NCBI RefSeq assembly: GCF_900103715.1
Contig: NZ_FNHL01000001.1
Location: 186,001 to 250,000, forward strand
Reading direction: 5' to 3'
Source of the DNA: Halogranum gelatinilyticum
GTDB lineage: Archaea > Halobacteriota > Halobacteria > Halobacteriales > Haloferacaceae
Length of the DNA stretch: 64,000 bases
A program made the translations under genes and the position numbers. Each line of letters opens with the position of its first letter. Positions within the stretch are counted from its first letter, which is position 1. The notes below the pieces were generated by a model that saw only the letters and a list, made by a program, of their open reading frames with translations, had not been told where the DNA came from and searched no databases. Below, piece by piece: positions 1 to 64,000 of the stretch.

Positions 1-2
1 TC

Positions 3-635
3 GGCCAGGGCTACGTCACCTCGGCGGTCAGTGCCGTCGTCCTCAGCTCTATTCCGGTGCTCTCGGCCGGGTTCGCTCGCCCCGTCCTCCCCAGCGAACG
101 GCTCAGCCCCGTCGCACTCGCGGGCGTCCTGCTCGGGCTGGTCGGCGTCGTCGTCGTCGCCAACCCCGACCCGAACGCCGTCAGCTCGCCGAACCCCGTC
201 GGCGTGGGTATCCTGTTGCTCTCGGCGTCGGCGTTCGCCCTCGGCGGCGTCGCGACACGCCAACTGCGGACGACGCTGCCCGTCGCGGCCTACCAGGGCT
301 GGCTGATGCTCCTCGGTGGGCTGCTGCTCCACGGAATGAGTCTCGCACGCGCGGAGCCGCAGGCGGTCGACCTCAGTCCCTCGGTGGTCGCCGCCTTCGT
401 CTATCTCGTCCCCTTTGCGGGAGCCGTCGGCTACCTGTTGTACTTCGACCTACTGGACCGCCTCGGCCCGGTCGAGATCAACCTCGTCGGCTACGTCTCG
501 CCGGTCTTCGCCGCCGTCGTCGGCTGGGCCGCGCTGAACGAGTCGCTCGCGCCCTCCGTCGCCGTCGGCTTCGCGGTCATCGTCGTCGGCTTCCTCCTGG
601 TGAAGCGCGACGCGATCCGTGCCGAATTCGCCTGA
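3..635 (+). CDS. EamA/DMT-family membrane transporter, 5' end cut by window
   Basis: The reading frame enters from the left edge and stops at TGA 633-635, so about 210 C-terminal residues are visible. They hold several hydrophobic helices and a PVEINLVGYVSPVFAAVVGW segment near the end, the usual second half of an EamA domain (drug/metabolite transporter superfamily), followed by a last helix ending in VKRDAIRAEFA. Such proteins export or import small metabolites across the cytoplasmic membrane; the substrate cannot be told. The internal ATG at 57 is not the real start because the same frame is coding before it. The stop codon lies inside a 10-bp tandem repeat. Confidence 0.85.
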   Translation, partial: GQGYVTSAVSAVVLSSIPVLSAGFARPVLPSERLSPVALAGVLLGLVGVVVVANPDPNAVSSPNPVGVGILLLSASAFALGGVATRQLRTTLPVAAYQGWLMLLGGLLLHGMSLARAEPQAVDLSPSVVAAFVYLVPFAGAVGYLLYFDLLDRLGPVEINLVGYVSPVFAAVVGWAALNESLAPSVAVGFAVIVVGFLLVKRDAIRAEFA

Positions 636-680
636 GTTCGATTGAGTTCGATTGAGTCCGCTTGAGTCCGCCTGAGTTCG
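631..680. repeat. Five tandem 10-bp units over a stop codon
   Basis: Five consecutive units of the form NNTGAGTYCG lie at 631-640, 641-650, 651-660, 661-670 and 671-680. A sixth, diverged unit (cctgatactg) follows. The first unit contains the TGA stop of the EamA gene, so the array looks like expansion of the 3' end of that gene. It fills the gap to the convergent glnK at 692. Confidence 0.85.
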
Positions 681-691
681 CCTGATACTGC

Positions 692-1063
692 TCAGACCGC
701 GTCTCTCCCGCGCTCGCCGGTGCGGATCTGGACGGCGTCCTCGACGTCGATGACGAAGACCTTGCCGTCACCGGGTTCGCCGGTCGCCGCCCCCTCCTGA
801 ATCGCGTCGACGACGTCGTCGGCGGGGATGTCGGAGACGACACACTCGATTTTGACCTTCTGGTGGAGGTCGACCGTATACTCCTCGCCGCGCCACTGGC
901 CCTTCTTCGCGGGCTGGCTGCCGCGACCGGAGACGTTCGTCACGGTGAGCGAGGGCGCGCCCGTCTCCGCGAGGCTCCGTTTGACGTCGCCGAGCTTGTC
1001 CGGGCGGACGACCGCCATGACGAGTTTGATACCACCGTCGTTCGCCAAGTCCGTGTCTGACAT
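692..1063 (-). CDS. glnK: P-II family nitrogen regulator (third GlnK copy)
   Basis: A 123-residue P-II protein, a trimeric cytoplasmic sensor of ATP/ADP and 2-oxoglutarate that normally plugs Amt channels under ammonium excess. The T-loop region is [17 protein letters not shown] with the conserved tyrosine at residue 62. The nucleotide-binding [18 protein letters not shown] motif is intact. An ATG at 1063 is preferred; a GTG two codons upstream (1069) is possible. It is a close tandem duplicate of the next glnK (1178-1543), with long stretches of near-identical DNA. A T-run and a weak TATA-like stretch (around 1083-1092) lie between them, so it may have its own transcript. No Amt gene is directly upstream of this copy. 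Confidence 0.93.
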
Positions 1064-1127
1064 ACTCACACGGGTAGTGGCCAGTTACTTAGGTCCGTCG
1101 CCGATCGCGCCGCTGGACGTTCGTAAT

Positions 1128-1142
1128 CTCCTGAAAAAATGT
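1128..1142 (-). terminator. Possible T-run terminator between the two glnK copies
   Basis: On the minus strand a run of six T (opposite A 1134-1139) follows the stop of the glnK at 1178. Archaeal transcription often ends at short T-runs without a hairpin. This would end the amt-glnK transcript before the last glnK copy. Confidence 0.4.
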
Positions 1143-1177
1143 GTGTTCGTGCGATTCGACCGGGTGGAAGTGACCGT

Positions 1178-1543
1178 TTAGACGGCTCCCCGTCCTTCTT
1201 CGCCGGTGCGGATCTGGACGGCGTCCTCGACGTCGATGACGAAGACCTTGCCGTCGCCGGGTTCGCCGGTCGAGGCGGACTCCTGAATCGCGCCGACGAC
1301 GTCGTCGGCGGGGATATCGGAGACGACACACTCGACTTTGACCTTCTGGTGGAGGTCGACCGTGTACTCCTCGCCGCGCCACTGACCCTTCTTGGCGGGT
1401 TGGTTGCCGCGGCCGGAGACGTTCGTCACGGTGAGCGAGGGCGCGCCGACCTCGGCGAGACCGCGCTTGACGTCGGCGAGCTTGTCCGGGCGGATGACCG
1501 CCATGACGAGCTTGATGCCGCCGTCGTTGGTTTCGTCACTCAT
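1178..1543 (-). CDS. glnK: P-II family nitrogen regulator
   Basis: A 121-residue P-II protein with T-loop tyrosine at residue 60 ([10 protein letters not shown]) and the ATP-binding [10 protein letters not shown] stretch. Its ATG (1543) overlaps the TGA of the upstream amt gene in an ATGA arrangement, so the two are translationally coupled. In this family GlnK binds the cytoplasmic face of the trimeric Amt channel and blocks ammonium uptake when nitrogen is plentiful. The haloarchaeal N-terminal extension before the KLVMAVIRP core is short and polar. The adjacent copy at 692-1063 is its duplicate. Confidence 0.96.
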
Positions 1544-2922
1544 TCGTCATCACTCCCGTTGATACCGCCGTCCGTCCGAACCGTCCCGTCGACCGGGACG
1601 CCGGAGCCGTCGGTGAGCGTATCGGGCTTGCCGAACTCGGGGTAGGTGTCGACGCCGTGTTCGGAGGTGTCGAGACCCTCACGCTCGTGTTCGGCACTGA
1701 CGCGAAGTTCGCCCATGGCCTTGATGATGCGGAAGACGACGAAGGTCGCACCGACCGTCCAGGCCGTGATGACCGCGACGCCTGCGATCTGCGGGATGGC
1801 GAGACCAACGAACGATGCACTGCCGTTCCAGAAGCTCGTCGCGAACAGCGGGAACAGCAGCGCGCCGAGGATACCGGCCGAGCCGTGGACCGGGAAGACA
1901 GCACAGACGTCGTCGATCTTCAGGCGCTTCTCGACGAAGCCGAAGACGATGGGCAGCTGCGCACCGGCGAGCAGGCCGACGACGATGGCACCGGGCCAGA
2001 CGATGGCGTCCGCGATGGACGTGATGCCGACCAGTCCGGCGAGCAGGCCGTTTGCGACGTAGAGCGTGTCGACCTTGCCGGTCTTCTGCAGTGCGACCGC
2101 GGCAGCACCGATTGCACCGGCGGCCATGCCGAGCGTCGTCACGAGGGCGACGCGGCCGACGTAGGAGAAGGAACCGAGCGTGACCTCGCCGCCGTCCATG
2201 GCGAGCGGGGCCGCGGCGGTCCCGACGTTGAAGCCGTACCAGCCGAAGGCCAGAATCAGGGTTCCCAGCACTGCGAACGAGAGCGAGTGGCCGGGGATGA
2301 CGTTGACGGAGCCGTCCGAGTTGAAGCGGTCCATCCGGGGACCGATGATCCACGCGGCGGTGAGACCGGCGAGACCGCCCATGCCGTGGACGATCATGCC
2401 GCCCGCGAAGTCGTGGAAGCCGAGCGTCGCCAGGAAGCCACCGGCCCAGGTGAAGCCGACGACGACCGGGTAGATGACGGCCGCGAGCACGATGGTGTAG
2501 CTCACGTACGCGCGGAGTTTCGCGCGACCGGCAACGGCTCCGGAAACGATGGTGGCCGCCGTCATCGCGAAGACGGCACCGAAGAGCCAGTCGGTCCACG
2601 CGGTGACGCTCCCGGCCTCAGGTGAGTAGAGGCCCATGAACGCGCCGGTGATTGAGTACGAACCGCCGCCCGTGAGGCCGCCGACGATGGTCGAGACGGC
2701 CGCCCCGGCGAGGAAGAACACGATGACCCCGACGCTCCAGGTCAGGAGGTTCTTCGTCAGCTGGTTGGCGACGTTCTTCGAACGCACCTGTCCGGCTTCG
2801 AGCATCGCGAAGCCGGCGTGCATGAAGAAGATGAGGAAGGTCACAGTGAGTACCCAGACGAGGTTGACGCCGGTGACGATGGCGTCCATCCCCGTCTGCA
2901 GGGCGAGGTTCGCGAAACTCAT
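1540..2922 (-). CDS. amt: Ammonium transporter, Amt family
   Basis: A 460-residue Amt/Mep/Rh channel protein with about eleven membrane helices. The family signature is clear: [18 protein letters not shown] near the N terminus, [16 protein letters not shown] with the first pore histidine, and the second pore histidine in [10 protein letters not shown]. The ATG at 2922 is chosen because GGAGGG lies 8 nt upstream and the protein begins just before the first helix; the open frame extends 75 codons further upstream but those codons encode no recognisable domain. The acidic tail (INGSDDE) overlaps the glnK start. It is the first gene of amt-glnK(-glnK). Confidence 0.96.
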
Positions 2923-3034
2923 GCGCTCCCTCCGAGTGGTGCTTGGCTGGTGGTGCTTGGACAGTTGTCGAGGTTTACCGATTTCGCTACCATGTTTGTC
3001 AACCGTTTGTACTGCAACGTCTGCACGTAGAGGG

Positions 3035-3047
3035 TAATAAGTATAAT
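3035..3047 (-). promoter_or_regulatory. Likely promoter of the amt operon at 2922
   Basis: The AT-rich stretch taataagtataat reads ATTATACTTATTA on the minus strand and is the best TATA-like box in the 544-base gap. It implies a leader of about 90 bases, unlike the many leaderless genes here. Farther upstream, at 3114-3122, lies ACCTTATA (minus strand), also found upstream of the other amt operon. Confidence 0.5.
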
Positions 3048-3255
3048 GCACAGATACACAAATTTTCTCGGTTAGAACTGGGCGGTTGTCAGAACTACAA
3101 GCGTATATAGTGTGTATAAGGTCGTTGTCTGCGGGGTCTCTCGACAAATGTTGCCAGTTTGTTGGACGACTGTCGTGTCAAATTTTGCCGTTCCGGCCGC
3201 GTCTCGGCGTGCGCAAGCACGTCACACGGGACGCTCAGTCACGACTCGCGGGTGG

Positions 3256-3288
3256 TGACTGTCGGATGACTGTCGGATGACTATCGGG
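3256..3288. repeat. Three tandem 11-bp units
   Basis: The 11-bp unit tgactgtcgga occurs at 3256-3266 and 3267-3277, followed by a variant (tgactatcggg) at 3278-3288 and the start of a fourth. It lies in the 2923-3466 gap between the two ammonium operons, which holds no gene I can support. Confidence 0.8.
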
Positions 3289-3350
3289 TGACTACGCCGT
3301 CTGAACTGCGGAGAAAGAGCCGTTCGCACTGCGGTGTTCTACGTTCGCGC

Positions 3351-3415
3351 CGACGTGGACACACGTCGACGTGGGGTGTGAGCCACCCCGTGAGCTGTCG
3401 CGAATCCCGCGACAG
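3351..3415. other. Three consecutive perfect hairpins after an amt-glnK operon
   Basis: Three stem-loops follow one another: 3351-3368 (7-bp stem CGACGTG, loop GACA), 3373-3389 (6-bp stem GGGGTG) and 3395-3415 (8-bp stem CTGTCGCG, loop AATCC). All stems are perfectly paired. They begin about 50 bases after the glnK stop at 3467, reading on the minus strand, and precede the promoter of the second ammonium operon. They could end or stabilise the first transcript. Confidence 0.65.
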
Positions 3416-3466
3416 TTCGGTGAGTGTGAGCTGCCGAAAGCTCGTGGAGACCGGTCGACCGACGGT

Positions 3467-3841
3467 TCAGACTGCCGGGGTTCCCTCCTTGCCGGTTCTC
3501 ACCTGGACCGCCTTCTCGACGTCGATGACGAAGATCTTGCCGTCGCCGGGTTCGCCAGTGTTGGCCGCCTCACGGATGGCCTCGACGACGTCGTCGGCGG
3601 GGATGTCGGCGACGATGCACTCGATCTTGACCTTCTGGTGGAGGTCGACCGTGTAGCTCTCGCCGCGCCACTGGCCCTTCTTCGCGGGCTGGCTGCCGCG
3701 GCCCGAGACCTGTGTCACCGTCAGCGAGGGGGCACCGACTTCCGCCAGCGCGCCCTTGATCTTGCTCAGTCGGTCGGGGCGGACGATAGCCATGACGAGT
3801 TTGATGCCGCCGTCGTTCGGCGTCTCTTCCTCGTCGCTCAT
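3467..3841 (-). CDS. glnK: P-II family nitrogen regulator
   Basis: A 124-residue P-II protein, the most diverged of the three in this window. The T-loop is [13 protein letters not shown] with the conserved tyrosine, and the [21 protein letters not shown]-binding stretch is present. Its ATG overlaps the stop of the preceding amt gene (ATGA at 3838-3841), so it is coupled to that channel and probably regulates it specifically. The N terminus [12 protein letters not shown] is an acidic haloarchaeal extension. Three perfect hairpins follow its stop codon. Confidence 0.96.
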
Positions 3842-5199
3842 TCGTCGTCACCTCCGACGTCGCCACCGTCCGCGCGGACGGGCTGGCCGAACGTCGAGTC
3901 CGGACCGGCGTCGCCGACGAACTCGGGGTAGGTCGTGACGCCGTGCTCGCCCTGGTCGAGGCCTTCGACCTCTTCCTCGTCGGAGACGCGCAGACCGTAG
4001 AGTGCGTCGCCGATGGCGAAGACGACACCGGAGGCGAGGATGGTCCAGGCGGCGATGATGACGACGCCGAGGACCTGCATGACGAGCTGGTTGATACCCA
4101 TGAAGCCGCCGACACCGAAGACCGGGATGAGTGCCGTACCGAGGGCACCGGCCGCACCGTGAACCGCGAAGACGCCACAGACGTCGTCGATCTTCAGCGT
4201 GTCGACCGTGAAGCGGTACGCCGGCAGGACGATCGCACCGCCGAGCGCGCCGAGGATGAGGCCGCCCCACCACGTGACGTGGGGGACTGCGCCCGTGACT
4301 GCGACGAGACCTGCGAGCAGGCCGTTCGCCATCCAGAGGGGGTCGGGCTTGCCCTGCCACGAGGTGGAGACGAGCATCGCCGCGACCGCACCGGCACCCA
4401 TGCCGAGCGTCGTCACGAGGGCGACACGACCGAGTGCCGCACCCATGAACTGGAGGCTGCCGTCTTCTGCGACTGCCAGGACCGTCGCCTGCGTGCCGAC
4501 GTTGAAGCCGTACCAGCCGAAGGCCAGGATGAGCGTCCCCAGGACAGCGAGGAGCATCGAGTGGCCGGGGATGGGCTGGCTGTTACCGTTCTCGTCGAAG
4601 CGACCCTTCCGCGGGCCGACCATCTTCGCGCCCACGAGACCGGCGACACCGCCGACCATGTGGACGACCGTCGCACCGGCGAAGTCGAGGTAGCCGACAC
4701 CGAGTGCCTGACCGAGGAAGCCCGAGCCGGCCAGCAGGCCGCCGGACCACGTCAGTCCCTGCACGACCGGGTAGATGAGACCCGTGATGAGCGCGGCGAA
4801 CAGGACGTACGCCTTGAAGTTCATCCGTTCTGCGACGGCTCCGGAAACGATGGTGGCCGCCGTCATGGCGAACACCGCGCCGAAGAGCCAGTCGATCCAC
4901 GCGCCGTCGTTACCGATGTACGAGAACGCACCGGCGAGGTCGACCGACCCCGTCGAGGTCAGGCCACCGATAATCGTGGCCACACCCGCACCGACGATGA
5001 AGTAGACCAGGACGCCGAGTGCCCAGTCGGTCATGTTCTTCATCAGGACGTTGCCGACGTTCTTCGCACGGACCTGCCCTGCCTCCAGCAGCGCGAAGCC
5101 GGGCTGCATGAAGAAGATGAGGAACGTCACCACCAGAATCCAGACGTAGTTGACCCCGCTGGCGATGGTCGAGGGGTCGACCTGCATGGGCAGCCCCAT
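3838..5199 (-). CDS. amt: Ammonium transporter, Amt family
   Basis: A 453-residue Amt channel. Visible signatures are [36 protein letters not shown] with the first pore histidine, [10 protein letters not shown], and the second pore histidine in [10 protein letters not shown]. The ATG at 5199 is preferred over a GTG directly before it (5202). It is the promoter-proximal gene of an amt-glnK pair and a paralogue of the amt at 1540-2922, sharing segments such as [20 protein letters not shown]. Having two Amt-GlnK pairs suggests channels tuned to different ammonium levels, which is inference. Confidence 0.96.
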
Positions 5200-5309
5200 C
5201 ACAGGAGTCCACCACCGTTTACGATACTTGATGGACGTTCATCCAACGATTCGCCAATCTGCTCCGCGTTCGTGTGTTCAATCACGGTCGTGGCTCATGG
5301 CTAGGTACT

Positions 5310-5318
5310 ACATAAAGC
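5310..5318 (-). promoter_or_regulatory. Likely promoter of the amt operon at 5199
   Basis: The minus strand reads GCTTTATGT here, a good haloarchaeal TATA-like box, giving a leader of roughly 85 bases. The rest of the 5200-5633 gap is non-coding: an AT-rich stretch (5364-5405) with ACCTTATA on the minus strand opposite 5391-5398, also present upstream of the other amt operon, then a 20-bp repeat near hemB. Confidence 0.5.
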
Positions 5319-5540
5319 ATAGGGTTGAAAATGTCCTGTCTGGGGTGGTGTAAGTGGGCATATGCACAAAATCGGGAACAATATTATCGATATAAGGTTG
5401 TAATTCGTCCAGTTGCGGGCAGCCGCTCGCAGTCGTTGTGAAACAGTTGTCGGCGAAAGAATGTGTCAACCGAGGCCGCTCGCGGGTGCGCGGGGCGGTG
5501 GCATACCACGCCGCGCAGAGGGTCGCACGCGCCTCAGAGT

Positions 5541-5600
5541 CTCCTGTCGTCGGCAGCGACCTCCTGTCGTCGACACCGACCACCTGTCGTCGGCAGCGAC
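5541..5600. repeat. Three tandem 20-bp units
   Basis: Units of period 20 at 5541-5560, 5561-5580 and 5581-5600 have the form CNCCTGTCGTCGRCANCGAC; the first and third differ at one base. They lie 34 bases from the 3' end of hemB. No coding role is visible. Confidence 0.85.
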
Positions 5601-5633
5601 CGCCTCGGTGGCGTCGAGAGGAGGAAACGACCC

Positions 5634-6614
5634 TTAGAGCGCGTCGGCGACGTCCTCGGCGAAGTACGTCAGGATGAGGTCCGCACCGGCGCGCTTGATG
5701 GAGAGAAGCGATTCGAGGGCGACCTCTTCGAGGTTCAGCCAGCCCTTGTCGGCGGCGGCGTGGAGCATCGCGTACTCCCCGGAGACGTTGTAGGCGGCGA
5801 CCGGCTGGTCGAACTCCTCGCGAACCCCACGGACGATGTCGAGATACGGGAGTGCGGGCTTGACCATCAACACGTCTGCGCCCTGCTCGACGTCGAGTCG
5901 GACCTCGCGCATCGCCTCACGGGCGTTCGCGGGGTCCATCTGATAGTGTCGCCGGTTGCCGAACGCGGGCGCGCCGTCGGCGGCGTCGCGGAACGGGCCG
6001 TAGAAGGCGGACTCGTACTTCGCGGCGTAGCTCATGATGGGGACGTCCGAGTAGCCCGCCTCGTCGAGTCCCTCGCGAATCGCACCGACCATCCCGTCGG
6101 TCATCGAGGACGGCGCGACCATGTCGGCTCCGGCTTCCGCCTGCGAGACGGCGGTCTTCGTCAGAAGCTCCAGCGTCTCGTCGTTCTTCACGGTCAGTCG
6201 AGGGTCCTCGGCGGCGTCGTCTTCGAGCACCCCACAGTGACCGTGGCTGGTGTACTCGCAGAGACAGACGTCGGTGATGACGTAGGCGTCGGTCTCTCGC
6301 GTGACCCGGCGGGTGGCTTCCTGCACGACACCGTCTCGCGCCCACGCGCGCGACCCGACCTCGTCTTTCGCCTCGGGGATGCCGAAGAGCATCACCGCCT
6401 CGACGCCCGTCTCGCGGATCTCCTCAACGCGGGCGACGGCCTCGTCGACGGGGACGCGTTCGTGGCCCGGCATCGTCTCGATGGGGACGCGTTCGTCGGC
6501 CGTCGCGTCGACGAAGACCGGAGCGATGAGGTCCGACGCGTCGAGGCTCGTCTCGCTGACCAGCGGCCGGATGCCGTCGGTGCGCAGGCGACGGGGACGG
6601 TCTCTGAGGTTCAT
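5634..6614 (-). CDS. hemB: Porphobilinogen synthase (delta-aminolevulinate dehydratase)
   Basis: A 326-residue enzyme joining two 5-aminolevulinate molecules into porphobilinogen, for haem, sirohaem and cobalamin. The zinc-binding cysteines are C117, C119 and C127 ([13 protein letters not shown]). The two active-site lysines are K199 in [12 protein letters not shown] and K252 in [10 protein letters not shown]. Length and motifs match the family end to end. The ATG at 6614 starts the conserved [11 protein letters not shown] segment; the frame stays open 49 codons upstream, but those codons run through an intergenic repeat and are rejected. Confidence 0.97.
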
Positions 6615-6689
6615 GGAACCGGGTTGGTGTGCAGCGTGCAAAACGGCTTTGTTGTGGTCGTTGTCCTTCGTTCCCGTTGTCGCGTCAAA

Positions 6690-6810
6690 CTCGTCTCGAA
6701 CGCCCACAACAGCCACATCCTCCCCAGCCGACTCCTTCGCTCCTTGCAGTCGCTCAGTCATCCCTCGCGCGAGTGGCTCGCGGCCATGAACGGCCGCGAA
6801 GCCACGCGCC
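6690..6810 (-). repeat. Structured intergenic element, copy A (short form)
   Basis: Read on the minus strand it starts GGCGCGTGGCTTCGCGGCC and folds into a hairpin (GTGGC.TCGCGGCC against GGCCGCGA.GCCAC with one bulged T). It continues with CGAGGGATGA, an AAGGAGTCGGCTGGGGAGG core, GATGTGGCTGT and a 3' box TTCGAGACGAG. The same order of blocks occurs in copies B-E. It sits between hemB (minus) and the DedA-type gene (plus) and lacks the second stem of the long copies. Confidence 0.85.
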
Positions 6811-6901
6811 GTACCGGGTGAACAGTCCCGACCGATTCAGTGTCCGTCCTCTCACCGACAGGACACAAACGATTTATTCGGGTCAGCGCAACCCATTGAC
6901 G

Positions 6902-7435
6902 ATGACCACCGTACTCCAGCTCGGGGAGATGCCCTCGTACCTCCAAGGGCTGTTGGACTCCGAGTACGCCCTCCTCGTCCTCCTCGCGGTCTTCGTCCTC
7001 GAAGGCGCGATGCTCATGTACATCATGCCGAGCGAACTCATCGTGCCCGGCGCGATCCTCCTCATCGGCGACACCACCCAGCTGGTGTCACCGACGAACC
7101 TCCTCATCATCGGCATCGCCGTCATGGGGGCGACGACCGGCCAGTATCTGTTGTTCAAGCTGGCCGAACGCGGCGGTCGCGACTATCTGCTCGGGAAGCG
7201 TTGGTTCCGCATCAGCGAAGAGAAACTCGACAAGTTCGACGGCTGGTTCCAGCGGTGGGGGCCGGTCGTCGTCCCCTTGAGCAACACGATGCTGTTCACG
7301 CGCGGGATGTTGACCGTCCCGGCGGGCTTCTCGGAACTCGACGGGCGGAAGTTCCTCGTGCTCTCGGCGGTCGGCACCCTCTCGTTTCAGGTCATCCTCG
7401 CCGGCCTGTTCGTCTTCTGGGGTCGGCTGCTGTAG
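6902..7435 (+). CDS. DedA-type (VTT domain) membrane protein
   Basis: A 177-residue membrane protein. After an N-terminal helix (YALLVLLAVFVLEGAMLMYIMPSE) it shows the DedA pattern: a PGAILL segment, a TGQYLLFKLAERGGRD stretch, then FDGWFQRWGPVVVPLSNTMLFTRGMLTVPAG, equivalent to the F-x-R-x-x-P-x-x-R region of DedA proteins. Family members are proposed lipid scramblases or proton-dependent membrane-homeostasis proteins; the role here is unknown. ATG 6902 is supported by a TATA-like gatttatt at 6868-6875, giving a nearly leaderless transcript. The protein is slightly shorter than typical DedA (about 200 residues). Confidence 0.8.
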   Translation: MTTVLQLGEMPSYLQGLLDSEYALLVLLAVFVLEGAMLMYIMPSELIVPGAILLIGDTTQLVSPTNLLIIGIAVMGATTGQYLLFKLAERGGRDYLLGKRWFRISEEKLDKFDGWFQRWGPVVVPLSNTMLFTRGMLTVPAGFSELDGRKFLVLSAVGTLSFQVILAGLFVFWGRLL

Positions 7436-7503
7436 CTCGGGCGGAAGTAATCAGAGCGCGAACACCGGCGCACGGGTCGCGGACACCGACTGAGAGAAGT
7501 CCG

Positions 7504-7668
7504 TTACTTCGTCCGGTCGACGTCGATCTGTTCTCGGAGGGCAGCGAGTTCGTCCGACTCTGCGAGTTCTTCCAGCCGCTCGCGGAAGTGCTCCTCACAG
7601 AGGCCGACCTTGATGCCGTCCTTCTCGGCGGCGTATGCGGCCTCACGGTCGCAGTAATGGCACTGCAT
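7504..7668 (-). CDS. Small zinc-knuckle protein, 54 residues
   Basis: A short reading frame encodes MQCHYCDREAAYAAEKDG followed by VGLCEEHFRERLEELAESDE and an acidic tail. CxxC at the start plus C-x2-H later (CEEH) makes a compact treble-clef-like zinc site. Similar tiny proteins are common in haloarchaea (I believe the DUF6757 type). Function unknown. It is convergent with the DedA-type gene and is followed on the same strand by the PHP gene's upstream neighbour gap; no operon partner is clear. Confidence 0.75.
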   Translation of the reverse strand: MQCHYCDREAAYAAEKDGIKVGLCEEHFRERLEELAESDELAALREQIDVDRTK

Positions 7669-7693
7669 ACTCTCCGTTTGTGCCCGATGGGGT

Positions 7694-8548
7694 TTAACTC
7701 TCCGCTCTCGGCAGTCGTGCCGCGATCCGCTCGAACGCCGCGGGTGGTGGCCCGGCGCGTCCGAGGGTTCTGTCGTGGGCGTCGCTGCCGCCCGTCGCGA
7801 CCAGGTCGCCGTCGGCGACGAGCGCGTCCAGCCGTCCCTCGTCGACGGTGACCGACTCCTCGTAGGGGTAGTACCGTTCGACCCCGTCGAGTCGGTCCGT
7901 CAGTGCGAGTGCCGCGTCCACGTCGTCGTAGCGGAACGGGTGGGCGAGGCTCACGACCGGACAGGAGTCGGCCAGGAGTTCGACCCCGCGCTCGAACGAC
8001 GTGATCTCGCGCGCGACGTAGCAGGGACCGTCGTCGCCGATGAGGTCGTCGAAGGCGTCCTGGTAGCTGTAGTCGGCGTCGCTAGCGTCGATAGCGCGGG
8101 CGATGTGCGGCCGACCGATGCCCTCGTGAATCGCCACGTCGAGTGTGACGCCCAGTCGCGCCTCCACGCGCTCGACGATAGTCCGTGCACGCTCCTTGCG
8201 GTTCTCCTGTAACCGCGCGAGTTCCGCTTCGAGCGCGGCCGTCGGCTCGACCGCGTAGCCGAGCAGGTCGACCTTCTGACTCCCGGCGTCGACCCGGAGT
8301 TCGATGCCGCGCACGACCCTTACGCCGTCGCGGACGGCCACCGGCGCGTCGAGTGCCGGATGGATGCAGTCGTGGTCGGTCACGGCCACGGTGTCGACGC
8401 CGCCAGCCCGCGCAGCGGCAGGGAGTTCCGGCACGGTCAACACGCCGTCGGAGGCCGTCGTGTGGAGATGGAGGTCGGCGACCGGCGTGGAGCCGCCGTC
8501 GACAGCTCCGTCGGTCTCGTCGCCCGTCACATCCGCGTCGTCGTCCAT
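7694..8548 (-). CDS. PHP-domain metal-dependent phosphoesterase
   Basis: A 284-residue protein. The PHP motifs are present: DLHLHTTASDG (motif I), AVTDHD (motif II), a glutamate in VVRGIELRVD (motif III), SLAHPFRYDD and GSDAHD near the C terminus. These histidines and aspartates bind a multinuclear metal centre that hydrolyses phosphate esters, as in YciV/TrpH-like nucleotide phosphatases; the substrate is unknown. The ATG at 8548 precedes an acidic linker (DDDADVTGDETDG) and the HxH motif. An ATG-less upstream extension of 13 codons has no support. Confidence 0.88.
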   Translation of the reverse strand: MDDDADVTGDETDGAVDGGSTPVADLHLHTTASDGVLTVPELPAAARAGGVDTVAVTDHDCIHPALDAPVAVRDGVRVVRGIELRVDAGSQKVDLLGYAVEPTAALEAELARLQENRKERARTIVERVEARLGVTLDVAIHEGIGRPHIARAIDASDADYSYQDAFDDLIGDDGPCYVAREITSFERGVELLADSCPVVSLAHPFRYDDVDAALALTDRLDGVERYYPYEESVTVDEGRLDALVADGDLVATGGSDAHDRTLGRAGPPPAAFERIAARLPRAES

Positions 8549-8676
8549 ACCCGCCCTCCGTCCGGGACCGGCAAAGGGCTTCGGCACATCTGTGATTAAG
8601 GACCATTAAGGAGTTGCAAGTCTCGAAGGTCGTGCATGGAAAACCATTATAATCATACTCGGGATAGAAGCTGGTG

Positions 8677-8961
8677 ATGCGCCTCAACGGCACCGGAGAA
8701 CTGATAGACGGTTACGAGTACCCTGCGACGAGCGAGGAACTCATCGAATCACACGGCGACGAGGAGATCGAACTCCAGAACGGTTCGGAGACGCTCGGGA
8801 CGGTACTCGCACGTCTCGGCTCCGAGACCTACGAACGCCCGCAAGACGTTCGCGACTCGCTCCTGACGGCAGTGAGCCACCGCGCCATCGGGCGACGGTT
8901 CTACAGCGACCGCGACGCGTACGCGCTCGGCGAGACCGGTCCGGACCCGGTGTCGTTCTGA
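8677..8961 (+). CDS. Conserved haloarchaeal protein, DUF5789-like
   Basis: A 94-residue acidic protein beginning MRLNGTGELIDGYEYPATSE and ending GETGPDPVSF. I recognise it as the small DUF5789-type family widespread in Halobacteria; no function is established. A TATA-like attataat at 8646-8653 lies 24-31 bases before ATG 8677, so the message is probably leaderless. A GTG directly upstream (8674) is therefore less likely to be the start. Confidence 0.85.
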   Translation: MRLNGTGELIDGYEYPATSEELIESHGDEEIELQNGSETLGTVLARLGSETYERPQDVRDSLLTAVSHRAIGRRFYSDRDAYALGETGPDPVSF

Positions 8962-9012
8962 GACGCGCCCTTCAGTCATAACAGTCCCGCGGCTCCCGTC
9001 CCTTTTATCGAC

Positions 9013-10020
9013 TCAGACCCACTCCAGCCCACCGTCCAGGTCGAGCGGAACCGACCCTTTCGAGTAGCCTTCGATGTGGCCGTCGGGCCGCGCACGGAAG
9101 ACGACCGCCGGACGGTGGCGGACTTCGGGCTGCTCGCCCCGGACGGCGAACCAGTCGTCGTCGGGGAACGACGAACAGTCGACGAAGAGCGTGACGCCAC
9201 CGGCGTGGTGTTCTAACTGGCCGTTGGTCTTCGTCTCGGCCGTGTCGCGGACGGCGGCGACCGGCGTGTTCGCCGAGCGTTTGTTCGGCGGCAGCGGCCG
9301 GGTCACCTCGACGAGCGTCCCGCCGTCGCCGTTGCGGTCCGCCCGGTAGTCCAGCGAGTGGCCGGTCGTCACCTCGATTTCGGGTGTGAGGTCGTAGCCG
9401 GCGTCGTGCAGGACCTTGGCGACGTTGAACTCGCCCATCGAGGCCGCCATGCGGACGAGGTCGATGCGTTCGGAGGTGCCGAGCTTGCCCGCCATCAGTT
9501 CGCGGTACTCGTCGAGCGCGCCCGTGTGGAGGAACCGTTCGTAGAAGTCGAGTGCCTCGTCGCGGGTCGCGTCGGGGAAGCCCGCAGCGTGGTCGTGGAA
9601 GAACTCGCGGGTGGTGTGTCGGCCGTCCTTCGAGAGGAAGACCGGGAGGAAGAACCACGAGACGTGCGGGTAGGGTTCGAGCCACGGTGACTCCTCGTGG
9701 AGCTGGGCGAGCAGTTCGCGCTCGGCCCAGCGGGCGATGGGATACGGGACCTCCGAGAAGCCGTACTTCTCGGTGCGCCAGAGGCTGCTCGGCGTCTCGG
9801 TGTTGCCGAGCCAGTAGGCCTCGTCGTCGTTCCACGCGAAGAGCGCGATGTCGCCGTTGTCCATCTCGAAGCGTCGCGCGTCGTAGCCGTCGGGGGACCG
9901 GAACCACGGCGCGGTCATCTCCGCGCCGAGGTTGCCGTCGAGGGGCTGAAACACGTCGTTCCGAACCCGCCCGACCGTCCAGCGGCCGGGAGCGTGTCGG
10001 AAGCGAAGGGGTCGTGCCAC
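9013..10020 (-). CDS. Conserved haloarchaeal protein, DUF5784-like
   Basis: A 335-residue soluble protein starting MARPLRFRHAPGRWTVGRV. It is acidic, with no membrane segment and no nucleotide-binding motif that I can see. It resembles the DUF5784 proteins found across Halobacteria. The middle (residues about 115-200) is rich in aromatic and charged residues; the C-terminal half looks like beta structure (GGVTLFVDCSSFPDDDWFAVRGE). Function unknown. It is transcribed away from the DUF5786-like gene at 10164, with an AT-rich divergent promoter region between. Confidence 0.8.
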   Translation of the reverse strand: MARPLRFRHAPGRWTVGRVRNDVFQPLDGNLGAEMTAPWFRSPDGYDARRFEMDNGDIALFAWNDDEAYWLGNTETPSSLWRTEKYGFSEVPYPIARWAERELLAQLHEESPWLEPYPHVSWFFLPVFLSKDGRHTTREFFHDHAAGFPDATRDEALDFYERFLHTGALDEYRELMAGKLGTSERIDLVRMAASMGEFNVAKVLHDAGYDLTPEIEVTTGHSLDYRADRNGDGGTLVEVTRPLPPNKRSANTPVAAVRDTAETKTNGQLEHHAGGVTLFVDCSSFPDDDWFAVRGEQPEVRHRPAVVFRARPDGHIEGYSKGSVPLDLDGGLEWV

Positions 10021-10163
10021 GACGACGACTAATCCATCGGGGGGCTTACCTCTTCCGTCCGCCCGGTCGGCCGTTCGTCTCTCGGTTCGCCCGCCATTCT
10101 ATCATGATTGTTGGAAACTAACCGTTAGGTATTTAATATGCCATTTCCAAGTCAAGGTATACC

Positions 10164-10337
10164 ATGTCAATGGGTGTCTATGACGAGGAAGAACACGAGC
10201 GTCGTGCGCAGAAGACCGGACAAGTCGACACCGACTTCGCCGAGATGCGCACAGAGTATCGTGGAAGCCTCGACTACGACTCCGGTGACTCCGCGGAAGC
10301 CCTCCTCGATCAGTTCAAAGAGATCAAGGGCCGATAA
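10164..10337 (+). CDS. Small conserved haloarchaeal protein, DUF5786-like
   Basis: A 57-residue charged protein: MSMGVYDEEEHERRAQKTG, then VDTDFAEMRTEYRGSLDYDSG and a short amphipathic C-terminal helix LLDQFKEIKGR. This matches the DUF5786 pattern conserved in Halobacteria. A TATA-like tatttaata at 10131-10139 lies 25-33 bases before the ATG, indicating leaderless transcription. Function unknown; abundance of acidic residues suggests a soluble cytoplasmic protein. Confidence 0.85.
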   Translation: MSMGVYDEEEHERRAQKTGQVDTDFAEMRTEYRGSLDYDSGDSAEALLDQFKEIKGR

Positions 10338-10342
10338 CCGAC

Positions 10343-11056
10343 CTATCCTCTTCGCAGTGTGACGAGCGCCGTCGTCGAGACGACGGTAACCGCCACCACG
10401 TGTCCACCGACCGCAAGCAACAGCACCGGCTCGTCGAGGACGAACGGGAGGAGTAACATCTGGGCGAACGCGAAGCCGACGTTCGTCGCGTCCAGCCGCC
10501 GGAGCGCGCCGATTGTCTCGCCGTCGAACCGGTAGCGGTACGACCGCCACAGCGCGACGACCGCCGTCCACCACGAGGTGCCGATGCGGTAACAGAGGTC
10601 CCAGAGCACGAGCAGCATCAGATAGACCGCCACGACCGGCGGGTCGGGACCGAACAGCTCCTGAATCAGCGTCGGCTCACCCGCCGCGGCGGCCTGCTGG
10701 GGGTCGAAGACGAACAGGTGTGTCACGAGTGCGATGAACGCCAGCACGGCGAGCACCACCTCGATGCTCGACCCGAAGAGGACCCGTCGGTAGGTCTCGG
10801 GGAGTGCGAGCGACCGCGTCCCCGCCCCGAGCCGGAGCATCGCGACGCTGCCGACGACGGCGACGGCGACGGCCGCGGTTCCCGCGATTGCGGCGTCCCA
10901 GAGCCCGTAGACCCACGCGAAGAGGAGAATCAGTGTCTCGAAGAGGACGAACTGGAACGCGACGGCCTGCGGCTCCGAGAGGTCGACGCCGGGCAACGCG
11001 CCCACGATACTCTCGTAGGCCCACGCCTCGCCGTAGTCCGTTCGCAAGAGACTCAT
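10343..11056 (-). CDS. Multi-pass membrane protein of unknown function
   Basis: A 237-residue protein starting MSLLRTDYGEAWAYESIVGA. It contains about six hydrophobic helices, for example FQFVLFETLILLFAWVYGLW and VVLAVLAFIALVTHLFVF, plus a loop with EPTLIQELFGPDPPVVAV. I do not recognise a transporter signature; it looks like a haloarchaeal-only membrane family. The ATG at 11056 is chosen because upstream codons are arginine-rich antisense-like sequence. Its 3' end faces the small gene at 10164-10337 with only 5 bases between the two stops. Confidence 0.75.
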   Translation of the reverse strand: MSLLRTDYGEAWAYESIVGALPGVDLSEPQAVAFQFVLFETLILLFAWVYGLWDAAIAGTAAVAVAVVGSVAMLRLGAGTRSLALPETYRRVLFGSSIEVVLAVLAFIALVTHLFVFDPQQAAAAGEPTLIQELFGPDPPVVAVYLMLLVLWDLCYRIGTSWWTAVVALWRSYRYRFDGETIGALRRLDATNVGFAFAQMLLLPFVLDEPVLLLAVGGHVVAVTVVSTTALVTLRRG

Positions 11057-11082
11057 TGCTGAGAGAGTAGGGCCACGAGGGC

Positions 11083-12012
11083 TTAACCGGTCCGCGTGAG
11101 TTCGGCCGACGGCGCGACCGGTGCGACCGAGCGGTCGGTTCCGAGCGCGCGGCTCACGGCCACGTCGAACGGCGTCAGTTCGACCGGTACGAGGTCGCAG
11201 ATACGGTCGTCGTTGACGACGACGGGGTTTCTGAGTCCCTCGATGAGCGGCCGCGCGACGCCCTTCGGCACGTCGGTGACGAGGTCGACCCAGTACGCCG
11301 AGAGCCGCGGCGTCAACACCGGAACCGCGACGATGAGCGGTCGGTAGCCCATCTGTTCGCCCGTCTTCTGGAGCATCTCGCCGTAGGTCAGCACGTCCGG
11401 GCCACCGATCTCGTACGTTTCGCCCGCCGTCTCGGGGACGTCGAGGACGCCGACGAGATAGGCGACCACGTCGTCGATGGCGATGGGCTGGCACTCGGTG
11501 TCGACCCACTTCGGCGTCACCATCAGCGGCAGCCGCTTTGCGAGCTGGCGGACCATCTCGAAGCCCGCACTCCCCTTGCCGACGATGATGGCCGCCCGAA
11601 GCGTCGTCAGCGCGTAGTCACCGTCCGCGAGAATGTGTTCGACCTCCCGCCGGGATTTGAGATGTTCGGACAGCCGGTCGCGCTCGGAGCCGAGACCGCC
11701 GAGGTAGACGACGCGGTCGACTCCGGCCGTGCTGGCAGCGGCCGAGAAGTTCCGTGCGGCCCGTCGGTCGCGGTCCTCGAAGTCGCCGCCGGACTGCATC
11801 GAGTGGACGAGATAGTACGCGGCGTCGACGTCGAGAGCGGCGTCGAAGCTGCCCGGTTCGAGGAGGTCGCCTTCGACGACGCGGGCCGCGGCAGGGCCGG
11901 TGTACCGGCCCGCGTCGCGGACGAGGACCGTCACCTCGTGGTTGGCGTCGAGCAAGGCGGGGACGAGGCGGCTTCCGACGAAGCCGGTCGCGCCCGTGAC
12001 GAGGACTCTCAT
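11083..12012 (-). CDS. NAD(P)H-binding atypical short-chain dehydrogenase
   Basis: A 309-residue Rossmann protein with the N-terminal dinucleotide motif VTGATGFVGSRLVPAL, an AYYLVHSM stretch, and YLGGLG in place of the usual catalytic region. No YxxxK pair is evident. The C-terminal half contains YEIGGPDVLTYGEMLQKTGE, as in NDUFA9/YbjT-like proteins that bind quinone or complex I components or act on lipids. It may be an NAD(P)H sensor or oxidoreductase. It ends 26 bases before the membrane protein at 11056 on the same strand, so the two may be co-transcribed. Confidence 0.88.
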   Translation of the reverse strand: MRVLVTGATGFVGSRLVPALLDANHEVTVLVRDAGRYTGPAAARVVEGDLLEPGSFDAALDVDAAYYLVHSMQSGGDFEDRDRRAARNFSAAASTAGVDRVVYLGGLGSERDRLSEHLKSRREVEHILADGDYALTTLRAAIIVGKGSAGFEMVRQLAKRLPLMVTPKWVDTECQPIAIDDVVAYLVGVLDVPETAGETYEIGGPDVLTYGEMLQKTGEQMGYRPLIVAVPVLTPRLSAYWVDLVTDVPKGVARPLIEGLRNPVVVNDDRICDLVPVELTPFDVAVSRALGTDRSVAPVAPSAELTRTG

Positions 12013-12067
12013 GATAGTGTTTCACGTACGCGACTCGGATAACTGTTCCCGCTGGTTCCGACCGCTG

Positions 12068-12931
12068 CTATCCGTCCGGTTCGGGCGCGCCGCGGGCGAC
12101 CTCGATACGGGCCGCTGCGCCCTCTGCGGTGCTCGCGTCGGAGCCGACGTCGCCCGCGAGTTCCTCCCACGCAGCGGCGGCCTGTCCCGCCCAGGAGTCC
12201 GCGGCGAGTGCCTCCTCGCGGGCACGCTCGACACGCGCGTCGTCGACCGTCAGCGACCCCGGCGCGCTGGCGACGGCGACGGCGACGAACCGGGCACGGT
12301 CGGTCGCTGTCGCCTCGCCCGCCGCGAGACGGTCGACGGGACCCGCCAGTGCTTCGGCGTCGGGGTAGGCGAACAGCTTCGTCCCCAGCGCGTGGGGACC
12401 GAGTGCGAGTCCGACGTCCTCGGGCGGCGTGTCGTCGAGCAGTCGCTCGCCGCCGTAGGCCGCTTCGACCCGCTCGCACTCCGTCTCGCGGTCCAGCGTG
12501 AGGTTCTGGCCGGGGTAGTCGGAACAGGTGCGCGGGTAGAGCTCCGAGCCGTGGATGCGACACCGGAGCGTCTCGGGGTCGAGAAAGACACAGCTGTCGA
12601 GCCACGTCCGGTCGAGACCGAACGGGCCGACCGGCTTCGGCGGCTTGCGAAGGCCGACGAAGAACACGGGTCTGCCGTCGACGGCGACGAGGTCGTGGCC
12701 GTCGACCGTGACGGACTCGTCGTCCTCGCCCGCCTCCCACAGCCGCGGCGTCATGGCGTCGCCGTAGCCCGCCCGGAGGAAGTCACGGACTTCGTCGCGC
12801 GTGAGGGGGACGAGGTTGTACGCGTCGTCGAGTGGCGGCCGCTGACCCCGACGCTCACGGTCGAGCGAGTCGGGACCGACCGGCCGCCAGTCGACACAGC
12901 AGCCGGCACAGCCGTCGCAGTTGACGTCCAT
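12068..12931 (-). CDS. YkgJ-family cysteine-cluster protein
   Basis: A 287-residue protein whose N terminus MDVNCDGCAGCCVDWRP and later CVFLDPETLRCRIHGSELYP plus RTCSDYPG form the YkgJ/CxxCxxCC zinc- or iron-binding cluster. The remaining C-terminal 130 residues are acidic and helical. The family is abundant but without a fixed function. ATG 12931 places the cysteines at the very start, as usual; the open frame upstream is arginine/proline-rich and not coding. It is followed on the same strand by the NAD(P)H-binding gene after a 55-base gap. Confidence 0.88.
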   Translation of the reverse strand: MDVNCDGCAGCCVDWRPVGPDSLDRERRGQRPPLDDAYNLVPLTRDEVRDFLRAGYGDAMTPRLWEAGEDDESVTVDGHDLVAVDGRPVFFVGLRKPPKPVGPFGLDRTWLDSCVFLDPETLRCRIHGSELYPRTCSDYPGQNLTLDRETECERVEAAYGGERLLDDTPPEDVGLALGPHALGTKLFAYPDAEALAGPVDRLAAGEATATDRARFVAVAVASAPGSLTVDDARVERAREEALAADSWAGQAAAAWEELAGDVGSDASTAEGAAARIEVARGAPEPDG

Positions 12932-13179
12932 GCCCTGACAGAGGATACCGCGCGACAAGAGCGTTGGTGCGGCAAGAGCCGGTCCGCCAAACCGGTCGTT
13001 CGACGAGAGCCTCCGTGCGACGACAGCCGTCGTCGGCGCGGTACGGCGGCCATACCGACCGCAAGCCCCCGTTGCCGGTTCCCGCGGACACCATGCGCTC
13101 TGCCGTGACGACGGCCGGGGCCGCTTACCTATGCCCATAGGAGGTCTCTCAGACGTAGTCAGCAGACAGGAGAGAGATA

Positions 13180-14127
13180 GTGCAACCCATCACCGAGACA
13201 CCACCGTATTCGCCGCCCCCAGTCCTTCCGGTCCCGAGTCGGCGGCATCTGGCCGTCTTCATCGTCCTCGTGCTCGCCACCGGCGGACTCACCGTCGGCG
13301 TGAGCGAGCCGACGGTCGCCGACCAGCCGACGCCGCCGTTGTCGCTCGAACTCGACTACGAGGTGACGGACGGACCGGCTCCCGACGTCGGCGTCCCGTC
13401 GACGAACGCGTCGGTCGAGCAGTCGCCGCCGACGCCCACGATAACGCCGGAGCCAGTCGACCGGTCTCGCGACCGCCGTTCCCGTCCATCTACGACGCCG
13501 ACCGAGACGGACGACGAGCCGACGACGACTCCGACGCCGGACACGGACGAACCGAACCGAACCCCGGACTCCGGCGGGCCGACACCCGTGTCGGGGACGC
13601 CGACACCATCGGAGACGCCAACTGAGCCGACCACCCCAACTGAGCCGACGACGCCGACGACACCGACCGAACCGCCCGTCGTGACGACGACCGCACCGCC
13701 GCTCACGTTCGGTAACGTCGTCCCGGGCGACGCCGGCCAGGTGTCGCTCACGCTCGAACTGAACGCGCCGGCGCGGCTGACGCTCTACCCGTCGGCGACG
13801 GACTTCGCGGAGGGAGGTCTGACCGAACCGGAGCGGAACGCCGGCGACTACACGGCCGAGGGCGAGTTACAGAACTATCTCGCCGTGACGCTGTGGATCG
13901 ACGCGAACGGAGACGGCCGCCGCGGGTTCGGCGAACAGCTCGTCTACAGCGGCCTGGCTGCCGGACTCGCGACGCCTGACGACGGTGTCGCCGTCGACGG
14001 CTGGCGCTGTCTCCCCGCGGGCCAGTACCGCCTCGCCGTCCAGTGGTCGCTGCCGACCGACACGCCGAACGTCGCGCAGACCGACAGCGTCTCTCTGTCC
14101 GTCGGTGCCGAGGCCGCGGGCTGCTGA
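13180..14127 (+). CDS. Secreted Thr/Pro-rich protein with a C-terminal beta domain
   Basis: A 315-residue exported protein with GTG start 13180 and CAGGAGAG upstream as ribosome site. After a hydrophobic signal/anchor (LAVFIVLVLATGGLTVGV) comes a long low-complexity linker rich in Thr, Pro and Asp (residues about 85-170), a likely glycosylated stalk. The C-terminal domain starts LTFGNVVPGDAGQVSLTLEL and contains IDANGDGRRGFGEQ, a DxNxDG calcium-binding-like loop. Its NVAQTDSVSLSV ending is reminiscent of camelysin/TasA-type surface or fibre proteins, which is my inference from pattern only. Confidence 0.75.
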   Translation: MQPITETPPYSPPPVLPVPSRRHLAVFIVLVLATGGLTVGVSEPTVADQPTPPLSLELDYEVTDGPAPDVGVPSTNASVEQSPPTPTITPEPVDRSRDRRSRPSTTPTETDDEPTTTPTPDTDEPNRTPDSGGPTPVSGTPTPSETPTEPTTPTEPTTPTTPTEPPVVTTTAPPLTFGNVVPGDAGQVSLTLELNAPARLTLYPSATDFAEGGLTEPERNAGDYTAEGELQNYLAVTLWIDANGDGRRGFGEQLVYSGLAAGLATPDDGVAVDGWRCLPAGQYRLAVQWSLPTDTPNVAQTDSVSLSVGAEAAGC

Positions 14128-14167
14128 CCGACAAGGTTCTTGCCGTCTCGCCGACTCACCTTCACAA

Positions 14168-14371
14168 ATGGCGAAGCAATCGTGTGACGGCTGTGGCAAG
14201 CGGGTCCGTATCGCTGGCGGCATCGGCGACCTCTGGAGCTTCGAGAACGCCTCCAGCGGCGGCATCGACCTCGAACTCGTCGACGGCAGCCAACACTTCC
14301 TCTGTTTCGACTGTATCGAGCGGCTGCCCGACGACCAGGAGATTACGGCCGAAGATATCGCCGCGTTGTAA
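14168..14371 (+). CDS. Small zinc-ribbon protein, 67 residues
   Basis: The sequence MAKQSCDGCGKRVRIAGGIG ... FLCFDCIERLPDD contains two CxxC knuckles (C6, C9 and C46, C49), enough for one zinc ion. The rest is a small beta structure with an acidic C-terminal tail. Such single zinc-ribbon proteins are frequent in haloarchaea and have no assigned role. It lies 47 bases before the helicase gene on the same strand and could be its partner in an operon. Confidence 0.8.
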   Translation: MAKQSCDGCGKRVRIAGGIGDLWSFENASSGGIDLELVDGSQHFLCFDCIERLPDDQEITAEDIAAL

Positions 14372-14418
14372 GTCCACAGGAACGGAGGTTTTAGGCAGAG
14401 GCAGATGCAGGAACGAAC

Positions 14419-16209
14419 GTGAACCCGGACCGTATCTTCGAGGGCTTCCCCGCGCCGAGCTACCGGGGAAACCAGGAGCAAGCGCTCCGTGACATCCGGG
14501 ACGCCTTCGCCGCCGGCAACGACGTGGTCCTCGTCCGTGCCCCCACCGGGAGCGGCAAATCCCTCCTCGCCCGCGCCATCGCGGGCTGTGCCCGTCGCGT
14601 CGACGAGGCCGAACCCAAGGAGGCGACCGACGCCTACTACACCACGCCGCAGGTCTCTCAGCTGGACGACGTCGCCACCGACGACCTCCTGACCGATCTG
14701 AAAATCATCCGTGGCAAGGGCAACTACGACTGTATCCTCCCGGGCGAACACGACACGCCCGTCAACCGCGCGCCCTGCGTCCGCGAGAAGGGCTTCGACT
14801 GCACCGTCCGCCACCGCTGTCCCTACTTCTCGGACCGCGCCATCGCCTCCTCGCGCTCTATCGCGGCGATGACGCTCGCGTACTTCATGCAGACCGCCGG
14901 CTCCGACGTCTTCCGCAAGCGGGACGTCGTCGTCATCGACGAGGCCCACGGTCTCGCCGAGTGGGCGGAGATGTACGCGACCATCGAGGTCAAACCCCGT
15001 ACTGTCCCCGTTTGGGACGACATCGGCGTGCCGGACATCGACGCCGCGGACGACTCCGTCGACCGTGCGGCACGCTTCGCCGAGACGCTGATGGGCGTCT
15101 GTAAGCGCGCCAAGGACGACCTGATCGCCAAGCCCGAGTTGACGCCGGACGAGGCCGCCCGCCGCGACCGGTTACAGGAACTGCACGGTGAGCTCAAGTG
15201 GTTCGTCGAGGACTACCGCGACCCGACGAGCGCGACCACGTGGGTCGTCGACCAGGAGGGTGGCGAGGGCACGCCGCTCGTCATCAAGCCGCTGAACCCC
15301 GAGAAGTATCTCAAACACACCGTCTGGGACCGCGGCAACAAGTTCGCGCTCCTCTCGGCCACGATTCTGAACAAGGAGGCCTTCTGCCGACAGGTCGGCT
15401 TGAACCCCGCGAACGTCGCGCTCGTCGACGTCGACCACACCTTCCCCGTGGAGAACCGACCGCTCTACGACGTGACGCAGGGGAAGATGACCTTCGAGCA
15501 CCGCGACGAGACGATTCCCAAGATCGCCCGTCTCCTGGTTCGCTTGATGGCGAAACATCCCGACAAGAAGGGGCTGGTCCACGCCCACTCCTACGGGATT
15601 CAGGAGAAGCTCGCGACGCGGCTCGCGGAGTTCGGCGTCGGCGAGCGCGTCCGCATCCACAGCCGCGAGGACCGCGACGCGGAACTCGACGCCTGGAAGG
15701 CGACCGACGAGCCGGAGCTGTTCATCTCGGTCAAGATGGAGGAGGCCCTCGATTTGAAGGGCGACCTCTGTCGGTGGCAAGTCCTGTGTAAGGCACCCTA
15801 TCTCAACACCTCCGACTCGCGGGTCGCCCGACGACTGGAGGAAGGCCAGTGGGCGTGGTACCACCGCGCCGCCCTACGGACGGTCATCCAGGCCTGTGGC
15901 CGGGTCGTCCGCGCACCCGACGACTACGGCGACACCTACCTCGCGGATTCGAGTCTCCTCGACCTCTTCGACCGCGCACAACCCGATATGCCCGACTGGT
16001 TCCGCGACCAAGTAGTGAGAATGTCGAAGCCCGACCTGCCCGACTTCGACCCCGACGCAGCACTCGGTGAAGTGTCCGGCGGCCACCGAACGGGCGGGTC
16101 GAGTCGGGGGCGTCGCGGGCGACGCTCGACTGGGTCCTCGGGCGTCAAGCAGTCCAGTGCCGAGCAGCGGAAGAACCATCCGCTCTCGGACGTCTGGGGC
16201 GACGGTTAG
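14419..16209 (+). CDS. XPD/DinG-like superfamily 2 DNA helicase with Fe-S cluster
   Basis: A 596-residue helicase. Walker A is APTGSGKS (41-48) and motif II is DEAH (174-177). Between them four cysteines (C105, C120, C128, C134) fit the 4Fe-4S cluster of Rad3/XPD/DinG helicases. The C-terminal RecA-like domain contains LSATIL, an HSYG stretch and QACGRVVRAPDDYGD (motif VI). It should unwind DNA 5' to 3' in repair. The start is GTG at 14419. The last 45 residues are a basic Gly/Arg/Ser tail unusual for this acidic proteome. It is shorter than canonical XPD/DinG, so which of the two it represents is open. Confidence 0.88.
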   Translation: MNPDRIFEGFPAPSYRGNQEQALRDIRDAFAAGNDVVLVRAPTGSGKSLLARAIAGCARRVDEAEPKEATDAYYTTPQVSQLDDVATDDLLTDLKIIRGKGNYDCILPGEHDTPVNRAPCVREKGFDCTVRHRCPYFSDRAIASSRSIAAMTLAYFMQTAGSDVFRKRDVVVIDEAHGLAEWAEMYATIEVKPRTVPVWDDIGVPDIDAADDSVDRAARFAETLMGVCKRAKDDLIAKPELTPDEAARRDRLQELHGELKWFVEDYRDPTSATTWVVDQEGGEGTPLVIKPLNPEKYLKHTVWDRGNKFALLSATILNKEAFCRQVGLNPANVALVDVDHTFPVENRPLYDVTQGKMTFEHRDETIPKIARLLVRLMAKHPDKKGLVHAHSYGIQEKLATRLAEFGVGERVRIHSREDRDAELDAWKATDEPELFISVKMEEALDLKGDLCRWQVLCKAPYLNTSDSRVARRLEEGQWAWYHRAALRTVIQACGRVVRAPDDYGDTYLADSSLLDLFDRAQPDMPDWFRDQVVRMSKPDLPDFDPDAALGEVSGGHRTGGSSRGRRGRRSTGSSGVKQSSAEQRKNHPLSDVWGDG

Positions 16210-16298
16210 AAGAAGACCGCGGTGCTCACGTAGACGAAGACTGACGAGCCGACGAGCAACGCGGCCAGCACGAGTGCGAGGAGTTGCTGTCTATCCAT
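16206..16298 (-). CDS. 30-residue single-helix membrane peptide
   Basis: A short frame encodes MDRQQLLALVLAALLVGSSV followed by FVYVSTAVFF, i.e. one membrane helix with a polar N-terminal cap. Its stop overlaps the stop of the helicase on the other strand. Codon usage (CTC, GTC, GCC, GCG) matches real haloarchaeal genes and the length of the hydrophobic run fits one bilayer crossing. I believe similar mini-proteins exist in other haloarchaea, but I cannot verify this. Function unknown. Confidence 0.6.
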   Translation of the reverse strand: MDRQQLLALVLAALLVGSSVFVYVSTAVFF

Positions 16299-16342
16299 AC
16301 TGTCCGATTCGACTGCAACGAGTTAGGTTTCACTGACTGCCG

Positions 16343-17056
16343 TCAGCGGCGGCGGGCCGAAGCGAGTGCGAGGAGACCGAGGAGGGCGACCACGCCAGCG
16401 AGGACGCCGAAGCCGGGAGAGGTCGTGCTCGTCGTCGCGTCCGCCGTTCCGGCTCTATCGGTTCCGTCGGGGGCGAAGACGGCACGGTAGCCGTCGAGAC
16501 CGTCGCCCGGCCACGTCGCGACCTCGTCCGACTCCTCGGCCGGGACGGGTGTCGACTCGACGAGTCCGTAGCCGTCGGGCGCGCGGACACTGACCGCGCC
16601 GTCGAAGGCGAACCCGTCCGCGAACGGTTCCGCGAGGACGAGTCGGTCGCCGTCGACGACGGCCAGCCCGTCCCAGTCCACCGAGAGCGCGACGATGCCC
16701 GTGTCGCCCTCGACGGTGACCGTGGTCCCGGCGTCGCGGACGCCCGTCTCACGACCCGTCTCGGCAGCGAGCGTCCGTGCGACCGACCCCATCCGGTCGG
16801 CGAACCGCGCCTGCATCGTCGCCTGCGCGGACTCGTTGGCCCGGACCCGCTCGAAGGCGGTCCGCTCGGCGTCGGTCGTGAGGTCGAAGCCGCGAACCAG
16901 CGTCACCGTCGCCGACCCGTCGGTGCGGAGGTCGACGACGAGACTGGCGTCGCCGGTGTCCGTCGCCGACGACTGTGCGGCGACCGGTCCGGCCAGTCCG
17001 CCCGTCACGAGGAGGACGGCAGCGACGAGCGCGGCCGACCGGCGGAGGTAGGGCAT
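16343..17056 (-). CDS. Exported protein with PGF-CTERM anchor, ectodomain shared with the gene at 18990
   Basis: A 237-residue surface protein: signal peptide (LVAAVLLVTGGLAGPVAAQS), an ectodomain of about 160 residues, a short Thr/Ala/Asp linker and the C terminus TTSPGFGVLAGVVALLGLLA plus SARRR. The PGF motif, hydrophobic helix and arginines form the PGF-CTERM signal cut and lipid-modified by archaeosortase A. The ectodomain aligns visibly with that of the winged-helix protein at 18990-20282 (TGRETGVRDAGTT... and ETGREMRATDFAAST..., later VRAPDGYGL and LRAPAGYEF). It abuts the PepSY protein gene with no spacer, so the two form one transcript. Confidence 0.82.
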   Translation of the reverse strand: MPYLRRSAALVAAVLLVTGGLAGPVAAQSSATDTGDASLVVDLRTDGSATVTLVRGFDLTTDAERTAFERVRANESAQATMQARFADRMGSVARTLAAETGRETGVRDAGTTVTVEGDTGIVALSVDWDGLAVVDGDRLVLAEPFADGFAFDGAVSVRAPDGYGLVESTPVPAEESDEVATWPGDGLDGYRAVFAPDGTDRAGTADATTSTTSPGFGVLAGVVALLGLLALASARRR

Positions 17057-18829
17057 TTACCGGCCCCCGTCGCTCCCTGAGTCGCTGTCGTCATCGTCAC
17101 GGTCGTCGTCTTCACTATCATCGTCGTCGCGGTCGCGGTCGTCATCGCTCTCGTCGTCGTCGTCGTCGCGCTCACGATCCTCCTCATCGCGGTCGTCACT
17201 GTCATCGTCGTCACGGTCGCGGTCGTCATCGCTCTCGTCGTCCCGCTCACGGTCGTCGTCGGAGTCGTCGTCACCATCCACTTCGACCTCGCCGACGCGG
17301 AGCGTGTCTCCGTCGGCGACGAGGGTCAACTCGGCCTCGAACTCGCCCTTGACGATCTCCAGTTCGAGGTCCTCGCGGATCGTCGCGTCGAAGCTGACCA
17401 CGCCGTCGGCGTCGGTGGTGCCGACGCGTTCGCCGTCGGCGAAGACCGTCGCGTCCGCAACGCCGTTCCCTTGGTAGGTCACGGTCACGGTGACGCGGCC
17501 GTCGGTCTGCTCGGCGTCGACCCGGAGGTCGCGGACGATGCGGTCGTCGTCGTCCTCACCGAACTCGAACTCCAGTTCACCCTCGGCCTCGCCGTGCTCG
17601 GCACGGAACTCGGCCTCACCGTCGGTGGGGAGGGTCACGTCGACCGTGCCGTCGGCATCGGTCGTCCCGATGCTCCGGTCGTTCAGCGTGACGGTCGCGC
17701 CCTCGACGGGCGTCCCGTCGGCGAGGACCTGTACGGTCACTGACTCGCCCGGGGCGACGGTGCCGTCGACGACGAGCAGGCGGAGGCGTTCGCGACGGTC
17801 GTCGCGGTCATCGTCGTCGTCGTCGCGGTCGTTGTCTGCATCGTCACGGTCATCGTCCTCGTCGTCCCCATCGCGGGCTTCGATCTCCTCTTCGAGGCGG
17901 AACACCTCACCCGTCGAGCCGTCGACGCGGACCTCGGCCTCGCCCTCGGAGCTGGCCGAGTCGAGAACGAACTCGAACTTGTAGTAGCCGCTCTCAGGGT
18001 GGACGCTGGCTCTCTCCAGCGTCCACTCGCCGTTCGCCGGGGTCGAGAGGATGTCCTGGGCCGTGTCCAACGCAGCCGACTGGCTGACGGTGATGTTCCT
18101 GTCGGCGTCACGCGGGCGGCTGAACTCGCGTGACTCCTCGCCGTCCTCGCTCTCGAACTCGATGCGGAGGCCGTCGGCCGTCCGGAGTTCGAGTTCGCCC
18201 TCACGCTCGCCGGTGAACCGCTCGAAGAGAGCGGCCGCGCCGACGCCGCGGAGGTCGTCGAGGTCCGAGACCGACGTCCGGAGGGCCGACTCGTTCAGGC
18301 CGGCAGCCCGGAGTTCGAGTGCCGAGAGGCCCTCACTGCGGACTTCGAGCCGCTCGTAGCTTCGGACGACGTTCTCCGCGCGGGCGTTCAACGTCGCGAG
18401 CCGCTGGGCGTACTGCGAGGCGGTGATGCTACCGTTCTCGTACGCAGCCGTGGCCGTCTCGTAGTCGGCGCGGATGGCTTCTGCACGCTCGCGGAGGGCT
18501 GCCCCGCGCGTCGCGACGGCTTCGACGCGAGTCTCGTCGTCGCCGTCCTCGTATTCGACGTCGAAGGCGGTCTCGTCGACCTCCGTCTGGATGTCGTCGT
18601 TCGTCACTGCGAGGACGGTCGCGAGCTGCGCGCCTGTCGAGACGTCGACGCTGTCGTTCGTCGTCTCGTTACCGGCCGTCTCGTTCGACTGCTGTGCCAC
18701 GAGCGCGCCGCCGACGGCGTTCGGGCCGTTGGTGTCGCCCGTCACCGCCATTGCTCCCGCGGCCGCGGGGACGACCGTCCCCACGAGGAGCAGTGCGGTC
18801 ACGAGCAGGACGCCGATTCGTTGTCTCAT
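17057..18829 (-). CDS. Large exported protein with PepSY, two Ig-like domains and Asp/Arg-rich tail
   Basis: A 590-residue secreted protein. Regions: signal peptide (1-26); helical domain (65-215) with ENGSITASQYAQRLATLNAR; a PepSY-like domain (247-315) with YYKFEFVLD and EVRVDGSTGEVFRLEEE; an acidic linker; two carboxypeptidase-regulatory/Ig-like domains (about 350-423 and 434-503) each with a GTTDADG turn; and a 70-residue tail of almost only Asp, Arg, Glu and Ser. PepSY domains often inhibit proteases or sense at the cell surface. There is no PGF-CTERM, so release or binding through the charged tail is possible. ATG 18829 is preferred over GTG 18832. First gene of a two-gene operon. Confidence 0.8.
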   Translation of the reverse strand: MRQRIGVLLVTALLLVGTVVPAAAGAMAVTGDTNGPNAVGGALVAQQSNETAGNETTNDSVDVSTGAQLATVLAVTNDDIQTEVDETAFDVEYEDGDDETRVEAVATRGAALRERAEAIRADYETATAAYENGSITASQYAQRLATLNARAENVVRSYERLEVRSEGLSALELRAAGLNESALRTSVSDLDDLRGVGAAALFERFTGEREGELELRTADGLRIEFESEDGEESREFSRPRDADRNITVSQSAALDTAQDILSTPANGEWTLERASVHPESGYYKFEFVLDSASSEGEAEVRVDGSTGEVFRLEEEIEARDGDDEDDDRDDADNDRDDDDDDRDDRRERLRLLVVDGTVAPGESVTVQVLADGTPVEGATVTLNDRSIGTTDADGTVDVTLPTDGEAEFRAEHGEAEGELEFEFGEDDDDRIVRDLRVDAEQTDGRVTVTVTYQGNGVADATVFADGERVGTTDADGVVSFDATIREDLELEIVKGEFEAELTLVADGDTLRVGEVEVDGDDDSDDDRERDDESDDDRDRDDDDSDDRDEEDRERDDDDDESDDDRDRDDDDSEDDDRDDDDSDSGSDGGR

Positions 18830-18989
18830 CACTCTCCCGTTCGCCCTCGGGGGATATCAACCGGGCAAATTCTCGCGACGAATCCCGTCGTCTCCGTCCG
18901 GTTTGCAGTCGTTTGCACCGAATTTCACGGGATTCTGTGGGAGGAAGCTACAGCCTCTTGTACCCCGGCAGCCACCTTCCTGTCAGAAA
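18830..18989. promoter_or_regulatory. Divergent promoter region of the surface module
   Basis: The 160 bases separate the PepSY gene (minus) from the membrane-bound winged-helix gene (plus). On the minus strand TTGATATCC (18850-18857 region) lies about 25 bases before ATG 18829 and could be a TATA box. On the plus strand only a weak ctcttgtacc (about 18953-18962) precedes ATG 18990. A local regulator acting from this shared region is plausible but no clear operator is visible. Confidence 0.4.
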
Positions 18990-20282
18990 ATGCAGTTACG
19001 TCACTCGCGGACCGCCGCCGTGGTCGCCCTCGGTGTGTGCCTCTCGCTCCTCGTGGCAGCCGTGGCTGGGCCTGCGGTGGCCCTCTCATCGGGGACGCCG
19101 ACTGCCCTCTCTCCCGCTGCCGACTCGCCCGCGCTCGCACAGGAGCAGCCGATCGCGGACACGACCGTCACGCGCATCGAACTGTCCGAGAACGGGACGG
19201 CCCGGTGGACGGTCCAGATCCGGACCGCCCTCGACAGCCAAGAACGCGTCGAGGAGTACCGCGCCTTCCAGTCGCGGTTCCGCGCGAACACCAGCCAGTA
19301 TCTCGACCCCTTCCGCACGCGCATCACGGGGACGGTGAGAACCGCCGCGAACGAGACGGGTCGGGAGATGCGCGCGACGGACTTCGCGGCCTCGACGACG
19401 ATTCAGGAGGTTCCCCGCCGGTGGGGGATCGTCACCTACGAGTTCACGTGGACGAACTTCGCCGTCGCCGACGGCGAGGATGTGACTATCGGCGACGTCT
19501 TCGGCAGCGGTTTCTTCCTCGCAGCGGGCGACACACTGGAGCTTCGTGCACCTGCGGGCTACGAGTTCACGACGGTCGACCCCGAGGCCGACCAGCGAGA
19601 ACCGGGGCTCGTCGCGTGGGTCGGCCGGACGGATTTCGCGGTCGACCATCCGCAGGCGACCGCCGTCGCCACGGACGGCGCGGATTCGCCAGCCGGGGGC
19701 GACAACGGTTCGACAGAGAGACCGAACGGGTTAACTTGGCTCCCCGCAGTCGCCGTCGGCCTGCTGCTCCTCGCGGTCGGTGTCGGTGGCGTCGTCTGGT
19801 ACCGTCGGCGAGCGTCCGGTGTCGGCCCGTCGGCTGCGACGCCCTCGGCGTCCTCGGCCGGGACCACCACTCCCGCAGCATCACCACCGTCTGGTGACGG
19901 TCGTGACAGCAGTGACGCCGACGGTACTGACGGCACTGACGACGCCGACGATGTAGGCGATGCCGACGACGCTGACGACACCGACGATGTAGGCGATGCC
20001 GACGACGCTGCCGACACCGACGACATTGGCGACACTGGCGACGAGTCTGGTACTGCAGCCGGTCCGACCGGTGACGAACTCCTGACCGACAGCGACCGGG
20101 TGCGACGGCTGCTCGACGGTGCGGGCGGCCGGATGAAGCAGGCCGACGTCGCCGACGAACTGGACTGGTCGGCGTCGAAGACCTCCCGGGTCGTCGCCGA
20201 CATGGCCGACGAAGGGCTGGTCCGCAAACTCCGACTCGGTCGCGAGAACGTGCTGGAACTCGTCGGGGAGTCCGAGGACTAG
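18990..20282 (+). CDS. Membrane-anchored winged-helix regulator with extracellular sensor domain
   Basis: A 430-residue protein: signal peptide, ectodomain (about residues 50-230) homologous to the PGF-CTERM protein at 16343, one membrane helix (LTWLPAVAVGLLLLAVGVGG) followed by WYRRR, a long Asp/Gly/Thr linker, and a C-terminal winged helix (LLTDSDRVRRLLDGAGGRMK, then QADVADELDWSASKTSRVVA and GLVRKLRLGRENVLEL). The topology, sensor outside and DNA-binding domain inside, fits one-component transmembrane signalling. The linker is encoded by a 36-bp tandem repeat (from 19945). ATG 18990 starts the signal peptide. It is divergent from the operon encoding its ectodomain paralogue. Confidence 0.82.
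   Translation: MQLRHSRTAAVVALGVCLSLLVAAVAGPAVALSSGTPTALSPAADSPALAQEQPIADTTVTRIELSENGTARWTVQIRTALDSQERVEEYRAFQSRFRANTSQYLDPFRTRITGTVRTAANETGREMRATDFAASTTIQEVPRRWGIVTYEFTWTNFAVADGEDVTIGDVFGSGFFLAAGDTLELRAPAGYEFTTVDPEADQREPGLVAWVGRTDFAVDHPQATAVATDGADSPAGGDNGSTERPNGLTWLPAVAVGLLLLAVGVGGVVWYRRRASGVGPSAATPSASSAGTTTPAASPPSGDGRDSSDADGTDGTDDADDVGDADDADDTDDVGDADDAADTDDIGDTGDESGTAAGPTGDELLTDSDRVRRLLDGAGGRMKQADVADELDWSASKTSRVVADMADEGLVRKLRLGRENVLELVGESED
19945..20040 (+). repeat. 36-bp tandem repeat encoding an Asp-rich linker
   Basis: The unit beginning ccgacgatgtaggcgatgcc at 19945 recurs at 19981, with a diverged third copy after 20017. It encodes repeats of DDVGDADDADDT in the cytoplasmic linker of the winged-helix protein. 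Length variation between strains is likely. Confidence 0.75.
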
Positions 20283-21133
20283 TACTCCAGATACGTCAGA
20301 TACGTCTCCCCCTCGTATTGGGCGAGCCAGTCACCGTAGCTGCCGCGCTCGCCCGAGAGCGGTTCGTGCGCGTCGAACCGGTCGGCGACCGACTGGAACG
20401 CCGCACTGTCCTCGAAGTAGCCGCCGTCGATGGCCTGCTCGACGACCTCGCGCTCGGCGTCACTCAGCCCCGAGAGGGTGAACAGATACCGCTCGCGCAA
20501 CTGGGCGGCGTACGCCTCGCTGCTCGCGGCGACTTCGGTCGCCGTGTAGCGGTAGGTCTCGACGGTAAGCTCGCGGCTCTCGCCCACTTCCACGGGGTAG
20601 GCCTCACCCTCGTAGACGACGGCGTCGTACTTGGGGGTGGGGACGAGCACCGACGCGTCGCGTTGTTCGTTGCTGTATCGGACGAAGACACCGATGTCGG
20701 TCCCGTCGTTGTCCGGGGCGTCTTCGTCCGGCGGGAAGAGTCCCGAGAGGACCTCACGGTCGTGCGTCGGGAGGTCGGCGTAGTCGACGGCGCGGGTCGG
20801 GTTCTTGACGGGGTCGTAGTCCAGCCGGACGTCGTAGCCCGTCTCGGTCCGTTCGTCGACGACCTCGTAGCTGAACTCGTAGTAGGCGTCGTCCTCGCGG
20901 ACCGGACGGTCGGCGTCGAGCGGCGGCGACGTCCCGGTCGTCGTGGGTCTCTCACCGGCGACCGCGGCGGCGATGAGGGCCTGCTCGTCGGGCGCGCCCT
21001 CGGTGCTCCGGCGGTGGGCGAGTTCGGTGTCGTCGACGGCGTTCATGTCGAGGACGACGGGCGGATGGCCACAGCCGGCGAAGGCGGGCGCGAGGAGGGC
21101 ACCAGTCGTCGCAAGGAACTGGCGGCGTTGCAT
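20279..21133 (-). CDS. Tat-exported lipoprotein of unknown function
   Basis: A 284-residue protein with twin-arginine signal MQRRQFLATTGALLAPAFAG and a lipobox cysteine right after (AFAGCG), as usual for haloarchaeal lipoproteins. The mature part is acidic, with mixed beta/alpha character and a conserved-looking FSYEVVDERTETGYDVRLDY. I recognise no catalytic motif. ATG 21133 is set by the RR motif. Its stop overlaps by three bases the stop of the winged-helix gene on the other strand. Function unknown; exposed outside the membrane. Confidence 0.82.
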   Translation of the reverse strand: MQRRQFLATTGALLAPAFAGCGHPPVVLDMNAVDDTELAHRRSTEGAPDEQALIAAAVAGERPTTTGTSPPLDADRPVREDDAYYEFSYEVVDERTETGYDVRLDYDPVKNPTRAVDYADLPTHDREVLSGLFPPDEDAPDNDGTDIGVFVRYSNEQRDASVLVPTPKYDAVVYEGEAYPVEVGESRELTVETYRYTATEVAASSEAYAAQLRERYLFTLSGLSDAEREVVEQAIDGGYFEDSAAFQSVADRFDAHEPLSGERGSYGDWLAQYEGETYLTYLEY

Positions 21134-21427
21134 ACCTCGGTCTTTCGCCGCTCCGTTGAACGTCTTGTGGATGACACGTCCGGCTCGGCGTGTGTCACCG
21201 CGAACGCTGTGAACGCCTCCCACAGTCGCTCTTCTGCCCGTTCGTTCCGATTCCGCGAATATTGCCAAACGAGTTCTAAATGATTGTTCACACTGCTACT
21301 TGGGTTTCAACTTCTATTTGGGAAATTTGTTCATATGTCTCGATTAACGCTGGTAGGCGAAAGATACTGAGAGCGATTCTCACGATAGCTTTACATACTC
21401 GTCCGCAGTAGAGTTGGTTGTACACCG

Positions 21428-21619
21428 ATGCACACCCACGCCCTCACTCAGGCGCTGACGCTCTATCGCAGCGGCACACTCACCCTCGCGCAGGCAGCGT
21501 CTCGCGCAGGACGCACGACAGAAGAGTTCACAGCGGTTCTCGAACAGTACGGTGTCGACAAACGTCCCGAGACGCCCTCGGTCGGCGTCGACCCCGACCA
21601 CCACGTCCGCGCCGACTAA
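21428..21619 (+). CDS. Small protein with helix-turn-helix-like core, 63 residues
   Basis: The sequence MHTHALTQALTLYRSGTLTL then AQAASRAGRTTEEFTAVLEQ YGV resembles the UPF0175/DUF7317-type antitoxin-like helical proteins that read 'A..LY..G.lsL.qAA..AG.s..ef...L'. No toxin gene is adjacent. A TATA-like gctttacatac (21388-21398) lies about 30 bases before the ATG. Just upstream is TGAGAGCGATTCTCA (21368-21382), an inverted repeat that could be an operator. Function unknown. Confidence 0.75.
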   Translation: MHTHALTQALTLYRSGTLTLAQAASRAGRTTEEFTAVLEQYGVDKRPETPSVGVDPDHHVRAD

Positions 21620-21629
21620 CTGCCTCGTT

Positions 21630-22751
21630 TTACCTGCTCTCCGCGTCCGACGGGACGACGTGTAGCCCTGCCCGACTTTTCAGTACATTGACCATCGGCT
21701 CGTCGGGGTCGAAAAAGTCCGGCCGGGCGATGGTCTTGGCCTCGAACGTCTCGGGGTCGAGCACCTGCACCGCGTGCTCGTCCTCGACGGTGACGACGGT
21801 CGTCTCCTCGGCGTCGTCTACCGTCCCCAACTTCGTCGCTGGCGGCGTCTCGCCCTCCTCGAACCGCGACTCGTAGTGCTCGCCCGTCGTCAGCCGCGTC
21901 CCCTTCAGGTTCCCGCGCGCGCTCGTGACGAGGACCGGTCCCCCGTCGTCGTCGTCCAACTCGATGATGTCGCCCTGGGTGAACTTCGGCAGCCGAATCG
22001 CGTAGGTGACGCGGTAGACCTCGTTGCCGTCGCCGTCTTCGGTGACGAGCGTCGGGTAGTTCTCGACGCTGCCGCCGAGTTCGCGCGTGATACGGCTCGA
22101 GACGGCCTGTCCTAACTGGTTTGTCGAGAGCTTGATGTTGACGCCCTCGTCGGTCTCCTGGGTCTCGGTGATGAACGCGTTGCGGTCGCCCGCCTCCTCG
22201 CGGTCGGCGATGATGTCCTCGGCGATCTCGACGGCACGGGCGTCCTCCTCGGGCGTCGGCGTCCGGTCGGTCCCTCTCACTTGCACGAGACTGGCCCAGT
22301 AGCCGCCGGCCTTGCGGCCGCACTGCTTGCACGTCTGGCGGGAGATGTGGACCGGCACGACCGCCTCCTCTTCGAGGAACGTGTCGCGGACGATCCCGTT
22401 GAACCGACAGTGCATCCGGATGGTGTTCTGGTCGACCTGCTCGGGTTCGACGGCCCACGACACCTCTTGGGCTTTGACGTGGACGCCGAGTGCTGCCTGC
22501 ACTTCGTCGATGGCGACGTCGGTGTAGTCTTTCGCGCCGACGTCGACCCACCGCTTGCCGCGGTAGACGGCCCCGCAGTGGGCACAGACCATGACCTCGA
22601 TGCGCTCGGGGGCGTCGACGAGGTCGAAGTCCTCGAAGTAGCAGGCGTCACAGAGGACGGCGTCGCGCTCGCGGGGGGTTCCCGGGAGCGGCTCCTCCCG
22701 CTCCTCGACGGGGTCCCCACAACGCGGACAGAATTCGCCTGACTGACTCAT
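21630..22751 (-). CDS. nmd3: NMD3-family ribosome biogenesis protein
   Basis: A 373-residue archaeal NMD3 homologue, the factor that in eukaryotes adapts 60S subunits for export and in archaea presumably helps large-subunit assembly. The N-terminal zinc fingers are FCPRCGDPVEE, LCDACYFEDFDLVDAP, VCAHCGAVYRG and TCKQCGRKAGGYW, giving four CxxC pairs. The C-terminal beta domains (GDIIELDDDDGGPVLVTS) are acidic. ATG 22751 lies immediately before the first CxxC; the open frame upstream is not supported. Confidence 0.93.
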   Translation of the reverse strand: MSQSGEFCPRCGDPVEEREEPLPGTPRERDAVLCDACYFEDFDLVDAPERIEVMVCAHCGAVYRGKRWVDVGAKDYTDVAIDEVQAALGVHVKAQEVSWAVEPEQVDQNTIRMHCRFNGIVRDTFLEEEAVVPVHISRQTCKQCGRKAGGYWASLVQVRGTDRTPTPEEDARAVEIAEDIIADREEAGDRNAFITETQETDEGVNIKLSTNQLGQAVSSRITRELGGSVENYPTLVTEDGDGNEVYRVTYAIRLPKFTQGDIIELDDDDGGPVLVTSARGNLKGTRLTTGEHYESRFEEGETPPATKLGTVDDAEETTVVTVEDEHAVQVLDPETFEAKTIARPDFFDPDEPMVNVLKSRAGLHVVPSDAESR

Positions 22752-22976
22752 TGTTGGTGCTTCGTAGGACAGTGTGCTGTTTAAGCCCCGCGAAGCGTCG
22801 GCTGGGGGTTCGTTTGGTGTCGCCTCTCGTGATTCGGTGACCGTTTCGAATCTGATAGATGTGGTGTGCTGAACCGAGGACTCGAGTCGGTCAACAGAGC
22901 GTGCTGCTGGAACGACCAACCGGATGTACGCTGGGGACAACTATTATCGACACACCGAAACTATCGACGTACATCG

Positions 22977-23168
22977 ATGGACTCGTCGCTCCGGTTCCTC
23001 CTCGTTGCTGGCGCGGGCCTGTTGATTGGCGTCCCTCTCTGGATGACCCTGTTGGCACCCGAGATGCTTTCGTTCTCACTGTTCACCAGTCTGGGGTTTT
23101 GGGGTCCAGTAGCCTTCATCCTGCTCGTAATGCTCGTTTCCTTCCGAGCAGCCCAACGGACGAAGTAG
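22977..23168 (+). CDS. Small two-helix membrane protein, 63 residues
   Basis: The frame encodes MDSSLRFLLVAGAGLLIGVP then a second helix GFWGPVAFILLVMLVSF and a basic end RAAQRTK. Two bilayer-spanning helices with a positive C terminus suggest an integral membrane protein. ATG 22977 is preceded by an AT-rich stretch (attatcgaca around 22945-22955) at promoter distance. I do not recognise a family. Its stop lies 13 bases from the stop of the convergent epimerase gene. Confidence 0.65.
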   Translation: MDSSLRFLLVAGAGLLIGVPLWMTLLAPEMLSFSLFTSLGFWGPVAFILLVMLVSFRAAQRTK

Positions 23169-23181
23169 CACGGCCCGTCCG

Positions 23182-24084
23182 TCAGACCGTCAGCTCCGGC
23201 TCGTCGAGTTTCTCGTCGGCTGCCTCGCGCCACGAGTGGTCGGGCGTCCAGCCGAGCAGTTCCGCAGCCTTCGCCGTCGAATACGCGGACTGGTCGCCGT
23301 CGACGTCGCAGTCGTCAGGAACCTCGCCGTAGAACTCCTGCATCAACTCGACCAGGCTACGACCGAGCGCGTTGTCCGGGCCGACGCAGTTGAACGCCTC
23401 GTGGCCCTCGATTGTTCCATCCCTCGTTCCCTCCAGCGCGGCCTGCACGAGGTTCACTACGTCGCGGATGTCGACGTAGGACCAGTAGTTGCCCGCGCCG
23501 GCATCGAGGTTCGAGGTGTAGCCCTCGTCGCGGCAGAGATACGCGCCGGGATACTGAATCCACGAGGGGCGGATAGAGGCGACGGGAACGCCGTCGCGCC
23601 GAGCGACGGATTTGGCGATTTCCTCGGCGGCAACCTTCGAGAGACCGTAGTCGTCCTCCGGGCGGAGCGCGTGTGCCTCGGAGATGGGGAGTTCGTCCGG
23701 GACCGGCGTCTCGCTCGCGCCGAAGAAGCCGTAGGCTCCGTCGCTGGAGGCTTGGACGACTCGGGCGTCGACACGGCCCGCCGCGGCGAGGACGTTGTAG
23801 CTGGCGAGCGTGTTGTTCTCGAAGACATCGCCGCCGGGATGTCGGCCCGCCACCGGAATCGCACCCCAGTGGACGACGGCGTCGGGAGCCACGTCGGTCA
23901 CGAGGTCGAAGACCGACCCTCGCTTCGTGAGGTCGAGTGCGCGAAACTCGATGCCCTTCCGACCCTGTGCGTCGAAGCCGGGATGGTCGAAGTCGGCGCA
24001 GACGACCTCGTAGTCGTCGGCGAGTCCGTCGACGAGCCAGCGACCCGACTTGCCGAGACCGCCGGTGACGAGAACAGTTTGCAT
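23182..24084 (-). CDS. NAD-dependent epimerase/dehydratase (extended SDR), copy 2
   Basis: A 300-residue extended short-chain dehydrogenase. The N-terminal Rossmann motif is TGGLGKSGRWLV, the acidic D in VCADFDHPG selects NAD, and the catalytic pair is in YGLSK with the upstream serine in QASSDGAYG. It is a close paralogue of the gene immediately upstream (24128-25036), sharing GGDVFENNTL, SIRPSWIQYPG and LLGW-PDHSWREA-type segments, so the pair arose by tandem duplication. Likely acts on a nucleotide sugar or uronate; the substrate cannot be assigned. Confidence 0.9.
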   Translation of the reverse strand: MQTVLVTGGLGKSGRWLVDGLADDYEVVCADFDHPGFDAQGRKGIEFRALDLTKRGSVFDLVTDVAPDAVVHWGAIPVAGRHPGGDVFENNTLASYNVLAAAGRVDARVVQASSDGAYGFFGASETPVPDELPISEAHALRPEDDYGLSKVAAEEIAKSVARRDGVPVASIRPSWIQYPGAYLCRDEGYTSNLDAGAGNYWSYVDIRDVVNLVQAALEGTRDGTIEGHEAFNCVGPDNALGRSLVELMQEFYGEVPDDCDVDGDQSAYSTAKAAELLGWTPDHSWREAADEKLDEPELTV

Positions 24085-24127
24085 GAACGAGTCGACGCGG
24101 GTCGGCGGAAAATAGGCGACGGATTTC

Positions 24128-25036
24128 TTAGGAGTACAGTTCTGGGTCCGCAACGTCCGCCTCGGCGGCCTCACGCCACGAGTGTTCGGGTTCCCAGCCG
24201 AGCAGGCGTGTAGCCTTCGCCGTCGACAGTGCCGACTGGTCGCCGTCGAGGTCGCAGTCTTCCGGAACCCTGTCGAAGAACGCCTCGACGGCCTCGGTGG
24301 TGGGGCGGTCGAGGTAGTTGTCCGCCGCGGCGGCGTGGAACGCTTCGTGGCCGGGATGGGCGGTGTCGAGCGCGGCGGCGACGAGTCCGGCCACGTCGCG
24401 GATGTCGACGTAGCACCAGAAGTTGCCCGCGCCCGCTTCGAGGTCCGAGGGGTCGTCCCAGTCGACGCTCGGGAGGGTACGGCAGTTGTACTCGCCGGGA
24501 TACTGGATCCACGAGGGGCGGATAGAAGTAACAGAGACGTCGTAGCGGCGGACGACCATCTTCGCGATCTCCTCGCCGACGACCTTGGAGACGCCGTAGG
24601 GGTCCTCCGGCCGCTGGGCGTGGGCCTCGGTGATGGGGAGTTCGTCGGGCAGAACCTTCTCCTGGGAGAAGGGGAAGCCGTAGGAACTCTCGCTGGAGGC
24701 CCAGACGACCCGCGCGTCGGCGCGGCCCGCGGCGACGAGGACGTTGTAGGTCGACAGCGTGTTGTTCTCGAAGACGTCGCCGCCAGGGTGGCGTTCGGGC
24801 GAGGGGATCGCTCCCCAGTGGACGACGGCGTCAGGGTCGAGGTCGGTCACGAGGTCGAAGACACTTCCTCTCTCTGTGAGGTCCAGCGCGCGGAAGTCGA
24901 CGTTGTCGCGGGCGTCGACTTCGAAGCCGGGGTGGTCGAGGTCGGCGCAGACGACCTCGTAGTCGTCGGCGAGGCGGTCGACGAGCCAGCGGCCGGAGCG
25001 GCCGAGGCCACCGGTCACGAGTACAGATTCGGTCAT
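24128..25036 (-). CDS. NAD-dependent epimerase/dehydratase (extended SDR), copy 1
   Basis: A 302-residue extended SDR with TGGLGRSGRWLVDRL, the NAD-selecting acidic stretch VCADLDHPG, and catalytic YGVSK. It is upstream of, and separated by 43 bases from, its paralogue at 23182-24084; co-transcription is likely. Similar proteins include uronate dehydrogenases and UDP-sugar epimerases. ATG 25036 gives a start right at the first beta strand; the frame opens 9 codons farther upstream without a better start. Function inferred only to the level of NAD-dependent sugar oxidoreduction or epimerisation. Confidence 0.9.
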   Translation of the reverse strand: MTESVLVTGGLGRSGRWLVDRLADDYEVVCADLDHPGFEVDARDNVDFRALDLTERGSVFDLVTDLDPDAVVHWGAIPSPERHPGGDVFENNTLSTYNVLVAAGRADARVVWASSESSYGFPFSQEKVLPDELPITEAHAQRPEDPYGVSKVVGEEIAKMVVRRYDVSVTSIRPSWIQYPGEYNCRTLPSVDWDDPSDLEAGAGNFWCYVDIRDVAGLVAAALDTAHPGHEAFHAAAADNYLDRPTTEAVEAFFDRVPEDCDLDGDQSALSTAKATRLLGWEPEHSWREAAEADVADPELYS

Positions 25037-25149
25037 ATGGTCACCTCTCTCGGCCGGAGACAAGTAGGCTAGCGTGGCGGCAGCGTCTCGCGACGTGGCT
25101 GACGCTCTTCAGTTGGTGTCGAACAGTTGGTATGTTGTCTCAGCGGGGG

Positions 25150-25269
25150 TCAGTGGGCCCAAAGCCCGTGTTCCGTCCGGGCGTGTGCCACGAGGTCCTC
25201 GGTCGTCGCGAACATCTCTCCACAGCTACACTTGTGGTTTTCCGAGGGTTTTGTCTGGCGTGTCGCCAT
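25150..25269 (-). CDS. 39-residue single C2H2-type zinc-finger protein
   Basis: The minus strand encodes MATRQTKPSENHKCSCGEMF followed by ATTEDLVAHARTEHGLWAH. The spacing C-x-C-x12-H-x4-H is a compact one-finger module, as in the haloarchaeal zinc-finger micro-proteins. Upstream, opposite 25291-25302, lies AATATTATAAT preceded by CGAAAA, an excellent TATA box with BRE placed about 25-30 bases before the ATG, so the gene is very likely expressed as a leaderless message. It fills part of the 25037-25460 gap. Possible roles are nucleic-acid or protein binding; unproven. Confidence 0.78.
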   Translation of the reverse strand: MATRQTKPSENHKCSCGEMFATTEDLVAHARTEHGLWAH

Positions 25270-25290
25270 ACCAAGCCGTTTCGACCGGAA

Positions 25291-25302
25291 TTATAATATT
25301 TT
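25291..25302 (-). promoter_or_regulatory. TATA box of the 39-residue zinc-finger gene
   Basis: Minus strand AATATTATAAT with an upstream purine-rich BRE (CGAAAA). Distance to ATG 25269 fits a leaderless transcript. It is the strongest promoter-like sequence in this gap. Confidence 0.65.
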
Positions 25303-25460
25303 TTCGGCAGGGTTACGTTGACGAGTCTCACGGGACACGTTCTCATAGGACGAGAGGACCGCTAGCACGTGGAGACGGCGGCCCTACCGCCCGGCTGCTG
25401 CTGTGTCACGGCATACCCAACTCCGGCAGCGTTTATAGGTCAGAGTGGCTAGGTGCGCGC

Positions 25461-26342
25461 ATGGACTGGAAACCGGACTGGGGACTCAGGGGCCGCATGG
25501 TCCTGACGATGTTCCTCCTGTTCGCCCTCTACATCGTGTTCGTCGGTGCGATGGTGACGTTCACCGACTACGGCGCGATTGCACTCCCGCTCATGGCTGT
25601 CTTCCTCTTCGTACAGTTCTTCTTCAGCGACAAGCTCGCGCTCTACAGCATGGGCGCGAAAGAGGTCTCCGAAGAGGAGTATCCCGAACTGCACGCGATG
25701 ATCGGTCGGCTCTCCCAGCAGGCCGACCTCCCGAAGCCGAAGGTCGCCGTCGCCGACTCGCGCGTCCCGAACGCCTTCGCAACGGGCCGGAGCCAGAAGA
25801 GCTCCGCCGTCGCCGTCACGACGGGCATCATGCAGACGCTCGACAAAGACGAGCTGGAAGGCGTTCTCGCCCACGAGCTCGCCCACATCAAGAACCGCGA
25901 CGTGATGGTCATGACCATCGCCTCGTTCCTCTCGACGGTCGCGTTCATGATCGTCCGCTGGAGCTTCTTCTTCGGCGGCGGTGGCCGCGACCGCAACGGC
26001 GGCGGTGGTGGCGTCCTCGCCGCAATCGCGGTCTCGCTCGTCGTCTGGGTCATCTCGTTTATCCTCATCCGCGCGCTCTCGCGGTACCGCGAGTACGCCG
26101 CCGACCGGGGTGGCGCGGTCATCACGGGCAAGCCCTCGGCGTTGGCCTCCGCGCTCCTGAAGATCTCGGGGCGGATGGACAACGTCCCGAAGGAGGACAT
26201 GCGCGAGCAGGCGGAGATGAACGCGTTCTTCATCATCCCCATCAAGAGCGGCTTCATCGGCAAGATCGCCAGCACGCACCCGAGCACCGAGAAGCGCGTC
26301 GCCAAGCTCCGTGAACTCGAAAAGGAGATGGAGACGCGGTAA
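25461..26342 (+). CDS. htpX: HtpX-type M48 membrane zinc metalloprotease
   Basis: A 293-residue integral-membrane protease for quality control of membrane proteins. It has two N-terminal helices (LTMFLLFALYIVFVGAMVTF and IALPLMAVFLFVQFFF), the zinc motif HELAH (138-142) and the distal ligand region YREYAADRGG. A glycine-rich loop (FFGGGGRDRNGGGGG) separates two further helices. A TATA-like gtttata at 25431-25437 lies 24-30 bases before ATG 25461. It heads a cluster with a second M48 protease and PspAB, linking it to envelope stress. Confidence 0.95.
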   Translation: MDWKPDWGLRGRMVLTMFLLFALYIVFVGAMVTFTDYGAIALPLMAVFLFVQFFFSDKLALYSMGAKEVSEEEYPELHAMIGRLSQQADLPKPKVAVADSRVPNAFATGRSQKSSAVAVTTGIMQTLDKDELEGVLAHELAHIKNRDVMVMTIASFLSTVAFMIVRWSFFFGGGGRDRNGGGGGVLAAIAVSLVVWVISFILIRALSRYREYAADRGGAVITGKPSALASALLKISGRMDNVPKEDMREQAEMNAFFIIPIKSGFIGKIASTHPSTEKRVAKLRELEKEMETR

Positions 26343-26392
26343 CCGCCTTCACAGCCCACCAGACTTATTCTTCCGCCGTTCGCGCTTCGGCC

Positions 26393-27271
26393 ATGCACTG
26401 GTCCCGTGACGTCCGGTTAGTCGCGACCACCGTCGGCTGCGGTGTGCTCGTTCTCGCCGGCTACGTCGCCTTCGCTGCCCTCCTCGTCGGCTGGCTCCGG
26501 TGGTTCGGCGTCTTCGTCGGTCTCGGCTTCGGCTGTCTGCTCTTCGCCTTTCTCGTCGCCGGGCCGCCATTGACCCTCCGCGGTGTCGACGCGAACGTGC
26601 TCTCGGCGGAGGACGCCCCGCAGCTCCTCGCGGCCGTCCAGCGACTCGCCCAGCAGGGCGGCGTCACTGATCCCGACGTCGCCGTCGTCGACACCGCCGA
26701 GCCGAACGCCTTTACCGTCGGCTGGGGACGCGGGGCGACGCTCTGCGTCACGACCGGACTGTTGGCGACGCTCGACCGTGACGAGTTGGAGGCCGTCCTC
26801 GCGCACGAACTCGCACACGCGACGAACTACGACGCGGCCGTGTTGACCGTTGCGTCGCTGCCGACGCTGTTGGGTCTCTCCACGGTCGAGACGAGCCGCG
26901 ACGTCGCCAGCGAGGGCGTCCAAGCGGTCTTCCTCGCGCTCCTCTTTGGCGTGCTCTCGGCGGTCCTCGTCGTCGCCACTGCCCCCGTCGTCGTCGCCCT
27001 GTCGCGAGCGCGGGAGTACGCCGCCGACCGCGGAGCCGTCGCACTGACGGGCGACCCGGCCGCGCTCGCGTCGGCACTGCGGACGTTGGCACAGGCCGCC
27101 AAGAACGACGAAGCGAACGGCCCACCGACGACTGACGCCCGCGAACTCGGCCTCGTCAGTGCCTTCTGCGTGGTCGAACCCGTCACCGCGCCGTTGCCGT
27201 GGCTCCACCCCTCGACCGAGCGGCGGGTCGCTCGCCTCCGTGACCTCGAACGGTCGGTGGAAACGACCTAA
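26393..27271 (+). CDS. Second M48-family membrane metalloprotease
   Basis: A 292-residue paralogue of the preceding HtpX with the zinc motif HELAH (138-142) and the ligand region REYAADRGA. N-terminal helices are LVATTVGCGVLVLAGYVAFA and WFGVFVGLGFGCLLFAFLVA. It ends, like HtpX, with HPSTERRVARLRDLE, a family hallmark. The gene follows htpX after 50 bases on the same strand and precedes pspAB by 25 bases. Two adjacent proteases of the same fold suggest different substrates or a heteromer, which is inference. Confidence 0.92.
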   Translation: MHWSRDVRLVATTVGCGVLVLAGYVAFAALLVGWLRWFGVFVGLGFGCLLFAFLVAGPPLTLRGVDANVLSAEDAPQLLAAVQRLAQQGGVTDPDVAVVDTAEPNAFTVGWGRGATLCVTTGLLATLDRDELEAVLAHELAHATNYDAAVLTVASLPTLLGLSTVETSRDVASEGVQAVFLALLFGVLSAVLVVATAPVVVALSRAREYAADRGAVALTGDPAALASALRTLAQAAKNDEANGPPTTDARELGLVSAFCVVEPVTAPLPWLHPSTERRVARLRDLERSVETT

Positions 27272-27296
27272 GTCCCCCGCGCTCTCAGGGACCTCC

Positions 27297-27902
27297 ATGG
27301 GACTCTTCGACTCGCTTCGGTCGGCGTTGGGCCTCCGCGCCGAGGCCGACGCCACCCGCGCGGCCGACCCCGAGGACCTCTTCGGGATGAGCACGGCGTA
27401 TCTGACGATGGAGGCCGACCTCGGCTTCGACCCCGCCGGCGAGGCGGCACTCTGCTTTTCGTCCGTGGACAGTACGGACTTCGCCGAGACGCTGGACAAC
27501 GTCGAGGCCATCCTCCGGGCCGGTGAGGAGGAGACGGGCACCGTCTTCCGGCGGTACGAGGACGACCACGGCTACCACTGGGTCGTGCTCGAAGACGACG
27601 ACCCCGAGGACCTCGTGACGAGCGTCCACTTCGCCGCCGACGAGTTCATCGAGCAGGGGTACGGCTCGCGGCTGCTCGCTGCTGTCTTCGGCTTCCGAAA
27701 GGACGGCTCGCAGGCGTACTGGATCTACTCGTTCCGCCGCGGGAAGTACTACCCCTTCGCGCCCACGCGCCGACACGAACGCGACCAACAGCTGGAGTTC
27801 AAACTGGAGACGGTGCTGGACGGCGAACTCGGCATCGAATCCGACGAGCAGTTCTGGTATCCGCTGTGGCCCGACACGCCGGGCAACCATCCGTGGGAGT
27901 AG
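27297..27902 (+). CDS. pspAB: PspA-associated protein PspAB
   Basis: A 201-residue soluble protein of the PspAB type: MGLFDSLRSALGL at the start, MSTAYLTMEADLGFDPAGEA, a central HWVVLEDDDPEDLVTSVHFA, and KYYPFAPTRRHERDQQLEFK near the end. In actinobacteria and archaea PspAB accompanies PspA/membrane-stress genes and M48 proteases; its exact activity is unknown. Here it is the last gene of htpX-M48-pspAB, so a membrane-stress role is supported by context. No pspA homologue is in the window. Confidence 0.88.
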   Translation: MGLFDSLRSALGLRAEADATRAADPEDLFGMSTAYLTMEADLGFDPAGEAALCFSSVDSTDFAETLDNVEAILRAGEEETGTVFRRYEDDHGYHWVVLEDDDPEDLVTSVHFAADEFIEQGYGSRLLAAVFGFRKDGSQAYWIYSFRRGKYYPFAPTRRHERDQQLEFKLETVLDGELGIESDEQFWYPLWPDTPGNHPWE

Positions 27903-28068
27903 TCCGACCGAGCTGTCTTTCCGGCCGACAGTAACTCGGTCGCTTCGCGCTCTTCGTTTCTAAACCCTCACGAGACTGTGCTACCGACCACCATGCAGTC
28001 ACCTGGTTTCACTTTCACCTTGCTGTTAACGAGGGTTTATGTGTGGATAGGCGTAAGGACTGGTTACG

Positions 28069-29100
28069 ATGGCAGAAGACGACCTCGAAAACCTCCCCGG
28101 AGTCGGTCCCGCAACCGCAGACAAGCTCACAGACGCAGGCTTCAACACCTACGAGAGCCTCGCCGTCGCGAGTCCGGCGGACCTCGCGAACAAGGCGGAC
28201 GTCGGCGACAGCACGGCGACGGACATCGTCCGCGCCGCCCAGGACGCCGCCGACATCGGCGGCTTCGAGACCGGGACGGCCGTCCTCGAACACCGCCAGC
28301 AGATCGGCAAGCTCAGCTGGCAGATCCCCGAAGTCGACGAGCTCCTCGGCGGCGGGCTGGAGACGCAGTCCATCACCGAGGCCTACGGTGAGTTCGGTGC
28401 CGGGAAGTCTCAGATCACCCACCAGATGTCGGTCAACGTCCAGCTTCCCAAGGAAGTCGGCGGCCTCCGCGGCAGTGTCATCTTCGTGGACTCGGAGGAC
28501 ACCTTCCGTCCCGAGCGGATCGACGACATGGTCCGCGGTCTCGACGACGACGTACTGCAGGCCACGATGGACGACCGTGGAATCGAGGGCTCGCCCGACG
28601 ACGAGGAGGCGATGGACGAACTCATCGCGGACGTCCTCGACAAGATCCACGTCGCGAAGGCGTTCAACTCCAACCACCAGATGCTCCTCGCCGAGAAGGC
28701 CGAGGAACTCGCCAACGAGCACGAGGACACCGAATGGCCCGTCCGCCTGCTCTGTGTCGACTCGCTCACGGCGCACTTCCGTGCGGAGTACGTCGGCCGT
28801 GGTCAGCTCGCCGACCGCCAGCAGAAACTCAACCGCCACCTCCACGACCTCGACCGCATCGGCAACCTCTACAACGCCGCGGTCATCGTGACGAACCAGG
28901 TCGCCTCGAACCCCGACTCCTACTTCGGCGACCCGACCCAGCCTATCGGTGGCAACATCCTGGGCCACAAGTCGACGTTCCGTATCTACCTCCGCAAGTC
29001 GAAGGGCGACAAGCGGATCGTCCGCCTCGTCGACGCGCCGAACCTGGCCGACGGCGAGGCCGTCATGCGCGTGCAGGACGGCGGCCTGAAGCCGGAATAG
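28069..29100 (+). CDS. radA: DNA repair and recombination protein RadA
   Basis: A 343-residue archaeal recombinase, the RecA/Rad51 homologue that forms filaments on single-stranded DNA and pairs homologues. The N-terminal helix-hairpin-helix domain includes [17 protein letters not shown]; Walker A is GEFGAGKS (107-114), Walker B lies in [11 protein letters not shown], and the L2/C-terminal part contains [12 protein letters not shown] and [15 protein letters not shown]. No intein interrupts it. A TATA-like gtttatgt at 28035-28042 gives a nearly leaderless message. It stands alone; the following small gene is separate. Confidence 0.97.
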
Positions 29101-29180
29101 GCGCGACTGGTTTTCGGTTCGGTTCTTTCTCGCGGCTTCTCTCTTTGCGTGGCTCCGACCCGGCGAGCGGACACTGAGTT

Positions 29181-29396
29181 ATGTCTCCTCAGCACCATCT
29201 ATCGGACATGACTGCTCGGATGGACACCGTGATGTGGGTTCTCGCTGCGCTCTACGCCGTCGTCCTCGTCGCCGCGTTGTACGCGCTGTCGGTTGGCGAC
29301 GAGTCGCTGTCTCAGGTGGTTGCCGTGAGTGCGATCGCGCTCACCGGCGTCGCGGCGTGGTCGGCAGTCGTGGCGCGGCGGCGTGGCTGGGCGTAG
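29181..29396 (+). CDS. Small two-helix membrane protein
   Basis: Up to 71 residues, with two hydrophobic helices: VMWVLAALYAVVLVAALYAL and VVAVSAIALTGVAAWSAVVA, then a basic end RRRGWA. In-frame ATGs at 29181, 29208 and 29220 are all possible; the last (58 residues, MDTVMWVLAAL) is the most compact. No family recognised. The intergenic element B follows at once. Confidence 0.6.
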   Translation: MSPQHHLSDMTARMDTVMWVLAALYAVVLVAALYALSVGDESLSQVVAVSAIALTGVAAWSAVVARRRGWA

Positions 29397-29433
29397 CGTA
29401 CGACTTAATTCGATGGGTCATCTGCGAATCTGC

Positions 29434-29673
29434 AAACGTCTCGAAAGCCCACGTGTTCTCGACTCCCGCGGCTCGCTGTGCTCCTCGTCGGTCGCTTCGC
29501 TCCCCCCTGTGGTGCTTACGTCGCCGGGGTTCGTCGAGAACACGTCCCCTTTCAGTCCCACCCAACAACACCGCACGGCCACGTCCTCCCCAACCGATTC
29601 GCTCACTCGCATGCGCTCGTTCACTCATCCCTCGCGTGCGTGTCTCGCGGCCGTCGCCGCGAAGCCACGCGCC
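29434..29673 (-). repeat. Structured intergenic element, copy B (long form)
   Basis: On the minus strand: hairpin 1 (GTGGCTTCGCGGC against GCCGCGAGACAC), CGAGGGATGAGTGA, the core AATCGGTTGGGGAGG, GACAGAAAGGGG is replaced by GACTGAAAGGGG, then stem 2 whose 13-base arms (29451-29463 and 29533-29545) pair perfectly, and CTTTCGAGACGTTT at the 3' end. It fills most of the 331-base gap between two convergent genes. Same architecture as copies C and D. Confidence 0.87.
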
Positions 29674-29727
29674 GGAGATGAGTCTCAGTCGGTCGTCGAG
29701 AGGAGAGAAAGAGTCGAAGAAACGCCG

Positions 29728-30147
29728 TTATTCCTCGGTGCTCGTCTTGTCGAGGTCGATTTCGCCCTCGTAGATCTTGGCACCGTCCTGGGCCACCTTC
29801 TCGGCGAGCACGGCGCACTTGATGCGCATCGGGCTGATGTCGACGCCGAGCATGTCGACGATGTCGTCGCGGTCCATCTCCTTCAGTTCGGCGACGGTCA
29901 TGCCCGGGAGTTTCTGCGAGAGCATGCTGGCACTGGCCTGCGAGATGGCACAGCCGTCGCCGGAGAAGGCGACGTACTCGATGGTCTCGCCGTCGTCTTC
30001 GAGGCGGACGTCCACCCGGATGGTGTCGCCACAGGAGGGGTTCTCCCCGACGTGCGAGAAGGTGGGGTCCTCCATCTCGCCGTAGTTGCGGGGGTTCTTG
30101 TAGTGGTCGAGAATCTGCTGCCGATACATGTCGGAGCCCATGCCCAT
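29728..30147 (-). CDS. sufU: Fe-S cluster scaffold, SufU/IscU type
   Basis: A 139-residue U-type scaffold on which Fe-S clusters are built or, in SufU, a zinc protein that takes sulfur from SufS. The three conserved cysteines are in ENPSCGDTI, GDGCAISQAS and IKCAVLAEKV, with the Asp of CGD also present. The N terminus MYRQQILDHYKNPRNYG is typical. It lies downstream of sufS on the same strand; the 232-base gap between them carries a tandem stop-hairpin repeat. SufS plus SufU suggests a SufS-SufU sulfur-transfer pair, while SufBCD is not in this window. Confidence 0.95.
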   Translation of the reverse strand: MGMGSDMYRQQILDHYKNPRNYGEMEDPTFSHVGENPSCGDTIRVDVRLEDDGETIEYVAFSGDGCAISQASASMLSQKLPGMTVAELKEMDRDDIVDMLGVDISPMRIKCAVLAEKVAQDGAKIYEGEIDLDKTSTEE

Positions 30148-30214
30148 AGTTGGCCGTTCGTAAGTGAGTGCGCTGTAAAAGGATTCCGGGGTACGTGGGT
30201 CGAGAGGTCGGTTC

Positions 30215-30382
30215 AGCCCCCGAAGAGGCGCGCGGACGACGCCGCTTCAGGCGAATAACACTGAGACGGCTGGGTGTCTGCGCCCACAGAGGGGCGCACG
30301 TACCGTGCCGTATCAGGCAAACAACACTTCCGCGGCAGCGTGTCCGCGCCTCACGAGGAGGCGCGTGGACGACGCCGCTTCA
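30215..30382 (-). repeat. Triplicated sufS stop codon plus hairpin
   Basis: Reading on the minus strand, the end of sufS (..TTGTTTGCCTGA) with its following hairpin is repeated. The TGA of each unit lies opposite 30380-30382, 30313-30315 and 30247-30249, a period of 66-67 bases, each preceded by KTRTTNGCC-like bases. Each unit carries a GC hairpin: 30341-30370 (GTCCGCGCCTC against GAGGCGCGTGGAC), 30279-30299 (TGCGCCC against GGGGCGCA) and 30217-30234. The hairpins may be serial terminators or RNA-stability elements between sufS and sufU. Confidence 0.8.
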
Positions 30383-31654
30383 GGCAAACAACTCTCGCGC
30401 GCCGTCGATAGCTTCGACCAGCGCGTCGATCTCCTCGCGCGTGTTGTAGATGTAGAAGGAGGCACGCGTCGAGGCGGGTGCACCGAGCTTGTCGTGCAGC
30501 GGCTGGGTACAGTGGTCGCCGGCGCGGACGGCGACGGCGTAGTCGTTGAGGATACTGGAGAGGTCGTGGGCGTGGACGCTGCCGAGGTTGAACGCGACGA
30601 GGCCGCCGCGGTCGTCACCCGGCGGGCCGTAGATTTCGATGTCGTCGAACTCGCTCAGCTGGTCGTAGGCGTACTCGGCGAGCAGTTCCTCGTGGGCCTG
30701 CACCTTGTCCATCCCGATGTCGTCGAGATAGTCGATGGCGGCGTGGAGACCGATACCCTGGGCGATGTTGGGCGTGCCGGCCTCGAACTTCCACGGCAGA
30801 TCCTCCCACGTCGCGTCCTCGTAGGTGACCTTCCGAATCATGTCGCCACCGTAGAGATACGGCTCCATGGCTTCGAGGATGTGTTCTTTCCCGTACAGCG
30901 CCCCGATGCCCGTCGGGCCGAGCATCTTGTGCCCCGAGAAGGCGAGGAAGTCGGCGTCGATGTCGCCGACGTCGACCGGCCGCGTCGGCACCGACTGCGC
31001 GCCGTCAACGAAGATGTACGCGCCGACCTCGTGGGCCATGTCGGCCAGTTCGTCGACCGGGTTGACCGTCCCGAGCGTGTTCGAGACGTGGACGACGGAG
31101 ACCATCTTCGTCGACTCGTCGATGAGCGCCTTCGCGTGCTCCATGTCGAGCCGTCCCTCGTCGTCGACGCGGATGTACTTCACCTCGGCACCGGTCTTCT
31201 TGGCGAGCTGCTGCCAGGTGACGAGCGAGGCGTGGTGCTCCATCTCGGTCAGGACGACCCGGTCGCCCGGGCCGAGTTCGTTCAGCCCCCACGCGTAGGC
31301 AACGAGGTTCATCGCCTCGGTCGTGTTCTTCGTGAAGACGATCTCCTCGCGGCCCTCCGCACCGATGAAGTCGGCGACGCGGTCGTGGGCCTCCTCGTAG
31401 GCGACGGAGGCCTCCTGACTCAGCTGGTGGATGCCGCGGTGGACGTTGGCGTTGTAGCCGTAGTAGTAGTCGACGATGCTGTCGACGACCTGTTTTGGCG
31501 TCTGGCTCGTGGCTGCGTTGTCCAGATAGACCAGCGGTTCCGTGTCCTCCGGCCCCTCACCGGGCGTACTCACGTCCCCGCCGACCTTCCGGCCGAGGAC
31601 CGGAAAGTCCTCGCGGATGGCCGCGACGTCGATAGGGTACGACTGGAGTTCCAT
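30380..31654 (-). CDS. sufS: Cysteine desulfurase SufS
   Basis: A 424-residue PLP enzyme that takes sulfur from cysteine as a persulfide for Fe-S assembly. K243 in LAFSGHKMLGPTGIG binds PLP, and the catalytic cysteine is C382 in RAGDHCTQPLHDKLG; the RxxFY region (RASFYIYNT) follows. This is the group II (SufS) layout. The N-terminal part has a short acidic insertion (residues 28-40). It is followed by SufU, its usual partner, after a repeated hairpin region. ATG 31654 begins the conserved MELQSYPIDVAAIREDFPVL start. Confidence 0.96.
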   Translation of the reverse strand: MELQSYPIDVAAIREDFPVLGRKVGGDVSTPGEGPEDTEPLVYLDNAATSQTPKQVVDSIVDYYYGYNANVHRGIHQLSQEASVAYEEAHDRVADFIGAEGREEIVFTKNTTEAMNLVAYAWGLNELGPGDRVVLTEMEHHASLVTWQQLAKKTGAEVKYIRVDDEGRLDMEHAKALIDESTKMVSVVHVSNTLGTVNPVDELADMAHEVGAYIFVDGAQSVPTRPVDVGDIDADFLAFSGHKMLGPTGIGALYGKEHILEAMEPYLYGGDMIRKVTYEDATWEDLPWKFEAGTPNIAQGIGLHAAIDYLDDIGMDKVQAHEELLAEYAYDQLSEFDDIEIYGPPGDDRGGLVAFNLGSVHAHDLSSILNDYAVAVRAGDHCTQPLHDKLGAPASTRASFYIYNTREEIDALVEAIDGARELFA

Positions 31655-31772
31655 TGGGAGCGGATAGGGACTACGGGGATAACACCCCTTCGGTCGGGAG
31701 AAGCGTCGCTAACCGGATTCGGTTACGTTCGGGAGACGGACGGCTGCCGGCAGAACGAGTGACGCGACGACC

Positions 31773-32075
31773 CTACCGCAGCCAGAGCAACTGCGCGTGG
31801 AGCGTCCCTTCGAGTTCGAGGACGGTCTCCTCGTCGACGACGCCCGCTTCGACGGCGACGCGGACGGTCTCCTCGCCGACGAGGTTGGCGACAGCAGCAC
31901 GGTGAAGGCTGTCGAGGACGGTCTCCTCGTCGGCCTCCTCGGCGTCCTCGCCGCCGTAGAAGTCCTCCGTGACGGTCAGAGAGACCTTGCCGTTCTCGTA
32001 CGTCTCGCCGAGACAGTCGGGGTCACAGACCGACACGAGCAGTCCCTCGGGGGTGTCGCGCTCCTTGAGCAGCAT
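31773..32075 (-). CDS. DUF424-family protein
   Basis: A 100-residue archaeal protein: an N-terminal beta part (LLVSVCDPDCLGETYENGKV), the signature FYGGEDAEEADEETVLDSLHR and AAVANLVGEETVRVAVEAG, and a C-terminal LHAQLLWLR. This is the DUF424 pattern; the family often sits near translation genes and its role is unknown. Its ATG directly follows the stop codon of the TPR gene (no spacer), so the two are translated from one message. Confidence 0.88.
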   Translation of the reverse strand: MLLKERDTPEGLLVSVCDPDCLGETYENGKVSLTVTEDFYGGEDAEEADEETVLDSLHRAAVANLVGEETVRVAVEAGVVDEETVLELEGTLHAQLLWLR

Positions 32076-32813
32076 CTAGTACTCCTCGACCATCTCGCGC
32101 TCGGCCTCCTCGCGCATCTCCTCGGCCCGCTCCATGATCTCTTCGGCCTCTTCTTCGCGACCCAGTTCTTCGAGTGCCAGCGCCTTCTCCTCGAGGATGT
32201 TCACGTTCCGCTCGCCGAGTCGAATGGCGTTGTCGTAGGCGTTGACGGCCTCCTCGTACAGCCCGCGCTCCGAGAGGAAGAAGCCGCGGTTGTACCACGC
32301 CTGCGGGAAGCGCGGGTCGACCTCGACGGCGCGCTCGGCGTGCTCCAGGGCGTCCTCGGTGTGGCCCCACTCCCAGAGCGCGTACGCGAGGTTGGTGTGG
32401 GCGGAGGCGGCGTGTTCGGAGTCCTCGTCGATTCTGAGAGCTTCCTGGTACGCGCCGATGGCCTCGTCGAACTCTTCGAGTTGGGCGTGTGCCGCGCCCT
32501 TGTTGACCCACGCCTCCTGCTCGTCGAGGGAGTCGTCCTCGGCGAACTGGGCGGCGCGGGCGAAGGCCTCCGTCGCCTCCTCGAAGCGGTTGATCTGCAT
32601 ATACGAGAGCCCGACGTCGATGAGACTCTGGACGTCGACGTCGTCCTGCGTGATGTTCCGTTCGTCGAGCAGGTCCGTCAGGACGTGGGAGTCGACCGGG
32701 TCGACCTTCGTCGGGTCGATCTTGAGCTCCGGCGGGTCGAGCGTGAACTCGTCGTAGTCCTCGTTGAGGCCCTGCCCCTCGGAGAACTTGTGCGGTCGGC
32801 GGTCGTCGCTCAT
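32076..32813 (-). CDS. Tetratricopeptide-repeat protein
   Basis: A 245-residue soluble protein with at least four TPR units, for example SLIDVGLSYMQINRFEEATE, EAWVNKGAAHAQLEEFDEAI, SAHTNLAYALWEWGHTEDAL and QAWYNRGFFLSERGLYEEAV. The repeats form a helical scaffold for protein-protein contacts. The C-terminal 40 residues are a Glu-rich coiled coil. ATG 32813 gives MSDDRRPHKFSEGQGLNEDY. It heads a two-gene operon with the DUF424 protein. The partner is unknown. Confidence 0.9.
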   Translation of the reverse strand: MSDDRRPHKFSEGQGLNEDYDEFTLDPPELKIDPTKVDPVDSHVLTDLLDERNITQDDVDVQSLIDVGLSYMQINRFEEATEAFARAAQFAEDDSLDEQEAWVNKGAAHAQLEEFDEAIGAYQEALRIDEDSEHAASAHTNLAYALWEWGHTEDALEHAERAVEVDPRFPQAWYNRGFFLSERGLYEEAVNAYDNAIRLGERNVNILEEKALALEELGREEEAEEIMERAEEMREEAEREMVEEY

Positions 32814-32932
32814 GGTGCGGCTTTGGCCGTCACGGCGGTTAAGCCCTGCGTCACACGGCTCGGCCGTCGCCACCGCTCGTGTCCGCTCTCTTGCCCCAGC
32901 GGCTTAGCCGTTCCACCGCGTACCGTCAGGCT

Positions 32933-33487
32933 ATGCGACTGTTCGTCAGCATCGACTTCCCCGACGCCGTCGCCGACGCCATCGCCGACGTGCAAGCCCC
33001 CCTCCGCGACCTGGCGGGGCTGACCCTCGTCTCGCCCGAGCGGGCGCACGTGACGCTAAAGTTCCTCGGCGACGTCGACGCCGAACGCGTCCCCGAAATC
33101 GAGGAAGCAATCGAGACCGCCGTCGACGCCGGCGGACTCGGCCCCTTCGAGACGACGGTCGCCGGACTCGGCGTCTTCCCGAACCTCGACTACATCAGCG
33201 TCGTCTGGGCCGGGGTCGAGGAGGGAGCCGACGAGATGACACGGCTCCACGAGGCACTGGAGCGGGAACTGACCGCCATCGGCTTCGACCCCGAGGACCA
33301 CGACTTCACCCCGCACGTCACTATCGGGCGGCTGAAAGACGCCCGTGGGAAGGAGACGGTCGTGGAGGCCGTCACGGGCGACCAGCCGACGTTCGGGACG
33401 TTTCGCGTCGACGAGATTCGGCTGACCGAGAGCACGCTGACGCGGGAGGGTCCGGAGTACGAGACGGTGACACGGTTCGACCTCTGA
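32933..33487 (+). CDS. thpR: RNA 2',3'-cyclic phosphodiesterase (2H/ThpR family)
   Basis: A 184-residue 2H phosphoesterase. Its two catalytic HxTx motifs are [11 protein letters not shown] and [11 protein letters not shown], spaced as in LigT/ThpR. The enzyme opens 2',3'-cyclic phosphates to 2'-phosphates and can join tRNA halves in vitro. ATG 32933 starts [13 protein letters not shown], the family start; the upstream in-frame ATG at 32879 has no support. It precedes the rpl39e cluster on the same strand, with a separate promoter between. Confidence 0.93.
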
Positions 33488-33626
33488 GGCTGTCGTCCCC
33501 TCCGCCCGCGGGTCGGCAGCGAGCGGTTCGAGACCGTCGCCGTCCCCGAAACCGTGGGGCAGACTGTCGCGCAGTCGGGATGAAAGGAACAAGTCTTTAT
33601 GGCGTGCAGCGGAACTCTGTCCTACT

Positions 33627-33779
33627 ATGGGTAAGAAATCGAAGGCCAAGAAGAAGCGTCTGGCAAAGCTGGAGCGTCAGAACAGCCGCGTCCCCGCGTG
33701 GGTCATGATGAAGACCGACATGGAAGTCACGCGAAACCCCAAGCGTCGCAACTGGCGGCGAAGTAACACGGACGAGTAA
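33627..33779 (+). CDS. rpl39e: Large ribosomal subunit protein eL39
   Basis: A 50-residue basic protein, [20 protein letters not shown] then [20 protein letters not shown] and NWRRSNTDE, matching eL39, which lines the nascent-peptide exit tunnel. It is strongly basic in an acidic proteome, as expected for an rRNA-embedded protein. A TATA-like gtctttatgg (33593-33602) lies 25-34 bases before the ATG, so the transcript is leaderless. It starts the conserved archaeal cluster rpl39e-rpl31e-eif6-rpl18a-pfdA-ftsY and ends 3 bases before rpl31e. Confidence 0.97.
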
Positions 33780-33782
33780 GCA

Positions 33783-34061
33783 ATGAGTGCAAGTGATTTC
33801 GAGGAGCGCGTCGTCACCGTCCCGCTCCGCGACGCGCAGCAGGCTCCCGTACAGAAGCGTGCAGACCGTGCGATGAAGACGGTCCGAAAGCATCTGTCGA
33901 AGCATTTCAAGGTCGACGAGGACGCCGTCCGCCTCGACCCGAGCGTCAACGAGGCAATCTGGGCCGAGGGTCGGCAGAACCCGCCCCGGAAGCTCCGCGT
34001 CCGCGCCGCTCGCTTCGAGGAAGACGGCGGTGCAGTCGTCGAAGCTGAAACGGCCAACTAA
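33783..34061 (+). CDS. rpl31e: Large ribosomal subunit protein eL31
   Basis: A 92-residue ribosomal protein located near the exit tunnel. Family motifs are [33 protein letters not shown] and [20 protein letters not shown]. The C terminus [15 protein letters not shown] is acidic, a haloarchaeal trait. It is flanked by rpl39e (3 bases upstream) and eif6 (2 bases downstream), a tight operon. Confidence 0.97.
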
Positions 34062-34063
34062 CG

Positions 34064-34729
34064 GTGCTCCGCGCCTCTTTCGCTGGGTCGTCGTACGTCG
34101 GTGTCTTCGCGCGTGCAACGGACAACGTCGTGCTCGTCCGCCCCGACTTGAGCGACGAGCTCGTCGCCGACCTCGAAGCCGAGTTCGACACGCCCGTCCT
34201 CAAGACGAACGTCGCCGGCTCCGGCACCGTCGGCGCGCTGGCGACCGGCAACGAGAACGGGGTTCTCGTCTCCGGCCGCGCGACCGACCGCGAGAAGGAC
34301 CGTATCGCCGACGCCACCGGGCTTCCGGTCGTCGGTCTCCCCGGCCGCATCAACGCCGCCGGTAACGTCGTCCTCACGAACGACTACGGCGCGTGGATTC
34401 ATCCGGACCTCGGTGACGAGGCGGTCGACGCGGTGAAGGAGGCGTTGCAGGTCCCCATCGAACGCGGCGACCTCGGCGACGTCCGAACGGTCGGCACGGC
34501 CGCCGTCGCCAACAACAGCGGCGTCCTCTGTCATCCGAAGTCCCGCGACGAGGAACTCGACGCGCTCGAAGAGCATCTCGGCGTCCGCGCGGACATCGGG
34601 ACGGTCAACTACGGCGCGCCGCTCGTCGGCTCCGGGCTCGTCGCCAACGACGAGGGCTATCTCGTCGGCGAGGAGACCACGGGTCCCGAACTCGGCCGTA
34701 TCGAGGACGCGCTGGACTTCATCGACTGA
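34064..34729 (+). CDS. eif6: Translation initiation factor aIF6
   Basis: A 221-residue ribosome anti-association factor that binds the large subunit and prevents premature joining. The five-fold repeated core is visible: [77 protein letters not shown] and [19 protein letters not shown]. The start is GTG at 34064, two bases after the rpl31e stop. It belongs to the ribosomal cluster. Confidence 0.96.
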
Positions 34730-34789
34730 CCCGCAGTCTCGGAGTTCCGAGTAGGAAGATACTTCCCGCTCGCCACCACATCGTCTTTT

Positions 34790-34966
34790 ATGAGTCAGTT
34801 TACTGTGAGCGGTCGCTTCCGGAGCCGCAAGACCTGGAAGCCGTTTACGAAGAGTGTCGAGGCAATCAACGAGAACGTCGCAAGCGAGTACGTGCTCTCG
34901 CGCTTCGGTAGCGAGCACGGTCTCAAGCGCCCCCACGTGGAGATCGAGGAGGTGACCGCAGCATGA
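34790..34966 (+). CDS. rpl18a: Large ribosomal subunit protein eL20 (L18Ae/LX)
   Basis: A 58-residue protein: MSQFTVSGRFRSRKTWKPFT, KSVEAINENVASEYVLSRFG and EHGLKRPHVEIEEVTAA. This is the archaeal LX (L18Ae) protein of the 50S subunit. A TATA-like gaagatactt (34755-34764) at the right distance suggests an internal leaderless promoter after eif6. Its stop codon overlaps the start of pfdA (ATGA at 34963-34966), so translation is coupled. Confidence 0.95.
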   Translation: MSQFTVSGRFRSRKTWKPFTKSVEAINENVASEYVLSRFGSEHGLKRPHVEIEEVTAA

Positions 34967-35433
34967 TGGGCGGCGGTCAGCAGCAGCTCCAGCAGCTCTC
35001 CCAGGAGCTTCAGGCCATCGACGAGGAGATCGAAGAGGTCGAAGCCGACATCGCAGAGCTCGAAGAAGAGAAGAACGAGATCGACGACGCCGTCGAGGCC
35101 ATCGAGACGCTCGAATCGGGTTCGACGGTGCAGGTCCCGCTCGGTGGCGGCGCGTATCTCCGCGCGGACGTGCAGGACATCGACGAGGTCATCGTCTCGC
35201 TCGGCGGCGGCTACGCGGCCGAGCAGGAGCAGGGCGACGCCATCGACGCACTCCGTCGTCGGCAGGACCACCTCGACGAGGAGATCGCAGAGCTCCGCGG
35301 TGAGGTCGACGACCTCGAAGACGAGAGCTCCGAGATCGAACAGCAGGCCCAGCAGATGCAGCAGCAGATGCAGCAGCAGCAGATGCAGCAGATGCAGCAG
35401 ATGCAGGGAGAAGGCGAAGGCGACGACGAGTAA
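34963..35433 (+). CDS. pfdA: Prefoldin subunit alpha
   Basis: A 156-residue prefoldin alpha: two long coiled coils (residues about 8-50 and 85-125) joined by a beta hairpin region (STVQVPLGGGAYLRADV, VIVSLGGGYAAE). Prefoldin hexamers of two alpha and four beta subunits hand unfolded proteins to the thermosome. The C-terminal end is Gln/Met-rich (repeated QQMQQ), then acidic. The ATG overlaps the rpl18a stop, and ftsY follows after 6 bases. Confidence 0.95.
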   Translation: MMGGGQQQLQQLSQELQAIDEEIEEVEADIAELEEEKNEIDDAVEAIETLESGSTVQVPLGGGAYLRADVQDIDEVIVSLGGGYAAEQEQGDAIDALRRRQDHLDEEIAELRGEVDDLEDESSEIEQQAQQMQQQMQQQQMQQMQQMQGEGEGDDE

Positions 35434-35439
35434 GCTCCG

Positions 35440-36762
35440 ATGTTCGACGGACTGAAAGACAAGCTCAACAGTTTCCGCAAAGACGTCGAGGAGACCGCCG
35501 AGGAGAAGGCCGAGGCGGCTGAGGAGGCCGACCAGCCGGACCAGGCGGCCGACGCCGACCAGCAGTCCGCCTCGACGGCCGACGCGGAAACCGCCGCGGT
35601 CGACGATGGCGCAAGCACCGAGAGCGACGCCGCCGCCTCGACCGAGACGCTCGTCGACGAGACGACGGACGCGGAGACGGCAGCCGAGCAGGCGGAGGCC
35701 GCGACGTCGCCAGCGGACACCGAGGTGGAGGAGTCCACCGAGTCCGTCGAGTCCGAGCCGTCGACACCGGCCGACGAACCGGTCGACGCGGAGGAAGACG
35801 AGAGCGAGATTCCCGAGTTCGCCCGGCGGTCGTCGTCCTCGAGCGACGAGGCCGAAGAGAAGGAAGGTTCCACCAGCCGCTGGCGACAGGCGAAGGCGTT
35901 CGCCACGGGCCGCATCATCATCGAGGAGGAAGACCTCGAAGAGCCGCTGTGGCAACTCCAGATGGCACTGCTCGAGAGCGACGTCGAGATGAACGTCGCC
36001 GAGCGGATGCTCGATACCATCCGCGAGAAGATGATCGGCGAGTCCCGCAAGCAGGTCGATACGACCGCGGAACTCGTCGAGGAGGCGCTGCACGACGCGC
36101 TGCTCGACGTCATCAGCGTCGGCCAGTTCGACTTCGACCAGCGGATTCAGGACGCCGACAAGCCCGTCGTCATCATCTTCACCGGCGTCAACGGCGTGGG
36201 GAAGACGACCTCCATCGCCAAGATGTCGGAGTATCTCGAATCGCAGGGCGTCTCGACGGTGCTCGCCAACGGCGACACCTACCGTGCGGGTGCCAACGAG
36301 CAGATCAGCAAGCACGCCGAGAACCTCGACCGCAAGCTCATCGCCCACGAACAGGGCGGTGACCCGGCAGCGGTCATCTACGACGCCGTCGAATACGCCG
36401 AGGCCCACGACGTCGACGTCGTCCTCGGCGACACGGCCGGTCGCCTGCACACGAGCAACGACCTGATGGCACAGCTGGAGAAGATCAACCGCGTCGTCGG
36501 TCCCGACATGACGCTGTTCGTCGACGAGGCGGTCGCGGGCCAGGACGCGGTCCAGCGCGCCAAGAAGTTCAACGAGGCGGCCGAGATCGACGGGGCCATC
36601 CTGACGAAGGCCGACGCCGACTCGCAGGGCGGTGCGGCCATCTCCATCGCCTACGTCACGGGTAAGCCCATCCTCTTCCTCGGCACGGGACAGGGCTACG
36701 GCGACCTCGAACGGTTCGAGCCAGAAGCGCTGGTCTCGGACCTCCTCGGTGCCGAGGAGTAG
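35440..36762 (+). CDS. ftsY: Signal recognition particle receptor FtsY
   Basis: A 440-residue SRP GTPase that docks ribosome-SRP complexes at the membrane. Residues 1-145 are a very acidic, low-complexity A domain (Asp/Glu/Ala/Thr), typical for haloarchaea. The NG domain has GVNGVGKTTS (about 248-257), DTAGRLHTSNDLM and LTKADADSQGG. FLGTGQGYGDLERFEPE closes the G domain. It ends the ribosomal/secretion cluster; its partner SRP54 is 1.8 kb downstream on the same strand. Confidence 0.97.
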   Translation: MFDGLKDKLNSFRKDVEETAEEKAEAAEEADQPDQAADADQQSASTADAETAAVDDGASTESDAAASTETLVDETTDAETAAEQAEAATSPADTEVEESTESVESEPSTPADEPVDAEEDESEIPEFARRSSSSSDEAEEKEGSTSRWRQAKAFATGRIIIEEEDLEEPLWQLQMALLESDVEMNVAERMLDTIREKMIGESRKQVDTTAELVEEALHDALLDVISVGQFDFDQRIQDADKPVVIIFTGVNGVGKTTSIAKMSEYLESQGVSTVLANGDTYRAGANEQISKHAENLDRKLIAHEQGGDPAAVIYDAVEYAEAHDVDVVLGDTAGRLHTSNDLMAQLEKINRVVGPDMTLFVDEAVAGQDAVQRAKKFNEAAEIDGAILTKADADSQGGAAISIAYVTGKPILFLGTGQGYGDLERFEPEALVSDLLGAEE

Positions 36763-36779
36763 CTCCGTCGCGTACCTTT

Positions 36780-37364
36780 CTACCGCTCGAAAATGACGCC
36801 GTAGTGGTACGGCGGCAGCTCGACCGTCTCGACAGTAGCGAAGCCACCGGCTTCGACGACCTCTCGGGTCTCGTCGGGCGTCATCCGCAGGTCCGTCGGC
36901 GGGCCGCGCACCGTACCCGTGACGGTCGTCTCCTCCCGGGGTCGGTCGTGCCAGTTGACGATAGCGAAGCGGCCGCCGGGTTCGAGCACGTCGTAGACGG
37001 CGTTCGCGAGACCCTCCTGGTCGTCGACGCCGTGGAACGTGTTCGCTAGGAGGACGTAGTCGACAGGCTCGGTGAGCAGCGACGGGAGGTCACGCGCGTC
37101 GCCCGCGATGGGTGTCACGTCGGCGTCGCTCTCGGCGGCGTAGTCGCGGAGCCGCGCGAGGTAGTCGGGGTCGAGGTCGACGCCGTAGACCGGCCCGTCG
37201 ACGAGTTCGGCCAGTGGAACGGTGAAGAAGCCGTCGCCGCAGGCGAGATCGAGCACCGAGTCGGCGTCGTCGGCACCGAGCGTGCGGAGCGTCGTCTCGG
37301 GGTCGTCCCACAGCTCGCCCCACCAGTCCCAGTCGGGCTGGCGGGTGTTCTGGAAGCGTGTCAT
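36780..37364 (-). CDS. Class I SAM-dependent methyltransferase
   Basis: A 194-residue methyltransferase with motif I VLDLACGDGFFTVPLAE, an acidic residue ending the second strand (VYGVDLDP), motif II in VDYVLLANTFHGVDDQEGLA, and the motif III region LEPGGRFAIVNWHDRP. It is a small, Rossmann-only enzyme of the UbiE/Methyltransf_11 type. Substrate unknown. It is antisense to the ftsY-srp54 direction and inserted between them together with the LysE gene. Confidence 0.9.
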   Translation of the reverse strand: MTRFQNTRQPDWDWWGELWDDPETTLRTLGADDADSVLDLACGDGFFTVPLAELVDGPVYGVDLDPDYLARLRDYAAESDADVTPIAGDARDLPSLLTEPVDYVLLANTFHGVDDQEGLANAVYDVLEPGGRFAIVNWHDRPREETTVTGTVRGPPTDLRMTPDETREVVEAGGFATVETVELPPYHYGVIFER

Positions 37365-37433
37365 CGGTTCGAATTGGCCAGTGGCAGTGAAAACGTCGTC
37401 CCTTCGCTCGGCCTTCTGCTCCCACGCTGACGG

Positions 37434-38048
37434 TTAGGCGTCCAGCGCGACGGAGAGACCGAGGAGGACGAACACGCTGCCAGCTCCCCACTGCAGTTTC
37501 TCGCGGAGGCGGTCGGTGGCGACGAGTCGTCGCGCACGGTTCGAGGCGAGCGCGACCGCAGAGAGATAGCCCGCGGTGACGACAGCGTACAGGAAGCCGA
37601 GCAGGGCCATCCGGGCGGTCGCGTCCGGGCCGTCTCCGGCGAACTGCGGCAGGAAAGCGAGGAAGAACAGCGCGACCTTCGGGTTGAGCGCGTTGACGGC
37701 GACGCCTCGGAGGTAGCTGTTCGTCGTCTCCGTCGCGTCGTCGAGGGCGAATTCGTCGTTTCGGACGGCCTGCACCCCGAGGTAGACGAGGTAGGCCGCG
37801 CCGACGTACTTGACGAGGCTGTAGGCCGTCGGCGCGGCCCGGAGGAGCGCGGCGAGACCGAGTGCGGCGGCGAGGGTGTGGAGCAGGACACCCGTGGAGA
37901 CGCCGAGTGCCGAGCGGACACCCGCGGCGCGGCTCTGGATTCCTCGGGTCAACACGTAGACCGTGTCGGGACCGGGCGCGAGGATGAGCGCGACGGCCGC
38001 GCCGAGGTAGAGCGCGAGCGTCTGTGGGTCGGGGACGATACCGGCCAT
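37434..38048 (-). CDS. LysE/RhtB-family amino-acid exporter
   Basis: A 204-residue membrane protein with about six helices. Signatures: ALILAPGPDTVYVLTRGIQS with the family's PGP motif, GVSTGVLLHTLAAALGLAAL, YLVYLGVQAVRND, and GVAVNALNPKVALFFLAFLPQF. These match LysE/RhtB exporters of amino acids or related metabolites. ATG 38048 is set by the first helix; the upstream extension is the intergenic element. It is followed by the methyltransferase 69 bases on, same strand, so they may share a transcript. Confidence 0.92.
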   Translation of the reverse strand: MAGIVPDPQTLALYLGAAVALILAPGPDTVYVLTRGIQSRAAGVRSALGVSTGVLLHTLAAALGLAALLRAAPTAYSLVKYVGAAYLVYLGVQAVRNDEFALDDATETTNSYLRGVAVNALNPKVALFFLAFLPQFAGDGPDATARMALLGFLYAVVTAGYLSAVALASNRARRLVATDRLREKLQWGAGSVFVLLGLSVALDA

Positions 38049-38185
38049 ACCCTGGGGTGAGTCGGTTTCAGTGATAAAGCTCGGGGAGTAATGCAACGAG
38101 TCGGTGTGGCAACTTGCCCAGGCTGGACCAGCATCACCCAAGAGGACACCTTGAGGACCCCACTCGGAGTGTCGTCCACCGGTAT

Positions 38186-38412
38186 GGCGCGTGGCTTCGC
38201 GACCTCTGTGTCGCGAGACACGCACGCGAGGGATGAGCGAACGAGCGCTAGCGAAGTGAGCGAATCGGCTGGGGAGGAGGTGGCTGTTGCGGGTGGACAG
38301 AAAGGGGCTGCCGTCTCGGCGAACCCGGACGACGCAAGGACCGCAGGCCGAAGGCGGAGGACCGCAGCGAGTCCCGGGAGTCGAGACGGCAGGGGCTTTC
38401 GAGGCGTTCTCA
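38186..38412 (+). repeat. Structured intergenic element, copy C (long form)
   Basis: Plus strand: GGCGCGTGGCTTCGCGAC hairpin closed by GTCGCGAGACAC, CGAGGGATGAGCGA, the core AATCGGCTGGGGAGG, GGGTGGACAGAAAGGGG, stem 2 with arms 38308-38320 and 38380-38392 (CTGCCGTCTCGGC against GTCGAGACGGCAG, one G-T pair), and CTTTCGAGGCGTTCTC. Stem 2 differs from copy B at many positions, yet pairing is kept. It lies between divergent lysE-type and srp54 genes. Confidence 0.87.
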
Positions 38413-38551
38413 GCAGGTAGGACGACGAATGTTCTCCGTCTGCACATCCTCACTGAACCCCCACTACGACCGGAAATCACCCAAAACAAACACACGACAC
38501 CAAATCATAGGTGCAAAGTCTTTAACGACTCCACAGCGTAGCGACCCGCAA

Positions 38552-39958
38552 ATGGTACTCGATGACCTCGGGAGTTCCCTTCGCAGTTCCCTCGACAAGC
38601 TGCAGGGCAAATCCCGGCTCTCGAAAGAGGACGTCGAGGACATCGTCAAGGAGATTCAGCGGTCGCTCCTCCAGGCCGACGTCGAAGTCGCCTTGGTGAT
38701 GGACCTCTCGAAGCAGATCAAACAGCGGGCGCTCGAAGAGGAACCGCCGGGCGGCACGACCGCGCGCGACCACATCCTCAAGATCGTCTACGAGGAGATG
38801 GTCGACCTCGTCGGCGACTCCACGGAGATCCCGCTCGAACCGCAGACCATCATGCTCGCCGGTCTGCAGGGGTCGGGGAAGACGACCACCGCCGCCAAGA
38901 TGGCGTGGTGGTTCTCGAAGAAAGGGCTTCGTCCGGCGGTCATCCAGACCGACACCTTCCGGCCCGGCGCGTACGACCAGGCCAAGCAGATGTGTGAGCG
39001 CGCGGAGGTCCAGTTCTACGGCGACCCCGACGAAGAGGACCCCGTCAAGATCGCCCGCGAGGGGATGGAAGCGACCGACGACGCCGACGTCCACATCGTC
39101 GACACCGCGGGCCGCCACGCCCTCGAGTCGGACCTCATCGACGAGATCGAGGACATCGAGGAGATGGTAAATCCCGACCTGAACCTGCTCGTCCTCGACG
39201 CCGCCATCGGCCAGGGCGCGAAGAAGCAGGCGACGGAGTTCAACGACTCCATCGGCATCGGCGGCGTCGTCATCACCAAACTCGACGGGACCGCGAAGGG
39301 TGGCGGTGCCCTCACTGCGGTGAACGAGACCGACTCCTCTATCTCCTTCCTCGGAACCGGCGAGACGGTTCAGGACATCGAACGCTTCGAGCCGAACGGC
39401 TTCATCTCGCGGCTGCTCGGCATGGGCGACCTGAAGCAGCTCTCCGAGCGCGTCGAGCGCGCGATGGCCGAGACGCAGGCCGAGGACGACGACTGGGACC
39501 CCGAGGACATGATGAAGGGGAAGTTCACCCTGAAAGACATGAAGCGTCAGATGGACGCCATGAACAAGATGGGTCCCCTCGACCAGATCATGGACATGAT
39601 TCCCGGGCTCGGCGGCGGGCTCATGGACCAACTGCCGGACGACGCGATGGACGTCACGCAGAACCGGATGCGCTCGTTCGAGGTCATCATGGACTCGATG
39701 ACGGACGAGGAGATGGAGGAACCCCGTTCCATCGGTGCCTCCCAGATTCAGCGTATCTCCCGCGGCAGCGGGAAGGACGAGGAGACCATCCGCGAACTGC
39801 TCGAACAGCACAAGATGATGGAGCGCACCATCAAGCAGTTCGGCCAGATGGGTGACGGCGACATGAAGCGGATGATGAAGAAGCTCGAACAGCAGGGCGG
39901 CGGCGGCATGGGCGGCATGGGCGGCCTCGGCGGTGGCGGCGGCGGTCCGTTCGGCTAA
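38552..39958 (+). CDS. srp54: Signal recognition particle 54 kDa protein
   Basis: A 468-residue SRP GTPase that binds signal peptides and 7S RNA. N domain (1-90), G domain with GLQGSGKTT (about 105-113), [33 protein letters not shown] and [14 protein letters not shown], then a methionine-rich M domain ([20 protein letters not shown], the RNA-binding [15 protein letters not shown]). It ends with a GGMGGMGG tail. A TATA-like gtctttaac (38518-38526) lies about 26-34 bases before ATG 38552. Confidence 0.97.
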
Positions 39959-39991
39959 GCGTCCCCCCTCACCGCTGTTCTCGGGACCGTA

Positions 39992-40630
39992 CTACGACCG
40001 TTTCTGTTCTGTTTTCGTCTGGCCGAGTGCCCGCGCCAGCGCGACGAGGAACCCCAACCCAGTCTGGACTTCGGGGTCCCGAAGCACCCGCACCAGTCCT
40101 ACTGCTCCGACTCGTTCCGGGTCGCTCGCAGTCGCCGTTCCGACCGCAGCGAGCATCGTCTGCAGGCCGCGGGCGGTGTCGTCGTCGGCAGCGACGTCGG
40201 CGAGCTCGCCGAGTCGCTCACCGCGGTGTGCGAGTCCCGTGACCATGTCGTCGTCCAGTGCCGCCGACCCGAGTGCGACGAGGTCGCCGAGGGCTGCGAG
40301 GTCGTCGAGCGTCCCGTCGCGCTGGAGGCGGACGAGCGTCTCGACGGCCGCCGACAGGTCTTCGGCGTTCTCACCGACCGTCTCTCCTAACCCGACGGTC
40401 TCGGGCGTCGCGAGGCCGTTTGCCGCGAGCGCGAGCGTCGACGACGTGCCGGCGAGTTCCGTGACCATGTCGTCGTCGAGACCGGAGACGACCACGTCGG
40501 CCGCGTCGAGGAACTCGTTGACGAGCCCGAGCCGTTCGAGGAAGCGCGCGACCTGTTCGGGATGTTCCTCGATTGCCGTGCTCAGTTCCTCGGCTTCGAT
40601 GGCACCAAGCGCCGCGTTGGTGTCGGCCAT
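39992..40630 (-). CDS. DUF1641-family protein
   Basis: A 212-residue, highly acidic helical protein with repeated ALDDDMVTGLA/GLDDDMVTELAG-like segments and TLDDLAALGDLVALGSAALD, the DUF1641 pattern. DUF1641 proteins are often encoded beside sulfide:quinone-reductase-like flavoproteins or formate-dehydrogenase genes, and their function is unknown. Here it lies 3 bases after such a flavoprotein, last in the sulfur-relay cluster, so a structural or regulatory role with that enzyme is plausible. Confidence 0.85.
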   Translation of the reverse strand: MADTNAALGAIEAEELSTAIEEHPEQVARFLERLGLVNEFLDAADVVVSGLDDDMVTELAGTSSTLALAANGLATPETVGLGETVGENAEDLSAAVETLVRLQRDGTLDDLAALGDLVALGSAALDDDMVTGLAHRGERLGELADVAADDDTARGLQTMLAAVGTATASDPERVGAVGLVRVLRDPEVQTGLGFLVALARALGQTKTEQKRS

Positions 40631-40633
40631 CGG

Positions 40634-41779
40634 TTACAGCACCCCCCGTGCGGTCAGCCAGTAGGCCTCGTTGTAGCCGAGCTTCGACCAGTGGACGAGT
40701 TTCGAGGGCGCGCGGACCGTGGGCTGGCGGCCGTACGCGAACTCGACGAACGTCGCCTCGTCCATCCCCGTCTCGATGAAGCAGACGGTCTTGCCGTCGA
40801 AGGTGGCCGTCGGCGTCTGTCCACGGACGCGACTCGCGATACGGTCGGCGACGACACCCGCTTCGTAGTGGGCGACGCTGCCGGCCTTGCTCGTCGGGAC
40901 TTCTGCGATGTCGCCGATGGCGTAGACGTCCGTCGCGTGCGTCGCTTCGAGCGTGTGCTTGTCGACGGCGACCCAGCCGTCGTCACCGAGACCCGCCGCT
41001 TTCACGAGCTCGTTGCCCGTGTGTGGCGGGATGGCGACGAGCAGGTCGTATTCCATCTCCTCACCCTCCATCGTCCGGATGACCTTCGCCTCCGGGTCGA
41101 TCTCTTCGGGGTTGAAGAACGTCTCCAGGGCGATGTCCCGTTCTGCGAGCAGCGGCGTCGCCCACTCGGCGATGGACTCCAGTCCGTGCGCCCGCATGAT
41201 GGGGTAGGTGTAGGTCAACTGGACGTCCTCGCGGCGGCCACGTTCGCGGAGCCAGTCGTCGACCATGAAGACGAACTCCAGCGGTGCGGCGGGACACATA
41301 TGCGGCACCCCGATGACGCTGAGCACGAGGTGGCCCTCGGTGAACGTCGCCAACTCGTCGCGGAGCTTCTCGGCCCCCTCCGGGCCGTAGAAGTGATGTC
41401 CACCCTCTTTCAGGCCGGGTACCTCGTCGGGAACCAACTGCGCACCCATCGCGAGGACGAGGTGGTCGTAGCCGATGACGTCGTCCCCGTCTTCGACCTG
41501 CACGGTCTTGTGCTCGGTATCGACGCCGACGACCCGGTCGAGCCGGAGGTCGACCCGCGAGTCGAGGAGGTCGGTGACGGGCCGTTTCGCGTCGGCGACC
41601 GTCTTCTTCCCGAACGGGACGTAGAGGAACGTGGGCTTGTAGACGTGGTTCGGGTCGTCGGTGACGACCGTCACCCGAACGTCCCCCGCGTCGAGTTCAG
41701 CGTGGAGTTCCTCAGCGAGGCGGTTCGCCACCACCAGGCCGCCGGTGCCTCCACCGACGACGAGAATGTCCTCGGTCAT
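40634..41779 (-). CDS. Sulfide:quinone oxidoreductase-like FAD enzyme
   Basis: A 381-residue two-dinucleotide-binding flavoprotein. The FAD motif is VVGGGTGGLVVANRLAE, a VLAMGAQLVPDEVPGL stretch follows, and the second FAD contact is DVYAIGDIAEVPTSKAGS. Two cysteines, C162 (PHMCPAAPLEF) and C333 (KTVCFIETG), match the redox pair near the flavin of SQR-type enzymes; the third SQR cysteine is absent. The C terminus is amphipathic (LVHWSKLGYNEAYWLTARGVL), suited to membrane attachment. It overlaps the stop of tusA by 4 bases. The natural substrate (sulfide or a carrier persulfide) is uncertain. Confidence 0.88.
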   Translation of the reverse strand: MTEDILVVGGGTGGLVVANRLAEELHAELDAGDVRVTVVTDDPNHVYKPTFLYVPFGKKTVADAKRPVTDLLDSRVDLRLDRVVGVDTEHKTVQVEDGDDVIGYDHLVLAMGAQLVPDEVPGLKEGGHHFYGPEGAEKLRDELATFTEGHLVLSVIGVPHMCPAAPLEFVFMVDDWLRERGRREDVQLTYTYPIMRAHGLESIAEWATPLLAERDIALETFFNPEEIDPEAKVIRTMEGEEMEYDLLVAIPPHTGNELVKAAGLGDDGWVAVDKHTLEATHATDVYAIGDIAEVPTSKAGSVAHYEAGVVADRIASRVRGQTPTATFDGKTVCFIETGMDEATFVEFAYGRQPTVRAPSKLVHWSKLGYNEAYWLTARGVL

Positions 41780-42015
41780 ATCTTCTCCACGTAGATGGCC
41801 CAGTAGTCGTCCATCTCGACGACGTCGAGCAGTTCGTGGCCGGCCTTCTCGGCCCACGCCGGCACGTCGTTCTTCGACCCCGTGTCCTCCGTCAGGAGTT
41901 CGACGACGGTCCCCGACTCGACCGTCTTGATCTTGCCGATGAGATCCATCAGTGGTCCGGGGCAGGCCGCCCCGCGCGCATCAACCGTTACGTCAGCTTT
42001 GATTTCGTTGCTCAT
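41776..42015 (-). CDS. tusA: TusA-family sulfur carrier
   Basis: A 79-residue TusA-fold protein. The sulfur-carrying cysteine is C18 in RGAACPGPLMDL (CPxP motif). The rest (VVELLTEDTGSKNDVPAWAE, AGHELLDVVEMDDYWAIYVE) is the standard two-layer sandwich. TusA proteins pass persulfide sulfur between partners. Here it sits between a DsrE-like gene (11 bases upstream) and the SQR-like flavoprotein (overlapping downstream). Confidence 0.95.
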   Translation of the reverse strand: MSNEIKADVTVDARGAACPGPLMDLIGKIKTVESGTVVELLTEDTGSKNDVPAWAEKAGHELLDVVEMDDYWAIYVEKI

Positions 42016-42026
42016 TGTTGGTCACC

Positions 42027-42425
42027 TCAGACGAAGATTACTTCCTTCCCTTCTGCTTTGTTCAGGAACCCGGCGACGCCGAGTTCCCCGTCGAACACGT
42101 CGACGTAGTCGTCGATGGTCGTGCCCAGGAGGTCCATCACCATCGTGCAGGCGTAGACCTCCAGCGGGCCGATCTCCTTCGCTTGTCGGAGCTGTTCGGT
42201 GAACAGCGGGACCCTGACGTCCTCGGCAGTCGCCATCGCTTGCGCGATAGCTCCGCCGTCGAAGTCGCGGGCCTCGACCCGTTCTCGCTCGAAGGCCCCC
42301 AGCCCCTCCATCGTCACGAAGATGGAGACTGGGATGTCCATCGAGGCGGCGACCGAACCGATGATACTCGCCGCGGTAATCCGCTCCAGTTCACCGGACG
42401 CCAAGACGATTGCATAGCCAGTCAT
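42027..42425 (-). CDS. DsrE/DsrF/DrsH-like sulfur-transfer protein
   Basis: A 132-residue DsrE-fold protein: YAIVLASGELERITAASIIG at the start, SIFVTMEGLGAF, and the putative active cysteine C93 in LEVYACTMVMDLLG. DsrE-family proteins carry persulfide together with TusA. It is the first gene of the operon DsrE-like-tusA-SQR-like-DUF1641. A TATA-like box (minus strand CATACAATACT, opposite 42462-42472) gives a leader of about 15 bases. Confidence 0.9.
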   Translation of the reverse strand: MTGYAIVLASGELERITAASIIGSVAASMDIPVSIFVTMEGLGAFERERVEARDFDGGAIAQAMATAEDVRVPLFTEQLRQAKEIGPLEVYACTMVMDLLGTTIDDYVDVFDGELGVAGFLNKAEGKEVIFV

Positions 42426-42511
42426 GATGCTTCACAGCTACAGATTGTCGCCAATTGAAGTAGTATTGTATGATGATTCCAATACCGTGAGAATCGTGTG
42501 ACGTGTCGGCG

Positions 42512-42667
42512 ATGCACGTGGGCCGACGGACACGTCCGGTAGCCCCACCTGCCGCAGCGGTTTGCACTGACGTCCCCGAACGGATAGCCGACCTGCACAC
42601 CGAGGAGTTACAAGCAGTCAGCGAGCGCCGTGGCTACGAGGTGTGTGGGACTGCTTCGATAGCGTGA
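42512..42667 (+). CDS. Possible small gene or gene remnant, 51 residues
   Basis: A short frame encodes MHVGRRTRPVAPPAAAVCTD then VPERIADLHTEELQAVSERR and GYEVCGTASIA. The second half looks like genuine haloarchaeal protein sequence, the first half does not. In another frame just upstream (from GTG 42498) TCRRCTWADGHV resembles a zinc knuckle, so a frameshifted remnant of a zinc-finger protein is possible. The flanking DNA is AT-rich. Low confidence. Confidence 0.35.
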   Translation: MHVGRRTRPVAPPAAAVCTDVPERIADLHTEELQAVSERRGYEVCGTASIA

Positions 42668-42683
42668 CGCTCGAGGCCGAAAC

Positions 42684-43541
42684 CTAAATCTGCGGTCCGT
42701 CGACCACGCGTTCACCGTTGTACCGAGCGACCGCGTCGTCGACAGCGGCACTCTGGACGACGCTCTGCGGCACCGACAGCGGCGAGACGCTGACCTCGCC
42801 GTCGAGGATTGCGCGGCGGTCCGAGCCGACGGGGTAGGCGTGGCGGTGGGGTTCGATGTGGTCGAAGAGGTCGCCGCCCGCCTCGGCCTGTTCCCAGTAG
42901 CCTGCGTCGGCCTGCGCCCAGAAGGCGTCGCGGAGCTCGACGTCGTCACCCGTCTCCTCGCCGTCCAGTCGCTCGACGCCCGTATCGAAGTCCGCGAAGG
43001 GCGTCGTCACGCGCATCCGGTCGGCGTCGTAGAGGGGTGCGTTGACGTTCAGGAAGTCCGCCCGCGAGAGGAGCTCGCCCTCCAGATACTCCTCGACGAG
43101 GTCGCGGGTGACTCGTGCGGGACCGTCGTAGTCGGCGTCGTCGGCGGGGAAGAAGCCCTCCGAGCAGTAGGCGGAGACGGCGAGGCCGGGCGTGCCGAGA
43201 AAGCCCGCCTCGACCGCCGCGCCGACGGTTCCCGACCGGCCGAGGACGTACGAGCCGACGTTCGGACCGACGTTGGCCCCGGAGACGACGAGGTCCGGAC
43301 TGTCGTCGAACTGGCGGAGGCCGTAGGCGACGCAGTCGGCGGGTGTCCCCTCGACCGCGTAGCCGTCGTCGCGTTCCTCGACGGCGACGGTCCGCGAGCG
43401 GGCGCGGCCGACGCCGCTCTGGTTCGTCGCGGGGGCGACGACGGTGACGTCGCAGACGCTGGCCAGTTCGTCTCGGAGCGCGCGGAGCGCGGGGCTGTCG
43501 ATTCCGTCGTCGTTGGTGAGGAGGACGTGCGGCTCGGACAT
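42684..43541 (-). CDS. surE: 5'/3'-nucleotidase SurE
   Basis: A 285-residue SurE phosphatase that removes phosphate from nucleoside monophosphates. The metal site is LLTNDDGIDSPALRAL, with further motifs VVAPATNQSGVG (serine/asparagine site) and VVSGANVGPNVGSYVLGRSG. ATG 43541 starts the first strand. The C-terminal segment (residues about 190-250) carries acidic insertions common in haloarchaeal SurE. It is divergent from the MgtE-type gene at 43656. Confidence 0.95.
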   Translation of the reverse strand: MSEPHVLLTNDDGIDSPALRALRDELASVCDVTVVAPATNQSGVGRARSRTVAVEERDDGYAVEGTPADCVAYGLRQFDDSPDLVVSGANVGPNVGSYVLGRSGTVGAAVEAGFLGTPGLAVSAYCSEGFFPADDADYDGPARVTRDLVEEYLEGELLSRADFLNVNAPLYDADRMRVTTPFADFDTGVERLDGEETGDDVELRDAFWAQADAGYWEQAEAGGDLFDHIEPHRHAYPVGSDRRAILDGEVSVSPLSVPQSVVQSAAVDDAVARYNGERVVDGPQI

Positions 43542-43655
43542 CGGAGTACAGCCGACTTCGAGTGGAGACGCCTAAATCCGTCGGAACGTCTGCTTATCTG
43601 GAGAGACGTGACGCTTGCGGCGGCCTTTATGCCGCCGGTGCGTGTGGGTTCCGTC

Positions 43656-44243
43656 ATGAGCGTGCGCGAGGTCGCGATACAGGCCTACCGTGAGGCGGTA
43701 CCGGCACTCGGTGCCAGCCTCGTCGGCGGTCTCGTCGCTGGCGCGGTCCTCGGCGGGATGCGCGCGGAACTCCAGCAGGTGCCCGGTCTCTTGGTGCTCG
43801 TCCCCGCCCTCCTCGCGACCCGTGGCAACGTTTACGGCAGCCTCGGCGCGCGCATCGCCACCGCACTCCACCAGGGACTGGTCGTCCCGCGCATCTCCGA
43901 GGCCGACCGTCGACTCGGCGCGGCCGTCGCGGCCGCCCTCGGCAACGGCATCCTCGCGAGTCTCTTCGCGGCGACGGCGGCCTTTCTCGTTCTCACCCTC
44001 TTGGGCTGGACGGTCGCGCCCCTGCCGACGCTGCTCGGGATCGCGCTCGTCGCGGGCGTGCTCTCCGGAACTGTCCTGACGGTCGTGGTCGTCACCGTCG
44101 TCTTCGCGGGCTACCGTCGCGGCTACAACCCCGACACGCTCGTCGGGCCGGTCGTGACGACGACGGGCGACGTCTTCGGCATCCTCTTTCTCCTCATCGC
44201 GGTCCGCACGGTGCTGGCCGTGAGCGGGGGTGGGCTGGCGTGA
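43656..44243 (+). CDS. MgtE/SLC41-type divalent-cation transporter, half-size subunit A
   Basis: A 195-residue membrane protein with five or so helices and the MgtE membrane-domain pattern VPALLATRGNVYGSLGARIA, where the bacterial family has a GGNAGNQ-like motif, and a C-terminal DTLVGPVVTTTGDVFGILF, in which Asp/Thr residues line the Mg2+ pore. There is no cytoplasmic N or CBS domain. A TATA-like cctttatg (43624-43631) makes ATG 43656 the start. Its TGA overlaps the GTG of a paralogue (44240), suggesting an obligate heterodimer. Confidence 0.85.
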   Translation: MSVREVAIQAYREAVPALGASLVGGLVAGAVLGGMRAELQQVPGLLVLVPALLATRGNVYGSLGARIATALHQGLVVPRISEADRRLGAAVAAALGNGILASLFAATAAFLVLTLLGWTVAPLPTLLGIALVAGVLSGTVLTVVVVTVVFAGYRRGYNPDTLVGPVVTTTGDVFGILFLLIAVRTVLAVSGGGLA

Positions 44244-44797
44244 CGACCGACTGGACCGTCCGAGCCATCACGCGAGCGATGCTGCCCGTCCTTCTCGTGC
44301 TCACGCTCGTCGAGATCGGGAGCGGTCTCGTCCTCGGCAGTTTCGAAGGGTCGCTGCTGACTTACCCCTCGTTGCTCGTGCTCGTGCCCGTCACCATCGG
44401 GACCGCCGGGAATCTCGGCAGCATCCTCGCGGCGCGGCTCTCGACGTCGTTTCACTTGGGGACGCTCTCCTTTTCGCCGACGGACGACGACCTCGTGGGC
44501 AACGCCGTGGCGACGGTCGCGCTCGCGGTCTCGGTCTTCCCCGTCATCGGCGTCGGCGCGTGGCTCCTGACGGCACTCATCGGTAGCACCCGACTGCCGC
44601 TCACGACGGTGCTGCTCGTCTCGCTCACGAGCGGCATCTGCCTGGCCGTCCTCGCGGTCGTGGTGACGGTGACGGCGACCTACGCGGCCTACCGGTTCGA
44701 ACTCGACCCCGACGACGTGGTGCTGCCCGTCGTCACCAACACCTGCGACGTGCTGGGCGTGCTCGTGCTCTTCGGGGCGGTTCGGCTCTTCGTCTGA
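44240..44797 (+). CDS. MgtE/SLC41-type divalent-cation transporter, half-size subunit B
   Basis: A 185-residue paralogue of the preceding protein. It shows LVLVPVTIGTAGNLGSILAA (equivalent to the first pore motif) and DDVVLPVVTNTCDVLGVLVL (second motif, with a cysteine). GTG start 44240 overlaps the previous stop. Together the two make up what bacterial MgtE achieves as a homodimer, here without the regulatory cytoplasmic domains; the likely substrate is Mg2+ but Co2+ or other ions are possible. Confidence 0.85.
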   Translation: MTTDWTVRAITRAMLPVLLVLTLVEIGSGLVLGSFEGSLLTYPSLLVLVPVTIGTAGNLGSILAARLSTSFHLGTLSFSPTDDDLVGNAVATVALAVSVFPVIGVGAWLLTALIGSTRLPLTTVLLVSLTSGICLAVLAVVVTVTATYAAYRFELDPDDVVLPVVTNTCDVLGVLVLFGAVRLFV

Positions 44798-44851
44798 CCC
44801 TCTCCCACCGCGACCGACGACGATTTCACCGTCGCTTTCTCATCTCTAGCC

Positions 44852-45904
44852 GTGCAGTCGGCACTCTCTCTCGTCGAGTCGGTCCTCCCCGTCCTCGTGG
44901 AGGTGCTGCCGCGCGTCGCCCGCATCTCGGTGTTCATCGCCGTGGGCGTCTTCCTCGCCAACGTCGCGGTCGGCTTCGGACTCGTCGACTACGTGGCCGC
45001 CCTCTCGCGGTATCTGACGCGCCCGGCGAACCTGCCCGACGAGGTGGGGACGGCTATCCTCACCACGGCGGCGTCGACGACTGCGGGCTACGGGATGCTC
45101 GCGGACTTCCGCGACTCGGGACGGCTGGACGACAGAGCGACGCTCGTCGCCGTCACGATGAACACCTTCTTCGGCTTCGTCCAGCACATCTTCACCTTCT
45201 ACGCGCCCGTGTTGATTCCGATTCTCGGGCTGGAGGTCGGCCTGCTCTACGTCGGCTCGCGGGCCGCCATCGCGCTGGCGATCACGGTCACTGGCGTCGT
45301 CGCAGGCGCGGTGCTGTTGGACGGCCCGTCGTCGCGAGCGACTGATTCAGGGGACGCGCAGGCGGCCGATGTGACCGACACAGTCGAGACCGACGGCTCG
45401 GGTGAGTCAGTGGACGACGCGAAGGGGCCGACTCTCCCCGGCGACGAGGACGACACGGCTCGCGAGGTCCTCGAAACTGCTAGCGAGAAGACGTGGTCGA
45501 AGCTGCGGCGCATCGTCCCGCGTCTCGCCGTCGTCTACGTGCTCGTGACGCTCATCGTCGAGACGACGGACCTGACGGCGGTGACGGCGGCGGCCGAACC
45601 GCTCACGTCGCTCGTCGGGCTGCCGGGTGCGGCCGTCCCCGTCATCGTCGCTTACACCTTCGATACGACCGTCGGCGCGGCGACCATCGCGCCGCAGATC
45701 GGGACGACCTTCACCGCGCGGACCGCCGTCGTGACGATGCTGCTCGGGGGCATCGTCTCCTTCGCGTTCTCGACGTTCAAGCGGTCGATTCCCTTCCAGT
45801 ACGGCATCTGGGGCGCGGAGTTCGGCTCGAAGGTCATCGTCGTCAACACCGCGCTGAAGGTCGTCTACATCGCCCTCGCCGTGGCCGTGTTGCTCACGGT
45901 CTGA
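44852..45904 (+). CDS. Nucleoside-recognition (GATE) domain membrane protein
   Basis: A 350-residue membrane protein with two GATE (nucleoside-recognition) halves. The first has ISVFIAVGVFLANVAVGFGL and TTAASTTAGYGMLADFRDSG; the second has VPVIVAYTFDTTVGAATIAP and IPFQYGIWGAEFGSKVIVVN. A cytoplasmic acidic loop (residues about 165-215) separates them. GTG start 44852. It follows the two MgtE-type genes by 54 bases on the same strand. Related proteins (SpmA/FeoB C-terminal type) are of uncertain substrate. Confidence 0.82.
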   Translation: MQSALSLVESVLPVLVEVLPRVARISVFIAVGVFLANVAVGFGLVDYVAALSRYLTRPANLPDEVGTAILTTAASTTAGYGMLADFRDSGRLDDRATLVAVTMNTFFGFVQHIFTFYAPVLIPILGLEVGLLYVGSRAAIALAITVTGVVAGAVLLDGPSSRATDSGDAQAADVTDTVETDGSGESVDDAKGPTLPGDEDDTAREVLETASEKTWSKLRRIVPRLAVVYVLVTLIVETTDLTAVTAAAEPLTSLVGLPGAAVPVIVAYTFDTTVGAATIAPQIGTTFTARTAVVTMLLGGIVSFAFSTFKRSIPFQYGIWGAEFGSKVIVVNTALKVVYIALAVAVLLTV

Positions 45905-45977
45905 GTCGCTTTCGCCGTTCTCTCCGCTGGGTGCCCACCGCGCGAAGGGTTTTGCCTTCCTCGCGCGTCTTCTCTAC

Positions 45978-46496
45978 ATGGTCGACAGACGACACTACGC
46001 GTTCGACGGTACGTCTCCCCAGATTCACGACGATGCGTTCGTCGCTCGCGACGCGGTCCTCGTCGGCGACGTGACGGTTGAAGCCGACGCCAGCGTCTGG
46101 CCGGGCGTGGTCTGCCGCGGCGACGTCGGACCGGTCCGAATCGGTCGCGAGAGCCACGTCGGCGACAACGCCACCCTCCACGCCTCCGTCGTCGGCGACC
46201 GGGTGATGGTCGGTCACGGCGCGGTACTCAACGACGCCGTCGTCGAGGACGGCGCGCTCGTCGGCTTCAACGCGACGCTCAACTCCGACGTGGTCGTCGG
46301 CGCGCGGAGCGTCGTCGCCTCCGGCGCGGTGGTCCCCGAGGGCTACGAGATTCCCCCCGAGTCGTTCGTCCGCGGCGTCCCGGCTATCGTGACGCCGCTC
46401 GCGGAGACGACGCTCGACCCCGAGGAGATCTTCGAGCAGCACCACTCGGGAGCCTACACGGACCTCGCGGCGCGCCACGAGGAGCTGTTCGGTTAG
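45978..46496 (+). CDS. Gamma-carbonic-anhydrase-like protein, one zinc ligand missing
   Basis: A 172-residue left-handed beta-helix protein of hexapeptide repeats (VLVGDVTVEADASVWPGVVC). In gamma-carbonic anhydrases three histidines bind zinc; here H68 (ATLHAS) and H80 (MVGHGAVLN) are present, but the third, five residues after H80, is N85. The segment GFNATLNSD also departs from the usual GMGA. The protein may bind metal differently or not act as carbonic anhydrase. A TATA-like ggttttgc (about 45945) supports ATG 45978. Its stop overlaps the HPP gene. Confidence 0.9.
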   Translation: MVDRRHYAFDGTSPQIHDDAFVARDAVLVGDVTVEADASVWPGVVCRGDVGPVRIGRESHVGDNATLHASVVGDRVMVGHGAVLNDAVVEDGALVGFNATLNSDVVVGARSVVASGAVVPEGYEIPPESFVRGVPAIVTPLAETTLDPEEIFEQHHSGAYTDLAARHEELFG

Positions 46497-46957
46497 GGGA
46501 GAAGTTGGTCGACGGCGACGAGCAGGCTCACGGCGACGACGACGATGGCTCCTTCCCGGAGCGTCGGCAACAGGCCGAGGCCGACGATGAGCGTCGTCGC
46601 GCAGGCTGGTGCGTGTCGGAGGTCGGTCGCGACCATCCCGGCGGTCGTGAGTCCCACCGCGAGCACGCCGCTGGCCATCAAAAGCGTGAGGTCCGCGGAG
46701 CCGGCGGGCGGGAGGTCGGTGACGACGATTCCTGTCGCTAAGAGATGGTAGCTCAGCCAGCCGGCGGCGACGCCGATAGCGTGGCTGCCGACCACGCGCC
46801 GTGGGTCGGTTGTGGGACTGTTCGGCGTCGTGACGAGCGCGTAGGCCGACGGCCCGAGGCTCGGAAAGAGGAACGGTGACCCGGTGACGGCGGCGACCGT
46901 CCCGGCGACGGCGACGAGCACGGCGGTTCGCGCGCCAGCGACGGCGGTCTCACGCAT
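46493..46957 (-). CDS. HPP-family integral membrane protein
   Basis: A 154-residue protein with four membrane helices. SPFLFPSLGPSAYALVTTPN contains the family hallmark, and VVGSHAIGVAAGWLSYHLLA, MASGVLAVGLTTAGMVATDL and HAPACATTLIVGLGLLPTLR follow. HPP proteins have been linked to nitrite transport in chloroplasts, but the role in archaea is not known. Its 3' end overlaps that of the gamma-CA-like gene by 4 bases. Confidence 0.85.
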   Translation of the reverse strand: MRETAVAGARTAVLVAVAGTVAAVTGSPFLFPSLGPSAYALVTTPNSPTTDPRRVVGSHAIGVAAGWLSYHLLATGIVVTDLPPAGSADLTLLMASGVLAVGLTTAGMVATDLRHAPACATTLIVGLGLLPTLREGAIVVVAVSLLVAVDQLLP

Positions 46958-46993
46958 CCGTCGTCCCTCGTCTCGCCCGGTTCATTCGGTGAG

Positions 46994-47419
46994 TCAATCG
47001 CGCGGCTGGAACTCGCCCTCGACGGGCTTGCCGTCCTTCGTCGGCGGCGCGATGTGGTGGATGAACTCCTCGACAGAGGGCTCGCGGACCGTGACCTGCA
47101 CCTCGATATCGCCGAGTTCGTCGGGGTTGCCGACGGCGAAGTTGATGTGGCCCTCGAAGGCGGCCTGCTTCTTCAGCGCGAACGAGAAGCCGTCGTCGGT
47201 CGCGCGGTTCTCGAACTCGCGGCGGGCGCTGTCGAGGATCTCCTGCTCGTGGAGCTTGTCCGAGAAGGGGTCGAGCGTGTGGGTCTCGGCGACGAGCTGG
47301 CCGGGTTCGTGGACGAACTCGGCGTTGGGAAAGACGTTGGCGACGGCGTCGCGCACGCGGTCCGTGACCTCGGTGTCGCGGACGGGCGCGACGATGCGGA
47401 CGTCGATACTGTAGATCAT
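46994..47419 (-). CDS. UPF0201-family RNA-binding-fold protein
   Basis: A 141-residue archaeal protein of the PF01877 type: MIYSIDVRIVAPVRDTEVTD, VRDAVANVFPNAEF, HEQEILDSARREFENRATDD and SFALKKQAAFEGHINFAVG. The fold resembles ribosomal L5-like RNA-binding proteins; function unproven. Its ATG overlaps the TGA of the UPF0200 gene (ATGA, 47416-47419). The UPF0200-UPF0201 pairing is conserved in archaea, hinting at a common role. Confidence 0.88.
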   Translation of the reverse strand: MIYSIDVRIVAPVRDTEVTDRVRDAVANVFPNAEFVHEPGQLVAETHTLDPFSDKLHEQEILDSARREFENRATDDGFSFALKKQAAFEGHINFAVGNPDELGDIEVQVTVREPSVEEFIHHIAPPTKDGKPVEGEFQPRD

Positions 47420-48003
47420 CGCTCCGCCTCCTGGCCCGACTCCGCGTCCGCCAGTGCCTCGGGGCCCTCGTGCAGCAGGGTCTGAATCTGTGCGCGGAAC
47501 GCCGAAAGCGACTCGGTGTTGTCGACGACGACGTCGGCGTCGTCCATCACCTCGCCCATCCCGAAGCCGAGTTCGCGCTCCTCGCGTTCCTTCAGGGCTT
47601 CGACGTCGCTGTCGCTGTTGTCGCGGCCGCGCTCGCCGAGGCGTTCGGCGCGGACCTCGAACGGGGCTTCGATGCTGACGACGAGGAAGTCCTCGCCGAA
47701 GGCCTCGCGGAAGCGGTCGACCTCGTAGGTCGAGCGCAGGCCGTCGACGAGGACCGTGTCGGTCTCCGCCAAGTGCTCGCGAATCATGGGGAGCGAGCGG
47801 GCGGCGATGGCGTCGAGACCCTCCTCCTCGCGGAGTGCCTTCGCGACCGAGCCGTGGTGTTCGGCGGGGTCGAGACCGCGGTCGCGGCACGCCTGGCGGA
47901 TGACGTCGCCCATCGTGACGACCGGGATGTCGGCCTCGCGGGCGACCTCCGCGGCCTCCCCCTTGCCGCTGCCCGGCAGTCCGACGGTTCCGATGACTCT
48001 CAT
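47416..48003 (-). CDS. UPF0200-family nucleotide kinase-like protein
   Basis: A 195-residue P-loop protein: GTVGLPGSGKGEAAEVAREA (Walker A GLPGSGKG), MGDVIRQACRDRGLDPAEHH, VLVDGLRSTYEVDRFREAFG, and VVSIEAPFEVRAERLGERGR, then a lid-like acidic end. It resembles adenylate kinase or dephospho-CoA kinase in layout; the substrate is unknown. ATG 48003 lies at the first strand. It is followed by, and overlaps, the UPF0201 gene. Element D lies upstream. Confidence 0.9.
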   Translation of the reverse strand: MRVIGTVGLPGSGKGEAAEVAREADIPVVTMGDVIRQACRDRGLDPAEHHGSVAKALREEEGLDAIAARSLPMIREHLAETDTVLVDGLRSTYEVDRFREAFGEDFLVVSIEAPFEVRAERLGERGRDNSDSDVEALKEREERELGFGMGEVMDDADVVVDNTESLSAFRAQIQTLLHEGPEALADAESGQEAER

Positions 48004-48088
48004 TGCCTTCTGGTACACTGGTGGCGTGGTTAAGCCCTGTGAATACGAGTCTGGAGGGGGTCGGTGGCGAGCGAGAGAAACCCGGTTC

Positions 48089-48318
48089 GGCGCGTGGCTT
48101 CGCGGCCGTTTATGGCCGCGTGCCACTCATGCGAGGGACGACTGAGCGACTGGAAGGAGCGAAGGAGTCGGTTGGGGAGGGTGTGGCTGTCGCGGGTGGA
48201 CAGAAAGGGGACGTGCTGTCGACGAAGGCAGACGAAGAAAGCACTGCAACGAGCGAAGCGAGTGAAGCGCGCAGCGAGGCTCCCGAGTCGACAGCGCGTG
48301 GGATTTCGAGACGTTCAG
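48089..48318 (+). repeat. Structured intergenic element, copy D (long form)
   Basis: Plus strand: GGCGCGTGGCTTCGCGGCC hairpin closed by GGCCGCGTGCCAC, CGAGGGACGACTGAGCGA, the core AGTCGGTTGGGGAGG, GTGTGGCTGT, GGGTGGACAGAAAGGGG, stem 2 with 13-base arms (48211-48223 and 48287-48299; ACGTGCTGTCGAC against GTCGACAGCGCGT, one T-G pair), then ATTTCGAGACGTTC. It sits between the divergent UPF0200 and YccF-like genes. Confidence 0.87.
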
Positions 48319-48396
48319 GCCCCGCCACTTCCCGAACCTCTCAACCAACTCGAATGAGGCCGAAATCGGTATCCGTCCACACGAACCATCTCCTGT

Positions 48397-48774
48397 ATGG
48401 CAGAACGATCCTTCCTCGTCCGCGCGCTATGGTTCGTCTTCATCGGCTGGTGGGCGACACCGGTCGTCGTCAACATCGCGTGGTTCCTCAACGCGACGAT
48501 CATCCTCCTCCCGATCGGCATCAAGCTCATCAACCTCGTGCCGACGGTCCTGAGCCTGAAGGAGCCGCGGTCGCTCACGGCTCCCGAGTCCGCGAGAGGC
48601 CAACGGTCGCTCGTCGTCCGTGGGGTCTACTTCGTCCTCGTCGGCTGGTGGCTCAGTTGGTTCTGGGCGAACGTGGCGGCGTTCTTCGCGGTCACGGTCA
48701 TCGGCCTGCCGGTGGCGTACTGGATGTTCAACCGCCTGCCGTACGTGACGTCGCTGTACCGCTTCGACGGCTGA
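48397..48774 (+). CDS. YccF-like small membrane protein
   Basis: A 125-residue protein with two similar halves, each with two helices: ALWFVFIGWWATPVVVNIAW and TIILLPIGIKLINLVPTVLS, then VYFVLVGWWLSWFWANVAAF and VTVIGLPVAYWMFNRLPYVT. The FxGWWxx and GLPxxxWMFN features resemble YccF/DUF307 inner-membrane proteins, whose function is unknown. ATG 48397 precedes the first helix. It lies between element D and the tRNA gene. Confidence 0.72.
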   Translation: MAERSFLVRALWFVFIGWWATPVVVNIAWFLNATIILLPIGIKLINLVPTVLSLKEPRSLTAPESARGQRSLVVRGVYFVLVGWWLSWFWANVAAFFAVTVIGLPVAYWMFNRLPYVTSLYRFDG

Positions 48775-48820
48775 CGGAACCCAAACCGCTTTTTACGCCG
48801 CTCCCTGTGGCTACTGACGA

Positions 48821-48895
48821 GGGCACGTAGCTCAGTCTGGATAGAGCGTCGGACTTCTAATCCGACGGCCGTGGGTTCAAATCCCATCGTGCTCG
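48821..48895 (+). tRNA. tRNA-Arg, anticodon TCT
   Basis: A complete 75-base cloverleaf. The acceptor stem is GGGCACG/CGTGCTC with one G-T pair and discriminator G; the D arm is GCTCAGTCTGGATAGAGC; the anticodon stem TCGGA/TCCGA encloses CTTCTAA with anticodon TCT (AGA codons); the T arm is GTGGG-TTCAAAT-CCCAT. CCA is not encoded. A TATA-like ctttttacg (48789-48797) lies about 25-32 bases upstream. Partial copies of its 3' end follow. Confidence 0.97.
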
Positions 48896-48970
48896 CTTTG
48901 CTGCGAACGACAGTGAGCAGGAAGCGACAGCCATAGGATTTGAATCAGGGAACGAAGCGAAGCGGAGTGA

Positions 48971-49133
48971 CCGTGGTTCAAATCCCATCGTGCTCGTTCG
49001 GTCTCGTTTCACTCGACCTCTCTCGCACGATGTAGTCCCACTCGCTTTGTCTACGGGCGACCCGTGAGTCGCCCGCACGGCTAGCGAGACGGCGAAGCCG
49101 TCTCGCATTGCTCGCGGGACTCCCATCGTGCTC
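48971..49133 (+). repeat. Two partial copies of the tRNA-Arg 3' end
   Basis: At 48971-48996 the T arm and acceptor end of the tRNA recur (ccgtggttcaaatcccatcg, then tgctcg), lacking one G of the T stem. At 49121-49133 the last 13 bases (tcccatcgtgctc) occur again. Such tails are what remains when elements integrate at a tRNA 3' end and are later lost; no integrase is present. The 48896-49278 gap holds nothing else except hairpins. Confidence 0.75.
49056..49106. other. Two perfect GC hairpins
   Basis: Hairpin one is 49056-49077: arms CGGGCGAC and GTCGCCCG, loop CCGTGA. Hairpin two is 49084-49106: arms GCGAGACGGC and GCCGTCTCGC, loop GAA. They lie between the two tRNA tail copies and are not part of a gene. 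They could end transcripts from either side. Confidence 0.7.
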
Positions 49134-49278
49134 TCGTTGCGATGTAAACAGCAATCGACGAGCCACCGGCTCACCAGTCAGCGTCGAAAGAAAATCGGAT
49201 TCGGCGAGAGTGGGCCGACAGTTGGTGGTCGATACGGGAACGGAGTGGGTGGATGTGATTACTGACTCAGCGCCTGCT

Positions 49279-50964
49279 TCACATCGCGCCGCCCATACCG
49301 CCCATGCCGCCCATGCCGCCCATACCGCCGCCCATGCCGCCGCCCGGCGGCATGTCGTCGTCACCGTCGTCGGGGTCGATCTGGCCACCGGAGAGGTCGC
49401 CAGCGGCGATGACGTCGTCGATGCGGAGGATCATGACGGCTGCCTCGGTGGCGGACTCGATGGCCTGCGTCTTGACCCGGAGGGGTTCGACGACACCCTC
49501 TTCTTCCATGTCGATGACGTCGCCCGTGTAGGCGTCGAGACCGGCACCGAACTCACCGGCGTCGTGACGCGAGCGGAGGTCGACGAGCGAGTCGATGGGG
49601 TCGAGACCGGCGTTCTCGGCGAGGGTGCGCGGGATGACTTCCAGCGCGTCGGCGAAGGCCTCGATGGCGAGCTGCTCGCGGCCGCCGACGGAGTCGGCGA
49701 AGTCGCGGAGTTCGAGAGCCAGCTCGGTCTCGGGTGCACCGCCGCCGGGCAGGACCTTCCCGTCCTGCAGCGTCGTGCGGACCACGCCGAGCGAGTCGTC
49801 GATTGCGCGCTCGAGCTCGTCGACGACGTGCTGGGTGCCACCGCGGAGGAACAGGGTGACGGCCTTCGCGTCCTCGACGTCCTCGACGAAGATGCGCTCG
49901 TCGCCGCCGACGTCCTTCTGGGCGACGGAGCCGGCGAAGCCGAGGTCGTCGGCCTCGATGTCGTCGAGGCTGGAGACGACGCGGGCGCCCGTCGAGCGAG
50001 CGATGCGCTTGAGGTCGCTGTTCTTGACGCGGCGAACAGCCAGAATACCCTCCTTCGCGAGGTAGTGCTGGGCCATGTCGTCGATGCCGTCACCGACGAA
50101 GACGGCGTCCGCGCCGACGGCCTTCAGCTGGTCGACCATCTCCTTCAGCTGCTTCTCTTCCTGGTCGAGGAACTGCTGAAGCTGGTCGGGGTCCGTGACG
50201 TTGACTTCGGCGTCGATCTCGGTCTCCTTGATCTCGAGCGCGCCGTCGAAGACCGCCACGTTGGCGTCCTCGACCATGTAGGGCATGTTCTCGTCGACGC
50301 GCTCCTTGTCGATGACTGCGCCCTCGACGAGCTCGGAGTTGTCGATGGAGCCACCGACAACCTTCTCGACGGAGACGTTCTCGGTGTCGATGCCGTCCTC
50401 GTCGGCGACGGCCAGCACGGCGTCGACGACGAGTTCGGCGAGGAGGTCCTTCGAGGACTCCGCGCCCTTACCCGTCATCGCCGTGGAGGCGATCTTCAGG
50501 AGCGTGTTGCGGTCCTCGGCCGTGACGTCGATGGCCTTGGACTCGAGGACTTCCTTGGCCTTCTCGGCGGCCTGACGGTACCCCTGTGCGAGCGTCGTCG
50601 GGTGGATGTCCGAGTCGATGAGCTCCTCGGCCTGGTCGAGGAGTTCACCGGCGATGACGACGGCGGTCGTCGTACCGTCGCCGACCTCGTCCTCCTGCGT
50701 CTCGGAGACCTCGACGATCATGTTCGCCGCCGGGTGGTCGATGTCCATCTCCTTGAGGATGGTCACGCCGTCGTTCGTGACGACGACGCCGCCCGACGAG
50801 TCGACGAGCATCTTGTCCATGCCTTTCGGACCGAGCGTTGTCCGAACGGACTCGGCGACGGCCTTCCCAGCTGTGATGTTCATCGACTGTGCGTCTTTGC
50901 CGGAGGTCCGCTGACTGTCCTCCGACAGTACAATCATCGGCTGATTACCCATTCGCTGAGCCAT
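49279..50964 (-). CDS. ths: Thermosome subunit (group II chaperonin)
   Basis: A 561-residue chaperonin subunit. Key motifs: [20 protein letters not shown] (ATP P-loop region), [17 protein letters not shown] with the catalytic GDGTT, and near the end [15 protein letters not shown]. It forms double rings with a built-in lid and folds proteins from prefoldin. The C terminus is a GGM repeat tail (GGGMGGMGG). ATG 50964 is supported by tataaaaagc at 50991-51000 (minus strand TTTTTATA), 27-34 bases upstream, i.e. a strong leaderless heat-shock-type promoter. A further upstream open frame is rejected. Confidence 0.97.
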
Positions 50965-51120
50965 ATTCACGCATTCATTGTCTGTTGTTCTATAAAAAGC
51001 TTCCGCTTCCAAATCAGCAAAACCGCAAGACGGGAGAGACATGGCGAGTCATGCTACACTGTCTCACGGTGTGGTATAAGTAGCCGAGTGGCCGCCGTCA
51101 GCGTCCGGCTGGTCTCCGGC

Positions 51121-51576
51121 TTACTCGACGACGGCGACCGAATCTCCTACCCGAACGGTCCCGCTCTCCAGAAGCTCGGCGCGGAGACCGCCGCGATGTA
51201 AGAGCGCGCTCAGCACGCCGTCTTCGGTCATGTTCTGGAGGTAGCTACACGGCTCGCAGAGTTCGACGCCGCGACAGACCGCGTCGCCGACGCGGAACCG
51301 CTTTTCTACCAAATGGTTCAACGCGACGTCGCTGGTCTCGATGTTCCGGCGGTGCTCGCCGGGAGCCAACTCGATCCCCGACTCGCGTTCGATGGCTTCG
51401 ACCGCCTCTCGCTCGATGAGCGTGACGTGGTTGCCGGTGTCCCGTTCCTGCTCGGAGAAGTAGCGGTCGCCGCGCAGGCCACGCTTCGCGACGGCCTCGA
51501 CTTCGTCTCGGTGCTCGATGTCGCCGCCCGTCTCCCCTGTGATGAAGATGCCTTCGACCGTGCCCTCGCCGTTCAT
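51121..51576 (-). CDS. MOSC-domain protein
   Basis: A 151-residue stand-alone MOSC domain. RGDRYFSEQERDTGNHVTLI near residues 35-55, ELAPGEHRRNIETSDVALNH in the middle, the conserved cysteine C108 in CEPCSYLQ, and a final beta strand. MOSC proteins bind sulfurated or molybdopterin-like groups and some act as thiol-dependent reductases. The substrate is unknown. ATG 51576. No molybdenum genes are adjacent. Confidence 0.88.
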   Translation of the reverse strand: MNGEGTVEGIFITGETGGDIEHRDEVEAVAKRGLRGDRYFSEQERDTGNHVTLIEREAVEAIERESGIELAPGEHRRNIETSDVALNHLVEKRFRVGDAVCRGVELCEPCSYLQNMTEDGVLSALLHRGGLRAELLESGTVRVGDSVAVVE

Positions 51577-51718
51577 ACTGGTGCTACCGAGCGGAGAGTG
51601 ATGTATCTATCCGGTCTCTGTCTACGGTTCGCACACGTTTCTCTCAGTCTCCATCTGGGTCCACAGACGACTCTCTCGGGTGCACGACGACGAACCGAGA
51701 GCGAACTGAAGCGCGGGC

Positions 51719-52267
51719 TTAGAAGTCGTTACCGCCGGAGAGCTGCGGGCCACCGGTGAGTTCGTTGTGCTTCCGTTCGAGGAAGGAGTAGACCGCGCCG
51801 TGGGGCGCGCCGTCGAGGATCATCCCGGCGGCGCGGCGAACGGTCTCGACCTCCTCGGGCTGGCCGATGACGCCCAGCGTCGAGCCGTAGATGACGACGT
51901 GCGCGCCCGACAGCTCCTCCATCAGCTCGCGCGTCCGGCCGTTCTCGCCGATGAGTCGGCCCTTCTGTCGCTTCATGTCGTTCTTGTTGCGCGTCGCCTG
52001 CGCGATGTCGATGAGGTCGAACATCCGCATATCGTTGTCGAGCAGCGACAGCGCGGCTTCGGGCTTGAAGCCGCGGCCGATGGCCCGGACGATGTCCGGT
52101 GCCACCATCCCCTTGACGGGGTCCCCGACCGTGTCGACGGCGACGGAGCCGCTCTCCGAATCGATGTCGAGCCGAACCTCGGCCCGACTCTCGATCTCCC
52201 GCATGGTCGACCCACCGTCGCCGATGACGACGCCGATGCGGTCCTGCGGAACCTTCACGTGTTGCAT
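51719..52267 (-). CDS. KH-domain ribosome-assembly protein (Dim2/Pno1 type)
   Basis: A 182-residue protein with two KH domains: DRIGVVIGDGGSTMREIESR (first GxxG) and KGRLIGENGRTRELMEEL (second GENG). This is the archaeal counterpart of Dim2/Pno1 (KRR1), which binds the 3' end of 16S rRNA during small-subunit maturation. ATG 52267 begins MQHVKVPQDR. In many archaea the gene sits directly with eIF1A and Rio1; here TrpRS lies between. Confidence 0.92.
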   Translation of the reverse strand: MQHVKVPQDRIGVVIGDGGSTMREIESRAEVRLDIDSESGSVAVDTVGDPVKGMVAPDIVRAIGRGFKPEAALSLLDNDMRMFDLIDIAQATRNKNDMKRQKGRLIGENGRTRELMEELSGAHVVIYGSTLGVIGQPEEVETVRRAAGMILDGAPHGAVYSFLERKHNELTGGPQLSGGNDF

Positions 52268-52407
52268 GAACGCAGCTATCCGTCCGAGCCGTTTAAGCGT
52301 TTGTTCGTCGTCGCTCCGTGGGAGAAACCGACACACGAACATCCGGTCTCTACGGGCCGAGACGGCCGACTTGTCGCCGTCTCGGAGCTACCTGAACCTA
52401 CCCGAAC

Positions 52408-53556
52408 CTATCCGAACACCCCCGGCCGCAGCCGTTCGCGCTCTGCGTCGGTCAGCCGATACGGGTCGACGACCTCCGCAATCGGTCCCTCGGGCCGTCG
52501 CGCTTGGTGGGCTTCGAGGAAGTCTGCGATGCGGTCGGCGGCGTACTCCTTGAGTTCGCCCGAGAGCAACTCACCCGAGCGGTACTCGTCGGCGAGCCGC
52601 TCCAACTCGGCGTCGTCGTCCTCGAAGAAGTAGAACAGCAGCTGGTAGGCCACATCGACCTCGGGGTCGCCGCCGTGTTCGCGGTGTTCGTCGAGGTCGC
52701 TCCGCCCACCCGAATAGGCGTGTTTCGCGACCTTCTCTCGCACCGTCTCGCGGTCGTCCGAGAGCAGGATTCCGGGTGCCTCGTCGGAGGTGCTCATCTT
52801 CCCGCCACCTCCGCCGAGCCGGGGCAGGAACTTCGAGAGCAACGCGGCGGGCTTCGTCACGTCGTGGCGTTGCTTCGCGGCGATGTCCCGACAGACCCGG
52901 ACGTGGGGGTCCTGGTCGACGGCGATGGGGACGAGCGTCGGATGCGGCCCGTGGACAAGTTGGGGCAAGAGGAGATGCGTCGCCTGCACCGCCGGATAGA
53001 AGCCGAGACCGACGTTCGGCGGCGTCCCGTACGTCGCCTCCATCGCGGCGGGCGTGAGCTCCTTCGCGAACTCGGCGGCGAGCGGGTAGACCACGTCGGC
53101 GTCCTCGGTGTCGACGATGATTCTCGTCTTCTCGGGGTCGAAGCCGACCGCGAGGATGTCCCGGAGGTTCTCCTTGGTGTACTCGTGAATCTCGTCGAAG
53201 GTGAGGTCCTTGGCGAAGTATTTCTCGTCGTCCGACAGCGGGATGTAGACGTGCGCGCCGGTCTGCTCCTGGAGATACTTCGCGAAGTAGAAGGGGTAAA
53301 CGTGACCGAGATGCATCGGGCCAGAGGGACCGCGGCCGGTGACGACCGAGACGGTCTCGTCCCGGGTCGCTGCGGCCGTGAACCGGTCGACGTCGCGCCC
53401 GGCGTAGAACACCTCCCGGCGGAGCAGGCGGTGGGCTGGCTGGGGGAAGTCGGCGATCTGTGCGTCGGTCAGGCGGTCAGCGCCGAAGCGTTCGAGGAGC
53501 CGGTCGTAGTCGACGTCGCCCTCGACGGCGTACGGCGTGACGGTGAAGTCGTGCAT
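52408..53556 (-). CDS. trpS: Tryptophan--tRNA ligase
   Basis: A 382-residue class I synthetase that charges tRNA-Trp. The HIGH motif is GPMHLGH (82-85 HLGH), and KMSTS (253-257) binds ATP; AVDQDPHVRVCRD is typical of archaeal-eukaryotic TrpRS. The length fits the shorter archaeal type. ATG 53556 begins MHDFTVTPYAVEG. It lies 140 bases upstream of the KH gene on the same strand. Confidence 0.95.
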   Translation of the reverse strand: MHDFTVTPYAVEGDVDYDRLLERFGADRLTDAQIADFPQPAHRLLRREVFYAGRDVDRFTAAATRDETVSVVTGRGPSGPMHLGHVYPFYFAKYLQEQTGAHVYIPLSDDEKYFAKDLTFDEIHEYTKENLRDILAVGFDPEKTRIIVDTEDADVVYPLAAEFAKELTPAAMEATYGTPPNVGLGFYPAVQATHLLLPQLVHGPHPTLVPIAVDQDPHVRVCRDIAAKQRHDVTKPAALLSKFLPRLGGGGGKMSTSDEAPGILLSDDRETVREKVAKHAYSGGRSDLDEHREHGGDPEVDVAYQLLFYFFEDDDAELERLADEYRSGELLSGELKEYAADRIADFLEAHQARRPEGPIAEVVDPYRLTDAERERLRPGVFG

Positions 53557-53886
53557 TGGATGGTACTGTCGCTCGTAGTTTGAAGTCGAAACGAGAGGAG
53601 AGCGAAGTGAGCATCCACCGTCGCCGACGACGGGTTACGCCACGGCGCGGGCGACGACGAGACTGTCCGCTCCCGAGACGTGCGGCCACCAACGCCAGCA
53701 CCGGCAGTCGGGAGCAGACTGCATAGACGGCCGTAGTCAACGCGGTGAAAAGAACGTTTCGGCGGCGTCGAGGTGACTCGTCGCTCTGACGCTACATTTG
53801 TCGGTATCTCTACGCACTATCCTGCCACGTCGGCGACAACGAAACTGGTCACGAACGCCTATCTGTCGCGGTAGTCGAGAGGTAGT
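53557..53886. other. Non-coding gap, nothing recognised
   Basis: The 330 bases between trpS and rio1 contain no supported gene. A minus-strand frame here (MTTAVYAVCS...) is arginine-rich and out of character for this proteome. Only a weak 5-bp inverted repeat (CAGTC...GACTG) is visible. Confidence 0.6.
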
Positions 53887-54747
53887 CTACTCCTCGTCGT
53901 CGTCGACCGAGGTCACGTACTCGTACAGTTCGTCGGCGTCGGCATCTGCGCCCTGCCGGGCGAAGAAGTTCGCGACGTTCGTGCAGTCGCGGCGGAGGAA
54001 CTCCTCGGCGTTCGGATGGTGGACCGTCACGGCCTGGCCGAGGTCGATGACGACGAGTTCGCCCTCGTGGACGATGAGGTTGTACTCGCTCAGGTCGCCG
54101 TGGATGAGGCCCGCGCCGTGGAGCCGACGCATATACTCGCGGACGACCTCGTAGGCCGTCTCGGGGTTCTCGACGTCGACTTCAGAGAGCCGCCGGGCGC
54201 GGTCCTCGACCAACCCGACGAGCTCCATCACGAGCACGTTGCGCTCGACGGCGATGGGGTTCGGCACCCGGACGCCCGCTTTCTGGGCGCGTTCGAGGTT
54301 CGCGTACTCCTTGCGGACCCACGCGAGGACGATCTTCCCCTTGTCGTTGCCGATGCCCCGGAATCGGGGGTCGCCTTCGAGGTAGCTCCGCATCTGCCGG
54401 AAGTTCGAGGCGTTGATGCGGTAGATTTTGACGGCGACGTCCTCCTCGTCCTCGCCGAGTGCCTCGTAGACGTTCGCCTCCTTGCCCGTCGAGATGGGAC
54501 CGCCGAAGGCCTCGATGTAGCCGTCTTGGACCAGTTTGTAGATGGCCGCGAAGGTCGCGTCGTCGAAGACCGACTGTTCGACCTTGAACTGGTCGGCGTC
54601 CTTGATTCGCTTGCGGAACTCGTTGAACTTGCGGTCCCGTTTGCGTGCGATGCGGTCGGCCTCGGTGTCGGAGACGTCTATCTCCTCCCACTCGTCGCCG
54701 AACCCCTCGGCCTCCTCCGGCTCGATCAGCTCGAAGTCCCCTGTCAT
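53887..54747 (-). CDS. rio1: RIO-type atypical protein kinase Rio1
   Basis: A 286-residue kinase/ATPase for small-subunit maturation. The nucleotide loop is ISTGKEANVYEAL (86-91 STGKEA), K107 in VAVKIYR, the hinge VMELVG, the catalytic HGDLSEYN (H216, D218, N223) and the metal-binding IDLGQAVT (D235). Both ends are acidic. It follows eif1A by 102 bases on the same strand, the conserved archaeal eIF1A-Rio1 pair. Confidence 0.96.
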   Translation of the reverse strand: MTGDFELIEPEEAEGFGDEWEEIDVSDTEADRIARKRDRKFNEFRKRIKDADQFKVEQSVFDDATFAAIYKLVQDGYIEAFGGPISTGKEANVYEALGEDEEDVAVKIYRINASNFRQMRSYLEGDPRFRGIGNDKGKIVLAWVRKEYANLERAQKAGVRVPNPIAVERNVLVMELVGLVEDRARRLSEVDVENPETAYEVVREYMRRLHGAGLIHGDLSEYNLIVHEGELVVIDLGQAVTVHHPNAEEFLRRDCTNVANFFARQGADADADELYEYVTSVDDDEE

Positions 54748-54849
54748 CTGCGTTGGGCTACGAACTCCGGCCTGAAAAGGGGAGCAGGTGTCGTCGTCAC
54801 TGCTCGGGGATGTCGACGGCCAAAAACAGCGTCGGCGTGGACAACGTCG

Positions 54850-55134
54850 TCAGCGGATGTGGCCTTCGTCGCGGAGCTGCTCGGCCTCGTCGCGCTCGTA
54901 GCGCCAACTGATGTCGGCTTTCTCGTCCTGCCAGTCCCACGGTTCGACGAGGACGACGTCGTCCTCGCGGATCCAGACGCGCTTCTGCATCCGGCCGGGG
55001 ATTCGTGCGGTTCGTTCGGTGCCGTCCGCGCAGCGGACCTCGACACGGTTGGCCCCGAGCATCTCGGTGACGACGGCGAACACCTCGTCGTCGTCGGGCA
55101 TTCGCAGGTCGCGTCGCTGTGCGCTCTCGCTCAT
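54850..55134 (-). CDS. eif1A: Translation initiation factor aIF1A
   Basis: A 94-residue OB-fold protein that assists start-codon selection on the small subunit. Visible motifs: [60 protein letters not shown] and [23 protein letters not shown] 55134 starts [13 protein letters not shown]. It is the first gene of an operon with rio1. Confidence 0.96.
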
Positions 55135-55250
55135 TCCGTTTTCATGTTCGTGGCTCCGGACACTTGTGTTTTTCCGCTGCCAACGGGTTTGAGACGGTAT
55201 TGGGTTTGAGTTCGTCCGGACGGGTTCTCTATTGCCTTCTACCGTTTCGA

Positions 55251-55385
55251 CAGTCGAGAACACCTCGAAAGCCCACCCGACCACGACAGCCACATCCTCC
55301 CCAACCGATTCGTTCGTTCCCTTCGGTCACTCACTCATCCCTCGCGTGAGTGGCTCGCGGTACGGAGACCGCGAAGCCACGCGCC
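55251..55385 (-). repeat. Structured intergenic element, copy E (short form)
   Basis: Minus strand: GGCGCGTGGCTTCGCGGT hairpin closed by ACCGCGAGCCAC, CACGCGAGGGATGAGTGAGT, the core AATCGGTTGGGGAGG, GATGTGGCTGTCGTGG, and CTTTCGAGGTGTTCTC. Like copy A it lacks stem 2. On the plus strand 28 bases beyond its 5' end a second ctttcgaggtattc (55413-55426) occurs in inverted orientation. It lies between divergent eif1A and the small membrane gene at 55513. Confidence 0.85.
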
Positions 55386-55512
55386 GACCGCTGACCAATC
55401 CACGGGGCGAGACTTTCGAGGTATTCGCTATCGCTCCCGCACGAAGCGTCGCGGAATCACGTACGACTCGTCAAAGCGGTACTTTTACTCGCCGCAGTCA
55501 GAACACTCGCGT

Positions 55513-55692
55513 ATGATCGACAAACTCGGCACGACCGGTCTCGCCGGTGTCGTCCTTCTCGTCGCAGGCATCGCCGTCGTCGCGGCCAAGGAACCCATCG
55601 TCGCCGTCGGCATCGCCCTCACGCTCGTCGGTCTCGGTCTCGTCGCGAAGGGACTGATCGGGAACGTGATGTCGATGTTCGGGATGGCCTGA
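55513..55692 (+). CDS. Small two-helix membrane protein, 59 residues
   Basis: The frame encodes MIDKLGTTGLAGVVLLVAGI then AVVAAKEPIVAVGIALTLVG and LGLVAKGLIGNVMSMFGMA. Two glycine/valine-rich helices joined by a short turn. I recall a haloarchaeal family (DUF7470-like) with the same ending FGMA; treat that name as tentative. Codon usage and a clean ATG support it as real. Function unknown. Confidence 0.75.
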   Translation: MIDKLGTTGLAGVVLLVAGIAVVAAKEPIVAVGIALTLVGLGLVAKGLIGNVMSMFGMA

Positions 55693-55748
55693 CCACGCCA
55701 CCGATTTCGGCACCAGAGTTACAACCCCGGTGGCCAACGACTCGACGT

Positions 55749-56255
55749 ATGGACCCGATTTTCGACCCAGAACAGCTCCGCACGGACGCCGACGTCGCGT
55801 TCTGCGACGAGCGGACGGTCGACGACCGGGCGGACGTCGACTACTTCGCGGGTATCGGCGGCCTCGTCGCCGTCGGCATCACCAACCACGACGGGGCGGT
55901 CCTCCTCTTGAACAGTCCCCACGGCTGGCGACTGCCGTACGGTCCCGTCGGCGACGACGAGGACTGGCTGGCTGCCGGCCGACGGCTCGCCGAGACGCTC
56001 ACCGGCGTCGACTGCGCGACCGACCGCGTCGAACGCGTCACTCGCGTCGCCCGGTCGACCGAAGACGGCGACCACGAGGCGACGAGTTTCGACGTCGTCC
56101 TCCGCATGGAACCCGTCGACGGCGAACCGCTCGGTGACGACCCCGCCTTCGGCCCGTGGGAGACGGTCGAACTCGGTTGGTTCGATAGCGTCCCCAGCGA
56201 CGCCTACTGGGACCACGGTGACGCCGTCGACGACATCGAGCGGTTCGTCGACTAG
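55749..56255 (+). CDS. Nudix-hydrolase-like protein with degenerate Nudix box
   Basis: A 168-residue alpha/beta protein. The fold pattern GGLVAVGITNHDGAVLLLNS and then WRLPYGPVGDDEDWLAAGRR plus LAETLTGVD is Nudix-like (residues 65-87), but the canonical REUxEExGU is reduced to RLAETLTGV, losing most metal-binding glutamates. A typical late strand ETVELGWFDSVPSD follows. Thus it may bind nucleotides or have another activity. ATG 55749. Its function cannot be assigned. Confidence 0.8.
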   Translation: MDPIFDPEQLRTDADVAFCDERTVDDRADVDYFAGIGGLVAVGITNHDGAVLLLNSPHGWRLPYGPVGDDEDWLAAGRRLAETLTGVDCATDRVERVTRVARSTEDGDHEATSFDVVLRMEPVDGEPLGDDPAFGPWETVELGWFDSVPSDAYWDHGDAVDDIERFVD

Positions 56256-56323
56256 CGCGGCTGCTCGGCGGCTGATGAGAGAAAAGACGAGGTGGCGGCC
56301 GTCGCCGACTACTCTGCGCGGAA

Positions 56324-57313
56324 CTACTCTGCGCGGATCTTCTCGCGACCGGGCGCGATGAGCTCGTCGAGGTACGACGCCAGCGCGGTCTTGGCGTCCA
56401 TCGGGTGCAGCTCGCCCGACTCCAGCTCCGCCTCCAGCGTCTCGTAGTCGTCGTAGGTCAGGTCCCCGCCGTACTCCTCGGGGCGTTCGACGACGACCTG
56501 CTCGAAGCGCGGGAAGACGTGGTATTCGAAGATCTGCAGGACGGGGTTCTCGCGGTCGTTGCCGTCGTCGTCCGGGTCGGGGGCGGCCGTCGGCGGGCAG
56601 AACGCCGAGTTGACCTTCTCTTGAATGTCTTCCGTCGAGTCCTCCATCGAGATGGTCGTTCCCGTCGAGGAGGACATCTTGCCGATGCCCGTCGAGAGGT
56701 CGGCGATGAGCGGCGTGTGCAGACAGGTCGGCGAGTCCTCGTTGATTGCGGGGAGGACGTCGCGAGCGAGCATGTGGACCTTCCGCTGCTCCATCCCGCC
56801 GATGGCGAGGTCGACGTCGAGGTAGACGATGTCGAGTGCCTGCATGAGCGGGTAGACGGCCTGCGAGACCTTCGCCGACTCGCCCGATTTGATCTCCGCC
56901 ATCGCGCGTTCGGCCCGCGAGAGCGTCGTGTTGAGTTCGAGCGCGTGGAGGTCGAGCACGTACTCGCGCTCGAACTGGAACTCCGAGCCGAGCACGAACT
57001 CGGTCTGCTCTTCGTCGAGCCCGTAGGCGAGGAACTGCTCTTTCATGCGCTCGGCCGTGTCGCGGATCTCCTCGAACGTGCCCTTGTCGTTGAGGTAGGC
57101 GTGGACGTCGGCGAGGAGGACGGTGACCTCGAAGCCAGCCTCCTGGAGTTCGATGAGCTTCGTCGCCGTCAGCATGTGGCCGATGTGGAGGACGCCGGAG
57201 GGTTCGTAGCCCACGTACGCCCGCTTTCCGTCGGGAGACTCAGCTAGCGCGCGGACCTCGTCCTCGGTGACCACCTCGGAGACGTTCCGGGTGATCTGTT
57301 CGTAGGCGTCCAT
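56324..57313 (-). CDS. tyrS: Tyrosine--tRNA ligase
   Basis: A 329-residue archaeal-type TyrRS. The HIGH motif is VLHIGHMLTA (43-46), KMSSS is at 212-216, and the tyrosine pocket includes YVGYEPSG and QALDIVYLDVDLAIGGMEQR. It lacks the C-terminal domain of bacterial TyrRS, as normal for archaea. ATG 57313. It is divergent from priL with 158 bases between. Confidence 0.96.
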   Translation of the reverse strand: MDAYEQITRNVSEVVTEDEVRALAESPDGKRAYVGYEPSGVLHIGHMLTATKLIELQEAGFEVTVLLADVHAYLNDKGTFEEIRDTAERMKEQFLAYGLDEEQTEFVLGSEFQFEREYVLDLHALELNTTLSRAERAMAEIKSGESAKVSQAVYPLMQALDIVYLDVDLAIGGMEQRKVHMLARDVLPAINEDSPTCLHTPLIADLSTGIGKMSSSTGTTISMEDSTEDIQEKVNSAFCPPTAAPDPDDDGNDRENPVLQIFEYHVFPRFEQVVVERPEEYGGDLTYDDYETLEAELESGELHPMDAKTALASYLDELIAPGREKIRAE

Positions 57314-57471
57314 ACTGGTGTGAACCTCGGGCGACGGGATATGACTTCTGGATGTGTGTCAGGCGTTGTGTGGGCTGTCGACGTGGGACACGGCCTCGAA
57401 CGCGTGGCGTCGTCCGGTCTTCTCTCCGCCAACCGTCGCGCTTATGCGCGCCGCTTCGAAACCAGCGGGTG

Positions 57472-58560
57472 ATGAACCCGCTCCACGCCCGGTATCCGTT
57501 CTTCGAGGGTGCCCGCGAGGCGGTCGAAGCGTCCGGCGTCGCCCTCCCGACGCTCGTCGCCGAGGACGCCCCCGCCGTCGAGCGCGGCCGCGAGCGGGTC
57601 GAACGCGCGCTCCTCTCGGGGACGACAGCCTCCGAGACACCTCGCGAGTGGAGCGTCGAGGACGAACTGCTCTCCTACCCAATCGCCCGCATCCTCGTCT
57701 CGCTCATCGACGCCCCCGCAGCAGTCCGCAAGTACGCCGCCGCCGAGGCCGCGACCGCCGCCGACCGCTTCGCCGAGGACTTCGAGACGGACGACGAGGG
57801 GCTGAAGAGCACCTCCCAGCGGACGGTCACGCTCGACCGCGTGCTCGACGAGTTCGACTTCGACGACGAGATTCACGCCGAACCGCCCGAACGGGGTAAC
57901 GAACCGCACTGGTTCCGCGTCGCGCTCGGCAGCTATCTCACCCTCGCCGACGGCGACTGGGGCGACGGCTGGCGACTGGTCAACCGCGAGGTCGTCGACG
58001 GCGACGTCCGGGTCACTCGCGACGAACTCGAACGCCTGCTCCGGGAGGCCGTCGAACGCCGCGTCGCCGAGGGGCTGCCGTTCCAAGTCAGAGGAACAGC
58101 CGGTGGCGACCAACTCGCCGATTCGCTGGAGGAGGAGATCGCGACCCTCCGCGACCTGCTGGCGGACCGCCGTGAGGTCCGGCAGATCGACACCGTCGCC
58201 CCCGAACTCTTCCCGCCCTGCATGACCCATCTCGTCGAGCGGGTCCGCCGCGACAACGACCTCGACGCCCACTCGACGTTCGCGCTCACTGCCTTCCTCA
58301 CGGGTATCGGAATGGACACCGACGAGGTCGTCCGCTTCTACCGTGAGACGCCGCTCGACGAGGAGACGGTCCGCTACCAGACGGAGTATCTCCGCGACGG
58401 GTCGGGAGCGCAGTTCGCCGCGCCGACGTGTGCGACCATGCAGGCCTACGGCGACTGTGTGAACAAGGACGAGCGCTGTGAGACCATCGCGCACCCGATG
58501 AGTTACTACGAGAAAGCACTGGACGAGGCCGACGAGGTCGTCGACTGGCGCGAGGCGTAG
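57472..58560 (+). CDS. priL: DNA primase large subunit PriL
   Basis: A 362-residue regulatory subunit of the archaeal-eukaryotic primase. The C-terminal Fe-S domain has four cysteines: C250 (FPPCMTHL), C320, C329 and C336 (APTCATMQAYGDC, DERCETIAHP), followed by MSYYEKAL. These bind a 4Fe-4S cluster. The N-terminal part is helical and acidic. A TATA-like gcttatgcg (about 57440-57448) lies 25-32 bases before ATG 57472; the earlier ATG at 57444 is out of frame. Confidence 0.95.
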   Translation: MNPLHARYPFFEGAREAVEASGVALPTLVAEDAPAVERGRERVERALLSGTTASETPREWSVEDELLSYPIARILVSLIDAPAAVRKYAAAEAATAADRFAEDFETDDEGLKSTSQRTVTLDRVLDEFDFDDEIHAEPPERGNEPHWFRVALGSYLTLADGDWGDGWRLVNREVVDGDVRVTRDELERLLREAVERRVAEGLPFQVRGTAGGDQLADSLEEEIATLRDLLADRREVRQIDTVAPELFPPCMTHLVERVRRDNDLDAHSTFALTAFLTGIGMDTDEVVRFYRETPLDEETVRYQTEYLRDGSGAQFAAPTCATMQAYGDCVNKDERCETIAHPMSYYEKALDEADEVVDWREA

Positions 58561-58562
58561 CG

Positions 58563-58757
58563 TTACCGCGAGAGGACGAGACCGACGACGGCCATCGCGA
58601 TGACGAACAGGACGATAGCCCCCACGAGTGCGAGCCCACCCATCCCGGCGAGTTCCGTCCCGTAGACGGTGCCGATTCCGATGATGAGTGCGATAAAGAA
58701 GCCGACTGCGACGACAGAGACGACAATTTCCTTGAGCGTCTCCCCTTCGATAGCCAT
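58563..58757 (-). CDS. Small two-helix membrane protein, 64 residues
   Basis: The frame encodes MAIEGETLKEIVVSVVAVGF then FIALIIGIGTVYGTELAGMG and GLALVGAIVLFVIAMAVVGL VLSR. Two membrane helices with an acidic amino end. I believe it belongs to a haloarchaeal family (DUF7472-like), tentative. Its stop lies three bases after the priL stop on the other strand. Confidence 0.75.
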   Translation of the reverse strand: MAIEGETLKEIVVSVVAVGFFIALIIGIGTVYGTELAGMGGLALVGAIVLFVIAMAVVGLVLSR

Positions 58758-58893
58758 GTCCGCGGATTTCCACGGACGTCTTAAAACGACTTCGGTAAGT
58801 CCGTCACACGAGAGCGGCCGAAACAGACGAATCGCGGCGTTTCGAGGGCCGCACCGAAGGTTTAGGTGTCTCGACGACCTAGTTCTGACACTT

Positions 58894-58911
58894 GCGGGGC
58901 GACCGCCCCGC
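58894..58911 (+). promoter_or_regulatory. Perfect GC hairpin just upstream of a start codon
   Basis: The sequence gcggggcgaccgccccgc folds as a 7-bp stem with loop GACC and ends 7 bases before ATG 58919. In a leadered transcript it would sit over the ribosome-binding region and could limit translation. A TATA-like gtttaggt (58859-58866) would start a transcript that includes it. Confidence 0.55.
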
Positions 58912-58918
58912 ATCCACC

Positions 58919-59611
58919 ATGACGCACACTCGAAACACACCAGCGTCACCAGCTTCGGACCGCCCGACGACCCTGCCAGCCGACGGCTTCACCGGCCGCG
59001 CGCTCCGCGCCCGGACCGAACCGATGCTCGTCCGCCCGCTCCGTGACGACCGATACGTCGTCGAGACCGAACGCGGCACCTACGTCGTCGACCTCGACGG
59101 CCGCTCGTGTACCTGCCCGGACCACGCCATCCGCGGCGCGCGCTGCAAACATCTCCGTCGCGTCGCCATCGAGGTCACCGAGGGCCGCGTCCCGCCGCCC
59201 GGCCACCGTCGCGCCGTCTGCGCCGTCTGCGGTGACGTGACCTTCGTTCCGACCTACGAGCGCGGCCCGCAGCTCTGCGACCGTCACGGCTTCGCCCCCG
59301 GCGACTTCGTCCGCGACCGCGAGACGGAGGGTATCCTCGTCGTCACGCGGGTCACGGGCGAGCGCGCCGACGAGTACGAGACCGCGGAGGGCCGACCCGT
59401 CGCGGACTACGAGACCAACGCCGACTACGGCGGCCACGAACCCGTCGTCGAGGCGGTCTATCTCGAATCGGTCCGCGCGCTCGGCGGGCTCGACACCGTC
59501 GGCGACGCCAAACGCTACGGCTTCCCGGCCTCGCGGCTCCGCCGCGTCGACGACGGCCCGCGGCTGACGGCCGGCTCCCCCGACTCCGCAGACGGCCAGG
59601 CCGAAGCCTGA
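58919..59611 (+). CDS. SWIM zinc-finger protein
   Basis: A 230-residue protein. The SWIM motif is RSCTCPDHAIRGARCKHLRR (C64, C66, C76, H78), a zinc module found in Rad51 paralogue partners, MuDR-type proteins and some helicase-associated proteins. A second cluster C101, C104, C120, H123 (VCAVCGDV, LCDRHGF) follows. The C-terminal part (residues 125-230) has beta strands and acidic loops. ATG 58919 is preceded by a GC hairpin. Nucleic-acid or protein binding is likely. Confidence 0.88.
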   Translation: MTHTRNTPASPASDRPTTLPADGFTGRALRARTEPMLVRPLRDDRYVVETERGTYVVDLDGRSCTCPDHAIRGARCKHLRRVAIEVTEGRVPPPGHRRAVCAVCGDVTFVPTYERGPQLCDRHGFAPGDFVRDRETEGILVVTRVTGERADEYETAEGRPVADYETNADYGGHEPVVEAVYLESVRALGGLDTVGDAKRYGFPASRLRRVDDGPRLTAGSPDSADGQAEA

Positions 59612-59682
59612 GGCGACCCCCAGCGTCGACTCCGCTCGCTGCACCCAGAAGACACAGGTAGCTCCTCCGAGCACTCCCACCC

Positions 59683-60189
59683 GTGAACCGACGTGCCCTC
59701 CTCTGCTCGCTGGCGACGGCGACGACCGCCGCGACCGCTGGCTGTTCGGCACTTCCGCCCGAGCCACAGGTCGACACCGGCGACGCCGTCACCGACTGGT
59801 CGTTCGAACGCCTCGACGGGGAACCCGCCCTCGACGACCCCGAAGACCCGCCCATCGTCGTCCGCCGCGAGGGTCGCGCACGGGTGGTCGTCTTCGGCTT
59901 GCTCTACAAGGGTAATCCGTGCCACGAGTCGTTCCTCGAATCGCTCCGCTACGATCCCGACGAAGACACGCTCCACGTCACCGTCGGGGTGCGTGAGAAA
60001 CCGCTCTGGGAGCGCGGATTCGGCTGTCCCGACAGTCTGAGCGTCGCGAACTACGAGGTCGGTGTCCAGTTCCGCGAGCGGGTCCCCGAGCGGGTCGTCG
60101 CGAGCGAGCGGCCGGTCGGCGGCGACGACGCCCGGACGGTCTGTACGGGGTCGGCGTCGGGTCCGGGGCAGTACTGTAACACGACGTGA
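59683..60189 (+). CDS. Tat-type lipoprotein, 168 residues
   Basis: MNRRALLCSLATATTAATAG then CSALPPEP shows a double arginine, hydrophobic stretch and lipobox cysteine, so the mature part is anchored outside the cell. It contains four cysteines (for example YKGNPCHESF and RGFGCPDSL) that could form disulfides. GTG start 59683. No catalytic motif recognised. Confidence 0.78.
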   Translation: MNRRALLCSLATATTAATAGCSALPPEPQVDTGDAVTDWSFERLDGEPALDDPEDPPIVVRREGRARVVVFGLLYKGNPCHESFLESLRYDPDEDTLHVTVGVREKPLWERGFGCPDSLSVANYEVGVQFRERVPERVVASERPVGGDDARTVCTGSASGPGQYCNTT

Positions 60190-60197
60190 GAGCCGGC

Positions 60198-60725
60198 TCA
60201 GTCCAGAATCTCTGCGGCCTCGTCCACCGACAGCACACCCTTCTTCACGGCGTCGAGCACGTCGCGGACGCCCTGCGAGGGACCGTCGTCCTCGACCGAC
60301 TCGGCGTGGTCCGCGAGCGTCGTCTTCGCGGACTTCCCCACGAACTCGTCGAAGTCGACGCCGTCGGCGAGGGCGGTCTCCTTCTTCACTCGGTAGTTGC
60401 CGCCGTCGGTCGTATAGAGATCCGCAGGGTGGAAGAAGTACCAGTCTTCTCTATCAAAACGGACGCCGATACGTGGCTTCGCGCCGAAGTTCTTCGAGAA
60501 GTAGACGAGTGCCTCGACTTCCTCGCCGGTGAGATAGATGGGGTTGCCGGCACTGGATTTGGCTTCGATGGCGTAGAAGGTCTCGCCGTTGCCAGCGAGC
60601 ACGTCGGGAAGTTCGCGGGTCGTCGCGCCGCCGCTGGCCGGGGCGCGCATCACGGCGAACCCCGCCTCGTCGAGTCGGTTGACGAGTTCGCGTTCCCGCC
60701 TGTCTCCTTTCCTGTTGGCGGCCAT
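60198..60725 (-). CDS. hjc: Holliday-junction resolvase Hjc
   Basis: A 175-residue archaeal resolvase that cuts four-way DNA junctions. The nuclease residues are E13 (RERELVNRL), D41 (ELPDVLAG), E54 and K56 ([10 protein letters not shown]), the PD-(D/E)xK pattern. A C-terminal extension (residues about 120-175, acidic helices ending VDEAAEILD) exceeds the 130-residue core of other Hjc. ATG 60725. It acts in recombination with RadA, encoded elsewhere in the window. Confidence 0.94.
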
Positions 60726-60763
60726 ACTTCGTCTGGCGCGTGGGTCGGCTTAAGTCGGACGAC

Positions 60764-60979
60764 CTACGCCCGCTCCGGGTCGACGGCGTCGGCGTCCATC
60801 CGGCCGTCGTCGTCCGGTTCGTCCGACTCCGCTTGCGACAACGCGAAGCCGACGGCGAGCATCGCGGCCCCGACCGCGATCCAGACGGTGAACGTCGAGG
60901 GACCGCTGGTCACGAGGGTGATGAACGCGAGCGTGAGGAAACTGACGCCGGCGACGAGAAAGGGGAGTCCGCGGTTCAT
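60764..60979 (-). CDS. Small two-helix membrane protein with acidic tail
   Basis: A 71-residue protein: MNRGLPFLVAGVSFLTLAFI and TVWIAVGAAMLAVGFAL form two helices; a cytoplasmic or outer acidic tail SQAESDEPDDDGRMDADAVD follows. Family not recognised. It ends 38 bases before the hjc start on the same strand. Confidence 0.7.
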   Translation of the reverse strand: MNRGLPFLVAGVSFLTLAFITLVTSGPSTFTVWIAVGAAMLAVGFALSQAESDEPDDDGRMDADAVDPERA

Positions 60980-61045
60980 GCCCTCTGTACGGACCGTGAG
61001 GGCTTAGCGGTTCGTTCGCGGTGTCGACGTGTTCGACGTGTCGAC

Positions 61046-62332
61046 TTACGTCCCGTGGGCCCACGAGCCCATGTACTCGCGCTGCTCCTCACTGAGCGAG
61101 TCGAACTCGATGCCCTCGGCCTCCAGCTTGATCTCGGCGACTTCGCGGTCCAGGTCGTCCGGGACGTCGTGGACACCGGCGTCGTAGGCGTCGCCGTTCT
61201 CGACCATCTCGCGGACGCAGACGGCCTGCACGCCGAACGACTGGTCCATGACCTCGACCGGGTGGCCCAGCGAGATGGGTGCGGCGAGGTTGACGAGCCG
61301 ACCCTCGGCGATGACGTTCAGCCGACGGCCGTCTTCCATCTCGTAGGCTTCGACGCCGTCACGGGCTTCGTAGCGGTCGACCGCGAGGTCGTCCAGCTCG
61401 TCGAGGTTGATCTCGATGTCGAAGTGACCGGCGTTGGCCAGGAGGACGCCGTCCTGCATGACCTCGAAATGCTCCTCGGTGATGACGTCGCGGTTGCCCG
61501 TCGTCGTGATGAAGACGTCGCCGACTTCGGCGGCTTCGGCCATCGGCATCACGTCGTAGCCCTCCATGTGCGCCTCCAGGGCGCGCCGGGAGTCGACTTC
61601 GGCGACGATGACGTTCGCGTTCTGGCCCGAGGCCTTCTTGGCGACACCCTTGCCACAGTAGCCGTAGCCGCCGACGACGACGTTCTTGCCGGCCCACGAG
61701 AGGTTCGTGGTCATGGCGATGGTGGCGAGCGAGGACTCGCCGGTGCCGTGGACGTTGTCGAACAGCCGCTTCATCGGCGTGTCGTTGACGGCGAAGACGG
61801 GGTACTTCAGCTCACCCTCTTCGTCCATCGCGCGCAGGCGGTGAACGCCCGTGGTCGTCTCTTCGGCCCCGCCGACGATGGTGTCGATGAGGTCCGGATA
61901 CTCCTCGTGGACGAGGTAGACGAGGTCCATCCCGTCGTCGACGGTGATGGTCGGGTCGAACGCGAGCGTCGCGCGGAGCGCGTCGTAGTAGCCCTCCTCG
62001 TCGACGCCGCGGACGGCGTAGGAGGTGATGTTGTCGTGGGTGTCGAGCGCGGCGGACACGTCGTCGTGCGTCGACAGCGGGTTGCAGCCCGTGATGGCGA
62101 CCTCCGCGCCGCCGAGCGCGAGCAGTTCGACGAGGTTCGCGGTCTTCGCCTCGACGTGCATTGCCATCGCGATACGCTGGCCGTCGAGGGGCTTGTCGGC
62201 CTCGAACTCCTCGCGGAGCGCTTCGAGAATCGGCATGTGCTGGAGTGCCCAGTCCATCTTGCGGCGACCCTCCTCGCGAGCGGTCTCGACGTCGTCGAGA
62301 TGCTCGGTGATCGGGGGATACGTCTCGCTCAT
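61046..62332 (-). CDS. ahcY: Adenosylhomocysteinase (SAH hydrolase)-type enzyme
   Basis: A 428-residue enzyme splitting S-adenosylhomocysteine into adenosine and homocysteine. Motifs: MHVEAKTANLVELL, VHEEYPDLIDTIVGGAEETT, YPVFAVNDTPMKRLFDNVHG, the NAD-binding VVGGYGYCGKGVAKKASG, and TTTGNRDVITEEHFEVM. The C-terminal end is shortened (YMGSWAHGT) relative to eukaryotic enzymes, as in other archaea; some such proteins act on S-inosylhomocysteine. An amidohydrolase gene 1.4 kb upstream on the same strand could be a SAH or 5'-deoxyadenosine deaminase. A TATA-like gttttc lies about 35 bases before ATG 62332. Confidence 0.93.
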   Translation of the reverse strand: MSETYPPITEHLDDVETAREEGRRKMDWALQHMPILEALREEFEADKPLDGQRIAMAMHVEAKTANLVELLALGGAEVAITGCNPLSTHDDVSAALDTHDNITSYAVRGVDEEGYYDALRATLAFDPTITVDDGMDLVYLVHEEYPDLIDTIVGGAEETTTGVHRLRAMDEEGELKYPVFAVNDTPMKRLFDNVHGTGESSLATIAMTTNLSWAGKNVVVGGYGYCGKGVAKKASGQNANVIVAEVDSRRALEAHMEGYDVMPMAEAAEVGDVFITTTGNRDVITEEHFEVMQDGVLLANAGHFDIEINLDELDDLAVDRYEARDGVEAYEMEDGRRLNVIAEGRLVNLAAPISLGHPVEVMDQSFGVQAVCVREMVENGDAYDAGVHDVPDDLDREVAEIKLEAEGIEFDSLSEEQREYMGSWAHGT

Positions 62333-62511
62333 ACGACTGGATGTGTCGAGGGCGGTGAAAACGGTACCGAAGCAGGAAGCGACGACCGTTCTCCACCCCC
62401 AGCGGTCGCTGCTCGTCGGTGACTGTCGAAAGAAGTGCCCGGCGCGATGTCGGCGCGGTGCCCGGAGCCGGTTTGGAGGGTTACTGCGTCGGGGGACCGT
62501 CGGTGGAGTGC

Positions 62512-63510
62512 CTACCGACCCTTCGCGTTGCCGTTACCGTTGCCCGGATTGCTTCCGGCGTTGCCGTTGCCGTTACCGTTTCCGGCGTTACCGTTGCCCG
62601 AGTCCTCTTCCTCGTCTTCGTCCTCGTCGGTCGACTGCGCGTCCGGGTCGTCCTCGTTGTCGCCGTCGTCGGTCTTGTCAGGGCCGCCAGCGTGTGCCGG
62701 CTTGCCCGTGTCCTTGTCCTTGTCCTTGTCGCCAGCGTGGTCCGGACGGCCGGTCTCCTTGTCGAGACCGTTACCCTTGCCCGGGTTGTTCTCCTTCGCG
62801 AACTCCGAGACCTGCTGGCCGATGCCGCCCTCGCGGTCCTCGTCACCGAGGAGCCCGTGGACGAACGAGGAGACGCGCTGGCCGAAGTTCATCGGCTCGT
62901 CCGCCTCTCCCTCGGCTTCGAGCGTCGCCGTCGTCTCGGCGGTCTCATCGTCCGCGGTCGCGGTCACGTCGACCGTGACGGTCTCGTTCGGTGCGGGGAG
63001 CGTGACGGTGCCGTTCTCGTCCGTCTCGTACTCGCCCGTGCCCGAGTAGTTGCCGTCAGCGGTGACGTTCACGGTCGCGTTCTCGACGTCAGTCCCGTAC
63101 TGCGTGACGCTGACGGTCGCCGAGCGGTCGTCGTTCGCGGTCACGTTGACCGCGAGCGAATCGTTCAGCGGGACCAGCTCGACCGTCTCGACGGTCTGCT
63201 GGCCGCTCTTCGTGACCGTCAGATTCGCGGTGACGGTCTCGTTGGGGTTCGGCAGGGTGATGGTGCCGTTCGCGTCGGTCGCGTACGTCCCGTTACCTGC
63301 GTACGGTGCCTCTGTCTCGACGGTGACTGTCGCGTCAGCGACTGCGGTCCCGTCCTGACTGACGGAGACCACGGCGTCGCCCGTGTCGAGCTGCTGGTTG
63401 GCAGCCACGTCGAGGGGTGCGTCGGCCGCCACAGCACCGGCGAACGAGACGCCGGCGGTGACGACGAGGAACGCGGCGAACAGTGCCGCGAGGGGTTTGG
63501 TGGCGCGCAT
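62512..63510 (-). CDS. Secreted protein with Ig-like domains and Gly/Asn-rich tail
   Basis: A 332-residue exported protein. After a signal peptide (PLAALFAAFLVVTAGVSFAG) come two similar beta domains (VVSVSQDGTAVADATVTVET and VSVTQYGTDVENATVNVTAD), each with NGTITLPNPNETV or NGTVTLPAPNETV. Then a middle helical part with GQRVSSFVHGLLGDEDREGG and FAKENNPGKGNGLDKETG, and a low-complexity end of GN repeats. There is no membrane anchor. A minus-strand TATA (CTTTATATG opposite 63534-63542) lies about 25 bases before ATG 63510, a strong leaderless promoter. Confidence 0.82.
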   Translation of the reverse strand: MRATKPLAALFAAFLVVTAGVSFAGAVAADAPLDVAANQQLDTGDAVVSVSQDGTAVADATVTVETEAPYAGNGTYATDANGTITLPNPNETVTANLTVTKSGQQTVETVELVPLNDSLAVNVTANDDRSATVSVTQYGTDVENATVNVTADGNYSGTGEYETDENGTVTLPAPNETVTVDVTATADDETAETTATLEAEGEADEPMNFGQRVSSFVHGLLGDEDREGGIGQQVSEFAKENNPGKGNGLDKETGRPDHAGDKDKDKDTGKPAHAGGPDKTDDGDNEDDPDAQSTDEDEDEEEDSGNGNAGNGNGNGNAGSNPGNGNGNAKGR

Positions 63511-63703
63511 TGCATCCGGCCCGTGGTGACTTCCACATATAAAGAGAGGTCGTCGTTTACCGGTTTTCGACGACCGTTCGGCGGCCACAGAGCGTTTATC
63601 AGCGTTCAAAACCCTCTCTCAGGGCGTACTATCTGTTCCCGGAGAAAGTTGCTGGAAAACAGTGGTGAACAGTTCGGGGAGGGTTCTGAACCGAATCCCA
63701 GCC

Positions 63704-64000
63704 TCAGGCGTCCTCAGCGCGGGCGACGAGGTCTCTCGCGTGGGTTCGCGCGCGCTCTTTGACCTCGGCTTCGTCCATCGTCAGGACCTCGCGGTCGCGC
63801 ATGAGCACTTGGCCGTCACAGACCGTGTGGCGCACGTCCGACCCGCGAGCCGCGTAGGCGAGATGGCTCACGAGGTCGTGGGCGGGCGCGAGATGCGGGG
63901 CGTCGAGGTCGAGGACGATGAGGTCGGCGTTCGCGCCGGGCTCGACGACGCCCGAACGGACGCCGATGGCGTTGGCACTCCCGCGCGTCGCCATCTCGAC
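63704..64000 (-). CDS. Amidohydrolase C-terminal part, cut by window
   Basis: The last 98 codons of a minus-strand gene. EMATRGSANAIGVRSGVVEP then GANADLIVLDLDAPHLAPAH is the end of the metal-dependent amidohydrolase domain (SAH/MTA/5'-deoxyadenosine deaminase and chlorohydrolase type), followed by a beta region (GSDVRHTVCDGQVLMRDREV) and a helical tail. The 5' part, with the HxH metal site, lies beyond the right edge. It precedes the secreted-protein and ahcY genes on the same strand. Confidence 0.85.
   Translation of the reverse strand, partial: VEMATRGSANAIGVRSGVVEPGANADLIVLDLDAPHLAPAHDLVSHLAYAARGSDVRHTVCDGQVLMRDREVLTMDEAEVKERARTHARDLVARAEDA

Follow-up and report, generated by a model that had tools for sequence, protein, structure and literature searches.

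The locus analyzed here lies in a window of 64,000 nucleotides from Halogranum gelatinilyticum (the whole stretch of DNA analyzed; contig NZ_FNHL01000001.1) and contains three genes, here called G, D, and W, with a candidate operator between D and W. The features are as follows, in window positions.

16343 to 17056, minus strand: gene G, with a signal peptide, a DUF7345 ectodomain (~16568–16936), a linker, and a PGF-CTERM sorting signal (~16358–16432)
17057 to 18829, minus strand: gene D, with a signal peptide, a helical DUF7096 domain (~18275–18811), a PepSY-like domain (~17876–18082), two Ig/MG-like domains (~17318–17794), and an Asp-rich tail
18851 to 18861, minus strand: D-G operon TATA-like element, read from the sequence of that strand as TTGATATCCCC
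18898 to 18927, plus strand: candidate operator with three direct repeats, each exactly 10 bp long, CCGGTTTGCA GTCGTTTGCA CCGAATTTCA
18990 to 20282, plus strand: gene W, with a signal peptide, a DUF7345 ectodomain (~19173–19562), a membrane helix (~19737–19814), an Asp-rich linker, and a DUF7343 winged helix (~20079–20261)

The initial annotation had proposed that G and W have an ectodomain in common, and the profile searches bore this out. Both proteins exceeded the gathering threshold of 27.5 bits for DUF7345 (PF24036), G with 70.6 bits and W with 111.1 bits, and BLASTP aligned them at 28% identity with E = 1e-11 for this single comparison. The matching segments that had been pointed out, ETGRE, VDWDGLAV/FTWTNFAV, and RAPDGYG/RAPAGYE, were all found in the pair. 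In Foldseek the ectodomain matched FMO protein, LppM, and M61 peptidase at low TM-scores or high rmsd, and nothing was drawn from these matches.

The annotated layout of W, with a membrane helix, an Asp-rich linker, and a C-terminal winged helix, was likewise recovered. W matched DUF7343 (PF24034) with 91.1 bits (cut-off 27.6), and the best Pfam matches of its winged helix were DUF7343, MarR_2, and IclR. The predicted topology was a signal peptide, the ectodomain, a single transmembrane helix flanked by RRR toward the cytoplasm, and the winged helix. In the AlphaFold2 model the ectodomain and winged helix mostly had pLDDT values of at least 90, and residues 365–430 resembled solved winged helices with Z of about 10. 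The genome contains four DUF7345 genes, three of which also encode DUF7343; the DUF7345 domain of W is therefore not unique within its own genome.

D matched DUF7096 (PF23379) with 38.6 bits (gathering threshold 27); the D proteins of several relatives scored just under the cut-off. The mean pLDDT of its AlphaFold2 model was 73. In a structural second look, the PepSY-like fold matched the C-terminal domain of YpeB (Z 8.8, rmsd 4.5, 135 residues) and the Ig/MG-like region matched MG1 of alpha-2-macroglobulin (Z 10.7). No PepSY family in Pfam matched D at an E-value of 1, and the PepSY label is thus one of predicted fold. Sequence searches with W and D matched no solved structure, and no C-terminal anchor was seen in the sequence of D. 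The start of D is very probably the ATG at 18829 rather than position 18832. The stop codon of D directly adjoins the start ATG of G, in agreement with the operon of G and a PepSY/Ig/Asp-rich protein proposed earlier.

The C-terminus of G matched PGF-CTERM (TIGR04126) with 25.7 bits, just over the cut-off of 24.5, as annotated. An archaeosortase A homologue is encoded in the same genome (TIGR04125, 341.8 bits); with sorting signal and cognate sortase both present, G is a candidate archaeosortase A substrate.

Conservation of the gene neighbourhood

In 59 genomes, 89 DUF7096 genes exceeded the Pfam cut-off, and 75 of them had a DUF7345 gene no more than 5 kb away, compared with a chance expectation of approximately 0.7%. 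Of these 75 linked genes, 73 were beside W, and 61 were divergent. A second paralogous group of W genes (group A) had a divergent DUF7096 gene at 26 of 30 loci, and trees of D did not reject two matching clades. Divergence, which the initial annotation had given as the arrangement of the regulator, was thus common and not universal, because same-strand and convergent arrangements of W and D also occurred.

G was distributed differently. It was present in about 50 of 293 genomes (~17%, about a sixth) in a patchy pattern, and most genomes had D without G. The G-type proteins formed a single clade in the tree (22 rows, support 100), and in several relatives PTP or other anchors replaced PGF-CTERM. 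One 256-residue DUF7345 gene (G026, L066), classed as G by its length, proved to be a truncated or frameshifted W. D was directly upstream of G and on the same strand for 51 of the 59 lone-DUF7345 genes fetched, and G was often translationally coupled to D. At 14 D-G loci there was no W nearby, and regulation there would need to act in trans. We conclude that the conserved partner of W is D and that G is an optional accessory that tracks D, not W. The expected conserved linkage held for W and D across 59 genomes, and a PGF-CTERM copy as the universal partner was ruled out by its patchiness.

The patchiness of G and the 14 loci without W could also mean that the neighbourhood is a relic of three separate surface genes held together by chance or selfish transfer, with W regulating something else. 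We regard this as very improbable: pairing of W with D was about 100 times as frequent as expected by chance, recurred across the order in both paralogous groups, and was seen in several gene orders and with a shared operator.

A direct-repeat array in the shared promoter

The candidate operator lies 68 bp upstream of the start of D and approximately 37 bp upstream of its TATA-like octamer. Allowing at most one mismatch, the three-repeat pattern had its sole match in the 3.77-Mb genome here, at 18900–18927; in 17 other genomes, all 17 exact matches of the pattern fell within the W/D region. A strict regular expression caught too few repeat copies, and therefore an EM motif search and a motif-free lag test were used instead. 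The EM motif had a log-likelihood of 196, compared with 60–91 in shuffles. Self-identity at lag 10 upstream of D was 0.445 for divergent pairs, 0.366 for same-strand pairs, and 0.378 where no W was adjacent, compared with 0.269 in 573 control upstream regions. Group A pairs had no 10-bp array and carried a different element instead.

Same-strand loci carried the array upstream of D, not of W. Self-regulation of W in all lineages was therefore rejected, and D is the conserved target.

The sequence of the repeats varied with the recognition helix of W. SKTSR helices were paired with TGCAAACG repeats and AKTSQ helices with TTAATCCG repeats. With the test family left out of training, the repeat type was predicted correctly from the helix at 37 of 42 loci; helix type, gene arrangement, and operator type are co-inherited, so this number represents few independent covariation events. 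The genome-wide uniqueness of the array, its place in the shared promoter, and its covariation with the recognition helix support the proposal that W would control its neighbouring surface genes locally, and the row of repeats is probably a docking site for W.

The periodicity of 10 bp is partly one of phased A/T, from which intrinsic DNA curvature could also result. Identity at lag 10 counted for A/T only was 0.743, larger than the G/C signal; that for G/C only was significant but smaller (0.554 versus 0.497, sd 0.013). The repeats might accordingly be phased A/T tracts to which W does not bind, and which either strengthen the D promoter directly through DNA bending or serve as sites for a nucleoid protein. 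We judge this improbable: G/C positions repeated as well, at lags of 10, 20, and 30; the pattern was limited to the W/D locus genome-wide; and the repeat sequence tracked the recognition helix of W across families.

The position of the array bears on the direction of control. At all 37 loci with a recognizable TATA element the array was upstream of it, with spacings that were helically distributed and clustered at 14, 24, 34–37, and 57–59 bp. Such placement speaks more for an activator than for occlusion of the promoter, and W probably acts as an activator of the D-G operon. If W were instead a repressor, released on sensing D or surface stress, the array would seed a promoter-blocking filament. 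The architecture and the operator data also fit repression, and MarR/ArsR-like winged helices, to which the fold matches point, are often repressors; given the location of the arrays, we still consider a repressor rather unlikely.

Proposed roles of W, D, and G

From these comparisons we infer that W binds the operator directly, that it activates the operon and does not repress it, that D is its ligand, and what G does, and we favor the resulting model with some confidence. W would be held in the cytoplasmic membrane and expose its DUF7345 domain on the outer side, while a long acidic linker would carry its MarR/ArsR-like winged helix in the cytoplasm. Several W monomers would bind the 10-bp direct repeats head to tail, upstream of the TATA box of D-G, where bound W would most likely activate the operon. 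Outside, the DUF7345 domain of W, which is probably a D-binding domain, would sense the state of secreted D. G would present this outer domain too, attached by an archaeosortase (or plain) membrane anchor and lacking a DNA-binding part; it most likely binds D also, so that it could tether D to the surface or take D from W in competition. The output of the operon would thereby feed back on W.

For G, the decoy or co-receptor role suggested by the initial annotation and the tethering of D are equally compatible with the data. G may thus be simply the membrane anchor of D, with no regulatory role and with a likeness to W that reflects only the binding of D by both. The missing C-terminal anchor of D, the position of G nearly always after D and its frequent translational coupling, and the many genomes with D alone are all in keeping with that explanation. 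By itself, however, it leaves the absence of G in most species unexplained, and a decoy or competitor remains compatible with the same facts; we consider a pure anchor quite plausible, somewhat short of an even chance.

The model of W as an activator sensing D could be extended to a general scheme of haloarchaeal envelope signalling, with duplicated W-D pairs, polymerization of W on phased 10-bp repeats according to D occupancy, and a sortase-anchored copy of the sensor as a competitor that sets the threshold. We offer this extension as speculation that is doubtful at present.

Archaeal transmembrane signalling without two-component systems is poorly known, and nearly every haloarchaeal genome sampled has the W-D pair. 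Both a ligand gene and an operator are predicted for it, and natural operator variants match helix variants, so that a complete signal path becomes testable in tractable haloarchaea. Three domain families of hitherto unassigned function (DUF7345, DUF7343, and DUF7096) also receive provisional roles from the model.

Comparison with known systems

Our search found no relevant description of the DUF7345, DUF7343, DUF7096, or COG2512 families in the searchable literature, where the conserved W-D(-G) gene set of haloarchaea is also undescribed. D resembles YpeB, a PepSY protein of Bacillus, in predicted structure; the likeness is at the level of the fold, and D differs in having Ig domains and an Asp-rich tail.

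ArnR of Sulfolobus acidocaldarius has an N-terminal HTH and two transmembrane helices. To our knowledge, it has no DUF7345 ectodomain, DUF7096 partner, or tandem array, and by this description it is set apart from W. ArnR is a membrane-bound one-component activator of the archaellum (Lassak 2013, cited in PMC13286277), and to that extent W is like it, an archaeal membrane-bound winged-helix one-component regulator. CsmR was considered as a possible relative and set aside, since the passages on it in that article mention neither an ectodomain nor a membrane anchor (PMC13286277).

The survey of Demey et al. (2023) defines a transmembrane transcription regulator (TTR) as a DNA-binding domain plus at least one transmembrane region and gives an average of about four per archaeal genome (PMC10269533). 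W, with a DNA-binding domain and a transmembrane region in one polypeptide, fits this definition, and the one-component transmembrane architecture first suggested for it stands; its role in transcription is predicted. In those passages of the survey that the analysis covered there is no mention of DUF7345/DUF7343, nor of the partner, the operator, or the anchored copy (PMC10269533).

The array suggests for W the head-to-tail mode of BldC and of PhoB/OmpR-type regulators. BldC binds cooperatively and head to tail to tandem direct repeats that vary in number (PMC5859096); it is MerR-like and soluble, and both the repeat unit and the protein family differ from those of W.

Close parallels are ToxR/ToxS and TcpP/TcpH of Vibrio cholerae, in which single-pass winged-helix regulators act from the membrane and are modulated by an extracytoplasmic partner encoded alongside (PMC10269533, PMC11323476, PMC7496328). 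W and D share with them a membrane-anchored winged-helix regulator gene adjoining the gene of an extracytoplasmic partner. The ToxR family is marked by an N-terminal cytoplasmic OmpR-type winged helix, which W does not have: its order is reversed, with the ectodomain first and the winged helix C-terminal, and its DNA-binding domain is the MarR/ArsR-like DUF7343, whereas theirs is OmpR-like. In place of ToxS or TcpH, the partner here is a large secreted DUF7096/PepSY-like/Ig protein, and a putatively lipid-anchored copy of the ectodomain, G, may also be encoded.

Genes and domains at the locus

The three open reading frames of the initial annotation were present as it described them, and the ectodomain that it had proposed for both G and W was recovered, because both proteins match the Pfam family DUF7345 above its gathering score.

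16343-17056, minus strand: G, an anchored DUF7345 copy with a PGF-CTERM signal and no winged helix
17057-18829, minus strand: D, a secreted protein whose DUF7096 domain precedes a PepSY-like fold, a pair of Ig/MG-like domains and a tail rich in Asp
18990-20282, plus strand: W, a candidate membrane-spanning regulator with DUF7345, a membrane helix, an acidic linker and a DUF7343 winged helix

The DUF7345 scores were 70.6 bits for G and 111.1 bits for W, compared with 27.5 bits for gathering, and BLASTP of G against W gave E = 1e-11. The PGF-CTERM signal scored only slightly over its cut-off, and the ATG of G directly follows the TAA stop of D. D matched DUF7096 with 38.6 bits, and its tail carries no anchor; because Pfam reported no PepSY match in D, the label "PepSY-like" is based on the predicted fold. 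The DUF7343 match of W scored 91.1 bits. In a structure model of W built with 20 sequences, most 10-residue blocks of the ectodomain (51-230) had pLDDT >90, the membrane helix comprised residues 250-275, and a disordered linker led to a confident winged helix at 367-424. Because RRR follows the membrane helix, the positive-inside rule would place the winged helix inside the cell.

Elsewhere in the window, a conserved gene at 21630-22940, NMD3-like by inspection, also lies near W-D-G in genome G022 (L057:2504-3616; blastp E 5e-170), and two adjoining NAD-dependent epimerase/dehydratase-like genes (23182-25063) appear to be a tandem duplication.

Conservation of the W-D pair and of G

DUF7345 was found in all 59 relatives' genomes and DUF7096 in 57. 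When the tables were joined, 75 of the 89 DUF7096 genes above the cut-off had a DUF7345 gene within 5 kb, compared with approximately 0.7% expected by a simple estimate. A W-type gene adjoined 73 DUF7096 genes, 61 divergently and 12 on the same strand; the linkage proposed earlier was thus upheld, whereas divergence proved usual rather than universal. Outside the order, 11 of 75 sampled genomes of the phylum contained DUF7345; in one genome (G343:C1:682048-685734), two such genes lie on a single strand at a distance of about 3 kb.

The W proteins split into groups A, B (including the window's W) and C. Of 30 group A loci, 26 had a DUF7096 gene in divergent orientation, and group C loci had no DUF7096 neighbor. 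A tree of D sequences did not reject separate group-A and group-B clades, the pattern expected if W-D pairs duplicated together. The group A pair of H. gelatinilyticum (L067:7897-14395) adjoins a pilin-like gene (Pilin_N) and an A-type ATP synthase cluster; two group B loci are also close to ATPase genes (see also L058 and L073). Genes surrounding group C DUF7345-DUF7343 regulators (L068-L075) recur in several genomes, some with an amidohydrolase-like ORF.

A G-type profile search of 293 genomes of the order found a lone DUF7345 protein in about 50, including Halobellus, Halorubrum, Halomarina, Salinibaculum, Natronorubrum and Haloparvum. D lay immediately upstream of 51 of the 59 such genes examined, in the same orientation, and the two were usually separated by −4 to +60 nt. 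W was nearby in 37 of these 51 loci (18 divergent, 16 same strand, 3 convergent), the sampling of same-strand and G loci having been guided partly by G presence. Apart from a few outliers, G-type proteins grouped in a single clade outside the W groups (22 rows; support 100), which implies that G arose early and was then either lost often or spread. Because a plain or PTP-type C-terminal anchor replaces PGF in several relatives, the constant feature of G is an anchored ectodomain lacking the DNA-binding part. A further kind of lone DUF7345 protein, at L148-L153, ends in another C-terminal anchor, of the HGGAPLALGISALIL type, and its gene is not directly preceded by a DUF7096 gene.

A candidate operator upstream of D

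Repeats were obvious in the W/D intergenic regions. Expectation maximization (EM) gave a motif of approximately GACGTTTGCA on the W strand (log-likelihood 196, vs 60-91 in shuffles), with 48, 31 and 15 pairs of copies at exactly 10, 20 and 30 bp, almost always in one orientation; same-strand loci had the variant TTAATCCG on the D strand. A motif-free test agreed: identity at lag 10 upstream of D was 0.445 at divergent loci, 0.366 at same-strand loci and 0.378 with no adjacent W, compared with 0.269 in 573 other upstream regions, and at least 18 of 30 positions matched at that lag in 21/64 D upstream regions vs 2/573 controls. Purely structural repeats acting by DNA curvature would fit the larger contribution of A/T to this signal, but G/C positions repeat too (0.554 vs 0.497, sd 0.013), which weakens that explanation relative to an operator.

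With a motif learned from the same loci, the three-copy pattern at ≤1 mismatch had a single match in the H. gelatinilyticum genome, at window 18900-18927. A scan of 17 other genomes gave 17 exact three-copy matches, spread over 13 genomes, and every one was at the W/D locus. In all 37 loci that could be scored, the array preceded the TATA-like element of D, at distances clustering at 14, 24, 34-37 and 57-59 bp (start codons and TATA positions being set by simple rules), a position that suits an activator.

The SKTSR type of recognition helix in W pairs with TGCAAACG-type arrays and AKTSQ with the TTAATCCG type; several host families contain both pairings, and 37 of 42 R/Q loci were assigned correctly after training on other families. 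Arrays at AKTSK loci were intermediate. This match supports a link between W and the array but is not decisive, because helix type is inherited along with both arrangement and operator.

Group A loci (L026-L055) lack the 10-bp array; there a highly conserved element, GATGGAAAGCGTTTTS, precedes W by about 30-45 bp, and it matches once in the H. gelatinilyticum genome at ≤1 mismatch (G000:C1:380077-380092). It is probably a second, palindrome-like operator, of the paralogous group A regulator.

Proposed mechanism and known systems

Judged from sequence, we regard the architecture, pairing, operon, unique array and covariation as established. W monomers would bind the array head to tail and activate the D-G operon; the DUF7345 domain would contact D, and G would either tether D or compete with W. 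The last two steps are proposed because DUF7345, the sole domain common to W and G, adjoins the D gene both times, and are favored because G is almost never found without D.

Our literature search, which reached few subscription journals, found no paper naming DUF7345, DUF7343 or DUF7096. Transmembrane transcription regulators form a recognized class in bacteria and archaea (PMC10269533), and we rate W-D-G as a variation on this known theme, made of domain families for which no description was found. W was ruled out as a ToxR family member, its winged helix being C-terminal and from another family. Binding to tandem direct repeats, proposed here for W, is known for BldC (PMC5859096). The best analogues are ToxR/ToxS and TcpP/TcpH, in which a regulator has an extracytoplasmic partner, as W would have in D.
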